This document shows, in pieces, positions 1 through 64,000 of a stretch of 64,000 nt of DNA. Both the position numbers and the translations under genes were made by a program. Under the pieces are notes generated by a model. The model worked only from the letters and a program-made list of their open reading frames with translations, searched no databases and was not told the DNA's origin. How positions within the stretch are numbered: position 1 is the first letter of the stretch; every line of letters begins with the position of its first letter. Origin of the DNA: Panorpa germanica (taxonomy: Eukaryota > Arthropoda > Insecta > Mecoptera > Panorpidae); contig OY783223.1 of the NCBI GenBank assembly GCA_963678705.1, positions 9,394,721 through 9,458,720 on the forward strand, written 5' to 3'.

Positions 1-318
1 TCTAGTTGTTGGTTTATTATAATGCCCCCATGATTGATTGAATGATATAATTAAAAATGTAAACATTCACCTTCGATTAGAAAAGTCATTTATTTATTTC
101 ATATTATTTAAATAGATAATTAGTTATGTAATAAGTAGACTATAGGTTAAAAAAAGAGTTGCTAGAAAGCAAAGAAAAGGATGATTGTTCAAGGAGGCTT
201 GTATAAAACGCACTAGATTTCTCGTAGTAAATATGGAAGCAAAGGAAAAGGAAAAAAAAAGCACGATCGCGAGTCTAGTGTAACAACAACTTACATTGAC
301 TATCCAAATTACGTCGTA

Positions 319-471
319 GACAACCCACTAACGGTAAAGCATATTATTCTTCGATGCTCAAGGTACTCGTTGCTCAGACAATGCTGTAATATGCCTGAGG
401 AATATAAGCAGATATTTGAAAGCAAGGAAAGTCTGAAAAACCTTTTTGACTTTATCCAGAAACTTTATTAA
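319..471 (+). pseudogene. Non-LTR retrotransposon ORF2 C-terminal fragment
   Basis: A 50-codon open stretch ending in TAA at 469-471 reads DNPLTVKHIILRCSRYS near its start and SKESLKNLFDFIQ near its end. The pattern [PLTVxHIxxxCxxYxxLR], then a short charged linker and an NLFDFI tail, is what I know from the extreme C-terminus of insect non-LTR retrotransposon polyproteins, just after the RNase H region. Upstream of 319 the expected Cys-containing knuckle is already unrecognisable, so this is a 5'-truncated, decayed copy. It has no initiator and is not a working gene. Family identity is from memory of such tails; the exact clade is not determined. Confidence is good that it is RT-derived. Confidence 0.75.
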
Positions 472-538
472 TATATACCCTCTAAACACAAAGCGTAAAC
501 TGTGTATTATTAAACGTAATATTTTTCACCTTAAGTAC

Positions 539-1024
539 CATTCCCACTCACTGCTTTAATTTAATTTTCTATTTAATTTAAATTGTTTACCACATGGCAA
601 TATGTGTAGTCATTCACAGTACCATTTTTAATTTAATTTATTTATTTTCTTAGTCTTTTCAAGGTTTTAAATTAAAATATTAAATTAAGAAAAACTATTT
701 TATATTATAACCTCCAAAATGTGACAATCTATCAAAATGCAGTAGGATTTACTTTTAAAAGAAGTTTAATGTCAGTTTTTGAAAAATATAGAAGTGAAAA
801 CAATTTCTATTACTAAGTGTTATTAAAAATAGCAATTTTAATTATTTCACATACAATTTCGTCGAACTGTCAAAATTTATATTACTAACGACGCATACGC
901 ACCAACTAAATTAACTAAACTTAAATTAAAATACAAATGTGAAAAAGAATTCTTAAAAAAAAACCTGAAATCTAGATTACAATATTAATTAAAAACGGTT
1001 AATTAAATATCAAAACAGTGAGTG
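539..1024. repeat. TIR element, CATTCCCAC family, copy 1
   Basis: About 486 bp bounded by CATTCCCACTCACTG on the left and the partial complement CAGTGAGTG on the right. The interior matches, in reverse complement, the copy at 18526-18987 over almost its whole length, including the AATGTGACAATCT and ATACAATTT segments. It has no coding capacity, so it looks like a non-autonomous MITE. Target duplication is not clear here and the right TIR is eroded, so superfamily is not assigned. Confidence 0.75.
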
Positions 1025-1372
1025 CTACAAGCTTATTTCAAGATTCATATTCTACCTGTTGATACATACTTGTCGATAAAATGCTTTTTACTATTTATTA
1101 AATCAACTTATACCAACTAATGACCTCATTATAAATAATTTGTTAACAAACAATCAAACGGTCATTAATTAATTTTAATTATTCAAGTAATTTCTGTAAA
1201 TTGCATGCAAATTAGATTAATTAATAATAAATTTGCTTCACAGTTCGTTCGAATAGCGCTAAGTACTAAAAGCGTTTTCTCTACTTATGACTAATAATAA
1301 ATTCTAAATAAAATCTTGAAATAGAAAATTAAAAATAAAAACATCTCGGTAAATAAATGATGAGCAAAGGAA

Positions 1373-1612
1373 ATGGTAATAAAATCATCGATCAATAGTG
1401 ATTGGATTGGAAATGATCGACAACGAGATCAAGAACGATCTGCAATGATGAACGACGCGGTGGATCAGCAAAGTGCGATTGACTACTTAAAGGAATCTAG
1501 CAGGTTTATAGTTATCAGTCAACGTAAACGACCAGATATACGTCTAGTCCAGGAAAATTATGTCAACTTGTTCACAGACGTGAAAATATTTTCCAAAAAT
1601 TTCAAAACTTAA
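1373..1612 (+). CDS. Small hypothetical ORF, 79 aa, unexplained
   Basis: An ATG-started frame of 79 codons (context GAAATGG) ending in TAA. Its codons are noticeably richer in G and C (CGA, GAC, GCG, GTG, GTC, CAG) than the surrounding AT-rich sequence. The product is hydrophilic and mixed-charge, with a DRQRDQERS segment and no signal peptide, membrane segment or motif I recognise. No splice sites or poly(A) signal were clearly tied to it. It could be an exon, a remnant of a transposon gene or chance. I do not assign a function. Confidence 0.25.
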   Translation: MVIKSSINSDWIGNDRQRDQERSAMMNDAVDQQSAIDYLKESSRFIVISQRKRPDIRLVQENYVNLFTDVKIFSKNFKT

Positions 1613-3560
1613 TATTTAAAGTAAATTACAAATATTGGAACGTAGTTAAGTTTCAATTTATAGAGAAAGAAGTGGGATTGCAAATCTTCTTCAAACGTAG
1701 GCTATAGTGGATGACAAGAGTTCTTAAAATACAAAAAAAAAATTCATTTCCATTATCAAATTATTTAAAGGTGCGACGTATGGATAACAAAGTCTAAAAT
1801 GATTTGAACTGGTAACTATAAAATTGTATTGCGCACGCACGGCTGCGTGATGGCAAAGCTGACTAAAATTTCAAATGATTTTGTCTATCAGAAAGCTAAA
1901 CTGTGAATGAATCAACCCTGTGAAAAACCAGATACCCAGCAATGAAAATATTTAACAACAAAAAATTCTAAAAAAGACCGAAAGCGTACGACAGATTACG
2001 AATCGAATTTATGGTATTCTATATATTCAAATGCTTCGGCGACCTAAATATTGCTCAATGTATCTCTTAACAGAGTTTCAAAATATCTAATCTCAAAAAT
2101 GGTACAAAACCTAATTGCAAGCAAGGGTACTTTCAAATTATAAACTCTATGTATATACTGAACACATTTACTAAAATTTCAAACTTTTGTTTTTTTTTTC
2201 ATATAAAATATATATTTTGGTGTGACTAATATAATATAGTAGACATGTATAATAAAACATCAAAAGAAGAATCTTGATGTGGTATGACTGTAGAACGGTC
2301 CATCGGTCCACACAGCATCAGCAGGTGTTCATCTGAAGCCAATCATCTCCGTAATGCAGCGTTTCAAATTTAATTGGGCTCACGTTGCTATATACGCTCA
2401 AATTGAACAATAATGAAACAAATGAATATATGTACTTATATAAAATATATATACATATATATTATATATCCTGCTAACGTAAATTCATGTAATAACTTTT
2501 ACATAACATTACGTTTTATATTTACTGAAGTTTAACTGATTATCATTAAATAAATGCAAAATACATCAAAAATATATTAGTATAAAATGTAACGTTTTAT
2601 AATTTTGCATAAAAAGTTTTATTAACATCAGAAAACTGTCTTTAGCTGGGCCCTCACAAATCGGCTCTGTTTTTTATCAAATATTTTAATAAATTGATAT
2701 GAACATATGTTCATAAATTTATAAAAAAAAATCAGCCGTTACATTAGATCCCCCAAAAACCACCGCCCTCTTAAAAAAAATAGATTGTCACATTACGGTG
2801 GGAAATCCGGATATAAGATCCCCATCTTCAAACCCAACCCCTCGGCCTACACAACAAAAAAGCATTTGTTTGTTATGTATCCAAGTTGAGCTGTCAGTCA
2901 TTCTATGGGGCACGTGCATAGGATCGGGTCCTGGTCCTGGTCCTGGTCCTGCAGTTCATGATCACAGGTAGTAAGGAGCCGAGGAAGATGCGAGTGATTT
3001 GATTCTTCATATGTGGCAAGATGTGTTGTGTTTACATATGGGTCCATTGCATATGTGTTGAAAATTTAACGGAATATGTTATTGAATAAGCTTTTATAAC
3101 ACCAAGCTTCTCAATATTTAATTATTTCTTTATTAAATTTAAGTTGACACAATCACAATCTTCAAGATCCATTTAAGGGCAAAGTGCCAAGGTAATAAGC
3201 AGGAAGAACTAGGTGCAATTGAATTCGCGCGGGATTTAAGATGTGCACCACACGAAAAAGGATAACGGTGTGATTAGACACGTACTTATTACACGTAAGA
3301 CCTATAATTTTTTCTCTTATTTAAAATTTGACTACCATCTTTAAAGATGACCAATTATGTAGCAATCTGAGCCAAATTTATAGTTAGAATTTGCTGAATA
3401 AAAATTAAAATATTGTGATCGTGATTATCTTAAAATAATCTGGCTACTCGGTACACATTATGAGAACATATGAGGATACCCACACTCGCGACAAGACTGT
3501 CTTTAGATTAAATTGATTATATGCAGTCGCTTCATTTAACAAGCACATTAGCACATTAAA
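1613..3560. other. Anonymous AT-rich DNA
   Basis: No gene seen. It contains poly-A/T runs, a TA-rich patch around 2440-2470 and the short hexamer repeat at 2927-2950. A slightly GC-richer patch at 2280-2400 has no long open frame. Confidence 0.6.
2927..2950 (+). repeat. GGTCCT hexamer microsatellite, 4 units
   Basis: Four perfect tandem copies of GGTCCT, directly read from the sequence, in otherwise unique DNA. Confidence 0.95.
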
Positions 3561-3745
3561 CACATTAAGTTTTCATGTGAGAAAAAGGTAATAAGCGAAA
3601 AGAATATTGGGCAGTTATTAAAGGGAGGCAGTAAAGGGATGATGTGGATGGCGGAGATAGAGAAAAGGAACGAGGAAAGAGAAGGAATGGCAGAATAGAG
3701 TTTTGTTTTTATTTGTGTAAGGATAAATTTATATATTTTTTTTTC
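3561..3745 (+). mobile_element. Non-LTR retrotransposon 3' end (stub A)
   Basis: Opens with HIKFSCEKKVISEKNIGQLL and runs in frame to a TAG at 3696-3698, ending EEREGMAE. The HIKF...C part is the last half of the C-terminal CCHC knuckle seen in full in the copies at 6597 and 58074; WMAEIEKR follows. It is severely 5'-truncated, which is usual for target-primed reverse transcription. The downstream 3' UTR (TTTTGTTTTTATTTG, then an AT tail) matches the inverted copy at 9171-9685. Not functional. Confidence 0.75.
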
Positions 3746-5751
3746 GTTTGGAAGGAGTGCGAATATTTAGATTTAATAAGGATCAAAATTAAATTAAGTA
3801 CAATGACATGTAAATAAATGAGTTAAGGCACCAGAATGTAGTATTAAATGGCAAAAACATTAAAATAAAAAAAAAATGCTGTTGCTTCATTTTCAACGGC
3901 AGTGACAAAATTGCTTTAAAACATCTGTATCTTAAGTATGCTGTTGCTTCAATTGTTTTATTAAGTAAAATTAACATAAAGTTGTAGAAAAAATACAACA
4001 AATAAACGGTAACACTAATAAAAACTTTGAGAGCCACTGTTTCGATTTATAACGACCTTTATAAGTTCGGATTTCTTTTCTTTCATTTTATTGAATACAA
4101 TATTATACAAGAGGGGTGATTTAGATAGTTCACAATATTTAGAAACCAATTTCTTTATCGAGAATCACAGTAAAACTAAATACATATCTTTTCAGCCTTA
4201 TTGTGAACCTTCCAATAACTTTCGATTTATTTTAAGGACGTCTCAGCTTCACTTACGTTTGCACCTTTATGAGATTTAAGTTCCATCTTACTTTGTTCCT
4301 TAATAAAAAGCTAAATTTTTTTCATCTATTCATAAATCGCACGCGACTATATACAAATAAAATGTATAAAAGAACACAACTTAAAAAAATATGATAGCTA
4401 GCTATCTTGGATCATCGCTAACGTTTATAAGGGTTGATATAGAACGGACTGAACGCAGCGGCGCGGCAGTTGCAATTAAATAATGATTTTCAAATAAGGG
4501 TAAGAACGGTAAGGGTTGCATCTTGACAAAACACGAGTATAAGTCGCCTCAATTAAGGAAAATAAATGTGTATATAGACATTTTAGCCTTTAGTTGCCGC
4601 AATAATGTTGTTGAGTGTAGGTGTTAGTAGTGTCAACCTGAGAAAAAGGCCGAGATTAGATGAAAGTGATGATGCATTAAGGGGATCGTCTCCTAGGTGA
4701 TATTTAATCTAAATCGTGTGTTCATTAGATCCATTTTCTATCAAATATTTACTGTTTAGAAAATATTTTTTTGGTGAAATGTATTAAATAAAGATGAATA
4801 AATGATTTAATAATGAAAAAATTTTAAAAATTCGTATAGAACTAGTATAAATTAATTGCTAAAAAGTACCAATTTTTGCAATGTTTAAGGTGCTTTATTT
4901 TGCCCTTAAGGTTAGAATATTAAAAATTTGAACTTATTAACTCTTAGGTTTAACCTTACCCTTTAATACTTTATTATCTTTGATAATTTTCGACTCAGAA
5001 TACCAAGTAGGAAATGTATTTTAGTAAGTCATGTTTTTGAATTATTTTATTCAATAAAATCACTTGCCTACATTCAGATGCGGTGAGGAATCGGGCAGAG
5101 GGGAAATGGTGGGGGTAATTTCACAGACAGGTTAAAGCTGCTGATTTCTATGCATGTGTGCATACTGTTTGTGCGTATGAAGATTTTGTGTAGTATGCGT
5201 GTAGCTTATCTGGAGTATGCTATGCTGTATGTTATCTCTCTAATTTATCAATAACATTTACAGGCTCTAAAGCTGGTGTCGTTCTAAGTTATTTAAGAAA
5301 TTGAATAGCCCACATCTCTGATTCATTTTAACATACTAGCGTTCACCATGTCGCAAAGCGACGACTGTTCTATATTGTTGAGTTGAATACAATGTAATAA
5401 CTCGTAATTTCATTTCAAATTTTTATTCCATCGTTAAACTGAAATATTTGGATATAATAATGAAGAGGCGTTCAATATTAAAAATATTTTTTCATATAAC
5501 CTAAATATAAAAAAAAATATTTGTTTCAATTTATTTGTTTCATTTGTTTTATTTTGTTTTAAACTTACGCGTTTTTTGACAAACTTTTTTTTTTCAAAAT
5601 TTCGATTTCAAATGTAAAACCTTAGTAAAAACTATAATAAAACCTATGTATTATGTATAGAGAACAATAACAATTCTTGTAACATAAATTTGAACATGGT
5701 TCGAAGTACAATATGCACAGGTCAAGGATAGCAATTAAAGACGGAAATCGA
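3746..5751. other. Anonymous AT-rich DNA
   Basis: I see no supported gene. Short open frames here (for example at 3789-4037 on the minus strand, composed of F, L and Y) follow from A/T composition. Poly-T runs lie near 3735 and 5585. Confidence 0.6.
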
Positions 5752-6590
5752 TGAAAGAAGCTGACCAAGAGAAGCTAAACTGGCAATATCTGAAGTTAGT
5801 GTGGACACAGACTTTAATAACGGTGGTCGCTGATGGTGCTTGGGCGAAGAGGTCTTACAAACCTAGTTACAACTCTGTTATGAACAAAATACTACTAGTT
5901 ACAACTCGGTTATAAAACTAGTTACAATCTGTAATGAATCATGATTCGTTTGATATAAAAATTGGGATCAATCTGCTAAGTCTATAAAAGCTGACATTAT
6001 TGCAGAAGGTTTTAGCCGTAGTGTAGAAATGCATGGACCAAAATATAACAGATTAATTGGTGGCAACGACGTAGTGTCATATACCGAATATTTAAACATA
6101 ACCTTTTGGTCCTAATCTACTGGTGGAAATGCTGCCGAATATTTTAATCCTATTGTTGCAAAATACATAGAGATTCAAGTGTTTCGTTGTAGATTTGTAG
6201 TTCGTTTAAAAATACTTCTCCGAATTTGGTTGACTTAGATCTAGTATTTTATTTTAACACACTTATATTACCCATATAATTAAGTAACAGAATCTATATG
6301 GTACAAAATATGGTTTTTCTTAATGATTTAAAATGGTAATATAAGTAAATTGTCGTTTTTAATTTACCAAACAAGAGTAAATAATACACTTCGTGGATCT
6401 TATGAAGCGAGGTATAATATAGCTGTTTCATCTTACGACAAAGGAAAAGAGCTGCACTGGTCATTGCATAAGGCACTACTTGATGAAAAACTGTCCAGAA
6501 AAGTATACGCAGAAATGTTCAAGTAGAAAATTTAGAGAAAATAAAAATATAGAACGAAGACGCTTAATATTCGCGGAAAGCAAAATTTTA
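5752..6590 (+). pseudogene. Mutator-like transposase domain remnant, 5' part of a Mutator-YqaJ gene
   Basis: Several islands in shifting frames resemble the uncharacterised Mutator-like transposase domain of insect proteins. They are LITVVADGAWAKRSYK near 5810-5865, ADIIAEGFSRSVEMHG and KYNRLIGG near 5990-6060, NAAEYFNPIVAKYIE near 6128-6172, and LRGSYEARYNIAV followed by LHWSLHKAL at 6389-6470. A basic tail with KYTQK and RKFRENKN follows at 6500-6545. Island order matches the family as I remember it. Frames change between islands (near 5815 and 6480), a stretch after 6082 is missing, and 6173-6376 holds unrelated sequence. It is therefore a dead copy. The YqaJ nuclease region follows at 7124 on the same strand, separated only by a retrotransposon. 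Role (DNA transposition) is inferred from the domain name only. Confidence 0.7.
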
Positions 6591-6596
6591 AAGAAA

Positions 6597-7121
6597 ATAA
6601 GAGAGGATAGCATAAAGAATGGGGGGGAGGAGGTCCAAAAAAGAGAAAGGAGTACTTTGAAAGGAATGGAATGGTGATCGAGGAGGCAGAGAGGAGAAGA
6701 GAAGGTGGCGCAAGTGTGGAAGAGGAGCTAAGGAGAAGGGAGAAGAAGATACAACAGCAGGAGAGAATGGGAAAAATAGAAAAAAGTAACTACAATAAAA
6801 GATATAAAAGGTTATGGGAAAATAATGTGCCTCAGTACCTTATAGAAAAAGACATAAAAACACATAAGAAGAACAGCAAGGTTTAGATTGGGAAATGAGG
6901 AAAAAGGAAACAGATACTGGGACAAGAGTGAGGAAAGAAAGTGTAGAATGTGCGGAGCGGAGGACGAAACACTGGAGCACATTAAGTTTGAGTGTAAGGA
7001 AAAAGTAGCGAGCGAAAGGAATATTGGCCAGCTATTTAAAGGGAGGCAGTGATGAAATGTATTAGAAATATAATACTGTAGATTGTAAAGCCGAAAGGCA
7101 CACACAATTAATATATATAAT
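6597..7121 (+). mobile_element. 5'-truncated non-LTR retrotransposon inserted in the Mutator-YqaJ gene (stub B)
   Basis: Encodes the C-terminal end of a reverse-transcriptase polyprotein. A Glu/Arg-rich segment (EAERRREGG, EEELRRREKKIQQQERM) is followed by YKRLWENNVPQYLIEKDIK, then FRLGNEEKGNRYW after a frame change near 6885. A knuckle C-x2-C-x8-H-x4-C has Cys at 6942 and 6951, His at 6978 and Cys at 6993. A stop lies at 7050-7052; compared with stub A, an indel just before it shifts the frame. The 3' UTR has a CCGAAAGG motif near 7090 and an AT-rich TAA-like tail, as in the copy at 58074. A target duplication was not resolved. The insertion separates the two halves of a pseudogene, so it postdates the arrival of that gene. 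Confidence 0.75.
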
Positions 7122-7123
7122 AA

Positions 7124-7855
7124 CAAGAACAATTTAAAAAATCACTTTGTAAAACCTCAGTGGAGATAATTGAGCTTGAAAAGAATACAAAAGAGCAAAG
7201 TCGCAATATCTTGTGGAAGCAAGAAAGATAGAAGCGACTAACATCATCTTCATTTGGTAAAGTTTGTAAAATGAGAAAGAAGACATCTTGTGCAAATTTA
7301 GTCAAAAACCATCTTTATAGCACATTTGCTGGAAATAAAGCAACAAGATATGGTATAGAAAAAGAACCTGTGGCTAAAAATGATGTATCGAAGTTACTAA
7401 ATTTAGAAATAGCAGATGCAGGTTTATTTATTGACAAAAACTATCCATTTCTTGCAGCTAGTCCTGATGGACTAATAGGAGAAGATGGTTTAATAGAAAT
7501 TAAATGTCCAGCTTCCAGTATGTTAACAGCAATTGCGGCAATTGAATCAAAGAAAGTAACATTTGGAACAATTGCAAATGGCTTGTTTAAATTAAAAAAA
7601 AATCATGATTTTTACTATCAAATACAAAGGCAGCTACAAGTTACACAACGCAAATATTGTTTGTTTGTGTTTTGGACTCCTGTTGAAAAACCAATCAATA
7701 TTCTCTATGAGAGAATTGAAAGAAATGAGAGATTTTGGGAAGAAGAAATGAAATCCAAATTATTATTTTTTTATAACGAATGCTTACTTCCCGAGATAGT
7801 AGACTCTCGATACCTTCGAAATATGCCTATTCGAAATCCAGATCGTAATGGATAA
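7124..7855 (+). pseudogene. YqaJ-like (lambda exonuclease family) nuclease domain, 3' part of a Mutator-YqaJ gene
   Basis: The 194-codon open frame from ATG 7271 has the PD-(D/E)xK signature of YqaJ nucleases. It shows GIEKEPVA (residues 28-35, first conserved acidic residues), SPDG with D66, IEIKCP with E76 and K78, and an alpha-helical Q-rich stretch QIQRQLQVT (117-125). PEIVDSRYLRNMPIR near the end resembles the usual C-terminus. Homology does not begin at the ATG. The same frame is open back to 7124 and carries EKNTKEQSRNILW, interrupted by one TAG at 7229-7231 inside a conserved R-x-x-RLT stretch. The ATG is thus a secondary start after a nonsense mutation. The catalytic core itself is undamaged. 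In lambda exonuclease relatives this fold resects double-stranded DNA ends; a transposon-associated role here is inference. Confidence 0.8.
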
Positions 7856-9170
7856 TTTATAATCAAGAAACCACAGTTTTATGTTTAGTTTTTATCAAAT
7901 TAATAGGTTATAAAAGTACATATATTTATATATGTATAATTTTAGAATATTAAAATTATTAAAAATTGTTACATTAAATTTTATTAGTTTTTTTTAATTA
8001 TATTATAATATAATTTAATTAAATTGTTATATTTTTATTTATTCTTAGTGTAAAATTTTATGGTTCTTTTATTTTAATGTTGTGCAACACTGGAAATCTT
8101 AATTACGCTTACAAATAGTTTTTATCCCTGAGATAAGACTTTTTAGCCACGCCTACGCACTCGTCTTTCCCTTCTACACTTCTTAAAATGCTTTGTTTAT
8201 TTTAAGTTCCTCTCTGAGGAGACGAGCGCCTTAAGTGAAATTGAACCAGTTGATCAACTGTGTATAAAAAAGAATTCTTTAAAGTTTGATACAATTAATA
8301 GTGAGAAAAAAGCGATATGCTTAGTGTGTGAAATATTTAGAATGAAAACTTTGTTAAAGACTATCTTAGGAGGACTTTCTCATCTCGTGTGAAGCACTAG
8401 CTTCAATATATTCCGATAGCTTGTACTGTCTTAAAATAGTCGAGTCTACAGTGTGTGGTAAATCAATCATACGATCTTGGAGGATAATTTCTTGCAATCA
8501 TTATGTCGCATATTATGTAGTGTACAATGTTAAATGATAAAATAATTTTAAAGATGCCTGCGATTATCTGTCAATAGTTAAATAATAATAAATGAGGTAA
8601 TCAGAGCATCAAATGATCCACCTACACTACTAGACCAATTAATCTATGTACACTGTACAGTACGTATCTATCATTTCATCAGTGATAGTTACTGATAGGC
8701 ATAGCTTCGTCTAGACTGGACTGGACTAGAACAGTAAAATGCTAGACTAGGCTGGAATAAAGCTAAACAGAAATGAACATAAACAGGTTAGGTCGTACAT
8801 TCATGATTAATACAAATGGCTTCTGACATTCAAATATGACGGCTTATGAACAACTGTATAGTCAAAAGGAGTTCTATAGATAAGAATCTCTCGTCAAAAG
8901 ATATTAAGAATAATAAAAATTCATGGAATTTTTGTAAGCTTAGTTTTATTTGAAGTCTCCCACACTTCTGCGAATCGTTTGGTAAATTAAAAATACCCGC
9001 ATGGCGTCATATGGTATGGTGCATGTGCATGGCTAATTAGTACCATAGTAATTAACAATTTGAGGAATAACGTCTTGTTAATTTGATAGTTATGTTTAAA
9101 ATATTAAATACTATTGCTTAACATTGTGACATATATTTAATGTCCATTAAATATAAATAAAATTACCTTA
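7856..9170. other. Anonymous DNA downstream of the YqaJ remnant
   Basis: Very AT-rich at 7900-8050, then mixed. The 3' boundary of the Mutator-YqaJ element should lie here, but I could not identify a TIR or target duplication. No other gene supported. Confidence 0.55.
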
Positions 9171-9685
9171 AATATAAAATAAAATAAATATTAATAAAAT
9201 ATCCTTATAAAAATAAAAACAAAATTGCTACTGCTTCGCTCCTCCTGCTACTCTCCATCCTGTTTCTACTCTGCCATTCCTTCTCTTTCCTCGCTCCTTT
9301 TCTCTATCTCCGCCATCCACCTCTTCCCTTCACTGTCTCCCTTTAATAACTAATATTCTTTTCGCTTATTACCTTTTTCTCACATGAAAACTTAATGTGC
9401 TCAAATGTTTCTATCTCCTCGCTTTCCTCGCTATTTTCCCAGTATCTGTTTCCTTTCTCCTCGTTTCTCAATCTGAATCTGGCAATCTTTCTCATGTTTT
9501 TTGTGTATTTTTCTCTTAAGTATTGTGGTATCTCTCTCTCTCTCTCTCAAATCCATTTATATCTTTTGTTATTATTGCTCTTCTCAATATTTTCCATTCT
9601 TTCCTGTTGTTGTATCTCCCTGTCTCTTCTCCTTAGCTCTTCTTCCACACTTGTGCCTTCTTCTCCCTGCCTCGAATAAAGATAA
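9171..9685 (-). mobile_element. Non-LTR retrotransposon 3' end, inverted (stub C)
   Basis: Reverse complement of the same family as stubs A and B. It reads VEEELRRRDREIQQQERM, then NEEKGNRYWENSEES, then HIKFSCEKKVISEKNI, in frames broken by indels. The first two Cys of the knuckle are lost (the expected C-x2-C lies in a run of E and S codons). A (CT)n tract at about 9534-9548 sits inside it and disrupts the frame. Its 3' UTR matches stub A. The ORFs that appear on the plus strand here are C/T-rich shadows of this element. Confidence 0.75.
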
Positions 9686-10398
9686 TTAATTCAGAACTTT
9701 TCTTCCTGGATTTTAAAAACATTTATAATTAGTAATCAAACTTTGAATTTTCTATTCTTTAGTTGTTATATATTCAAATGCGATGCGTTTTCAAACAGTA
9801 GCCCTTAGGGCCAAAGAATTGCCAGGAGCTTAAACCTTGACAACGTTTCGCAACTGAAAACAGTTTAGATCACCGTCTGATGCAACGTGAAGCGATTGGT
9901 GCAGCGGTTTATGCGTGACTTGCAGCAGAAGCAACAAGCTGAATGAGAAGATAAAGATACAGATGCACAGATGCTTAATGGACCAAACTCTTTACACTAT
10001 ACAACATCCCGATCACAGCAGACTCAGCTTGTTCGCGTGAGTCTAATAGTGGTTTATTATATATAATTTTTTCTTGTTGTTTTTAATGTTTCTTTTCTCT
10101 TTCTTGTTTTTTTTTTAATTTGACGGCTAGTGCGCTATGGGCTAGCATTGGCATTGAGATTTGAAGATGATTTAACATTCATTGACGTGCGTGTGTGCAA
10201 AAGATGTTGCTAAATATCGTTTCAGGGTCACATGGATGAATATGCCCTTTCCAGTAAACAATTCCAAACAAAACTATTCGTATTTAAGATATTATGAATT
10301 AATATATTTAAATATTTAATATTAATATCAATCTGTAGACAACGATACGATAAATCTAATGCGTTGACTAGTTTTCATGTTGTCTAGTGAATGCTTAC

Positions 10399-10416
10399 CT
10401 TTTTATGGCGCCTTCT
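10399..10416 (-). other. Candidate 18-nt microexon
   Basis: On the minus strand a 3' splice site ending CTTTTACAG is followed after 18 nt by AAG|GTAAGC. The 18 nt keep frame (six codons; the first frame would be rich in Arg/Lys). The pyrimidine tract is short, so this is weak evidence and may be chance. Confidence 0.15.
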
Positions 10417-10539
10417 CTGTAAAAGCGTAGTAGGTACGTAGTAAATCTCCGAATCAAATATTGAATAAAGTGAAATAATAGCCAATGTCTCGCAAGAGGA
10501 ATTTTAGTGGTTGAATATCATACATTAAAGTAGGTTGCT

Positions 10540-10885
10540 GGCCAATTACCAAAGCTTCAGGCGTTTGGATCAAAATCGTCAGATGAAGAGCGAAAGACAG
10601 CAAGCGGCAGCAGCAGCGACGGCGGCAGCATTTACAGCAAATTGTTCCTATACATAGCAATTTAAAACATTCCTTGAAGGTCTTTTTTTATACGCTGTAT
10701 ATTGGATCAAGAAGAGAGAACAGTATTTAGCGCAGGAGTAAGACGAAGACGAAGACGCAGGTTCTTTAAAGTAAAGTTGATCGCTTCGGGCTGGAAGGTA
10801 CTCCCACACGGTCTTGTTTTAATCACATCTACCATCTGACCAGTCAGCGTAACGCGAAGAAAAAAGAAGATACTATCGTAAAGGT
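10540..10885 (+). other. GC-richer island, possible 5' noncoding exon
   Basis: Contains a run of GCA/GCG/GCC triplets at 10598-10630 (a short poly-Ala frame on plus, Cys/Arg-rich on minus), GAAGAC repeats near 10745, and an AAG|GTGCGT donor-like site near 10883. The composition is like insect 5' UTR exons, but neither a convincing TATA nor a long frame was found. Alternative: unrelated low-complexity DNA. Confidence 0.2.
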
Positions 10886-13004
10886 GCGTTTAGATGAAAA
10901 GTTTAAGCTAGTAATAAAATAATGTTGGTAAATTTCCACTAGTTGTTGTTGCTAATGCTGATTTCCGGTTTAGGCAATCACTTGGACAATAGCTGTATTA
11001 TCCAGTCTATTACATTTTTCTGTTTAAACGTGATAAAAAATGTACTGGGTTTGCACTACTGCGTTATTTCAAAGCTGCCAGTTAGTTAATTTCTATTAAG
11101 AAACTATTAAATTCCGATCGGCATATAATCGAAAGTAAATGCTCAGGCCAGCCTAGAGGGAAGGAACTTATTCTGCTACAAAGTGACCCTATTAGAATGC
11201 TCACAGGCGGCGTTACTGTATAACCAGTCTGAATACCAAGGTTGTATTTGAAGTGCCTAATATCTTACAATATATTAGAGATAGTTACTGCCTTTTACTT
11301 ATTACTTCTCTTTCTAGCGATGTGTTTTTTTAAAAATGTGTCCCAAGGCTATATAAAAGAAAGGGTTCTCAGCAACCCTAAATTTTAAAATATTCTATAC
11401 ATATTTAAAAAATACAATCTGTAATGTTTTTATTTTTCAATGTAAATTATCTTACAATGATGATGTACGCATATAATATAAAAACAAAGAAAAAAGTTCT
11501 GGATAATATATACACAAGAAGCTGGTTTTATGGCCACGCGAAGGATGATAATAACCAGAGAATCGTCGGCTCGGCGATGAAGAACCTGCAGGTATAAATA
11601 CAGACGAAGGAGAGAGTGGGGGTGCGGCGGAGGAGTAAAGGAAAGACTGATGTATGTACTGCAGATTACACAACTATACTTCTCAAATATGATGTGCTAA
11701 TAATCGAATGGAAAATCTAGGGATTAAAATTATTTGTTACCTAATTTCATGATCAGAGCTATTATACAAATAATAGAGTTAAAAAATGTATCCCTCTCAC
11801 TTATTCTCGAGAATTTCATTGTCCATTTTAAACTATTGTTGAGCTTTTGTTTTTCAGCAAATATTTTTACCTAATCAATCAATCAAAAGTATGTAGCAAT
11901 AACAAAAAAATTGTAAAAGTATTGATGAGATACTTTTGTCAAATGTTCAAATTGTCTAGAACGATGTAAAATACCCACAATTGGTGAGCTTTCTTCAATA
12001 TTGGTAACAATAACGAATTGGACATATTGATTATCAATCTTTGCCGCTTTGACAACAATTTAAAAAACAAAGCAAGAATAAATCAGTTTTGTAATTCAAT
12101 GCAAAGTTCATAGATCGCTCTTAATCGCTGGTTAGTATCAGGAAGTAAATAAAATAGAAAATTTTCTCCTTTTCTTAATTATAATTTCAAGAATGATGAA
12201 CTTCTATACAGGTCAAAAATAAAACATAAAAGAAAACTTGAAATAATCAAGAAAAAGCATTAGAAAACAATTGGATAATATAATTTATTTTATAGTTGCA
12301 AAGAGTATGAAGATGAAACTTAAACCACATAGGATCATCATCAGAGTATCAAAGTGTTCTGCAGGTCGTGAAAAACCTTGCTCCTCATCTCCACACGTCG
12401 TCATTACACCAGGACGTGCCCCCATCGTCCACCAGGTCCAGGTCCATGCAGGTTCGATGGTGTGGTCTCGGATGACCACATTTACAGATTTAACGCTCTA
12501 TCGTACGCTGAATTATGATGATATAATCATTGCAGTGGACATGAGCGTCCGCATGTAGGGTATCCTGCAAACTTTACAAAGAGATTGAATGGAACGTGTG
12601 ATTTCACTACCCTCTGTTAAATTTCTGCGGACGTCCATGATTGTAGATAGCTTTAGAAGTAACAGGTAACTAGATGTTGAGATGAGTGAAAAACGTTCGC
12701 GGATGGTAGTGGGGATAGAGAGAAGAGGGAGATGATAATGGCCTCACGTTGTCACTAAACTGCTGATTAGGAGAACATGATGCGCTTGAGTTATTTGTTA
12801 TTATAGTAGAAAACACCTAGACCAGTGCTTCTCTAACGTTGGAAATAAATGATAAATTGCAGATAAAAATTTAGCATAGACTTAAAGCTGATTACTGATT
12901 TATCAACTTGAAAATTAGCTCGCGAAACCATGCCAATTTTAAAGCATTTTTTTTTTCTGGGAAATACATTTCATTATCGTCATCATCGTCATGTTACAGT
13001 TCCT

Positions 13005-13140
13005 TTAATAGTTCTTCCATTCTTTCCTATTGACCGCCTTCTTCTTCCCATTCGTAATATCCAGGATCTTGAGGTCATCCTCTACCTCATCATCTTCCAT
13101 CTCTTGTGTCACTATCCAGAAGTTTCTCAGCCGGTCTGTT
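13005..13140 (-). pseudogene. Reverse-transcriptase C-terminal remnant (RTE/craniofacial-protein-2-like type)
   Basis: On the minus strand, VEDDLKILDITNGKKK continues directly into AVNRKEWKN and a stop at 13005-13007. This resembles the widespread W-x-x-x-V-E-x-D-L-K-x-L-x-I-x-N-W-x-x-x-A-x-D-R-x-x-W ending of RTE-like non-LTR reverse transcriptases. The usual Trp after Asn is Gly here. Upstream the similarity fades by about 13140. Short and decayed, so clade assignment is tentative. Confidence 0.45.
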
Positions 13141-16100
13141 TCAGTTTATTCGTTCTTCTATTTTCTTTTACCGTATAATTCCACATTTTCTACTAAGTCT
13201 TCTATTCTCTACTAAGGTACGCTACATCTTCTCTACTATTAAATTAATATAAATCACTAAGCTACAAGCCTAAGTGAATGGCAGTTACATTATTGGCCTA
13301 ATAAGCCAAATACAACTGCACAATATCAAGACGCGTGCCCCATTTGAGACTCTTAAGTTAAATATAAAGAAAAAAGGCAATTCTTACAAAAGAATTCAAC
13401 AATAGTGTAAAATGTGTTTTTATGACATAACGTTATTTCTTTGCCTTTTCTTAAGCTTGTTCAGTGCCTTACTTCTGTTCTCTGCTCTGGATCTTTGTAG
13501 CACGAGTTGTTTATGTTTTGTATTTGTGAAGAAAACATTGTTAATATGCACTACCGAATATAATTATTGAAGTTGTAAGATATCTTTTGTAAGATGCCCT
13601 ATTCTTACTTGTTACTTTTAATACAGATGCGTTCTAAGCATGCGCGTTCAGATAGCAAGTTGTTTTGCAGTGGAAGATTTAAGCTCGCTAGTTTAATACA
13701 AGCTAATTCTACGGTTAATATTCTACCTCTCACATAAAAATTGTAACTTGCGCTTGTTTCAAAAGCTAATGCAAGCGCTACATGTATACCTGACAAGTTT
13801 TTTAATAGATGTCTTCATTTCTTTTGTAGCAACTTTCCTTTGCGATATTTTCTGTATCGTCTTAAGAAAGAATTGATCCAAGAAATTCGGGAAAAGCATA
13901 AAGAAAAGGTTTCTAAATTGTCTTTACACATATTTAACAATCACAACATAATTTATTGCACTATCTTTTAATAAAATTTTAATGTTACTATTCTGAAGAT
14001 TGTATCTTTCGTAGTTTAACTTAACTCTGAATGTTTTTCTTTAGTATTATTAATAAAAATACCGAAAATGAAATAGATATGATTGTATTACATTGCCTAA
14101 AGGGTTAAATTCCTTGCCGTGAGATGTAATACACCTAAATTCGATAATACTCTTATCAGAGATGAACCTAACACACAGTGTGTGCGATGTAACAGAAATT
14201 CTGACGCCATATTTGTCAGATGCTGTCGAATCTGTGTGTTAATCTTCACCTGACCTGACATGTCATTATCTACAGATCATTGAGTAATAGAATTTTAATT
14301 TATATGATACATAAAATGAAACTTAAGTCCGTAGAAGTAGCTAGAATGAAGATTGTAGGTATTGATTGAATTGATAAGTGGTCCATGAGTGAACGGATCA
14401 TCGATAAGTGAAACTTAATCCTCGATACCTTGTCTTATTAATTGCTCATATATTTCTAATTATTACATGGATAGATATACCAAAGCCATTATTTATTTGA
14501 ATGGTTATTTTGTTCTTTAATATAGTACTTACAGTACCTGTGATTTTTATGAATATATGATTTTTATAAAAAAAGTATGCAAAATAAATTTCTGCATAAC
14601 TTCAATGATTTCTTGCTTTACATTCAGCAAAGTCTGCTGCTGTGTCAACACATAAATAACACTACATAATATATTAAATCGTTGGATACATATTCTTTTA
14701 TTGTTGACTTTGAATGGATAATTGTTTAGTTACATCTCACGCCTAATAACTATAAACTGACCAACCACTGGTAAAACAGCGCACCACCGGTCACTTCATG
14801 TACTAAATACATGTCATTTCACCAAATTATCTTTATGTGCAAATATGTGGTCAACACTGTTATTCAGTTTGCAGTTTTTACGAGCATGTGCTGCAGATGC
14901 TAATCTTACATATTATTCTTTGTATGTAACATTTTTATTGATACAAAAGTGTATTTTTATTGAATACGAATCACTTGCCCATAAAGATAACTTTTTAAGT
15001 TATATCAATATAGTAGAGTAGCCTTTTAAATTTGTCGCCAATATATATACAGGTGAAATTTTAACATTCGATCATACACGTGTGAGTGTGGGGAGTGTGA
15101 AATTTAGAGCATATAAATAATGAATATATTTTTAGACAATGACTTATAGCTTCTATAGTCTTTACTGCTAATTCACAGCTAATATAAATGACCCATGATT
15201 GACGTATGATTCTTCTTGTCATTATTTATTTAAAGTCTAATACTGTTATACACAGCTGTACAACGAGATTGTATGAATCAATGTAACGGATAACGCTGGC
15301 AAACGTAGTGATTGAATTTGATTGATACATACGTATGTTTTATTCAGATAAAATTTAAATAAAGGTGTTTTATAAAACATTGTTTCATTTGCAGGTAATT
15401 GCAACAAAAATTAACGAAATTTTAATACAGCCCAGATATGCAGACACTAGTGCTGCTTAAAAAGAATTCGAGCACTTAATTTGGAACTTTTTACAGTGCG
15501 ACCTTGACTGTGACCTTTTTGAGTATATATTATAATAAAGATACATTGCCTATTGTATTGAGACAGATTGTAACATAAATGTATTGTATTGTAACAAATG
15601 TTTATTTATAAGAGAATTAATTTCGGGTCAACGTGCCATTAAAACTTGGTCAACTTGCTAATAACTATAAGCTTATTAAATCTAGTATAATTAAGAACTA
15701 AATTTCATCATAAGAAATAGGAAATTATACTGGACAATTATTGCCTTGCCCTAATGAACTGACGCCAATAACAAGGCTCAATAAAAAAAATATATAACTT
15801 CTTAAAAAGGTAATATTAGCAGTATTAGATTGGCACGAGCGCAGTAATACTTGAAGTGAAACACTCCAAGAGTAAACAAACACAAAAACACACACACAGT
15901 TATAAATATCAGGTGTTGGGAACCTGTAACTTGAATTCTTAAAGTATCTGACGATGTGTTATAATAAAAAAAATATTAAAAATTACTTTGTGTTATAATT
16001 ATTAAAAAATATATATTTTTAACATGAATACAAATAGCGGACTCCTAAATTTCGATGTTGTTTTGTTAAGATGAATTTTATTTCAAAGAGGTTTCCCACT

Positions 16101-16217
16101 TCTGATTCGCATGGAGAAACATATATGTAATCACAAATATAAAAGAATATGAATTTCAGGTTCTTCTAGGCTAGAAAACATCTGTTTCTATGTTCTCCTT
16201 GTTCTGCCTTTATTCAG
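13141..16217. other. Anonymous AT-rich DNA
   Basis: No gene supported. A motif pair around 13690-13780 (CAAGCTAATTC, then a TTGTAACTTG block) recurs near 35900-35990 and 54680-54710, suggesting an old dispersed repeat. A CA-rich tract lies near 15885. Confidence 0.5.
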
Positions 16218-16292
16218 ACAATATAAGAAAAACTTTGATATAGAATCTGCCGGGGCCTGGAGCACGAGACCCCAGAGAAACAGACGCAGACG
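16218..16292 (+). CDS. Candidate internal coding exon of an unidentified host gene, 75 nt
   Basis: A strong pyrimidine tract (TGTTCTCCTTGTTCTGCC, then TTTATTCAG) ends at 16217, and a good donor ACG|GTAAGA starts at 16293. Only one of the three frames is open. It starts after one base and gives a 24-residue peptide beginning QYKKNFDIES and ending PQRNRRRR, strongly basic at its end. The exon length is a multiple of three, so it could be skipped or included without frame loss (cassette exon). GC content (about half) stands out from the flanks. I do not recognise the protein. No partner exons are linked with confidence. Confidence 0.5.
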
Positions 16293-18525
16293 GTAAGAAA
16301 AGACTCCAGCTGTATATGTAAGACATCTTGAACTGTATTTTTATTATTACTAATCGATGTAAACACCATTACAAAAAGAATTGAATACTGACTGCATCAG
16401 TGCGTTTACTTGCAAGCTGAGATTATATTTATTCAATTTATATGCTTTGATGCATGGTCCGTCACTCGAAGTGTTACTACTTACAAATCCTGCAGTTCTG
16501 TTAATTATGAATGTTTTAAATTATTATTTTAGGACAACGTATAAAATTAAAACATATTAAATTTCATACAAAAATATTTGACTAATTTCACGAAGAATAC
16601 GCTCAAATTATTATTGATTTAGAAAATTATGCGGAGCTAAATATTGCGTGTAAAGCTACCTTTTATTATTTTAAATATCTTTCAAAATTCAATTTTAACA
16701 AATTTAAAAAATATTATAAGTGTGAGAAATTGATTTTCAATGTGAGAATTTATCAAAAAAAAATATATATATATATATTAGTTTATTTTATTTTTAAAAG
16801 GAACAATCAAATATTTTATTTTAATTGTTATTTTCAAGTTGTTGTGGTTACTCAGTTTAAAACTTAAATATAAATGTCCTAAGGGCTTGAAGGAAAAAAG
16901 GCGCCTACATTTCTTTCCGGCTATAGACATTCAGGAATCGCAACCCAGTGGCGTATATAGTTAGGGGCAATTTAAAATAAATTTTGATATACTTTGTAGT
17001 AGTGTTGAAAAAAAATGTGTGTCCTTGACTTCCGGTTTAAGGAATCAGGAAAATACTAAATATGTAGTCACATACTGATAGTACTTAGTCGATGGGTCTA
17101 ATAACAACGCTTGAGAACTTTAAATTAAAACATTTTGCGCTGCTGCATTATTTCAAGGTTGACAATCGTTAAACGCAGTTTGAAGCTAGCGCATTCGACG
17201 ATACTATGTTTGCTGCCATCGGCATCTAACCCTTCACACTTATTCGCTTATTCGTGCCCTTTTTCGATTGTTTGTACGCTTTGTTATGTGTTATATTCGT
17301 ATACGTAGCATGTAACTTGGACTTGGAGTAAAACGAAGATAACCACGCAGGAAAAGATTATGCAATTTAAAAGTCATAATAGCATATCTAAAATATAAAT
17401 TAAATGAAGCAAAATAAATTATAAAATTAATTAGAGTAACTTTGTCCTCAAATGTATATAAGGGGTCTAGATGCAAAGGGATGTAAGTGACAAAAGTAAA
17501 ATTCTTCAGAAAACTTCGAGTGTAAAGTTATATATATGGTATAGACGTTTTCGTTCAGTAGGTTTTAAAATTCACGCTATGTAGTAAAATCTGTCCAAGT
17601 TTTCGCTTATATCTTTATGCCACTAAATAGTTTAGTACATCTTCTATCGTTTGCGCTGGTTACCTAAAATTTGTCTCATATGTGAATGATATTACACTGC
17701 ATAAAAAGATGTACGCTACTGACTTTTACAGGTATCGAATACGCAATGTAGCAATCCCATACCTAGGATAAACCGTCAAACCATCAAAATATGAACACAG
17801 ATAGAGTGATGGGCAATAGACAGCCAGCATAATAGATGGGTTTGCATTAGAATTATCACTAAATTATACACTTTATAAAAAATGTATATGTATATATCTA
17901 CAAGAGTAAGATACAGGTAAATAATTGTAATCAAAAAGTCTTAACCAGCCATACCTGAGGCTCTAGTGAACTAGCATAGACAAAGCACAAGGCACGGACC
18001 AGGTAATGCTAGATAACACTAGTATTAGTGATATTAATGATACTAGAAATACTTGCATAGATCTTATTCGAAATTTAACTCAAGAAATTGTTGGGGCACG
18101 TGTGCAGATCGTATGATTTCTGGCAAGTGCTCGTTTTTATGCATAACGTATATTATGACTTAGAGCAACGTTGTGTTTTGTAAACATATTATCAAAGCAA
18201 AACATTTTTGTAATAGTGGGTGACTATTAATATATTGGAATGTTATTAAAATGATTGTAAATAATATTGATGTAAAGTTCGTTATACGTCAGCAAGAGGT
18301 GTGATAATTGCCGGATTCTGACGTCACAACAAACGTCAAAGGTTGAATTATTGTAAAATCATCGTCAATTAATTCCACGAGCTAATTATCTGATGTTTAT
18401 GAATTAGTGCATTATGACAGAAGAGTAGAACACTTGGTACGCGAATTATAACTTTCATAAATAAATAAATATTGAAAATTTATATTTGCATGCCTCTATT
18501 AACAAAAAAGGAATGCTTTAAGCCT
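16293..18525. other. Anonymous AT-rich DNA with one hAT-like terminus
   Basis: CAGTGGCGTATATAG at 16948-16962, followed by TTAGGGGC, resembles the CAGTGGCGTA termini of hAT elements. No matching right end was found. A (TA)n patch occurs at about 16763-16780. No gene seen. Confidence 0.4.
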
Positions 18526-18987
18526 CATTCCCACACTCACTGTTTTTATTTAATACGGTAATCTAGATTTCAAGTTCTCGTTTAAGCATTCCTTATCACA
18601 TTTGTGTTTTAATTTAAGTTTAGTTTATTTAGTTGGTGCGTATGCATCGTTAGTAATATAAATTTTGACAGTTCGACCTAAAATTGTATGTGAAATAATT
18701 AAAATTGCTATTTTAATATATAACAATTAGTAATAGAAGTTGTTTTCACTTTTATATTTTTCAAAAACTGACATTAAACTTCTTTTAAAAATAAATCCTA
18801 CTGCATTTTGACAGATTGTCACATTTTGGAGATGAATATATAATATACTTTTTCTTAATTTAATATTTTTAATTTAAAACCTTGAAAAAACTAAGAATAA
18901 ATTAAATTAAAAATGATACTGTGAATGACTAAGCGTATTGCCATATGCTAAACAATTTAAATTAAATTAAAGCAGTGAGTGGGAATG
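18526..18987. repeat. TIR element, CATTCCCAC family, copy 2
   Basis: A 462-bp element with CATTCCCACACTCACTG at its left edge and the complement CAGTGAGTGGGAATG at its right edge. The two TIRs are near-perfect, with one inserted base. The interior is colinear, in reverse orientation, with 539-1024. Noncoding, MITE-like. An inner GGAATGCTTTAAG just outside and GTTTAAGCATTCC near 18588 form a second inverted pair, which may mean the real left end lies a few bases further out. Confidence 0.85.
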
Positions 18988-19871
18988 ATACTTTTTAAAC
19001 ACACGAAATACAGTTTTGAAAATTTCAAAAGTAGCTTCACTAAAACTACTGTAACTCGGAAACTAATAGGTGGAATGTTATGAAATTCACACATATCGAT
19101 AGGTAGGTAATAGTAAAGGTAGATACTATCTAGGAATAGTAGCATCCTACGAACTTATTGAGTAATGTCATACATAAACGATAGCTCAAAGCTATACTAT
19201 TGTTGTTTTGCTATCATAGAAGATAGCGTTGTCTATGTTATTTTGTTAGGGTCAAGTACGTAAGCGATCGCCCAGTCGTGACTGACCTATGACATTGCGT
19301 GGGCATCACCCCGTTGATAACAACATTTTGAGAATGAATTAAAGGAACGGAAGAAATCAGGAGAAACGAGTACTGAAAACTTATGCGAACAAATAGAACG
19401 GATAATTATGATACTATTTTCAAATATACGTTGTCTTAGTTAGAAACGCAAATTTGTTTTTAACAACAAAATCACGGACCCGAATTATGACGCACTTGTA
19501 ATCAATTTTATGAAAACGACTTATATAAATAGATATACGGGTATATATATATATATCTTCAAATAACAATAATTTTTTTGTCGTGGCAAATATATATATT
19601 TTGTCTTTTATTAATCTAATATTAAATAATAATAATAGTAATAAAAAACATGACCAAGAAAGGTCAAGATCAATACAAACAACTATAGTATATTATACCG
19701 GTACAGTCAATCTGTTCTTTTCTCTATAATGTAAAAAATGCCCGGTAAAAGACAGTTAAGTGAATTTAAGGTTTATCTAACATAAGCAATAGTTACATTT
19801 TACGTAAAAAATATCACTTAAGGACTATACCAAGGAGCAGTAGTAGTGCTCGACCTACAGAAATATCCCTC
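18988..19871. other. Anonymous DNA
   Basis: No gene supported. Direct and inverted short repeats of the type ATAGCT/AGCTAT at 19170-19220, and a TA-rich patch at 19545. Confidence 0.55.
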
Positions 19872-20057
19872 TATACAGGGTGCCCCAACATTCAATGATA
19901 AGCGGGCACCAGAGGGTGGTCCTGCTCATGACTACACGAGAAAAAAAGAAAAAAAAATTTATCTCATTTTGTTTAGAAATTACAAAATGGACCACAAATT
20001 ACTTAAGGACCACCCTCTGGTGCCCGCTTATCGTTGAATTTTGGGACACCCTATATA
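19872..20057. repeat. Fold-back MITE with ~50-bp arms
   Basis: The left arm starts TATACAGGGTGCCCCA and contains GATAAGCGGGCACCAGAGG. The right arm holds the complement CCTCTGGTGCCCGCTTATC and ends GGGACACCCTATATA. The arms pair over about 48 bp around a loop of roughly 80 bp. The ends CAGGGTGxCCC beside TA suggest a Tc1/mariner-type (IS630-like) non-autonomous element. Open frames crossing it are artefacts of the arms. Confidence 0.85.
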
Positions 20058-21208
20058 ACCTCGCGAATCTTTCGCTCTATAGTGAGGAACGTCAATCGTT
20101 GTTATATGAAAAAAATAAAAACAAATACCGCCGCTGTAATTATCTTTACAGGACAGTATTTCTCATATTTATATTTTTCAAAATAATTCTAAGAAAATTA
20201 CCAATAATTAGATCGGTGTCGGTGTAGGGTTCGTATGTTAAAAATACAAATTTAAAGAGTCCGAATCTAAAAAATCATCAGTTACGTAGCTACGGTATAG
20301 CCAGGTGAGCAATGCGCAAGGGCGTACCGCAAGTGGGGGTAAATTATCATAAGAAGATTTACATATAATACAGCTTTTAATAGATAAAAATAAGACACTC
20401 ACCCCAGGCTCAATGTAGCTGCAATATACCTGATGTAAGCCTGAAACAAAAATTAAAATAGATTAATAAAAGTGATGTTTTGAAACTCTTTTTATCTAAC
20501 ATTCAAGTGTTATTTAATTTTAGCAGTTTCCTTAATACGAAAGTCCGTGCTCATCATTCGACTTAAAGACAATTTAATTAAACAAAGATGTATATTTAAA
20601 ATCAGAGCAACACAATTCAATACCATAGCATTATTTATATATGTTTAATACTCCTCCACAATAAATAAATCAGTAATTCATTTTATATCTTCCATATTGT
20701 TTTAATTGATACTATAAACGACTAGAATATCTGATTGTCTAAGGTCATAGTTCAATAAAGTCAATGACGTCAATATTCTACTAATACACACACGGACATT
20801 CACACACACAGGCGCTATATGACGGCGCTTTGCTTTGCCTTGACTCGACTTCGACATGGTGTTATGCATTAACTTATGTACATACCATACGAGTATATCA
20901 GCTGCGACGATTGTTTTGGTTATATTTTGGTGGGTGGACGGTGGTAAGAACCAGAGAGATAAAACAGGCGCTACGAGTTAATGTAATAATTATACTAACT
21001 AATTATGATCGTGTCAACGAGCAATGGAATGTTAAAAATGTTAATCGATTATAATTTCAACAATGTAACACAAGCAGTTGTTTTAGAGTTTATCAAACAA
21101 TAAAGTGAACTACATCTGAGAAACTGTATATGAAGGAGTTATATACACTTATTAGTCTCAAAAAAAGCGGTTTTTCAAAAAAAATTCCTGAGAAGACTAT
21201 TAATTGTA
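20058..21208. other. Anonymous DNA containing one candidate minus-strand exon
   Basis: Nothing else supported. An open frame of 74 codons at 20830-21054 on plus lacks motifs and a convincing start. A GTAAGA donor-like site lies near 20943. Confidence 0.45.
20403..20440 (-). other. Candidate 38-nt exon, minus strand
   Basis: Read on the minus strand, a clean pyrimidine tract (TTTTAATTTTTGTTTCAG) abuts 38 nt that end GGG|GTGAGTGTCTT. Two frames are open (for example AYIRYIAATLSLG). The donor 12-mer GGTGAGTGTCTT is identical to that at 40375-40386. The protein is not recognised and the length is not a multiple of three. Both splice sites are stronger than expected by chance in this AT-rich DNA, but RNA support is absent. 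Confidence 0.35.
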
Positions 21209-21972
21209 TTAAGGAGGTACAGGACGTTAACGTAAATGATGAAAACGTTGTAAAATTTGGAGGGTCGATACAAATAGTTAAAATACATGCTGTCTCAAAA
21301 TTTTAGAGATCTAGGGTTCATAATTTTTTTTCTATACATTATTAAAAATAGACATTTTCCATACAAATCATAATTTTTAGCTCAATTTCACCACATGATA
21401 TAACTTTTAACTATAAAAAAATGGTGACACGGCTTTCAAAAACTAGGTGTATATAAAATAATCTTTTCTGTAACTATTGCAAAAAGAAAAAAGATATCAA
21501 AAGGATACCTATATACGAAAATATTTAAATAAAACCAGTAAGAAACAATAAATATAGGTTATAAGTTGGCAACGTTGCAAATGACAATTTGAGCGAGAAA
21601 TTCAAAATCGGAATAAATGTTATATAAAATATAACAATTTATTGGTGAAAGAACCAAATCACGCATGCGTCAACACACGTAAATTTGCAGCGTTGCAAAA
21701 TTTATTATTCCTTTTTCAAAATATTTAATTTGTATTTAAATTGAATTAATATAAATTTGATATTAATTATAGGTAATTTTTAATTTATTAAACTATTATA
21801 TGCATAAAAAATCATTTTAACAAGCAAAAAGCAGTTTAATAGGGAACTGAAAAATTCATTTTCAAAGGTACAGGCCCAATATTTGCTCGTCCCTCATGTA
21901 CTTCGTATTTTGCATTTCGTATTACCGAGAGATAAACTTTTTGCATTGACGGTACGTCCTGTACCTCCTTAA
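21209..21972. mobile_element. TTAA-flanked TIR element, 756 bp, noncoding
   Basis: TTAA at 21209-21212 and 21969-21972 flank inverted termini GGAGGTACAGGACGT (left) and ACGTCCTGTACCTCC (right), a perfect 15-bp TIR. TTAA flanks are the piggyBac signature, although the usual CCC start of piggyBac TIRs is absent. A TA duplication with AGGAGGTAC ends is an equal reading, giving a Tc1/mariner-like alternative. The interior has no long frame, only AT-rich sequence with AACGTTGCAAA and GCGTTGCAAAA motifs. Treated as a non-autonomous DNA transposon of uncertain superfamily. Confidence 0.7.
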
Positions 21973-22618
21973 AAAACCTATCTATTTTTAACGAGTTATT
22001 ATGATCTGCATTAGATTGTCATCCACGAAGAGTGTCTGTGAAAAATTTGAGTACGTTGTATACTGCTATAAAATCACCAAAATTAAAATAACTAAAACCA
22101 AGGATAATGCAGTTATTTCTAGTTAAAGTATCTTTATCTAATTATTAAATATCCAAGGCCATCTAGATGCGTTAATTATATATCAACAGAGATGTGTTAT
22201 ATAACGCTAATCACTTTATTACGTGATCAGAAAAAAATAAGTTTTGTTTTGACTGTAAAAAATATTGAAATTTCAATGTTCAAGTTGTCAGCTGTAACAG
22301 TGCCGTAGTTGATCTGACACCCACACAATCATAAAATAATTAATTCATATCTTCAATAAACTTTAAATGAAATAAATCAACAAAAAATTGAATTTCTAAT
22401 TCCCAACTAAAAATGAATTTTCTGGCTGCTTCACGTCTATTCAGGATCGACAGGCTGAGAAAAATGAGTACGTGCCAAAAATATACAAACAATATTTTTA
22501 AAATTGCTGACGTACTATTCGAAATCAATTATATCTAGTCTTAGTCTATCTTAAATTCCATTTTTCTTTGAAGCGAAATTAGTTGTATCTAGTCAAACCG
22601 TTACCTTTCTTTAGGATT

Positions 22619-22850
22619 GTACCACGAGGGGGGGCTATACCTTTTTAGCGAAAGTGTTTTAGCAAGTGTAGTAAGACTTTTTAACATGCCTAAGGACCAG
22701 AAAACATATCCTAATATTGGTGCACATATCGCTGCTCCAGAAGAATATAGACGCAACTGTTACATGAGAAGGAAAACACGAAATGATATTACTTCAAGGA
22801 TTCAGTGGTCCATAAGTCAGTTTGGCGTTAATCTAGGTTATTTTCTTTAA
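22619..22850 (+). CDS. Candidate exon or ORF, 77 codons, unidentified
   Basis: A frame open through 77 codons follows a 3' splice-like site (GTTACCTTTCTTTAG at 22599-22613). It contains an internal ATG with MPKDQKTYPNIGAHIAAP and a basic segment EYRRNCYMRRKTRND. It ends shortly after a weak CTAG|GTTATT donor-like site at about 22835. Amino acid make-up is protein-like rather than A/T-driven. I recognise no family. It could be a host exon or part of a decayed element. Confidence 0.3.
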
Positions 22851-24368
22851 TCTCATGTAATCTACTTATGCTATTGCGTAAAAATATGAACACATCGCTG
22901 AGAACAGCAAATAGGGTAAAGCCGACCTGTTTTTCAAAAATAGAGCTCCCTAAATAATTGATAAAAGTTTTATTGTGACGCTACTGATCTGTGACACATA
23001 TTTATCCACTTAATGATATTCTGTCTGCCAGATCGTAACAGATTGTCTAAAAACATCCGTTTACTTCATGTGATAGAAATCAGACTTTGAATTGCAGTAT
23101 CATTCTTTAAATATGTGTCATTGTAATATGACAAATTCATAGCTTTGTTGCTAATCAAAGTCCCCCGCGCGTGGTACGTTTTACGCTTCCTCAAATTTGA
23201 TTAAATTTGCAAACTGACATTTTATTATTAAACCTGTTTTATATAAAACGTTCCTTCATTTACCATTAGGTAATTAATAAACTAATATTGTATTTAAGGA
23301 GTAATACTACATAGATTTAAGTAGTAATAAATTCATGAATATTTTAATGAAGTTTTTGATTTAAGAGCTATTAAATCATTAAACGAATGAACGAACACAG
23401 GAAACAAAACCAGAATTAACCTAATCAGTTTATAGGTTTGTGTGTGGTAGCGGTAGATACAACTTCATTCTGTATTTAGGATTTCCTCTGTTTTATTGTA
23501 ACTACATATGTACACCGCGGGCGATCCCACAACGCCGACAAACCATCGTCTGAAACCTAAGGCAAAATTAACTACGAGTATATTCTCTTTGTAAGTTTTT
23601 CAGCAATATTTTTACGTTTACGTGTTTTAATAATTGACGCCCGGTTTGCTTGGCGTGTTATATAAAAGGTACCATATATACTTGAATTTGTTGGGCTCGG
23701 CGTTGAGCATGGGCTCGGTTCTGAACCATTTGCTGCCAACATTAGTTAACAACAATTGTCGCGAGCATCATCTAATCATTCGCGAGCATCTAATCATTTA
23801 AATCTGGAAAAATACGCTTGTGTGGGAATCGAAGTTGAACGTATAGCATCCTGCTGATAACGCTTAAATGCTCTCGTTTGTTTTTATTCAAATTATTTCA
23901 TTCTTGTAATTTCGTAACTTTGTCAATGTTCGGTTTACCATAATATCCTGGTGTCGGTTGTCCCACAATTTAGTTAAAAAAAACAAATCAATTCTTATCT
24001 GTATGTTACCACCATGTCAAAGTTATCCACGTCAGAAAAGATTGAACAGAGGAAGTGGCAGAATGAGTGTGGAAAATCCGAGAATTTACATTCAAAAGAA
24101 CAGAAGACCGCAGACGTGATAACATAATTGAATGTACAAATCTATGTCTTACGTCAAAAAAAACACGTAAACAATTTTTGAAATCTAAAATTTACATTCA
24201 GTAGCAAAAAGGTCACAGAGGGGACAGAGGCGCTGGGGGTCGTAATTAATGTTAATCAAACCAAAATAAGATCGAGTGAAAAGGTATAATTAAGTACATA
24301 TAATCTAGGATAGGATTGAATAAAGTTTACGAAACTTAATCCAGTACCTTAGGTGAATTGTGGTTAGG
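22851..24368. other. Anonymous DNA with a possible promoter-like patch
   Basis: TATAAAAG at 23661-23668 lies in a GC-richer stretch (23640-23790). It is followed by a 2-unit direct repeat starting CGCGAGCATC (23760-23780 and 23781-23798, differing by a 3-nt deletion). No initiator match or downstream frame was found. No gene supported. Confidence 0.35.
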
Positions 24369-25030
24369 GATAAAAAAAAGCATATTTTCGATAATGTTTT
24401 TTGACGACACAGTTAATGTATAATTATTACTATAATTACTAAATGATAAAATAACATTTAAAGAATACTTTGTGAAATTTTCATAAATAAATGCCAAGAA
24501 ATAAGGCATTGACAGCGAATCTCCGCTGACGTCACAAAAAAAAGTAACTTTATCACTGGATTTTCTAAAACCGAAAAACCAAAATGATTTCATAAGTTTC
24601 TGCAGGTAACGCTGTCGAGTTTTTCTTTATTCATTGTTTTTTCAATTTTTTACAGCACTTAAAAGTAAAATACCGATTTTCCATGAAAAAAATAAGGAAC
24701 TTTGTTATTTTAAAATACGATAAAATTAAGAAATTAAAAAAAAACTCGACAGCGTTACCTCGGCATTTATGTAAAGAAAGAGTGTGTAAAATTTTAAAAG
24801 AATCGGTCCAGTAGATTTTGAGCTAGAGAGAGCACCGACTCTGAAAAGCTATGTGTGAGAAAAACGCATTTAAAAGTTTCAAAGTAACACGAAAGCAGAC
24901 CAGAGAGATGAAGACTTAAAACTCTATATCTCCGACAGTTTTACTCAAATCGACTTCAACTTTTCACGCAATAAACTTAATATATTGTACATTAATATAA
25001 ATAAATAAAAGAAAATCCCCTATCCCCGCT
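24369..25030. repeat. Dispersed ~660-bp repeat family F, copy 1
   Basis: Shares its full length with 28356-28975 (same orientation) and 49067-49676 (opposite). Shared blocks include AGCATATTTTCGATAA, GACAGCGAATCTCCGC, GACGTCAC, CTCTATATCTCCGACAG and a terminal CCCCTATCCCC. It is noncoding. Inside lies the inverted pair described at 24605-24759. The family may be a non-autonomous DNA transposon or a nested composite. Confidence 0.8.
24605..24759. repeat. Inner inverted repeat of family F
   Basis: GGTAACGCTGTCGAG at 24605 and its perfect complement CTCGACAGCGTTACC ending at 24759 enclose A/T-rich DNA, a 155-bp fold-back. The copy at 49313-49416 retains both arms with changes and a shorter loop; copy 2 (28356) keeps only the right arm. 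Confidence 0.85.
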
Positions 25031-28000
25031 AAACAAGTAGATAAAAAGTAGAAATTTGGTTTTCCTTATAGGATATTATTAAGTCAGAAATAATAAATTT
25101 TGAAAAATGCGTTTTTTACTTTCTATAGTACAACTTAAATATACTACAAAGATTTTAATTCCGTGATAAACGTTTGTGCTATTCCTTTACCAATATAGTA
25201 GGCGATGAATTTCTCGTTAGTTTCTTTGCATACTCAATGACAGTCATCTGAATATATATGTTTCTATATAACATACATATTTATATCGTTTATGTATTGC
25301 CAGCATTTATTTTAACTCGTGCATCGTATCGCATCGCATCGGTTTTGTTAATTTGCATGTCCTTAATACATATTATACAATAACAATATGGGTAATGCTT
25401 CTGTTAAAATGCACATTGATTTAAATTTTTAGTCAAGCCAAAATGTCACATCATCTATTCCATCGGACGTTTCGATTTACGTATGGACGACAGTGATCGG
25501 ACGTTGTACGTAATATCGGTATTGTCGCACGAGGCAATTACAAATGCATGCATGGATTGAATGTCTTCAAGATTTAGAGGTGCAAGTTCTAACAAGTCCT
25601 ACTAAAATCTTACGAACTTCACAAAACATCGGCCTCTAATTTTTATAGTTATTTGAATTGATAATATTTGTTTTGTAGAACTGAATGCTGTTTCAATTTA
25701 AAGTCATTATGCAGTTTCAAATAATAAGAGCACATTAACATACGACTGCCCTCAATCATTTGGCATTGAATTTTGAACGCAGATGCGGATTTCTGATGCT
25801 GCTCTTATTCATTATTCATTTTGCCAAATTGCATGTGCCATGAAAGATCGTTGATCCACCAACGTTCTTCCGGGATAGTTAATAGATTTTTTTTTTATTT
25901 CATATATTAAGACAATTTTGAAAATACATTACATTTCATGAGAAATCAGGCCCTTTTTTAACGGGAATATTATAAGCTCAGGGCCGGTTTAACTAAATAA
26001 CTGCATACTCTGTATACGCAAATTTGCTTGAAATATATTTTCTTAGGCTGCTATATTTTTCAAAATCCCAATCATTTTTTACCAAGGCAGCTGTATCACA
26101 AACTAATGAACCCCTAGTTTAATAATTACAACAATGTCTTTGTAGACTTATTACAATCCAGTATTAACCAACCCCTTAAACATATCCCACCCCGTCTCTA
26201 ACGTAACGAACAATTCAAAGATTTGAAAAATCTCGTTTAAAAAAGATCCCCCCATATGTATAAACGTGGGAACCTTAAAAATAAATGACGTAGTTACAAT
26301 AAGAATTGGTGACGTAATAAAAACTCCCTAGGTCTCCTACCTATGACGTATTCACACCTGCTTGTAACTACCCCTCTATTAAAATGTCACCCCTGCCGCC
26401 TTGAGACATACTCATATTATAATTCAAGAGGGTTGATTTGATTTTATAGAAAATGAAAATAAATAGAGAGAATTAAATTCATGTAGTTTGCGACAGCAAA
26501 GACAAAGTACAATAGGTCAAGGAAATATAAAGTTGGTAGAACTGCAACAATAGGAAATGGAGGGTAGAACGGTGGGAACTTTTTCGCTACCAGCTGGAGG
26601 GAACAGCGAGTTTTCTTGGTGATTAATCTGTGGCTTTGTTGGTAAATGAAACTGAATTTAAAGAATTAAAGATAAATATGAGGTGATTATGAATTATTTG
26701 GATATTTGAAAGTGCTACTTAGATATAAACAGACAAAATATATATTTTACTAAGACGACGGGGCAGGGAGCTATACTGTCCCGTTCAAAACGGACGTGTG
26801 GTCACCCTATATAAAACACAAAACATCGCAGCGAACATTCGTCCCATTAAGGTGATCTTAACTATTACTTCACCCTTATTTGCGACAAAAATAGTTCTTT
26901 AGAAATCAGCAAACACGCCATACTACTAAACAACCAGCTCGTTCCATATCTGGTCTATCGGACTGAATATTTCAAAGTATGGACGTTAGAGGACTTTACT
27001 TCAAGTTCAAAGGGTTATTTTATTGTTTTTCTAAATTAAAATTCTATAACCAGTTATTCCGGTATACTTATTATACAATTGCGTCCATTTCTGCGCAATC
27101 ACGTGTGTTTGAACATTTGCTGTTATTGTAGTTAATTCATTTATGCGTAATGTAAGTAAATGTTCCACTGCATATGTATTAATTTGCTTATTTACTATTA
27201 CATAATAATAGTGTATTACATAATTAAAGAAACCATGTTGTTTTAGTTTCTAATATCCATCAGAATCGAAATAAAAATTTGAAGTGTATAATTCTTGAAA
27301 GGAATTTCCGGTTAGTGCACGGGAGAAATTAAATTTCTAAAAAGCCTAATTCACCTCTGAACGTAATGGTGATAAAAATAAACCTTCCATCGAGTGTACG
27401 AAAAATAGACAATCGTTCTCAGATGGTTACTAGAAGCTTTATACAGTAATAAAATGTCTAATCCCTACGATGCGTACAATGCCCTTGGGATACCCTTTCT
27501 ATTAAAATGAAATCATCACCTATTATGATTCGCAACCAGTAGAAGCCGCACTACGCGAAAATCCGTTAGACTTATTCTGTGAAGGCACGGGACGAAGAAA
27601 AGAAATCCCCAAATGATATTCTAAAGCTAACCAAAACAGGGGGAAGCGATTACTGGGCACCCCCTTCGACAAGACAAATTATAAGGGTGTAAGGGTTGTA
27701 GGATCATCCGTTAAAACCAGTTAGAAGGTGGTAAGGGCGGCTACAATGCGTCTTGCAGTTACATGTTTCCCAAGTTCGTTAAAAGTTTAAATTTGAAAAA
27801 CTTAACGGACAAAAATAATCCCACGCTAAGTGACAATATTTAGTGAAAGCCAGAAAATTGATTTTTGAAAGATGCTTGTTTTATTCCGATAGAAAACTAA
27901 AATGGACTGTATCCTACCTACACAACTGTTGCTTCTATAAAACTTGATTCTTTTATTTTCATTATTTTCAATGAATAAAACAACTAACCAGATTTCTATA

Positions 28001-28355
28001 GAAGCTTTATGTGAAGTTATCTTCAAAACACCTTCCCTCTCCTCCTCATTGTATACCGTATCATAAAGGGGACGCAACTGCGCAGCGAATAAGGGTGCCG
28101 TTTGACTAGTACGCAGTACAATTAGAAGGTAAATCTATTATGATATAATTGCACTTAAAGTTACTTATAGTTGGTTCACACGGTGGGAATATGAAAGGGT
28201 ATAAGTGAGGAAGAACTGTAAGGGTGAACTTGATGACCTCCAAATACGTCGCACAGATATATATGCGTATGTGGATCTGCACAAACTGTAGTATGCAATT
28301 CCATTAATATCTAGTTCGAGGCCCTGGGTTATAGTCACTATAATTTATGAGTTAA
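25031..28355. other. Anonymous DNA
   Basis: No gene supported. GC-richer short patches near 25440-25530, 26350-26410 and 27580-27670 have no long frame. The 83-codon minus-strand frame at 27826-28077 has no recognisable motif. Confidence 0.55.
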
Positions 28356-28975
28356 AGGATAAAAAAAGCATATTTTCGATAAGGTTTTTTGACGACACAG
28401 TTAATATATAATTATTTCTATAATTACCACATGATAAAATAACATTTGAAGATTACTTTGTGAAATTTTCATAAATAAATATCAAGAAATGAGGCATTGA
28501 CAGCGAATCTCCGCAGACGTCACAATAAAAAGTAACACTGCGGTGCCACTCATAACTCATCAGTGAATTTTCTGAATTCGAAAATCCAAAAGGATTTCAT
28601 TAGATTCTCTTTTTTATTGATTTTTCAATTTTTTACAGCACTTAAAAGTCAACATACCGATTTTTCATGAAAAAAATCAGAAACTTTGTTAATCAATAAA
28701 AATACGTTGAAATAAAAAAATTTAAAAAAAAAACGACAGTGTTACCTCGGCATTTATGTAAAGAAAGAGTGTGCCAAATTTTAAAAGAATCGGTCCGGTA
28801 TATTTTAAACCGATTAACCTAAGTGTGAGAAATCGCGTTTAAAAGGATCAAAGTAAGACGAAACCAGACCAGAGAGGTGAAGGCTTAAAACTCTATATCT
28901 CCGACAGTTTTACTCCAATCGACTTCAAATTTTCACACAATAAACTTAATATGTTGTACATTAATATAAATAAAT
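28356..28975. repeat. Dispersed repeat family F, copy 2
   Basis: Same order of blocks as copy 1 at 24369. The left arm of the inner inverted repeat is replaced by A/T-rich sequence, while the right arm survives as ACGACAGTGTTACC near 28730. It carries a short extra segment, CACTGCGGTGCCACTC, near 28536; its GTGCCAC part matches the GTGGCAC of copy 3, linking copies 2 and 3. Confidence 0.8.
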
Positions 28976-29584
28976 TTAAAGTTTTTAAAGAAACCATCAA
29001 ATGACAACATTATTAACACCACAAGCCCAGCAAACCAACCACAAGCATGTTAGGCAACCCAGTTACCAACCCAAATATTTCTTCTAATAAAACTTATTAA
29101 TAAATCACGTTAATTATAAAGATTAAGAGCCACTGGTTTACAAATTAAATAGTAAACAATTTAAACGATTATTATATTCTAATCCGCATCCCACAAGTTG
29201 CTTATGGCTCGGCTACTTAATATTCTCCTATCTATTTCAACAAACTGCATGTTCTTTTATTGTTCGGTGTTGCTTATCTTTCTTATCAATCTACCTTGTT
29301 ATACAGTGAGACGCTGGTTAGCTACTAGTTAGAGCAGTGACGCATGCGCTCAGTGTACTACTTGGCTTGATGTCTGTTGCATATATGCATTCGTCTAGCA
29401 ATCCAGCGATTCAACGCTGGTCCAGTCTCGTCTGTTCATGCATTATGCAGATAGTGCTAAGCTTGAGTTTACTTTGTATGAAACTTCGCAGTGTAATATG
29501 CATTAACCGATTTATAATATGTCATAACATTTATTATACATGTTGTTAACAAAGTTTGTAATCAACAAGAGTTTAAACGAAGCA

Positions 29585-29994
29585 TAGGGTGACTCTGAAT
29601 GTTATGGACCCAAAATACACATATTATTAATTAAATTTACTATAAATTACGCTGTCGATTGATGTTAACAACTCGATTTTGTCCTATTAATAATATGGAT
29701 ATCACTGACATGTGGTTTCAACAGGACAATGTCACAAGTCACACAGACATCCGTGACGCGATTTACGAAATAGATCCACCATTTTGCCAAAAAGTGAAAA
29801 TTTTGATTAAAAACTCAACATCTCTCAGCGTGGTCGTGGTAGACATTTATCCCATAGAGAACAAATAGGAACATATACCTTTCTCTTTCGCACACATTTT
29901 GGACACACTTTCAGATCCAGCATTCACTCTCCATATATATATATGCTCTAAGAAAAACCACTGCAACAACCTGTGGTGATTCAGAGTGACCCTA
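29585..29994 (+). mobile_element. Internally deleted Tc1/mariner element with transposase fragment
   Basis: TA dinucleotides at 29585-29586 and 29993-29994 flank inverted termini GGGTGACTCTGAATG (left) and its near-complement on the right (TTCAGAGTGACCC), a 406-bp element. The interior holds a plus-strand frame reading ITDMWFQQDNVTSHT near 29700-29745. This is the block around the second catalytic Asp of Tc1/mariner (DDE/D) transposases, where W-[FY]-Q-Q-D-G/N-A-x-x-H is typical. Upstream and downstream catalytic regions are absent or unreadable. It is non-autonomous. Internal deletion with retained TIRs is the usual path to a MITE. Confidence 0.8.
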
Positions 29995-30356
29995 TACCCT
30001 TCAGATGCGTCTACACTTTGAGTATTAAAAGGAACACTTAAACAAAATACTGTAAATTTAATTAATTGTGAAACATTCTTACACTGTAATTGTTAATAAT
30101 TAAATTGTTTTGATTTGTGTTTTTGATTTCAAATTTAGATTAATATGTTCAACAACTTAACCTGATTATATCAGAGATATAAATAAAGTTTGTTATCACA
30201 TAATCGTAAAACATGATTTTAATAACAATAATAAGTAGAAAATATAAAATGACTTGTAAGCTTAAACAGAAACGCAACGAGCGCAATTCACACATGTGTG
30301 GTACAAGATACTAAATCATATGCTGTTCTTGTTGTAAAGTTTAAGTCGCAAGAGTT

Positions 30357-30386
30357 TATATAAGACCGCTGCCCAAAAGATCAGAT
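30357..30386 (+). promoter_or_regulatory. Candidate core promoter: TATA box plus initiator
   Basis: TATATAAG at 30357-30364 is followed by TCAGAT at 30381-30386, close to the arthropod initiator TCAGTY. TATA-to-A+1 distance is 26 bp, a little shorter than usual. The GC-richer open frame at 30414-30701 lies just downstream. Supported by spacing and motif only. Confidence 0.35.
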
Positions 30387-30413
30387 GAGATTTTCAAACA
30401 GATTCGATTTCGA

Positions 30414-30701
30414 TTATAGTTTCATTTTAACACAACTCAGATTTCCGCAGTACGCCCGGTACACGATACATTGAAGCAGACGGTCAGAAGAACCTACGCT
30501 CGCATCAGCGGGTCTGTTTACCTGTCAGATATATTATCCCGTTCGTCTGAACCTGAATCTAAACATACATATCCAAAAATATTTCGCACTAGCAAGGACG
30601 ATTTAACAAAACCATCTGTTCCAACTACAACACAGTTTGAAGATCTCTGTGCAACGACAAGATCATATTATCAAGTTACACACGACAATACCAAACTCTA
30701 A
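30414..30701 (+). CDS. Open frame downstream of the TATA/initiator, unidentified
   Basis: After an in-frame TAG near 30408 the frame stays open for about 95 codons to TAA at 30699-30701, without an ATG. It contains QTVRRTYARISGSVYLSDIL and, near the end, TQFEDLCATTRSYY. The latter loosely recalls the start of a Spatzle-type cystine knot (E-x-L-C-x-T...), but no further cysteines follow, so I do not make that call. The first ATG after the initiator (30385) begins another frame of 29 codons that would join this one with a 1-nt shift. It could be an exon of a spliced gene, a pseudogene, or chance. Confidence 0.3.
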
Positions 30702-33700
30702 TTACGAAAAACTTCATAAAGAAAAAATTATAATAATATGTCAATAATTGAACTCAATACCGGAGAACAGTAGTTGCGATTCGAGATAACATCTTAAGAA
30801 GGAATACAACATAAAAAGTTTTATACAATTAATAACATATTTTACCATCGAAATAATAGGGCATGCATTACAAATTATACAGCTACTGCTGCTACATAGT
30901 TTGCAGAACATGTTCTTAAGAACAGAGGCGAATTATAAGTACGAGAAATCGTAAGACATAAACAAAACTAATCTGCAAGATACAACCTGTTGCAGGAAAT
31001 GTTACAGCAATTTTGACAGATATGAAAATTGATCTCTTTATATCTAACGTTAACAAGCAGATCAGTATTCGAAATAAATTAGGAAGCCAGCATTGATTGA
31101 TTTATTTGATCCACAAGCAAAGGTTAGATATCAGTCTATAATTACCACGATGGTAAGGTGAAGAAAATTATATAGTAGATAAACTGTTTAATACAAATCA
31201 ATAATCGATATAACAGTTTAAATACTGTTCATCAGTAATCTAAAATATACAACAAAAATATGTAGAAGAATTTCTACTAACCTTATTTGTCTCTATTGTA
31301 TTCATTTTCAGGTTATGGTCTTGATTGTAAAATGTCTGATCACAAAATGTTAGATATCAAAAGAAAATAACACTACACACACGAATAACTATAAAAGTTC
31401 AAATTATACACGATACATAAGTGAAATTATAAAGGAATTTATACAAAAACTTAAAAATGATATCACAAACACTTGCACTGCACAAATCACAAATACACTT
31501 AAACTATGACATACAGCGTATTGTTTTCTACAGTTTAATTAATTATTAATAAAGTATTACGCAGTACTTTTTATAGTTTAAATATATTTAAAAAGTATAA
31601 TTTTATAAAAGTAAAAGCTGATGTCGTGACACTTGTCAAAAAATATATTTAAATTCAGTCAGTGTTGCCAACGTTAAAAAATATATATATTCACTAGCCC
31701 TTGCAAATACTATGGTAGCGCGGTTACCATCGGAAACACAACACCTACTAAACCAAACCACCCGCCATGTCATGTCAGCAAAAAAAATTATTTTCATATA
31801 TTTTATGCATGATATATAATAAGTTTTTGGCAAATAATCTCTTCAAAACAAAAAGATATATTGCTTAAAACGTTTTAGTATATCACACACACAATTTAGA
31901 ATATAATTTTAGTTCCAACTTTTATTTTTAATTAGGAAAATTTAATTAAAACATTTCCCCTTACAAACACCTGTTATGCACTCGAAGATTTTTGCACTAC
32001 TAAATGATCTATTCTCTATCTCGTAATTATTCGTAAATATTTCGTTAAGTTCCGGTTGGTGGTCTTCATTTGGTTTTTAAAACGCAGCTGCATTTGTTTA
32101 TATTTAGTGGATACAAAGGATAATTTTACTTTGGAACCATTCAATGCTATGCGATTTATTTCTTTTAATATTTACAATACAAAATATTTAAATCTTTTGC
32201 AAGGCTCTTATCAGTTAATTAGTAAAAACATTATAGTTTTATTTCTTTCTGTAGTCCCCTTTTTTTAATATTAATAGTTAGTTTTATTTGAATTGTTTTC
32301 TATAAGTTAAGCATTGAATTGTAAGAAACCTTCTTACATAATCTAAAACTTATTAGGCAGTGGTGTTGTTCATATATATGAACATAATAATATGATAAAA
32401 ACTGTCAACATAGTAGAAGGTCAATCACAGGTTAAGTTTTGTATACTGTTTTCTACAATTGATATTCTACCGCTGGATAAATAAACAATACTTGTGTCTG
32501 CACAATTCAATCGATTTGTATGCAAATGTTCGTGCTCGTAAAACTCGAAAAGTAGTAGGACGATTGTCTTGAAATTTTGACACAAGGTTAGTTAGAGAAA
32601 TACCAAAGCGTGATCAGATTTAGCTGGTATATAATAGGAAGCAAGGTCTAGGATCTTTCTTGAAACACTGAAACCTTCAAATGTATATTTTCTAATAGAG
32701 CTTATCTTAGGCTAGAAACTGAACTGTCTTTAGACAGACTCTATCATATGTTCCGCATCATTTCTTTGACAAAGACTCATGTCTTGGGCAACGCTAGGTT
32801 CTTTTGCTTGTAACTTTACACATCTTTTAGTTGAGTTATTCGAATAAGTAGCAACAGCTACGTATATAAGTAACTGATTTGTGAATGCAGGAGTTGCGTT
32901 GTAAAATAACGGCGTAATGCATTTATATAATGTATCTTAGAAATGTAAGTGCTGCCACCTGCAGGCGTTCAGTGTTACTACTGGGTGTTGTTTCACATAA
33001 ATAAAATTGTCAGAAATCCATTTAAAATAACAATTAGTATAAATTTCAAAAATATATTCTATAATTAAACAACCTTTATAAATCTCATAATAATTATTAT
33101 CAATATTATATTATAAATTTAAATACATAATTATATATAGGTGTGTTATATATACTACTACTAGCGCCCTCATACATATACTCCTATTTATATATTCTAA
33201 ATAACTTGACTATATATTTATTAATATATAATATAAAGTAAAATTATTCCCATAAATTTGAAATGGTATTATTAGTTATTTCAACAATATGAATGAAATG
33301 TGGGATAATTATTATAACAGAAGTGGTAGCCATTTAAATGCATGTCTTAGCAGAGATAAACAACATTTTCTGTACAGGCTTTTATAAAAATATACTTATC
33401 CAAAACTAAAACTTGAAAAAAATCAATTATTAATGTCTTATCGTTTATATACCTTCATCTTTCTATGAATTGCTACGCCTGTTATAAAAGAGAATGTAAA
33501 GAGATGCATGAACAAACGTATTACTAGTTACAGCTGCTTCGAACAATACATAAAGTCTTAATATTATAACTGTGGTAACTATGATAAATAATACTTATCT
33601 TTTGATGTCCAAATTTGGTTAAATATTAACCGTCAAAACAAAATCAAATTTGAAGTAGCTATATTGCAAGCCCATAATAGCAAGGCTATTTTAATTGGTA

Positions 33701-33768
33701 ATATTGGTAATATGAGTTCATGTTAGCCAACATTCATTTCACCATAATCTTACCATTACTTACAACTG
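30702..33768. other. Anonymous AT-rich DNA
   Basis: No gene seen. A good 3' splice-like sequence (TCTCTATTGTATTCATTTTCAG, ending at 31312) precedes only a short frame. A palindromic GGTAGCGCGGTTACC sits near 31713. TA-rich stretches lie at 33100-33240. Confidence 0.5.
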
Positions 33769-34201
33769 TAAGGCCGTCCGCACACGGGTCGATTGATTGC
33801 AAACCTTAGTCCCGAATCTGCCCGAACCGAATAAGAATGCAAGTGCGTTGTTAGTGTAAGAACGCACGTGTATACGAGTGAGATAACACACAAGGCACGG
33901 ACGAAACTAAACTGATTTGATATTGGTTTTGAGCACGTTTTGAGCGACTATGTTTCTTGGTCGCAGGGCAATTACGTTGCATGCTTTTGATGGTGACATC
34001 ATGAGCAGAGATGTGCACAAATACTGATCAAAAGTATTTAAATACATACATATATACAAATACTACACAATAATATCCCCTATTATGCTATTGTCAAAAA
34101 TTCTATAGTCACGAAACACGGCTCGACATGGCTCGTTTTTCGTTGGAAACTTCGTTGCTCGACTAGTTTGCAATCAGTCGAGCCGTGTGCAGACAGTCTA
34201 A
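33769..34201. mobile_element. Harbinger-like MITE with TAA target duplications, copy 1
   Basis: TAA at 33769-33771 and 34199-34201 flank a 427-bp element. Its 33-bp termini pair almost perfectly, starting GGCCGTCCGCACACGG on the left, with GATTGCAAAC at the inner end and GTTTGCAATCAGTCGAG on the right. A 3-bp TWA duplication is typical of PIF/Harbinger. It is noncoding. The interior carries CAGAGATGTGCACAAATAC at 34006, a hAT-like terminus also present in copy 2. Confidence 0.85.
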
Positions 34202-34654
34202 TATTCTTTTCTAGTGTTCACCAGAAGAAATTGGTTCGCGGCATAGAGATTCCGTGCCCCTGTTTTCATTTTCGAACAGAGCAGGTTGCGGTATACAGTA
34301 TACGCTACAGATTGGTTTGCTTATTGGACTACTATGGAAGCAGCCCATTTCTTAAACCAATAATTAATGATTCACGCAGCCATAGGTCGTTTCACCGGCC
34401 TGGGATATGACCGACTATGTGTTGTAATTATCAGTAGCGGCGTTATTAAAATTTTACAGTAAACCTACATACAAATAACACATTTCAAAAGATAAAAAAT
34501 GTTGCTTGATAAAGTTACGAATTTTTAGTAAAATAGTTTTAAGAAACAAAGTAAATTTGAACTTGTCAAGTTTTACATTAAAACAAAACACAAATATAAA
34601 AATAAGAGTATTTAAAAATTCTTTGTTTTGGGCATTTAGTATAGGGTTTCCAAT

Positions 34655-34900
34655 AAGTGCAGTATACAATTTGGTGAAGTGTCCCTTTTTGTGACGCTTC
34701 TATCACTATTGCACTTCAATTATAGTACGCATCAACTTTATCTTCATTTGTGTTCCGACAGGTGGTGTGGTTTCGCTATTTGTAGCCGATAAAATATACA
34801 TTGACTGTAAGAAACTGAACTGTAAATGAACTCTTTCATTGCAAAAAAATCATACACATCTTCAATATGATGGCAAAGTCGATTTGTATTATCTCATATA
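34655..34900. repeat. CCCAGTAAACA MITE family, eroded copy
   Basis: Interior blocks CAATTTGGTGAAGTGTCCC, CATCAACTTTATCTTCATTT, CCGACAGGTGG, GTAGCCGATAAAAT and CATCTTCAATATGATG match the full copy at 52870-53116, but both TIRs are lost. Open frames crossing it are not supported as genes. Confidence 0.75.
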
Positions 34901-34999
34901 AAACAAACACACTGTATACTCATATAAGTTGTATCAAGGTGTTTTATATGAGATGATACTAATTTTTTTACCCTCTGAAAATATTTCTATGACCTGCCA

Positions 35000-35200
35000 A
35001 TGTCCAACAACTGCAGTCAAAATATTAAAGATCTTTTCAAAACTATACAACGAATTACTCCATTCATTCACAGCGGGATGCGCTTACAGCAAACTAAGCG
35101 AGAAAATAACGTGACTCCAAGTGCTACGTCAAACTCCGCTACTTCTTGTATTCCCCTCTTACACCCCCGCATTACAATCAACGAATCTGTAAACATTTAA
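35000..35200 (+). CDS. Small hypothetical ORF, 66 aa
   Basis: An ATG-started frame (context CCAATGTCC) of 66 codons with balanced composition: MSNNCSQNIKDLFKTIQR at the start and a Ser/Thr-rich middle (TPSATSNSATS). It has no signal peptide or membrane segment and I recognise no domain. No splice sites or polyadenylation signals tie it to a transcript. Possibly chance. Confidence 0.2.
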   Translation: MSNNCSQNIKDLFKTIQRITPFIHSGMRLQQTKRENNVTPSATSNSATSCIPLLHPRITINESVNI

Positions 35201-35540
35201 ATATAGTCCAGGCATAGAAGTAAATTTGCAAAGTTAAGAAATAAATTATTTGGAATTCAAACAATCTAATGACGTTTTCTTTTCTTGAAGTAATTGTACA
35301 CTGTTTATTTCACACTTTACAGTGTTGCACTGTATTTTACACCACTCGTTCTTTCAGCTAAGAACAGTAAAGTAGAGTGCCTCAGAGTGTATCAAAATTT
35401 GTCGAAAGACTTTTTTCACAAAAGCGTTATTACTTACAATTAATACTCCTAAGAACTAAGCTAAGTACAGCCTAAGAGTTTAAGTGAGGTTGTGGATGAA
35501 TAACATTTTTCCAATTTTTGCTTATACACGCTTGGGGCGC

Positions 35541-35590
35541 TTGTAGCCCGGGGGCCCCGTATCATTGATACACCGGTAGCTACGGCACTG
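35541..35590 (-). mobile_element. hAT-like terminus
   Basis: The minus strand reads CAGTGCCGTAGCTACCGGTG, then a GC-rich stretch (GGGGCCCCCGGGC), like the CAGTGxCGTAGC ends of hAT transposons. The opposite end was not found, so this is probably a solo end of a decayed copy. Confidence 0.4.
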
Positions 35591-35599
35591 GCTAAGAAT

Positions 35600-37139
35600 G
35601 AAACATTTATCATATCACAATTAAAGCGAAATATAACCTAGCTGTTGATATCGCAGTAATAACATAAATAATAAATAATAAAGAAAAAGTAAAGTGTTAA
35701 TTTTTTTTTGTTGGTAATTTGTAAAAACCTAAAATAAAAATTAAATACTAAAAATGACACTGCGTCCAATGAGACGCAGAATACTTACACTGTGCCGGAA
35801 GTGTATAAAAACTGCACAAGAAAGTGCAACACTCTATTTAAAAATAAACTCTATTACCCAGGTAGAAAATTGTCTTGTAGTATAAGTTCCAAGTTCGTGC
35901 TAGCTTGTTACAAGCTAATTCCACCTGTCACATAGAAATTGTAACTGAATATGTAAGATTTAACTTGTTAGCATACTACGAGCTAATTCAAACGTTACAT
36001 TTCTACATGGGTAACGACAACGAAAATGAAATACATAATTTTACAAATATTTGCCTGGACTACTTTTCATATTTCAGGTGTAATAATAAAATAATACCAA
36101 CACATACATATATAGAAATGTGTGCGTAAATCAAAATATATAAATTATAGATATTAAACAAAATGATTTTAATATTTCTAAATAAATGAATACGCAAGCA
36201 GCTAGTACACGGTGGAAGAAACAAAGTCGTATCTCCGTAGATATTTATTATTTTCACTTACAGTTTTAATTTTTGTAATTTATATTATCAATTATTATTA
36301 AATATTTTTTAATTTATATTCACGTTTACAAAAACCTGCTTCAGCCACTTATATGCGCGGTAAAATATTGTTATTAATTTTTAATAGATATTGTTATAAT
36401 TAACAATTAGTCTCAGAGATCAATTAGGATAGTTCACTTGTAAAAAGCACTGTTCCACATAATTTGGTAAAATTTAAATATGACTAGAGTTTAATCTGTT
36501 TTGTTTGGAAAATTATTTTTACAAATTTCATAAAACGGGGTACACAAATGCACGGCTGTAAGAAGTAAATAAAACAAATATTTAAAAAAGGTTTCCAGCT
36601 TTGAAATCAGCGTAAAAGCTATGCTAGAAATATATTTAATACGTCAAAATAAAAAAGGATTTCATTGACAATTTAAAAAGGACTCAGGACTTTTTTCTAC
36701 GCCACTGACTTTCTACGTTTTATAACTATTTTAAAACTTCGCATATTTTTAAAACAAATATATATTTTTCTACTGTCTTTATCTAATTTGTCAAACCGAT
36801 GTTGGAATTTAGGAAAATCAGTGACTTGAACAAAACTAATAAGAAAACTAAAATTTAGTCTACATATTTCTAGAATTTTTTAGAATTTATCAAACAAGTA
36901 TTGTAATAAAATTAATAGCTTAATCTGATGCAAAATAAAACACAATACTATATATCATTTAAAGCATTGATTGCCAAAGTACGGTCTTGTTACAATTAAT
37001 TAATAATCTTAATAAATTAATATTTTTTTAAATTATTGTTATTTGCAATTAGTATTTGTTTTTATCTTGGTATATAGTTACTTAAAATATATTACCGAAA
37101 AATTTGAAAATGAGAAACTAAGGAATGGGTCATCTGTTA
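35600..37139. other. Anonymous AT-rich DNA
   Basis: No gene supported. A repeated motif AGCTAATTC-(n)-GTTACAT at 35915-36000 matches blocks near 13690 and 54690. The rest is A/T-rich with no long frame. Confidence 0.5.
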
Positions 37140-38118
37140 GTAGAATATTAAAATTAAAAAGAAATTTAAACATTTCATTTTCTTTAAAATAACTTTAGAG
37201 TGGATGATAAAGTAAAATTGTATACAAAAAACAAATTCTTACATACAAATATATCAGTATAAGTTAGTAAATAATATTTTAATTTGTTTTAACAAGCACA
37301 TTTGTTCACACAAGTGCTGCTATCTATAACATAAAATTGAAATTATTATTAATTTTTATATTTTTTGTACTTAGACTACTACCAACTTTGTCTTTTTTAC
37401 TCTTATATAGAGGTGAGAGTACTTGAATATTAAAATTTACAAAAAATAAAACACTCTTTTTCTTTAAAATAACTTTAGAGTGGGGGATAAAGTAAAACTA
37501 TATACAAAAAACAAATTCTTACATACAAATATATCAGTATAAGTTAGTAAATAATATTTTAATTTGTTTTAACAAGCACATTTGTTCACACAAGTGCTGC
37601 TATCTATAACATAAAATTGAAATTATTATTAATTTTTATATTTTTTGTACTTAGACTACTACCAACTTTGTCTTTTTTACTCTTATATAGAGGTGAGAGT
37701 ACTTGAATATTAAAATTTACAAAAAATAAAACACTCTTTTTCTTTAAAATAACTTTAGAGTGGGGGATAAAGTAAAATTTTATACAAAAAACAAATTCTT
37801 ACATACAAATATATCAGTATAAGTTAGTAAATAATATTTTATTTTGTTTTAACAAGCACATTTGTTCACACAAGTGCTGCTATCTATAACATAAAATTGA
37901 AATTATTATTAATTTTTATATTTTTTGTACTTAGACTACTACCAACTTTGTCTTTTTTACTCTTATATAGAGGTGAGAGTACTTGAATATTAAAATTTAC
38001 AAAAAATAAAACACTCTTTTTCTTTAAAATAACTTTAGAGTGGGGGATAAAGTAAAATTTTATACAAAAAACAAATTCTTACATACAAATATATCATTAA
38101 AAGTTAGTAAATAAATAT
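37140..38118 (+). repeat. Tandem array, 280-bp unit, about 3.4 copies
   Basis: The block TCTTTAAAATAACTTTAGAG recurs at 37181, 37461, 37741 and 38021, an exact 280-bp period. Units are nearly identical (a few substitutions such as GGATG/GGGGG and TTAATTTG/TTATTTTG). The first unit is diverged on its left side (from about 37140), and the fourth breaks off at ATATATCATTAAAAG near 38100. The unit contains AACAAGCACATTTGTTCACA and no coding frame. High identity and equal length imply recent unequal exchange or satellite-like expansion. Confidence 0.95.
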
Positions 38119-38805
38119 TTCTTTTTGTCATTGCCATGTAGGATAATTGCACTATAAATTAGGCAATGATGAGATGCAATATTTGAAACAACTGACTTTG
38201 CAATCTCTGTTTTAGATTTCCAAATTCTTAGCCAAAATATGTCTTACTTTGTGCAGCCGTTAAGGAATGAGATACCCGCTACATTTTAAAGGATATAAGA
38301 TTCTGTAACATGGACACAGATGTATGTTGCAAAAACGGGATAACCAACCCGTTGATCGCGTTCTAAAAGACATATAACATCTTAAAATATATAAATTGAA
38401 CTAAATCTGGAAGTGATTTGCAATCCCTGCTATTCAGAGTACTGCAAGCGCTTACTGGACATAATAAAACAATATCATATAAATACAAAACATAATAAGT
38501 AAGTTCACCAACATAACTCTGTCTACAAAAAACTCAGCCAAAACATTTTACATGTTATGGATTATAAATTGTGTCGTCCGTCCGTCCTGTTGTCCCAGTG
38601 CCGTAGTGTCCCGGTGTCCCGGTGTCCCGCGTTTGTAATGTTGGTGTATTAAATTCACTATTCTCTATGAAAACTGAGAGATTCATTTCTCACGTCCGTT
38701 GGAACATGCTGGTGTTCGTACAGAAGCGCGGAAAATTTGGCTTGCATTGCAGTAATGACATTTTTACATGAAGAGAAATTTTTATTTTTATTAAATATAT
38801 TCAAT
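38119..38805. other. Anonymous DNA with a short GTGTCCC tandem
   Basis: At 38578-38631 a degenerate short tandem occurs (GTCCGTCCGTCCTG, then GTGTCCCG three times). No gene supported. Confidence 0.6.
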
Positions 38806-39413
38806 GGTCTTGTGTCCTCATTCTTTAGTGGTCGATTTTTCAATTGTTGATTAAAATTGATGTTAATAAATGTGTATTGGCGTGTCTATTTTATTACATA
38901 TCTAAATGTTGACGAAGATATAGCAATTAAAAGTTTGAATTGTAGTTTTAGCGCTAGAAATGGTCGACTATATTTGTATGTATATTTAACGTCAGTTATT
39001 TGTTGAGTAGGTCAGTGCTGTGGTAATGTTTTGTAGCTGTTGGTAGTTGTAATAATCAAATCAAGTCAAAGAATAATAAGTTTTTATTTTATTTAACCCT
39101 GCTAAGGCAGACATAATATTGAAATTTTATTGTTCCTTGAAATAGCTGTAAATAATATTTGATATTTTGATATATAAATACATATAGCAGAGATTTATGA
39201 GCTGTAAGGTTGGCAGCGGTTGTGATGTCACATGCATTTTAAATGTTTACAACATTGAATCCCTTTAATAATTAAAGAAACACATTGACTTTTTTAATTG
39301 TTCATATCTCCTAACATATAAGGAGTTATTAAAAAATAATTAAACATTTGAGGTTCTAGTAACTCACTTTATCAATATATAGTACAGTTTTATAGAAATT
39401 AAGACATAGGACA
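38806..39413 (+). repeat. GGCTTGTGTCCT TIR family (family G), copy 1
   Basis: Colinear with the copy at 42581-43161: TTAGTGGTCGATT, TAAATGTGTATTGGCGTG, TTTTAGCGCTAGAAATGG, CCTGCTAAGGCAGACAT, AATTAAAG and AGACATAGGACA in order. The left end is slightly changed (GGTCTTGTGTCCT) and the right end stops at AGGACA. Noncoding. Confidence 0.85.
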
Positions 39414-40329
39414 ATATATAAAGTAATATGTGTTTTTAGAAGTACACTCTTGCATCTAGTGTCTCCTTTCCTGCGATTTGTGTCAAAGCTTATCAACCGA
39501 GGCAAGCCAACGCGAGGCGAGATCTATAGTACACACGTCGGCGAGAGTAAACTGGCGGCATTAGACGTAAAAATGTGCTATCCTAAGTATAGCCCTCTTG
39601 CCAACCGAATAATAACAAAAATTGTAATAATGGGGGATAAGACATTCTTTATCCATATATAGCCAAGGTATTTTCTCAAATAAGAGTTTGTATCAATGCA
39701 CCATTTATATTTTATGGTAATATTTGAGTGATTTATGGTGAACATGAAACAATACGTGTGTGTGTGTGTAATTCTAATTAGAGTGTACGTAACTATTTGT
39801 ATGTAAACTGCAAAGAATGTTTGGCAAGGTTCACACCAGGCGGCAGCGTGAACAGTGTACTTTGTATTCGTATTCCACCGGTTAAATGTAGTATCACACT
39901 TCAATTTTAGTATAATACAAAGTATAGACCAAAAACAGGCTTTCGAATTGCAAGAACAATAACACAATAAGTGAAATTAAAATAATCGAAGAACCGACTT
40001 AATCAAAATATCATTTTTATAGATAACTATTAATAAAGAAATACGGTTGTACCCGCTTGCATATCAAAATATAGCTGCAAGTACTTTGGATTAAAATTTT
40101 AGTAATTAATTTCAAAGAGAAATATGGAAAGAACTTTTTGAAGAAAGAAAAGTTTGAGTTGCCTTTACGAAGCGGGTGTAAACTGCTATAAATTTGTTAT
40201 ATTTATAACTATATCATTCTATCAATCAATATATATCAAATTAAAGCTAATTTTTATCTAGCTAAGCTAAGCTAAGTGCTATACTGTATATAATACGAAT
40301 ACGAATAAATATATTTTAAATCTTCTTAC
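39414..40329. other. Anonymous DNA
   Basis: A (GT)n tract at about 39757-39768 sits in this region. The minus-strand frame at 39578-39967 (129 codons) has no motif and is rich in I, C, T and Y. I see no convincing gene. Confidence 0.5.
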
Positions 40330-40383
40330 CCAATATTTCACAAGGCGTAGGTCAAAATTTTGATTAAGAGTCAAGACACTCAC
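40330..40383 (-). other. Juxtaposed splice sites: recursive-splicing point with a 54-nt open exon
   Basis: On the minus strand, TATCTTTTTGTTACAG (acceptor, ending at 40384) is followed immediately by GTGAGTGTCTT (donor). That is the AG|GT arrangement of a recursive-splicing ratchet point. The next 54 nt are open in one frame only (VSVLTLNQNFDLRLVKYW) and end TGG|GTAAGAAG at 40329. It therefore also fits a small cassette exon. In flies ratchet points subdivide very long introns. The gene it would belong to is not identified. Confidence 0.4.
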
Positions 40384-40749
40384 CTGTAACAAAAAGATAA
40401 ACTGTTATTAAAAGTATGTAGAGAAGAAGAAGAGAAAATTATGCCATTTAAAATTATATATATTTAAAAGTTTTCTACTGAGAATATTAGTTATTAACAT
40501 AAATGTAAAAATAGGTCACTAAACGTTGTATATTAGGTAGCATTGTATACGTAACAGGTAACTTTTGTTATGTTAAATATACCTTAAATACAACTATCTG
40601 TGTAGGGGCCTCGCTCTTGTAGGAGCCTCGCACCTCGCAGAACAACCCAGGTGAAATAATTCATTACTATATATGTATTTGAATCTCGCGCCTCATGCTT
40701 TAGAAAACCCACTTGAATCAATGCGTATATCTTTTAAGACAGTAAGTAC
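40384..40749. other. Anonymous DNA with CCTCGC motifs
   Basis: Contains repeated GCCTCGC/GGAGCCTCGCACC motifs at 40608-40640, probably a fragment related to the adjacent repeat at 40750. No gene. Confidence 0.45.
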
Positions 40750-40968
40750 CTTAGTTTATCATTATTAATATTTGTCGTCTTTGTGCTTGTTAACTTTTAT
40801 AAATCTTCCAATATAAAATTTTACAACTCTACATTTATTTATTTATAATTTTTGCATTTCTCGTTAATGATCATCAAAAATACTGACTTTCAATTTACAT
40901 AAATTACACAAAGAACAAGGGCCTCGCAAAGATCTGTCACCCCGGGCCTCGCAATGGCTAAGGCCGCC
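40750..40968. repeat. Dispersed repeat family H, copy without insertion
   Basis: Matches 57957-58655 on both sides of the retrotransposon there: TTTATCATTATTAATATTTG and TCGTCTTTGT on the left, and ACAAAGAACAAG, CCTCGCAAAGATCTG, GGGCCTCGCAATG on the right. The joined sequence CAATTTACATAAATTA at 40891 is the undisrupted version of the insertion point. The right edge (CAATGGCTAAGGCCGCC) resembles CAGGGCCGGC-type hAT ends, so the family may be hAT-derived. Confidence 0.75.
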
Positions 40969-41324
40969 AATGTCTGTGTTTATTATATGGGGTTGTGTTG
41001 ATATTTAAATTACAAAAATATTGAAAGTGTGATAGACGCTGATGTATTCAATCTCCCGGTACCGATGTTCTGCGAAAAGATAACTTCTGCTAGCTGAAGC
41101 AAACCAATGCGTAGGAAGATGTTAATGTACACTCCAGATGTACAGACAGTTAATTAAAACAATTAGGGATTTAACGATTAAAACAAAGTATCCGAGCTGT
41201 ACACAAACCGCCGGATAATTATCACAAATTATCATTTTTGCCACGTGGAGAAATAGGTATTTACTACGTTGTGTAAAAGGAGTATCAATTATACTAACAT
41301 AAATAAACGACAGGGCTGGCTTAG

Positions 41325-41991
41325 GAGATGTGGCGCCCCCACAAGGACATAGGCCAGAATTCTTGCGCTATACCGACCCATTATAATTGCCAGCTTAGTA
41401 TTTAACGATAGGAGGCTTACTTGGAAGAAGCACATATTTACTAAAAGAAAGCAGCTAGGTCTACAACTGCGGAAGATGTACTGGCTGATAGGACGGAAGT
41501 CACAACTTAGCACAGAAAACAAACTCCTGCTCTACAAAACCATACTTAAACCGGTATGGTCATATGGTATCCAACTATGGGGTACTGCATCTACCTCAAA
41601 TATTGAAATAATCCAAAGATTTCAGTCCGAAATGCTAAGGATTGTCACGAATGCACCATGGTTTGTACCTAATCACATAATACATCGGACCTGGATATAC
41701 CTACAGTAAATGAAGAAATAGTGCTTAGAACCAAAGTATACAAGGAGAGAATAATAGAACATCCAAACAATTTGGCCAGCAGTCTAATGTCCAATATTTC
41801 CGCAGTACGCAGACTGAAAAAGAAGGTACCTCAGGACCTACTAGCCAAATAAACAGAATCTATGATCTATTAAAATTGAGGGATGAGTCGATGGGCACAT
41901 CCCGCACAAGACACTTTATTTTGACATACCTATCACTGAATGTCCTATAAGCAGGACAGATTGTAATAATCTTTAGTAACCAAAAAAAAAA
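41325..41991 (+). mobile_element. Jockey-like non-LTR retrotransposon, 3' end with poly(A)
   Basis: Encodes the end of a jockey reverse transcriptase. DRRLTWKKHIFTKRKQLG leads into MYWLIGRKSQ (from 41476), then ILKPVWSYGIQLWGTAS and QRFQSEMLRIVTNAPW. A frame loss near 41688 separates this from DLDIPTVNEEI and KVYKERIIEHPNNLA, ending in a stop at 41850-41852. A 3' UTR of about 130 bp ends in a run of ten A at 41982-41991. The 5' part is missing, as expected for a truncated insertion. Target-site duplication was not established. Of the RT remnants here this is the clearest by similarity to insect jockey proteins. Confidence 0.9.
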
Positions 41992-42500
41992 GTATTTAAC
42001 AATATTATATTCTTTTTACAAATACAGGCAATACAACTTCTATATTTATTTTTATTAAAACATTCCTCAAAGCAGCGTCATTGTCACAGATGCAAATAAG
42101 GTTTTTGATTCAATTCTAAATTAAGCTTTCGTCATCAACCGATTCGTCATTAGATGTAGAATGGTTTAAATATAGTCCTAGTTGTCCACTAGATCTTCTC
42201 TAGTACTTAAGGTACTAGATGTCTTGTAAGTGTTCTATCCAAAGTGCAATGAAAGTGCATTAACAGTAATGCAACAATCCATGTGTGTAAATCATTGGAT
42301 GAACACTTGCAGTGTGCGAGGCGGCTGATTCATCCAAAATCTTTTATAGTTTTGTGTTTGTTTCTTTTTCTTTTGTTCATTTATCTTCATCATTGCTGTC
42401 TTACTCACGAGAGTGAATTGAAATTAGCGTTAGACTTCATTAATTTGAAAAACAAAGATATTTTTACCAAGCGTTACCACATCGAATTTATTGTTTTAAC

Positions 42501-42524
42501 ATGGAACAGAAGGAAAGTGGGAGG
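42501..42524 (+). other. Candidate first coding exon (ATG to strong donor)
   Basis: AACATGG followed by eight codons (MEQKESGR) ends exactly at a strong donor, GTAAGTAT (42525). No TATA/initiator pair was identified upstream and no downstream exon is linked. The ATG and donor agree by frame, but chance is possible. Confidence 0.2.
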
Positions 42525-42580
42525 GTAAGTATATGCAGCGAAGACTAGTGATCGACACATTTCAAGGAGCTGATCTTAAT

Positions 42581-43161
42581 GGGCTTGTGTCCTCATTTTT
42601 TAGTGGTCGATTCTTCAATTGTTCATTGAAATTGATGTTAATAAATGTGTATTGGCGTGTCTATTTTATTAAATATCTAAATATTGACGGAGATATAGCA
42701 ATTAAAAGTTTGAATTGTAGTTTTAGCGCTAGAAATGGTCGGCCATATTTGTATGACGTGAAATGTATTTTAACGTCAGTTATAGTAATGTTCTGTAGCT
42801 GTTGGTAGTCAAATAATCAAGTCAAATCAAAGAATAATAAGTTTTTATTTTATTTAACCCTGCTAAGGCAGACATAATATTGTAATTTGATTGTTCCTTG
42901 AAATAGCTGTAAATAATATTTGATATTTTGATATATAAATACATATAGCAGAGATGACCTGTAAGGTTGGTAACCTTACACAAGGATTGTGATGTCACAT
43001 GTCCTTTAATAATTAAAGAGACAAAATGACTTTTTTAATTGTTAATATCTTCTAAAATATAAGGAGTTATTAAAAAATAATTGAACATTTGAGGTTTTAG
43101 TAACCCACTTTATCAATATATAGTACACTTTTATAGAAATTAAGACATAGGACACAATCCC
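42581..43161 (+). repeat. Family G TIR element, full-length copy 2
   Basis: A 581-bp element with GGGCTTGTGTCCT on the left and AGGACACAATCCC on the right (12 of 13 TIR positions pair). Contains GTAACCTTACAC and a CCTTTAATAATTAAAG palindrome. An open frame of about 90 codons across it is not conserved in the other copies and is not a gene. Superfamily not assigned; flanking duplication unclear. Confidence 0.9.
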
Positions 43162-44449
43162 ATTTTTGTCTTAGAAAACGCGTAATGCACGTGTTCCTTC
43201 TCCACTTCACTTCTCGTCCATGTTTGAAACATTAAATAATGAATAATATAACAATACATACATACACTTATTATAAAAGTGTAAACTAAGCAAGTGTGGT
43301 GTGATGCGAAGCCTTAAGGAATCAGATAAACTGTTGAAGAAGATGCTGAGGGATTAGCAGGTTTGGGCTGGACCGCCACGGAATCTGTTTTGTTGTTTTA
43401 TGTTGTGACTACTTCGTTGTGCACAATGCAAACCACTGTTGCAGAATTACACATACGGGAATATTTGAACATACAGAATGGCTTCGAGTTCATTTTCTAC
43501 GAATATTATTTATTTGAAATCAGCATCCAGCGTCAGAAATATTTGGGTACCACTTACTATTAGGTTGTACTAGTTACAAATCATAAGCCGAACATAATAT
43601 AGTATTTATTAAGAAATATAACAACTGTATACAAAGCAAGATGTAGTAACTCAATCAACGATTATGTAACGAATGTCGCCTGCAGTGCAGTAAGGGTTGC
43701 ACCGTTTCCAAGATTCAGATTACATCACTCTCTCCAATGTGTATTCCAGAGCTGTTTATGCTAAAATAAGACCAGAGTAGCTCCAGGGTTATACACTACT
43801 TAGCCCATATTTACAATTCTAATACTTTCTTAAAGAATCGATAAACTTTATCACCCTACTTTTGATTGTTGTGTCGGGAGTGTGTTTTAAATTGGCCAAG
43901 TGATAATTTTATCCAGTTGTAAATCTGTCACATACGATTTCTAAGTATAGATGAACTGATGCTCCTCCTTTACTTCAAGCCCCTCTCATTCTCAGTCCCT
44001 CATCCTCACAATACTATTGTATGTGATGTACATAGATGCATGTATATAATATAAAGTATTGTAACGTGTACAAAACAAGAAAAATAGCACAAAAAAGAGA
44101 AGGGTTTAATAAGTAGTTTCACACTTGCGTTTGCTAAACTCTGCGAAGTTTGGTCTCCATTTCTTTAAAGTGAAATCTGTCAGAAATCGTTTTATATCTT
44201 ATTGATATACTAATTTAAAAAACATATACATATATTACAGTAGTCACTTCTATAATGCGGCTAAGAATCGCGTTGTATAAATCAGTGTTATAAGTCGTAC
44301 TTGTATAAATGTCTGCTGTGTGAATCGAACATGACACATAAACAAAATGCTGTTGTGTTTTACTTTATTTGTAAGTTTGAGAGTAGCTTGAGATTCGGGA
44401 ATAGCGATTTACAAATAACTGATCTTTTGTGTTCTTCTTTTTGTTTTAG
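43162..44449. other. Anonymous DNA
   Basis: No gene supported. The frame at 43363-43563 has no recognised motif. Confidence 0.5.
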
Positions 44450-44495
44450 CGACAACGGCCACGCATTTACTGGCGGCGGGGGATTCAGAATGTAG
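44450..44495 (+). other. Candidate exon after a strong 3' splice site
   Basis: GTGTTCTTCTTTTTGTTTTAG ends at 44449 and is followed by GC-rich sequence unlike the flanks. One frame reads DNGHAFTGGGGFRM and stops at 44493-44495; another reads TTATHLLAAGDSECSNASK and continues. No clear donor. Could be a terminal exon or chance. Confidence 0.25.
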
Positions 44496-44565
44496 TAATG
44501 CCAGCAAGCCTAGTAATGTAGAGTACACTCAACGCTATTATTTTGCAATTAACTTTATATTTGAA

Positions 44566-44735
44566 TGGGTCTATGTTTTAATTTCTATAAAAGTGTACCA
44601 TATATTGATAAAGTGTGTTACTAGAACCTTTAATGTTCAATTATTTTTTAATAACTCCTTATATGTTAGGAGATATGAACAATTGAAAAAGTCATTTTGT
44701 CTCTTTAATTATTAAAGGGATTCAACGTTGCACAA
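44566..44735 (-). repeat. Family G, truncated inverted copy 3
   Basis: Matches the right-hand 170 bp of copy 2 in reverse complement (ATTTCTATAAAAGTGTACC, ATAACTCCTTATATG, AATTATTAAAGGGATTCAAC). The left 400 bp are missing. Confidence 0.85.
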
Positions 44736-44970
44736 CATTCTCTTTTATACAACTTTTTAATATTTTATCATTAGCATAGCTCCCAAATTTTTCACGATTT
44801 AATTGCAGAATAATTTTACCATCGTGGGTTTCCAACTCTAGTTGAAATGAGCTTCTACAATTCGACCTCCAATAACTCCAACTCCTTCCGTTTGATCTTA
44901 AACTACTTCCAGGCTGTAGCACCAGGTGGTAGTCGCGCTCCCACGCCTGAGATAATAATAAACGATACAA
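44736..44970 (-). pseudogene. Coding-like patch on minus strand, unidentified
   Basis: On the minus strand a TTATTATTATCTCAG site near 44950 precedes an open stretch beginning AWERDYHLVLQPGSS and including SFQLELETHDGKI, with a GATG|GTAAAA site near 44820. In an adjacent frame a charged KRKELELLEV stretch is visible. It is GC-richer than its surroundings. No family recognised. May be an exon or an eroded transposon gene. Confidence 0.25.
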
Positions 44971-45891
44971 CTGACCTGATCTGTCTGATTTATTAGAGCT
45001 AGCGTTCCTCGTTGCTGGACATGTTTCTTATTTTGCCTGTAGTGCGTTCCACGGTTTATTAGAACTAGAGAGTGATAGGGAAGTTGCTGGCCTTAATATT
45101 CGCCATACGGAATTCTCACCAGAAGTTGAAACCCTCACTCTTTATTGATTTATCTACTTGTGACTATTACCACTGCTTTAATTTGCATTATTATTTTTAA
45201 CAATGTGTAACAGTTAAATAAAGTATTCCGCCATTCTATATACATCTTAAAGATCCAGTACTCTCCCAGGACACCTCTCCCTCTCTCTCAGAAACCCACT
45301 CATCTTAGAAACTGATTGTATTTTATATCGTTCCTGCGTAGGAAAGGAACACCTAAAGTCCTAGCTTAGCTGAGGTATAACTTACGACCGCCTGATGGTT
45401 GTTGACATTATTACAATGTGTCGAAAGATTGTGCTGTGTTAATCATTTCCATCATTGCATTTTAATGATTTTCTATTTATAAATGATTTATTTATATTAA
45501 TTATTGTTAACAATTAGAATCTCATTTATCAACACTTAATAAATATGTATGTAATAAGCCTCACACTGAAGACACGACTGTCTTTTACGTCGACAGATAG
45601 AGACAACGCTATATTAACACCTGGGACAAACGGAGATGACGCTAATAACTTTGTATTAGGACAGACTTGTCACAAATAGAACACATACAGTAGAGTAGCA
45701 ACATGCCCTGTAATATCTTGAGCTCGTAACTAGTTCGGCCAACATGCTTGACTGTGCTTAGCTCGATATTCTGCAGCACGATCCGAGCGCCAAGATATAT
45801 GTAAATGTATGACAAAACAGAGAACAAGGCCAAGTAATAGAGGTCACTTTAGGATGATGTCTAGAATATCCTTGGTGGAAAAACTTAAGAA

Positions 45892-46240
45892 ACTGGTCAT
45901 TTTTTACTGGTCGATTGAAATTGATTTTAATAAATGTATTGGCGTTTTTATTATTTTAATTTAATAGCAATTAAAAATTAGAATATATTACGTAGATTAG
46001 AACATATTTATGACGTAACATGTCTGACTATTTCGGGTAGGTCAGTTATTTTTTCTATGGATAAGAGTTCTATATGCTATCTCTTTTACGCTCTGTTGTA
46101 TAAAAGAGATAGTAATTTAGTGGTCGTGATGTCACATATCTTGGAATATTGTATAACGTTGAATCCCTTTAATAATTAAAGGGACAAAATTACTCTTTTA
46201 ATTGTTAATATCTCGTAATATATAAGGAGTTATATATTTT
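45892..46240 (+). repeat. Family G, internally deleted copy 4
   Basis: Retains TTTACTGGTCGATTGAAATT on the left and GAATCCCTTTAATAATTAAAG plus AAGGAGTTAT on the right. The middle (ratio by length to copy 2 about 0.6) is largely missing or rearranged. Confidence 0.75.
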
Positions 46241-47722
46241 TAATTAGTTTTACATAAAACAAAATATTATTATATTATTTTTTCACACAAATATAAAAAA
46301 GAGTTTTGTTATTTTTATATTTAAGTTATTTTAACTAAGATGTGAAGCTCGCGGTATTTGCTTGTTAACAGATGTTGGTCACGTATGATTCGGTCGTGTG
46401 TTGGTAACCGCGAGCATACTCGGACAGTTGTATCCCCTTAGTGAGGTCGCCCAAGTGTATTTATATAAAAAACTGACAAACTGTAATAGTTCCAAAAATC
46501 CAAAGCTACCCTATTGTTAAATCTGATACACATTTTCCATAAAAATAAATCGTTACTCTATGATTTCATTCATGGAACGAATATGGACTTGTGGATACTC
46601 GTATTCATGAGATATCGAATACCAAACTTTATTACATTCTTAAGTTACAATATATTTAGTTTTACAACCCAACCCACGCCCGCTTCTTGTACGAGACAAC
46701 GACATCTACAACATCTACAACGACATAGAAAGGTCAACATTTGACCCTTGAATGCTGGAGATCTCGCGACAGCCGCGACAATGTATATGATCTGTCATTC
46801 CGGCATTTGAATGTCTCAATTACAATAGACGGACCAAGTAAACCAGGTGTACCTTTGCTAATGGTGAGACGAGCGTACGCAAAGAGAAACTGTTGGTATT
46901 TATACAAGCTATAACTATTTCTGCAATGACATTTATTATTTCTTTACAGCACTAAATACAACTATGATGTTTTAAAAGTCATTTAATTACAGAAAATGAT
47001 TTATGAAGATGATCACTACATTACTTGCCTGAGCGTTGTGCTAGTAGGGATCAGATTTCTTTGACGATCACCCAAACAAGTACTATACGTTGCTGAGCCT
47101 ACCGTCCCACTTCTGAAATGACAGCGGCATCCATTGGATCATCAATTTTAGATTTTATTAGTTGTGTGCTTAACAAATGACACATGGATGATAAAAGTTT
47201 AAAGGTGCAGTCTAAAAACCGAAAAATAAAAACCAAAACCAAATGTTTGACTTTTTGCGCGTCTGCAGCACTCTTGTATCCGCTTCAATCCCCAGATTTG
47301 TACTATTGAAGATACATTCATACGGCCATGTACTTAAGTTAATAATTCTTATTTTAAATATTAAAGACATGGTGTTATTGGTATTAAATTGTTTTAAGTA
47401 TTGTAAACAATCTATTAGGTAATGTACAACAAGATAAAAATCAAGTAATAAGTTAACCCTGCCCTGTTGTTTCTTTGACATTAGTTACACAAAAATATCC
47501 AATGCTTAATGATTGTCCGTCCACAGAAAACACGCCCGACCCCCGCCCCGCCCTTTCAGTAACACGAGTATCCGATGTCCGTGTCAAAGGTAACAAATAT
47601 TAAAACAACAGCTGCGTTTACATTTTGTTTTAATTTGGTTCATATCCAATCTATACCCATCATTTATAACTTTGTATGTTTTTAGGAAATTAAATAAGTA
47701 TTTCTTAGTATGAAATAAGAAA
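46241..47722. other. Anonymous DNA
   Basis: A GC-richer patch at 46340-46450 precedes TATATAAAA near 46460, without a downstream gene I can support. Other frames are short. Confidence 0.45.
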
Positions 47723-48172
47723 CCCAGTAAACAATTTGATGAAGTGCCCTATTTAGTGACGTTTCTATCACTATTTCACTTTAATTATAGTTCGCATCAA
47801 CTTTATCTTCATTTGTATTCCGACAGGTGGAGTGGTTCCGTTATCTGTAGCCGATAAAGTAGACATTTTATATGAAAAAATGTAAGAAACTGAACTATAA
47901 ATGAACCCTTTCATGACAAAAGAATCATACGCATCTTCAATATGATGTCAAAGTGACTCCAAAATGTTTACTGGAAAGATGACGTTATGACGTTTCAATT
48001 ACTATTGAACTTCAATTATAGTTTGCATCAACTTTATCAGCGGTTTCGGCATATTTAGCCGATAAAATAGATATTTCATATGAACGACAGTGAGAAACTG
48101 AACTCTTTTATGACAAAAGAATCATACGCATCTTTAATATGATGTGAAAGTGACTCCAAAATGTTTACTGGG
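47723..48172 (+). repeat. CCCAGTAAACA MITE family, tandem 1.8-copy arrangement
   Basis: A full unit from CCCAGTAAACAATTTG (47723) to AAAATGTTTACTGG (47974) is followed within 10 bp by a second unit lacking the left end but running to AAAATGTTTACTGGG (48172). The second unit has internal changes (TTATCAGCGGTTTCGG). This looks like a tandem duplication or insertion of one copy into another. Confidence 0.85.
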
Positions 48173-48978
48173 TAGGTTAAGGCCTAAGAATATTGGTTAC
48201 TAAAATAGAAAGATCAGAAAAGATCATTAATATTATTATCTAATCAATATTCGACCATTCTAAGATCAATTGCCTTCCGCCAACTTTTAATAAGTTTCGC
48301 CGTATTTGCCTGAGCTAAGACAAGGGGTAATTGAAAGATTTTGGAGGTAATGATGGTTTAGGAGTCATTTAGCGCCCCTGCCATAAGTCATTAGCTTGTA
48401 AACTAACCTTTATATACATGTAATATCAATTTTAAGATGTAATGACTCGAAATAACAATTTAAGGTAAAGTAATGCCTATGTAATACAACATTCGAATAT
48501 TTACATGTTATTTAAACATTTTTTAAGGCGTATTTTTGAATTTAGCTGAGTAGGTTGTCCATTAGATATTGGAATGTCATTTGAAATATTCTCGTGTATA
48601 AATAAATGTATGTATATGTTATATAGCCGACAATTGACGGTACAGGAATCCTATTTCGACTATTTTTACGATTGTCAGTTCAGTTACTAAGATGCACTGC
48701 ACCGCACATATTCTTGTTGTTTTATTATTCATTTATCAATTGTGAAAGTAACAACAACAGCAGGGATTTTGTTATTTTATTGAATTTCCATATTTAAACG
48801 GATTGTTAAACACCTAAAATAATGTATTTTATTTTTAAGAATTTTGTTTTACATGCAACAAATTTTTATTTATGTTTTTAAGTATCAATTTATATTATAA
48901 TTTAAAATCGTAATATTTCGTACAGTTTTTAAACTTTGTGTGGTATTAGCTATTACTGCAATCAGGTAAATTGTCGCT
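48173..48978. other. Anonymous AT-rich DNA
   Basis: No gene supported. Confidence 0.6.
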
Positions 48979-48982
48979 TATA

Positions 48983-49049
<67 letters not shown>
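48979..49049 (+). repeat. (TA)n microsatellite
   Basis: About 71 bp of TA repeat with one TATG interruption at the left; borders family F copy 3. Confidence 0.95.
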
Positions 49050-49051
<2 letters not shown>

Positions 49052-49066
49052 TTTTATTGTCATTAA

Positions 49067-49676
49067 GTAGGGGATGGGGTTGGTTTTTAAATTTATTTAT
49101 ATTAATGTGCAACATATTAAATTTATTGCGTGAAAAATTGAAGTCGATTGGAGTAAAACTGTCGGAGATATAGAGTTCTAAGTCTTCACCTCTCTGGTCT
49201 GGTTTTGTCTTTCTTTGAAATTTTTAAGCGCGTTTTTGTTGCACTTAGCTTTTTCAGAGTCGCTGTCCTCCCTAGCTCAATGTTGCACACTCCTTCTTGG
49301 CATAAATACGGAGGTAACGCTGTCGAGTTTTTTTTTAATTTGAACGTATTTTAAAATAACAAAGTTTTTGATCTAAAAAATTTAAAAATCAATTAGAAAA
49401 AGCTCACAGCGTTACCTACAGAAACTTATCAACTAATGAAATCATTTTAGTTTTTCGATTTCAGAAAATTCAGTGATGAGTTATGAGTGGCACCACAATG
49501 TTACTTTTTCTTGTGACGTCAGCGGAGATTCGCTGTCAATGCCTCATTTCTTGACATTTATTTATGAAAATTTCACAAAGTATTCTTTAAATGTCATTTT
49601 ATCATGTAGTAATTATAGAAATAATTATATATTAACTTTGTCGTCAAAAAACATCATCGAAAACATTTTGTAAACA
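49067..49676 (-). repeat. Dispersed repeat family F, copy 3 (inverted)
   Basis: Reverse complement of copies 1 and 2, starting GGGGATGGGG and ending AAAACATCATCGAAAAC. Inner inverted repeat at 49313-49416 (GGTAACGCTGTCGAG and AGCGTTACC) with a loop shorter than in copy 1. Carries the GTGGCAC block shared with copy 2. Confidence 0.8.
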
Positions 49677-50409
49677 TATTTACTTAAAAAATTGTAAAAA
49701 AAATATTAAGCTGCTCCGTGGAACATATTTGCCGGGAGATTCTTCGATATATATAACAAAAACTTAAATAGAAACTTATAAAAATAGCTTGTACTATAAA
49801 GGATCATTTAATACACATTTATATTTTAAATTGAAGACAATGTGAACCGCGATATTGGTATTTGTTACAGAAGCCGTAAACTATAACATTTTTCACCCAC
49901 TTGTAATATTTGCATAGAATCATACCCACAAAATGAATAAATTTGTTACTCCGAACAATAAACCCATAACTTATTAGAATGGAATGTTCGGCTTGTTCTA
50001 CTTGAATAATAATTACCTCCCACAACAGATCTCTGGATCCCCCATATCCGTATCTGTGGGGGTGGGGCACCTAAATATCACGTTTCAAAATCCGCGGCAC
50101 GCGTCCGTGTAGTCGGAACGCCCCCACAGAGTCGCGGACACCAGACCGTGTTATGACGTATGACTTACGACGTACGACATGACCAATTGGCCAACGTGTA
50201 GCTAGAATGATGAGTAGCACGATTTTATTAATTTATGCAAAACGGTGAAGCACCTGATATGGTCAGTAGATACGAGTTCTAATACCACGCATTTGAACAC
50301 TGCTATTTGTGCACGGAGCGTCCAGTTCATTAGTAAGTCATCTTCAGTACTCGTACAAAAAATATGGTATCTGTCCTTGTCCAACTAACAGTTGTTAATA
50401 ATATCTTTG
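49677..50409. other. Anonymous DNA with GC-rich patch
   Basis: 50040-50160 is GC-rich (CGCGGCACGCGTCC, GGAACGCCCCCAC). A minus-strand CACCCCCACAG acceptor-like site near 50054 and a GAG|GTAATT donor-like site near 50017 bracket 37 nt. Not a supported exon on its own. Confidence 0.4.
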
Positions 50410-51278
50410 TTAACCCTGCGTGTGTACACTGGGTCTTTTAAGGAACAGTTGAAATTTCAAACTGCTATTTCTCTCTCATGAGTACAGAGCGCGCTTGACC
50501 TATGCCCCCTAAAAAATCTAGGTAGTGGTAGGGACTTAAGGTTCCAGCAGCGTACGGATCTGTCAGTTTACTTGTAAAGACGAGTCCATGAAACTTGCCT
50601 CTGTATTCCAATGTTAGTAAATGCACTTTTCTTTGCTTTTCTCGTTCTTTTACAGTTTTTTCATGGATAAAATAAATGTTTTATGTAATTTAATATATTA
50701 TTTCTTATATTATATATATATATAGATTTCTTTTATTAGTTGTTTTTTTTTACTACGATAAGTTTTTGAAGATGGGTGACAATTCAACGGTTGCTCACCG
50801 TAAATTCTCTTTTTGACACTAATTATTATTAACTAATATTAATTATTATTTCATAACTTTTGTATTTTCATCAATAAAAACTTATTTTGTGCCGAATAAT
50901 CACCGTTTCGTTTATTATGACATGCTTGAATCCGTAAAATATTCCCCACTTTCAGGTGCATAAATAATTCATCTTTTTAGAGCCCACGCCAAAGACACTA
51001 CATTCTTTCGAAAGCTTATAATCTAAGATAAAAAAGCCTACAACCGTTCTTTTTGATATTTGTTTGTTACAAAGTTATGAATTTTTTAACAATATTCCGT
51101 TTTTTCCGCGTTTTTCACTGTTTATGAATTTTTATTAACAACGGTTTTAAACTTTGGACTTTGGCAACTTCTGGACCATGAAGTAGACACTTTAAGAAGT
51201 AATCCAGAAACTCCACTGTTCCCTCAAAGACCCAGTGTACACACCATGACTCGAAAAATATGGTGTTCACACGCAGGG
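50410..51278. mobile_element. piggyBac-like TIR element, 865 bp, noncoding
   Basis: TTAA at 50410-50413 precedes CCCTGCGTGTG, and the right end is CACACGCAGGG at 51268-51278 followed by TAAA (one T short of TTAA). Inside each end the inverted match resumes: TACACTGGGTCTTTT with GGAACAGT on the left, and ACTGTTCC with AAAGACCCAGTGTA on the right. About 32 bp on the right side (ACCATGACTCGAAAAATATG) separate the outer and inner repeats, an asymmetric spacer like that of piggyBac termini. The interior is A/T-rich with no transposase frame, so it is a deletion derivative. CCC/TTAA ends follow the piggyBac rule. Confidence 0.75.
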
Positions 51279-52604
51279 TAAATTTATCAGTATCCAATCT
51301 ATTTTCGATTACACAGCAGTGAATATATCAACATATCAATTACAATATTTATTTTCACTTAAGGTTGGTATCAGTGATTCCACTTGTAATGTTGCTAATG
51401 TTGGTATTGCAATTATCAAGACACGTAATTCTTCAATCAATGTCAGAAATGACCAGGTTCCCTTCGGTTGGCATTACTTGGCATTAGCACATTATCTCAG
51501 GCTGATTTATGGCTGACAGAGAAATGACCATGTTCATGTCACTAATGTCACCCAGATGTCACACGGGTGACTTTAAGGTAAATCTCGTACATGAGTTGCT
51601 CTTGTGCATGTCAAGATATTGTTACTACAAGCACTTTTAACCAGACGATGTCTGCATATGTTCAAACTAGTCTAACGAACAATCTAAATACACAAAATAG
51701 CTCTCTACTATTGAGTAGGAGCATAGATTAACCAAAATGAATATAAAAGTATATGCTATTATGCAAAGTGTCACGGTTTTCGAAATATTAGTAAACTGGA
51801 TCGAATAGGAGCGTTCTTAAAGGGCTTCCAATACCGAAATTGATACGGACTGATTATTTGTCACTTTCCTACAGCTCTCTGTCAATTAAGTCCTTTTGAT
51901 TTTCATCGAATATACCGTGAATATGAAGCATTTACTACATATTATAAATAAAGTGTAGCATACATACACATATAGCATATTTAACAGCGTTACTTAGAAT
52001 GCTGCAGAAAACTGTAGTTACAGACTCAAACCACAAAAGGTGTCACGCAATGTACCTGGCAGGCGTCTACCCCTGACTCTCTTGGGACCCCTGTTCCTTC
52101 CTAAGCCAGTGAGCCCCCGTACAGGCCGAGCCCCCAGAGAAATACTCCATCCGTTCATATTCAAATGAGCCGCAAAGTCCGAACTCTCGCGATAATAAAA
52201 TATATCAAAATATTTATATTTAACACGCAGTTGTTAGGGAAATTATTTATAAATTATGAAGTGGTATTAAAAACAAGATTCATTGATTACGACTGAAGGT
52301 TGGAGGGGGTAGCAGGGGTGGAAGAAGGTATCGTTTAAGTATATACTTGTATTCAGGGTCGTTCCTGTCCAAATTAAGCGTAAGAAATAGGCGCTAGTAG
52401 CAGCAATCCAAATTTACTCTTAACCTAGCTTAGCAAGATGTCTCCAAACTTCTGGATCCTGCTGAGAAGAGAATAAGCATGACAGTTTAAAATTTAAATT
52501 GTTTTATTAGCATAAGTGCTTTCGTTTGAAGATGCCTTTACTTCCAATTTTGTATTCTTTCATTTCCAAGTTTTTCACAAAAGTGTCCGCTAATCGTAGG
52601 AAAC
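51279..52604. other. Anonymous DNA
   Basis: No gene supported. GC-richer at 52050-52190 without a long frame. Confidence 0.5.
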
Positions 52605-52690
52605 GATTTGACAGACCACGATTCTCCTTCTTATTTCTGCCATCCATCTCCTTCCTTCTTCCCTTGCATCAGTTTCTGCAAACCTTGCTT
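52605..52690 (-). mobile_element. Degenerate non-LTR C-terminus, minus strand
   Basis: The minus strand reads AREEGRRWMAEIRRR, matching the WMAEIEKR tail of stub A and its neighbours. Further upstream on the minus strand (to about 52850) is purine-rich sequence of similar style in broken frames, but without a readable knuckle. The long T/C-rich plus-strand frames here are shadows. Confidence 0.4.
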
Positions 52691-52867
52691 TCAACTCTCG
52701 CTTTACATTTACTTGTCATGTACATCACATTTTCCTCTTCCTCCCAACACATCTCTTCACGATTTGTCCCTCTTCTTCATCCCCTTCTACTACAGTACTT
52801 CTATACTCCTTTCACATCCTCACCCTTTCAATCTCTTCCGTCTTCTATCTTGTTTTAGTTTCATAAA

Positions 52868-53118
52868 TACCCAGTAAACAATTTGGTGAAGTGTCCTATT
52901 TTGTGACGTTTCTATCACTATTTCACTTCAATTATAGTTCGCATCAACTTTATCTTCAATTGTATTCCGACAGGTGGAGTGTTTCCGTCATCTGTAGCTG
53001 ATAAAGCTGACTGTGACAAGCTGAACTATAAATGAACTCTTTTATGACAAAAAAATCATACGCATCTCCAATATGATGTCAAAGTGACTCCAAAATGCTC
53101 CAAAATGTTTACTGGGTA
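52868..53118 (+). repeat. CCCAGTAAACA MITE family, intact copy with TA duplication
   Basis: TA-CCCAGTAAACAATTTGG at the left and CCAAAATGTTTACTGGG-TA at the right define a 247-bp element with about 17-bp TIRs and TA flanks, as in Tc1/mariner-type MITEs. A duplicated CTCCAAAATG sits at the right end (53091 and 53099). Noncoding. Confidence 0.9.
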
Positions 53119-54183
53119 ATTCTCTTCAGTGATAATTTTCTATTCTCTTTAATCTCATTATAAATATAATTAATTACGGAATACGGTACGCAAGTGAATG
53201 TTAATATCTATGAAAGCCTCGCCTTGCAGATTAGCCTAGATCCGGATTCATGAGTTCCATGGTAGAGGGCTGGTTCAAAGGGGAGGGAGGGGTCCCAACC
53301 AGCTTCGATAACACTTTCTGTTAAAATAGCACGTAATAGAGGACGAGGGTGTGTTAATACTTAATAAAATGTATTACGAGTTAGTACAAAAGCATTTACA
53401 TAAATGAGATGACAGCACCCACATGGTTTTTAGGTCACAAATGTATGAACTACAGTCCTGTACACAGTAGGATCAAAGTGACGCTCCTAATTAAACTTTA
53501 ATCGCGCCTGCTTTCTTGTTTTCCACAGGAACATGCTTGATATTTATTAACAGTAGCTTGACGTATACTTAGTGAATCTTGCTACTGCTTTAATAATCTA
53601 TTGTAGTTATTTCTTACTTCACCAGTTGATGGCATTTGGCAGTAGATGTAGATTTGTGAAGCCCCGCCTTTATTATTATTTATACAAATAGTTTATGAAT
53701 GTATTATTTTTATTTTTTTTGCATTAATGAATATTTAATTATATATTACAAGTAGCGATCATCAATCAAAATTATAATTCCAAACCAATTCGCATGACAA
53801 ACTAGGAATGAGGAATGCTTAGGAGGGGAGTGAGGGGTACGATTTAACATATATATTTGCACTAGGGCAACGGACGGAATAGTCTATGAATATTACTAAT
53901 GACGTATTGTGTTAGGCTAGACACACACTGGAAACAAGATTGAGAAAAATTGATGAGAAAGATTGAGTCATAAAAGTCTTGTTTCTAATATGCGCTAGGC
54001 CTTAGAAAAAATAATGTAATTAAAACAAATTCAGACGAATAACGCGATAATGAATAACAAATTTCATTATTTATTGCGGGGCGAGCTATCTGTTGGTTTC
54101 ATTTTGAAATTGTTACAAAAACTACACCGTTGAATATTTTTAAATGATTGTTGCTTCGTTCAAAAGACTACACCTTCCAAATA
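53119..54183. other. Anonymous DNA
   Basis: A good 3' splice-like site (TGCTTTCTTGTTTTCCACAG) ends at 53529, but all three frames after it close soon. No gene supported. Confidence 0.5.
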
Positions 54184-54510
54184 GGCTTGTGTCCTATGTC
54201 TTAATTTCTATAAAAGTGTACTATATAGATAAAGTACTAGAAACTAGAACCTCAAATGTTCAATTATTTTTTAATAACTCCTTATATGTTAAGAGATATT
54301 AACAATTAAAAAAATCGTTTTGTCTCTTTAATTATTAAAGGGATTCAACGTTGTACACATTCCAAATGCATGTGACATCACAATCCTTGTGTAAGGTTAC
54401 CAACCTTACAGATCATAAAGCTCTGCTATATGTATTTATATATCAAAATATCAAATATTATTTACAGCTATTTCAAGGAACAATCAAATTTTAATATTAT
54501 GTCTGCCGTT
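54184..54510 (-). repeat. Family G, truncated inverted copy 5
   Basis: Begins with the intact terminus GGCTTGTGTCCTATGTC (in reverse complement the right TIR of the family) and extends through GGTTACCAACCTTACAG to TTATGTCTGCCG, where homology stops abruptly at the CTGCTAAGGCAG block. Confidence 0.85.
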
Positions 54511-55299
54511 TTTTCCGAATCGCTTTAATACAATTAATTTCTTAAAAACTGCAGCGTCCTCAAATTTACACTGCTAGCATCAGCCTCATTGGCTTTATTA
54601 ATTAGACGTAATTAATAACAACCGGTAAATATGATTATTACATTATCTAGCAGTGCAAGAGTCACACTCACTTGCTTACTGCAAGCTAATTCGACTATTC
54701 AAGCGTTACATTTTGTTAAACGTACAAGTTGCTTCTTTGCTAATGTAGGCGTTATTTTTCTTATTACTAAACGTGAGTTATTATATTAACGGATAGTTAA
54801 ATGTGTGACCAAACGATTATGGTTTAGTTTAACTGATTGATAGCTTGATTAAGAACGTTATTAACCATAGACAACGGCCTGCAGCTGAATAGAATGAAAT
54901 AACTTAATTAAGTTACAATATTAATTAATGGAGTTTGATCTTAAGGTAATATAGTAATACATTAACACTCTACACAAAAAATATATAAAAAAAAAAAATT
55001 AAATGTTGAGTGTTTGATTAATTATAATATTAGAAAAATGGTTGCGCTGATGCTGTTGCTGGACCAAATCTAATTTCATCCCACTCATTTTGAGATGGAC
55101 TGGCTTAATTACTGGTACAATGTACAAATGACGAATCGCTTCAAGTAAAATAACTATTAGTTTTTACAGTTAAAAGATAAATTTTGTGTTTAAATGGTCG
55201 GTAGAAATACCATTTATCAGAAGAGGATCGTGATTACTTCATTTATTTCCATTTGCGTGGGATCGGGAAGTTAATAACCATAGCAAGCCGCAGAAATTT
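54511..55299. other. Anonymous DNA
   Basis: CAAGCTAATTC and AAGCGTTACAT at 54682-54710 belong to the dispersed block also seen near 13690 and 35920. No gene. Confidence 0.5.
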
Positions 55300-56147
55300 T
55301 GACAGGGGACGGAGTTCTTTGCAAGCGTTTTTCAAATACATATACTCAAAATGCAAATACAAAATAGTAAATACCTATTTTCTATTTTGTATTTAAATAT
55401 CTTTTAAGAGTATAGAATTTTATATTTTATTTGAAAACTTTTACAAACCTATTTCCTATTTGGAAAATAAAAAATACTTTTTTCATTTTTGTTACTTCAT
55501 AATGTTAATCAGTAAATATTATTTTTTGAATATAAACTTAAAACCCCACCAACATTAGCACCATCTACGATATAAAAGTATCTGCACAATTGTCTTAATA
55601 ATTCTAATTTAAAATAATAGATGTGCTTATTATTTTATTATTCTTCCTGTTACCACCACCATAAGACATCTGATTTTCGTTTACCTAAATTTGTTTATCA
55701 TATTTTCTCGTTCATTATTTGTTTTACTACAAGACAATCACTCTACTACATTCCTTACTGAAATATATACATAAATATATATTATTTTACCTACTCACCC
55801 CACATGCGACATCCAACATTTATATTTTCATTTATAAGTTGACATTATTTAGAAATGAGTTTACTAAGAAATAAACCCTTACTTTTGCTATTTTTAAAAA
55901 TTCTAGGTAGTATTTCTATAAAACAAAAATTTCAGTCAGTCTTTATCAAAGAGAATTCTCATAATTATTAAAAAAAATAACATTTATATTAGTAACATAA
56001 AGAGTATTCTATTTTCTCAAAATACGTATTTTGTATTTAAATACTAACATGAAATGTATTTTTTATTTTGTATTTGGAATAGGAAAATAACGAGGTATTT
56101 GCAGTTTGTATTTAAATGCGTTTTAAAAGCATTTGTGCACATCTCTG
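55300..56147 (-). mobile_element. hAT-like element with TATTTAAATA subterminal motifs
   Basis: The right edge reads TTTGTGCACATCTCTG (56132-56147), whose complement CAGAGATGTGCACAAA fits hAT-type termini. Both flanks of the segment carry repeated TTTGTATTTAAATA, TGCAAATAC and GTATTTTGTATTT motifs, at 55330-55400 and 56015-56115, in inverted arrangement. The left terminus itself is lost. No transposase frame is present, so it is non-autonomous or decayed. Confidence 0.55.
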
Positions 56148-57956
56148 GTTGTAACAATTCTAATTGCTACAAAAAATATTCATTTCTTCACGGCACCATG
56201 ACCACAACATCCAATAGACATTTTTAACGATTTTAACGATCTCCAAGGCATCGCCGCGCCGTACTGATCGATCCAGTAGATCGTCCAGATAGACAAGACG
56301 ATCCAAAGCAGAATGCTGGACTCTTGCGTATGGAGAATTTCATCTTCTGGAGCATGCGGTACAATAAATATCCATTTAAATTCTTTGAAATTATGTGGTT
56401 TGTTTCTTGACCAATGGTAAACTAAACAACAAGATAATATGCATATTTCTAGATGACAGTTGCAAACTAAAGCCTTGTATGTTGTTTAAATTGCAATCAT
56501 AAACATTTCATCTTCAAGCTAAAGTCAATTTAATCCTTGCTAATAGTTACTTTAATATGGGCACGTATCCCGGACTTTCAAAGCAGAAATTTTACATTGG
56601 AAATTTATATGGATCATAAATTTCAGTGCTCACCATACGTAAATATTACATACTCGTATATACAAGACAATTTAAATTGTTTGTATGTAATCTCTAGTTT
56701 ATATCAGAGGTAAGCGTGCACAGATACGTATCAAACGTGATTAGATTTATCCTATGACACATGGAAACATAGGAAAGACGTTCCAAATTGGGCGGAACTA
56801 ACTAGTTTTGTTGCAAAATGTATGTTTCCCAAAGAGAGTGGTGATTCTATGAACGCTTTCCTTGAATGACATTGGCTTGACACTAAATTACGTTTGCATA
56901 AGGCCACTTCTTTCTCTGAGTCCCATTTTTTCATTCTCTGTTGACTGAGGTTTATTATAAACCTTGGTTCATGCTTTTGTATCTCAGCTGATATTTTTGT
57001 TCTTGTAAAACAAAATACCTTGATTTACCTGGTGTCCAACATTCGTGTTGGAAGAAGTTCGGGCTATTGTCGATCCGCATCAAAGGGATTTTTCTACCCC
57101 TATCACACACTTGATCCACATGTCAGGCACTGCTGCACGAATCGTCCAACAAAGGAAGGTTATATTTGAAAGTTTCTTTATTTACTTGAAAGTTTTTGTT
57201 AAACAGTGTCAATGTCAATAATATCAACAAATTAATAAAATAAATAAACCATTCGTATTAAACATTCGTTCCACCGTGTAGCCATGTCAATTTTCCAATA
57301 TTTGACTCACACGTTCGAGGTAAGCATTTGAATCAAACGTTCACCGCATCGTTTGGAGCCTAGTTAAGATACACAAACATTTTTATCATCTCGATTTAAA
57401 CTAGATAACATTTCTCCATAATAACAATCAATTACTTAATGTCCCGCTAAGCATTAAATATTGTATTTATAAGATCACCATGTACCAGTGTTCAATCAAT
57501 ATGATCAGAGTAAATACGCATTAAGAATGCAACAATTTCTTCCTTGTGTTTTAATATTTAAATTATCATCTCAAGCAGTAAAAATTAACACCATTACCAG
57601 GTCAAGGGTCTTATCTTATTGTAGTTAAATGAGATAGGTCAAAGGGCACACAGAGTGTAGCATCAGGTATGTTAATTCGCTTTAGAATGAATTAACAGTA
57701 AGACAATGATAATCTATTGCATAACTAGAGTGTTTTTTGTTATCTTGTAACTGTTATTGAGACTTGATATGTATCATTACTTTACGGAGCTGTGTTTTCT
57801 TAAGATGCAGGTCAAAAAGAACGTCACCCAACGTTGAGTGCCATGTGGAAGAACAATGTTACACTAAGAGACTGTCACTGGAAGTGTTTACCAACTAAAA
57901 ATGATGCGATGTCTTCAATTATGAATCTCTTTATGTAATATTTTAGGACAATGTTC
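56148..57956. other. Anonymous DNA
   Basis: Contains the candidate ATG exon at 57284 and an imperfect hairpin around CCAACATTCGTGTTGG at 57037-57052. No gene supported. Confidence 0.45.
57284..57319 (+). other. Candidate first coding exon (ATG to donor), 12 codons
   Basis: GCCATGTC begins a 12-codon open stretch (MSIFQYLTHTFE) that ends exactly at GAG|GTAAGC. ATG context and donor are both good, but no downstream partner exon or promoter is identified. Confidence 0.2.
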
Positions 57957-58655
57957 TTAGTTTATCATCATTAATATTTGTCGTCTTTGTACTTGTTAAC
58001 TTTTATAACACTTCCAATATAAAATTTTATTTCTTGTCAATTATCATCATATATACTTACTTACAATTTACATTATTATTATTTATTTAATGTTTTACCT
58101 TTCGGCAGTACATTCTTCTGCCTTAGTACAATACATTTTAATCCATAAGTATATATATATACTCGTATATATATATATATTTCCTTCCACCGAAACCAAA
58201 AACTAAAAACCTCAATTCTCCTAATATCTACAAGAAAATAAATGGTTTAGCACATTTTCAAAAGATTTAATTAGCTTCAACCTTCCTTCTTCTAGTTATT
58301 TCTGCCATTCATCTGTTCTCTTCCTTGCCCCCTTTTAAGAGCCGCCCAATATTCATTTCGCTCCCAACTTTTTCCTGACAATCAAACTTAATGTGCTCCA
58401 GCGTTTCTTCCTCCGTTCCGCACACTCTACACACTCTTTCTTCTCTACATTCCCAGTATCTGTTTCCTTTTTCCTCATTTCCCAATCTAAACCTTGCTGT
58501 CCTTATGTTTTTTGTGTCTTTTTCTATTAAGTACTGAGGTATATTACTTTCCCAAATCCTTTTATATCTTGTACAATTTACATAAATTATACAAAGAACA
58601 AGTGTCTCGCAAAGATCTGCTGCCCGGGGCCTCGCAATGTCTAAGGGCGCCCCTG
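57957..58655. repeat. Dispersed repeat family H, copy interrupted by a retrotransposon
   Basis: Left part 57957-58073 and right part 58572-58655 together match 40750-40968. The right edge reads CAATGTCTAAGGGCGCCCCTG; its complement CAGGGGCGCCCTTAG is hAT-like. The family is older than the insertion it carries. Confidence 0.8.
58074..58571 (-). mobile_element. 5'-truncated non-LTR retrotransposon with 12-bp target duplication (stub D)
   Basis: TACAATTTACAT at 58062-58073 is repeated at 58572-58583 and brackets a 498-bp insert. Read on the minus strand it encodes WESNIPQYLIEKDTKNIR, FRLGNEEKGNRYWECR, then the complete knuckle CRVCGTEEETLEHIKFDC (C-x2-C-x8-H-x4-C), and MAEI after a stop. A 3' UTR with CTGCCGAAAGG follows, ending in a TAA-rich tail (AATAATAATAATG). 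It is the best-preserved member of the family in the window. A TAA-type tail is a feature of the I-like group, but the clade is not firmly assigned. A (TA)n run near 58150-58180 lies in its 3' UTR. Confidence 0.9.
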
Positions 58656-60217
58656 CTGCCTGGAACCGCCATCAGAATAGATCTGGGTGGTAGTAGCATA
58701 AGGTTTTTGAGTTGTAATGATATTATAGTCGGTGTGTGACTTATATCTTCAACAAAAGATTACAAAATCATTGTATACCTATATTTTTTATACATTATCA
58801 ACACCTACGTATATATAAACATAATATTTATGTTTATTTAAGGTCAAAGGCCACAACCATATCGAACTACACACATTATCGAATTTATTAAAAAATAATC
58901 AAATATTTTGTAGAGATAAATCTTAAAAAACATTAATATAACTATGTAGAAGATTTGTTTCTTTCGTCAGTGACATAAACGCAGATATAAAATGTAATTT
59001 ATAAGTACTATGTTTAAAAATTTGACCTTGAAGATGTATTTATTTATTTTTAATGATGGAAATAGTATCATCTGCATTTTATGCAAGGATTATTATTATT
59101 TGCATAGCTCTATAACTCAACAAGGTGTAGTTAGTTTTATTGCGCTCGTTACAACACAGCGGCAAGTCTATTTAGCTGGCGGGGTATGCTTGTGCGCAGC
59201 TTGACACCTTGTTCTTTAATGCAAAATTTGCATAGAAAATAAGTGTTAAATTTATCACAAATAAAATTAAAAATATATTATTTACATATGTTATATTTTA
59301 CACATTACATAAAGGAATATTAATAGTAAATATTTAACTTAAAGGCCCCATACACGTTCGAATATGTTGGGCTCCATGTTTGATTGCAATATTGAGGCGA
59401 TAATAAAATTTGTGGTAGAAAAATCTTAAAACTATATAATCCCAGTGCTTTCATAAATCCAGCGTTATCTCCAAATCGTGCCTAAACCTCTAACTCATAA
59501 ATTCTACTAATAGTATTTCTAAATATAATGTCAAATATTTGAGTAAAAAATTCTTATTATTATTTATCACTATCAAATTTAAGCACATAACGACTTAAGT
59601 AAAAATTCTTTAAAAAGTTCTTTGAGTTACTACGCAGGTTTGAGCAGGTTGGTGCAACCAACAGGTTCTCCTGGTGTACTACAAGATGGGAACAAGTGTT
59701 CCCTGTACTCCCATCGAATACCAAACAGTTGTACGCGCGCATATTGCGTTTATCAAAAGATATAAATAATCGTCAGACTCCCTCGTGTTCTATGTGACTT
59801 ATACTAGGATAACGCAACCGTAAAAATATCCCTAACAAATACAAACTACTCGTAATAAATTTTTGATAAAGAATTGAAGCATGTAGAATTGTAGAACGAA
59901 TAAATTATATAACAAGATTATGCCTTTTCTTTATCTACATATAGTAGCATGTCCTAAAAGCTGTGAAGAGTCTAGAGCCGTTGCTCAATCTGCGTATTTC
60001 AGAGCTGAAATAGTATACTGCATAACACTCCAATTTGATAAATTATGAGCTGGATTACTGTGACAATTAAGCACAGATTCTACGGGCTACTCTCATAAAA
60101 CTTAGCATGATTGTTGCTAATGATGTAGTGATTGAAAAAATGCAGATACATAACTTAATATGACGATGAAGATGGCGGCTACATAGAAGTGTTTTTCACA
60201 AAGTCATAACATATTAA
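58656..60217. other. Anonymous AT-rich DNA
   Basis: No gene supported. The 64-codon frame at 59010-59204 has no recognised motif. Confidence 0.5.
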
Positions 60218-60430
60218 CCCAGTAAACATTTTGGAGTCACTTTGTCATCATATTGAAGATGCGTAAGATTATTTTTTTATGACAATCTCTTTTCTCACAA
60301 TCGTTCATATAAAATGTCTCTTTCATCGGCTATAAATGAAGGAACCGCTCCTTCTCTTGGAATACAAAGGAACAAAAAGTGAATGCGAATTATAATTGAA
60401 ACAAGACAATTCACCAAATTGTTTACTAGG
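60218..60430 (-). repeat. CCCAGTAAACA MITE family, inverted copy
   Basis: Starts CCCAGTAAACATTTTGGAG and ends CCAAATTGTTTACTAGG, about 213 bp with an internal deletion relative to 52870-53116. Left flank is TTAA rather than TA, so the duplication is not clean. Confidence 0.85.
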
Positions 60431-62331
60431 AAATAAAAGAAAAGAATGATGAATATGAAAAGTATTTGGCACACAAAAAATATTATTCGCTAAAACATTG
60501 ATAGTGACTCTATATAAAGTAGAACCTGCTAATAAGGAAACATTGCAAGAAAAGCACCATTTACGTCCGTATCTTTTCTAAGATGGCAGCGCACGCGGAT
60601 GTTCACCGAGATCTAAAACTAGAAACTCTAATACAAAGCTAAACTTTTAAACATATTCAAAAATTAGAACGACTATTAGTTCTACACTTTGGAGCCCGAC
60701 TTTATTTCATTCACTACATCATACGTAACAAACGTTAAAAAGTTTGATCCTTTTAATTTAAAGATTATAGAAATCGACGCTACTGTTAAAAGAAAAGAGA
60801 TATTTATAAACTTGTATATTCGTAAACAAATTAAACGGTTTCTCCTCGATTCCATCAACTCACTTTATATAATTTATAGATACTCATTGAATACAATTGA
60901 CAATTCTGATTTATTCCGAGATATTACATTATGACCAACATTACTTAAATATTATTTTATTTTAAATATTTTAATATATAAATTATGGATGTATTACTGA
61001 ATAGGCCAATAGGGCATTGTTGTAATAAGGTAATAGGTAATAGGGAATGGACCATACTCACAAAGGACATAAATAATATATTTATATATATAAAATACAT
61101 TTTACAAAATGCCATACACCGATTTATAGCTAAGCTATACAAATTGATATCAAATAAATTGTTCTAATACTGTTTAGATTATTATCATTCTATATTTTAT
61201 TGCTTTCATCACTAGAAGCTTATTTATAATATTATTAGCCTGTGCCCTATGCCCTAAACCGTGGCCCTGTGGTCGGATTATATCACACTTTATGTTATAT
61301 ACATACAAATCTGAAAAGTAAATAAGAAAAAAATTATAATCCAATAAAACCAACAAAAAAAGAACATAAATATATATTCCCTGTGCGAGAGCTCCCAGAT
61401 GTTATGACTGATGTCGCACTAGTGTGGACGTGTTGCACAACTTCTTCCAACAAATGTTGGATGTCGCATGTTTAAGTCGTACCAGTCTGTACGCTACATT
61501 ATCCCAATTAAACTGATTTGGTATTTAATTAAAAGAATTTTGGCGAAATTATAACACCTTGAAACATCAAATCATGGTATAAATCGTCGGATTGTGATGC
61601 GCTCTTTTAGTCAACAGGAAGTTGTTTTTTAGGTACCTGTTTCAAACATGGAGAAATATTAAACAGGATAAGAGTCTTTACGTTATTAAGAAATAAATCC
61701 TATATTAATTTATCGGTTTAGTTAATAAATTTAATTATAAATAGAAATAAGAGGGACGATCACTTCGGGTGACAGCCTTTATGTTATTAATACAACCCTC
61801 TACGTGACACAAAAGAACCACGAAGTTACGATACGCCTGTTTGATTAAGTCTAAGAACTACTTATCCATAAAATAAATCGCTCCATGCTTATCTATAATA
61901 TATCAGTGATTCTCGATGACCACGGGATGGACATTGTCATGAAGTCGTGGGATGACCCCAGCTTCACAAAACCCATGGGGGGTTCGACATCAGCATCCAG
62001 GAAATACCAGACTCTAGTTAATTAATACACCGACGTTATTAAAACAAACTACGAAACGAAAATTGAAAAAATAAGATCAAGAAAAAAAAAACGTTTTAAA
62101 GAATTTATTGCTCTTAATAAAGTCATTTATGTCATTTGATTATTACTGATTTCCGATTGATATTTTTAATTATCTACGTCAGACAGTCGAACACTTGTTG
62201 GTGGAAAGAGATAGCATGATAGTCTTCCTATAGGAAAAGATGATTTGGGAGATGTTTATTTAGTTGGTTCTCATAAGAAATGGAGATGCAGGTTGCAACA
62301 GGAAAATTTGGATTAACACGGTATGAACAGC

Positions 62332-62379
<48 letters not shown>

Positions 62380-62411
62380 CGAATACTTCGATTTGTATGA
62401 TATCTTTATGA
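60431..62411. other. Anonymous AT-rich DNA
   Basis: No supported gene. The 81-codon frame at 60689-60934 (plus) lacks recognisable motifs. A short CCCATGGGGGG/TTCGACATC patch lies at 61970. Confidence 0.5.
62334..62378 (+). repeat. (TA)n microsatellite
   Basis: About 45 bp of uninterrupted TA repeat. It makes spurious Tyr-Ile repeats in minus-strand frames that cross it. Confidence 0.95.
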
Positions 62412-62741
62412 TAAGGCCGGACATGGGTCGACTGATTGCAAACGCGAGCTCCGGATCTGCCCAAACCGAATGAAAAAGACTGATTTGAAATTGGCTTTGA
62501 GCGACTATGTTTCTTGGTCGCAGGACAATTACGTTGCATGCTACTGATGGTAACATCATGAGCAGAGATGTGCACAAATATTATTCAAAAGTATTTAAAT
62601 ACATACATACATACAAATATCTCATAATACGACACAATAAAATCCCCTATTATGCTATTGTTAAAAATTCCATAGAGTCACGAAACACGGCTCGTTTTTC
62701 GTTTTCGTTGGAAACTTCGTTGCGCGACTAGTTTGCAATCA
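62412..62741. mobile_element. Harbinger-like MITE, copy 2 (right TIR truncated)
   Basis: TAA at 62412-62414 then GGCCGGACATGGGTCGACTG. The interior follows 33769-34201 closely (TTTGAGCGACTATGTTTC, TTACGTTGCATGCT, CAGAGATGTGCACAAATA at 62563, CACGAAACACGGCTCG). The copy ends at GTTTGCAATCA, so the outer part of the right TIR is gone. Confidence 0.85.
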
Positions 62742-63339
62742 TCTTGCACAGCATCTTGATCTCTGTTGTTGTCTTAGTAGAATCCTGACAGTTGTGCATA
62801 CACCTTCCCCTTGCTTCCGCTGTTTTCTATGTGAGATATGATAAATCCAATGCGTAATGACACACCATTTAAAATTCAGTTTGTAGCCTACCAATATCAT
62901 AACCAGATTAGTGTTTAGTACACTTGTTACAAAAAATGTTAACGACTCTATAATAATTACAGTTTGAGAAGCACAAGCATAATATAAAACAAACTGTTGC
63001 TCAATACGATAATACCTAATCCTCCAACTAATAACTTACAAGCCTATAAATAATAATAAGTATAAATTAAATTTGAAAAATATTTGAAAATCAATTTAAT
63101 AAGAGAAACTGTTATTTAAATTTTTAAAAAGAATAATAAAACTATTACGTTATTTTATAATAGCTTTATCTTAGTTGTATTATTGTTAGCCAGCTGGCTA
63201 TTGTAAGAATACTTATATGAGAGTATCATAGTCATTGTGGTCCATTCACCAGCATCACTCCCCCTTCACTCTCCTCGTCATGTCTTGTCTTGTGTTGCCA
63301 GTCAGTATCCATTGGCTATTAGTTGGCGTGGAGTTTTAT
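62742..63339. other. Anonymous DNA
   Basis: No gene supported. Confidence 0.55.
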
Positions 63340-63535
63340 CTAGCGACTTGCCTTGTAGCGTGGGAACATCTAAATAGCCGGAGGGCCTCACTGACTGGAC
63401 TAAACTGGAGAAATGCTGACAGGGGCACTAGCTCCAGGGCTACAAAGATCTGATACTCCACAGATGATGCTGTGGATACTGTGTACTTAACAAATTGCCA
63501 AGCAAGACCAATAAAAATTACACCACTTGTTAATT
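63340..63535 (+). pseudogene. Coding-like patch, unidentified
   Basis: GC-balanced sequence whose plus frame reads RRASLTGLNWRNADRGTSS then ATKI, a TGA near 63450, and STDDAVDTVYLTN beyond it. The overlapping minus-strand frame (63336-63611, 91 codons) is also protein-like, with hydrophobic stretches such as GVIFIGLAWQFV. I recognise neither. It could be a decayed gene on either strand. Confidence 0.25.
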
Positions 63536-63854
63536 TATCATAAAATCCGAAGTATTCTTTGCCCAAAATGCTGCACAATCTATTGTTCTTCCACAAGTGC
63601 TGTCCCACCACTAGTAATTAAAATTACCTCTTATATCCGAAGATTGGAATATCTCCGAATTTGCAGTAATCTTTTTAGAGCAGCAAGTAATCGACACGTT
63701 TATCAGGATTCTAATTTGATTAGTTACATTTACGAGCTATCTGACTATTGAATCAGTACTACATTTTTCTACATGACTTTCTAATGAACTGGACAATCGA
63801 TATGTGACACATTGATGAAACAAAACTATTTTATTCATACTGATAAAGTGAAAT

Positions 63855-64000
63855 TATTATTTAATTAAATGTTTTTGTCATTTGGCACTACATTCTTCTG
63901 CCTTAACTCATTAAATTCCATGTCATTGTGCTTAATTCATTTTTGATCTTTATTATATCTAAACATTCTCATTCCTTCCAAAAAATATACTCCTCCTTAT
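63855..64000 (-). mobile_element. Non-LTR retrotransposon 3' UTR running off the window (stub E)
   Basis: ATTTGGCACTACATTCTTCTG followed by CCTTAACTCA corresponds to the complement of the 3' UTR of stub D (CGGCAGTACATTCTTCTGCC). Its coding end should lie to the right of the window. Confidence 0.65.

Follow-up and report, generated by a model that had tools for sequence, protein, structure and literature searches.

A decayed passenger copy of a probable KolobokE DNA transposon, with intact relatives that carry a transposase and a YqaJ-type nuclease in one open frame

The broken gene in the window, by which we mean the whole 64,000-nucleotide stretch of Panorpa germanica DNA analysed here, is a decayed passenger copy that lies within a complete element bounded by terminal inverted repeats (TIRs) and TTAA. 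This non-autonomous, KolobokE-type element occupies 4677–8234 on the plus strand and measures 3558 bp including one TTAA at each end (4677–4680 and 8231–8234), and BLAST gives it the same boundaries as four sister copies and four intact ones at other places in the genome. The flanking TTAA is given as a target-site duplication on the empty-site evidence of an intact relative, not of the window's own site. The 5' TIR (4681–4694, plus strand) starts with GG and the 3' TIR (8217–8230, minus strand) ends with CC; with the TTAA included they form an 18-nt repeat (I10) of 89% complementarity, and the element ends read TTAAGGGGATCGTCTCCT and the inverse of TTAAGGCGCTCGTCTCCT. The original prediction had drawn a gene joining a transposase to a nuclease at 5752–7855. 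The gene is real but its placing was too narrow, as the transposase relic begins near 5625 and the unit is the whole element.

Alignment to an intact frame from the same genome resolved the transposase remains into pieces at 5625–5730, 5743–5875, 5924–6129, 6128–6170 and 6370–6585. The first four make up a PF20700 relic (5625–6170, plus strand) that covers residues about 207–242, 278–325 and 361–429 and then, across a deletion of residues about 429–567, joins directly to about 568–582, while the last piece (plus strand, residues about 583–655) is 85.6% identical to the intact element. Against Pfam, 5954–6112 scores 28.2 bits for PF20700, above the cut-off of 26.5, and 5739–5912 taken alone reaches 14 bits, under the same cut-off. 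In this relic the second catalytic aspartate (D406) has become glycine, the CxxH motif is deleted and the CCHC knuckle is not preserved; the catalytic glutamate is kept. With several frame breaks, a deletion, a stop and an inserted piece, the window copy holds no intact transposase gene. Downstream lies a YqaJ/lambda-exonuclease-like nuclease (7122–7855, plus strand; residues 684–927), of which 7124–7852 aligns to the intact protein in a single frame at 96% identity with one TAG at 7229–7231, and 7232–7852 matches PF09588 (YqaJ) at 58.4 bits (cut-off 22).

Both islands named in the original prediction are therefore real on these profile scores. Its nuclease residues D66/E76/K78, numbered from the window ATG at 7271, are the conserved counterparts of D798/E808/K810 in the intact frame, and the homologous frame continues upstream of that ATG, as had been proposed. 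The statement that only a retrotransposon separates the islands does not hold, since residues about 429–567 are deleted, about 200 bp of unmatched DNA (6171–6369) lies between the transposase pieces, and 84 bp of coding sequence is missing where a 536-bp piece (6586–7121, plus strand) now stands. This 536-bp piece has the appearance of a 3' fragment of a non-LTR retrotransposon, judged from its repetition in the window and from a zf-RVT match of 22 bits that falls below the cut-off of 27.5.

A profile search of the window's own genome (464 Mb, 249 contigs) returned 91 YqaJ and at least 118 PF20700 matches, the latter list resting on 114 scored candidates of 480. Contigs C3, C7, C9 and C11 each hold one open frame of 922–927 codons, stop to stop, that carries both domains; in the C7 frame PF20700 spans residues 160–521 at 293 bits and YqaJ residues 714–860 at 63.7 bits (Pfam). 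Counted from the first ATG, which falls at codon 83 in two of the four frames and at codon 13 in the other two, these frames comprise 910 (L061), 845 (L062), 845 (L063) and 915 (L064) residues. The four intact elements are 4322–4330 bp long and 99.0–99.8% identical, which suggests recent activity. A fifth fused locus, on C40, has a stop in its nuclease part. Because intact one-frame copies exist in the same genome, we conclude that the two window parts were once one protein, as the original prediction had supposed, and the intact fused copy with terminal repeats and target duplications that it proposed to look for was found without leaving that genome. The reading of the locus as a chance juxtaposition of two unrelated genes draws on their separate open frames and on the retrotransposon-like piece between them; it was rejected, and is vanishingly improbable, as the intact frames align with both window parts. 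In a third fused family (about 42% identical; L054, L056, L057, L059 and L060), the PF20700 match is split by 58–61 bp at the same place in at least seven copies, perhaps by a small intron.

In the intact copies the transposase carries D311, D406 and E571, a DDE triad with C432xxH435 between the second D and the E. A CCHC knuckle follows the first D (C350, C353, H367 and C369) in all eight family A loci, and its H is replaced by Q in two overlapping family B loci. Across three fused families there are few exceptions at the catalytic and knuckle residues and at the nuclease D798/E808/K810. The loci in this residue table were grouped by hand, and since several of them overlap, its rows do not each stand for an independent element; positions are absent from some rows of families B and C, and in one family C row D311 is replaced by H. 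Wherever a row of family A, B or C covers the nuclease D, E and K, all three are conserved. Four aligned sequences from families A, B and C share four invariant residues, H, H, C and C, in the stretch between CxxH and E, and these probably bind zinc. Between families A and B, dN/dS is 0.07–0.08 in the transposase core, a rough value because synonymous divergence is high (up to 2.0), and 0.16–0.18 in YqaJ, in a comparison that includes two family B loci with one stop each. By these ratios both domains are under purifying selection between the fused families, and the YqaJ ratio, taken with the kept D, E and K, suggests that the nuclease is useful to the element. The window YqaJ set against the intact one gives a dN/dS of 0.22 on few changes, which fits a recent gain of the 3' part from a working copy and would equally fit some constraint.

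The terminal-repeat pattern occurs 124 times in the genome with one mismatch allowed, and its reversed control does not occur. BLAST placed the boundaries of nine elements at TTAA on both sides; the elements found later came from a pattern that itself contains TTAA and do not count as independent evidence for TTAA ends. Inside the TTAA, the window element and 13 of 14 others begin with GG and end with CC, the fourteenth (L074) ending with TC, which is also YY. The flanks of nine copies were joined and matched to the genome in search of empty sites, with 40 of 3485 candidates scored, nearly all of them from one join. The joined flanks of L061, an intact copy inside a repeat, match at least 40 places across the junction, and the five empty sites chosen from the listed matches all have a single TTAA where the L061 copy has two, with matches that run up to 22 bases beyond the join into unrelated letters of the pasted query. 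Among the same best 40 of 3485 candidates, the other eight joins yielded one marginal junction-crossing match (L068, 9 bases past the TTAA), a scarcity that is not evidence against TTAA duplication because the L061 repeat filled the scored candidates. Thus TTAA is duplicated on insertion, as seen against empty sites for one intact copy, L061.

Members of the MuDR/Mutator superfamily make target-site duplications of 8–11 bp. The TTAA duplication therefore puts the element outside that superfamily, which we rejected as its home; the 'Mutator' of the original prediction is the name that Pfam gives to the domain. An assignment to piggyBac, which duplicates TTAA, was also rejected, as the ends here are GG...CC and those of piggyBac are not RR...YY, a contrast drawn in PMC9587614. 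The KolobokE passages of that paper (Kojima and Bao 2022) give as marks of the lineage a TTAA duplication, 5'-RR and YY-3' termini, a D-D-CxxH-E (C/DxxH) core, a CCHC motif after the first D, a zinc finger in the stretch from CxxH to E and, downstream, a nuclease resembling lambda exonuclease, and the intact copies show every sequence mark that was compared. On these marks the locus is very probably a non-autonomous copy of a KolobokE DNA transposon of the Kolobok superfamily. The combination of transposase and nuclease is already in print for other animals as KolobokE (PMC9587614), and the element joins a known lineage. The same passages stop short of saying that the two enzymes always form a single protein, and here the two are fused in one frame; the window copy differs from the KolobokE they describe in being a dead passenger with mosaic ends. 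Within the open-access literature searched, the term 'KolobokE' appears in this one paper, and no paper pairs 'YqaJ' with 'Mutator-like transposase'. The assignment suggests that gene models annotated 'Mutator' and 'YqaJ' may belong to the KolobokE lineage.

The window copy is one of at least nine TIR-bounded elements of 3558–3572 bp. Over 2521 bp, five of seven sisters are identical to it, one is 1 base off, and one differs by 5 bases and a 10-base gap; at full length, comparison with four sisters gave 0 or 1 differences and one 14-bp gap. At least 24 copies, among the best 40 of 873 candidates, share the decayed interior of the window copy at 95% or more, and in every one of the 24 the YqaJ match contains one TAG or more. 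The nuclease TAG stands in the same 14-base context in 11 of 11 other satellite elements (16 satellite loci, which represent 11 distinct elements besides the window) and in none of three autonomous-type loci. A lesion shared by copies at different sites implies that these copies were moved by an enzyme made elsewhere, in trans, and the intact copies with the same ends would be its obvious source. The YqaJ match is kept by 31 of 32 TIR-bounded elements and the PF20700 match by 10 (among 100 of the 124 TIR matches). Retention of YqaJ as the sign of a working stand-alone nuclease in dead copies was rejected as the simplest reading, given a TAG in 24 of 24. The YqaJ part is probably carried along, because of these TAGs, because of its position beside the 3' end and because the non-coding last 379 bp is at least as similar to the intact element (4 of 378 differences) as the coding part is (16 of 723). 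One satellite, L071 (C7:10938560–10943920), has about 1.6 kb of extra DNA beside the retrotransposon-like piece, with two similar frames of 76–79 amino acids on the minus strand, so that another repeat has perhaps inserted there.

Compared with the intact C7 element, the window copy is a mosaic. Its left end (4677–4976, plus strand) has 0 differences in 300 bp, followed by 36 of 311 in the next 330 bp; five interior blocks differ at 9–21%, and the right side falls back to 16 of 723 in the 3' coding part and 4 of 378 in the last 379 bp. Set against the 300–630 stretch, the left end gave 1.2e-11 and the right end 3.1e-12 in Fisher tests, and the same tests between two autonomous-type copies gave 0.35 and 0.26. 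The first 300 bp are not frozen, for among the best 40 copies scored, 25, the four intact copies included, lie within about one base of the window, and others drop to 92–96%. Such a step between ends and interior is not producible by one history, and the lineage would therefore appear to have exchanged ends with the active element; near-identical ends in a dead lineage are as expected if ends are renewed by recombination.

We give even odds to the mosaic being the product of ordinary recombination between repeats, or of a chance template switch, with the nuclease uninvolved. One exchange per end suffices, the five satellites compared share the 5' boundary, and what we see is one mosaic lineage among repeats whose recombination needs no help; against this, the exchanged tracts sit at both termini, where the transposase cuts, and satellite L074 has a further different 3' end, its last 100 bp being 4–8 of 100 from the others. 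It is a long shot that the fused nuclease itself makes KolobokE ends recombinogenic, in which case cut ends would be resected and repaired from other copies, and the ends of dead passengers would be repeatedly overwritten and stay mobile. Were that so, the window lineage would preserve such overwriting in fossil form, its end tracts measuring about 300 bp and 1.1 kb; the processivity of a related exonuclease, given as 746 nt in PMC3118119, is of that order of magnitude.

Across the genome, PF20700 lies upstream on the same strand within 8 kb of at least 30 of the 91 YqaJ matches, and at least 12 of these share one open frame of 500 codons or more (judged by an identical frame length, no shorter than 500 codons, in the two match lists), at odds with the two domains always lying on separate genes, which the original prediction had named as the outcome that would count against it. 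At least 28 further YqaJ matches lie in or near Kolobok terminal repeats (100 of 124 TIR matches, 10-kb limit), and at least 16 are paired with a DDE_Tnp_4 match that runs on the other strand, a lower bound, these being 16 of 151 DDE_Tnp_4 matches picked by eye for nearness to YqaJ; 17 of the 91 fall in none of these layouts among the matches listed. From the other side, 76 of 117 PF20700 matches (of the 118, 117 entered the layout count) have no YqaJ match within 8 kb; many are short pieces, and 13 stand in frames of 400 codons or more. Kolobok lineages that lack a lambda-exonuclease-like nuclease are described in the Kolobok passages of PMC9587614, and since such lineages are published and 76 of 117 PF20700 matches stand without YqaJ, the nuclease is dispensable for Kolobok transposition in general.

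The opposite-strand pairs of DDE_Tnp_4 and YqaJ (C1:18506729–18508118, C5:14764573–14765953 and 14 others in this genome) have ISL2EU-like gene content. ISL2EU, of the PIF/Harbinger group, is likewise a DNA transposon with a YqaJ nuclease, described by Han et al. (2015, PMC4482050) as a separate ORF beside a PIF/Harbinger-type transposase, whereas the intact copies here have YqaJ in the same open frame as PF20700. A YqaJ adjoining DDE_Tnp_4 is 32% identical over 217 amino acids to that of the fused frame. The YqaJ family thus serves two kinds of transposase in two layouts, and the fused layout is therefore no accident of the window locus. Stand-alone relatives are the lambda-type alkaline exonucleases (PDB 3syy; SXT-Exo, PMC3118119), which belong to the same family by sequence with aligned D...ExK residues; by contrast, the nuclease here is fused to a transposase. 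A search of viral contigs based on a four-sequence alignment, in one scan with two peptide patterns, matched 29 stretches and confirmed none of them as a relative. The best explanation as a whole, to which we assign a probability of about 0.85, is a KolobokE copy, a fused DDE-nuclease protein and mobilisation in trans.

The intact protein starts with an N-terminal region, continues with a DDE transposase that bears a CCHC knuckle and CxxH, and ends in a PD-(D/E)xK nuclease of the lambda-exonuclease/YqaJ type. Its transposase is expected to bind the GG...CC terminal repeats, cut the element out and insert it at TTAA, duplicating TTAA, with the cutting steps and DDE strand transfer taken over from the family. 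The window copy, having lost its transposase, would have been multiplied by the intact protein in trans, as its shared lesions, near-identical copies and different sites suggest. While the transposase keeps it at the ends, the nuclease may chew the 5' strands at the cut DNA, and the gap might then be repaired from another copy, which would restore the donor copy and renew the element ends. End resection that steers repair towards copying from another element is the most likely role of the nuclease, one that we put forward tentatively on the basis of kinship and of one mosaic lineage; 5'-to-3' chewing is reported for SXT-Exo (PMC3118119). No test of the purpose of the nuclease, or of the suggestion in the original prediction that the fusion implies a mechanism unlike cut-and-paste, was found in the open-access literature searched.

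In Tn7, TnsB and TnsA share the work of strand cutting. That pair likewise combines a DDE transposase with a PD-(D/E)xK nuclease, both parts belonging to families different from those of KolobokE. By analogy, the two strands at the element ends might be cut by different domains, the first by the DDE domain and the second by the fused PD-(D/E)xK domain acting as an endonuclease. We regard this as unlikely. Three points speak for it: the same two folds occur in one protein, both domains keep their catalytic residues, and the gap from one domain match to the other hardly varies (577 bp in each of the four intact copies, 544 bp at seven family C places). Against it, the nuclease finds its best sequence match among solved structures in an exonuclease (PDB 3syy, entry name 'Exonuclease', E 1.1e-6); in the experiments described in PMC3118119, one characterised enzyme of the lambda-exonuclease family had no detectable endonuclease activity; and the published nuclease-free Kolobok lineages (PMC9587614) also weigh against a cutting role. 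Doubtful, too, is a copy-out-paste-in route through a circular intermediate, as suggested for KolobokP, in which the nuclease would clear linear or flapped by-products. It takes its support from KolobokP excision footprints, which lose 1–5 bp on one side only and which the authors compare with IS3 and IS256 in the relevant passages of PMC9587614.

The interest of the locus is modest and lies in the role of the nuclease and in the renewed ends. The genome offers intact copies, a large passenger family, PF20700 relatives that have no YqaJ close by, and pairs of the ISL2EU-like kind, and with these four resources the role of an end-chewing nuclease in a cut-and-paste transposon is directly testable. 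Elsewhere in the window, pieces akin to the 536-bp piece lie at 58326–58570 (minus strand, about 87% alike), 9330–9665 (minus strand, about 78%; also delimited as 9422–9665) and 3561–3632 (plus strand, about 82%), and a 118-aa open frame at 41353–41709 (plus strand) resembles, by eye, the terminal part of a non-LTR reverse transcriptase. A tandem array at 37143–38120, with a 280-bp unit in 3.5 copies and 97% matches, falls in the 2 kb of the window that are richest in A+T.
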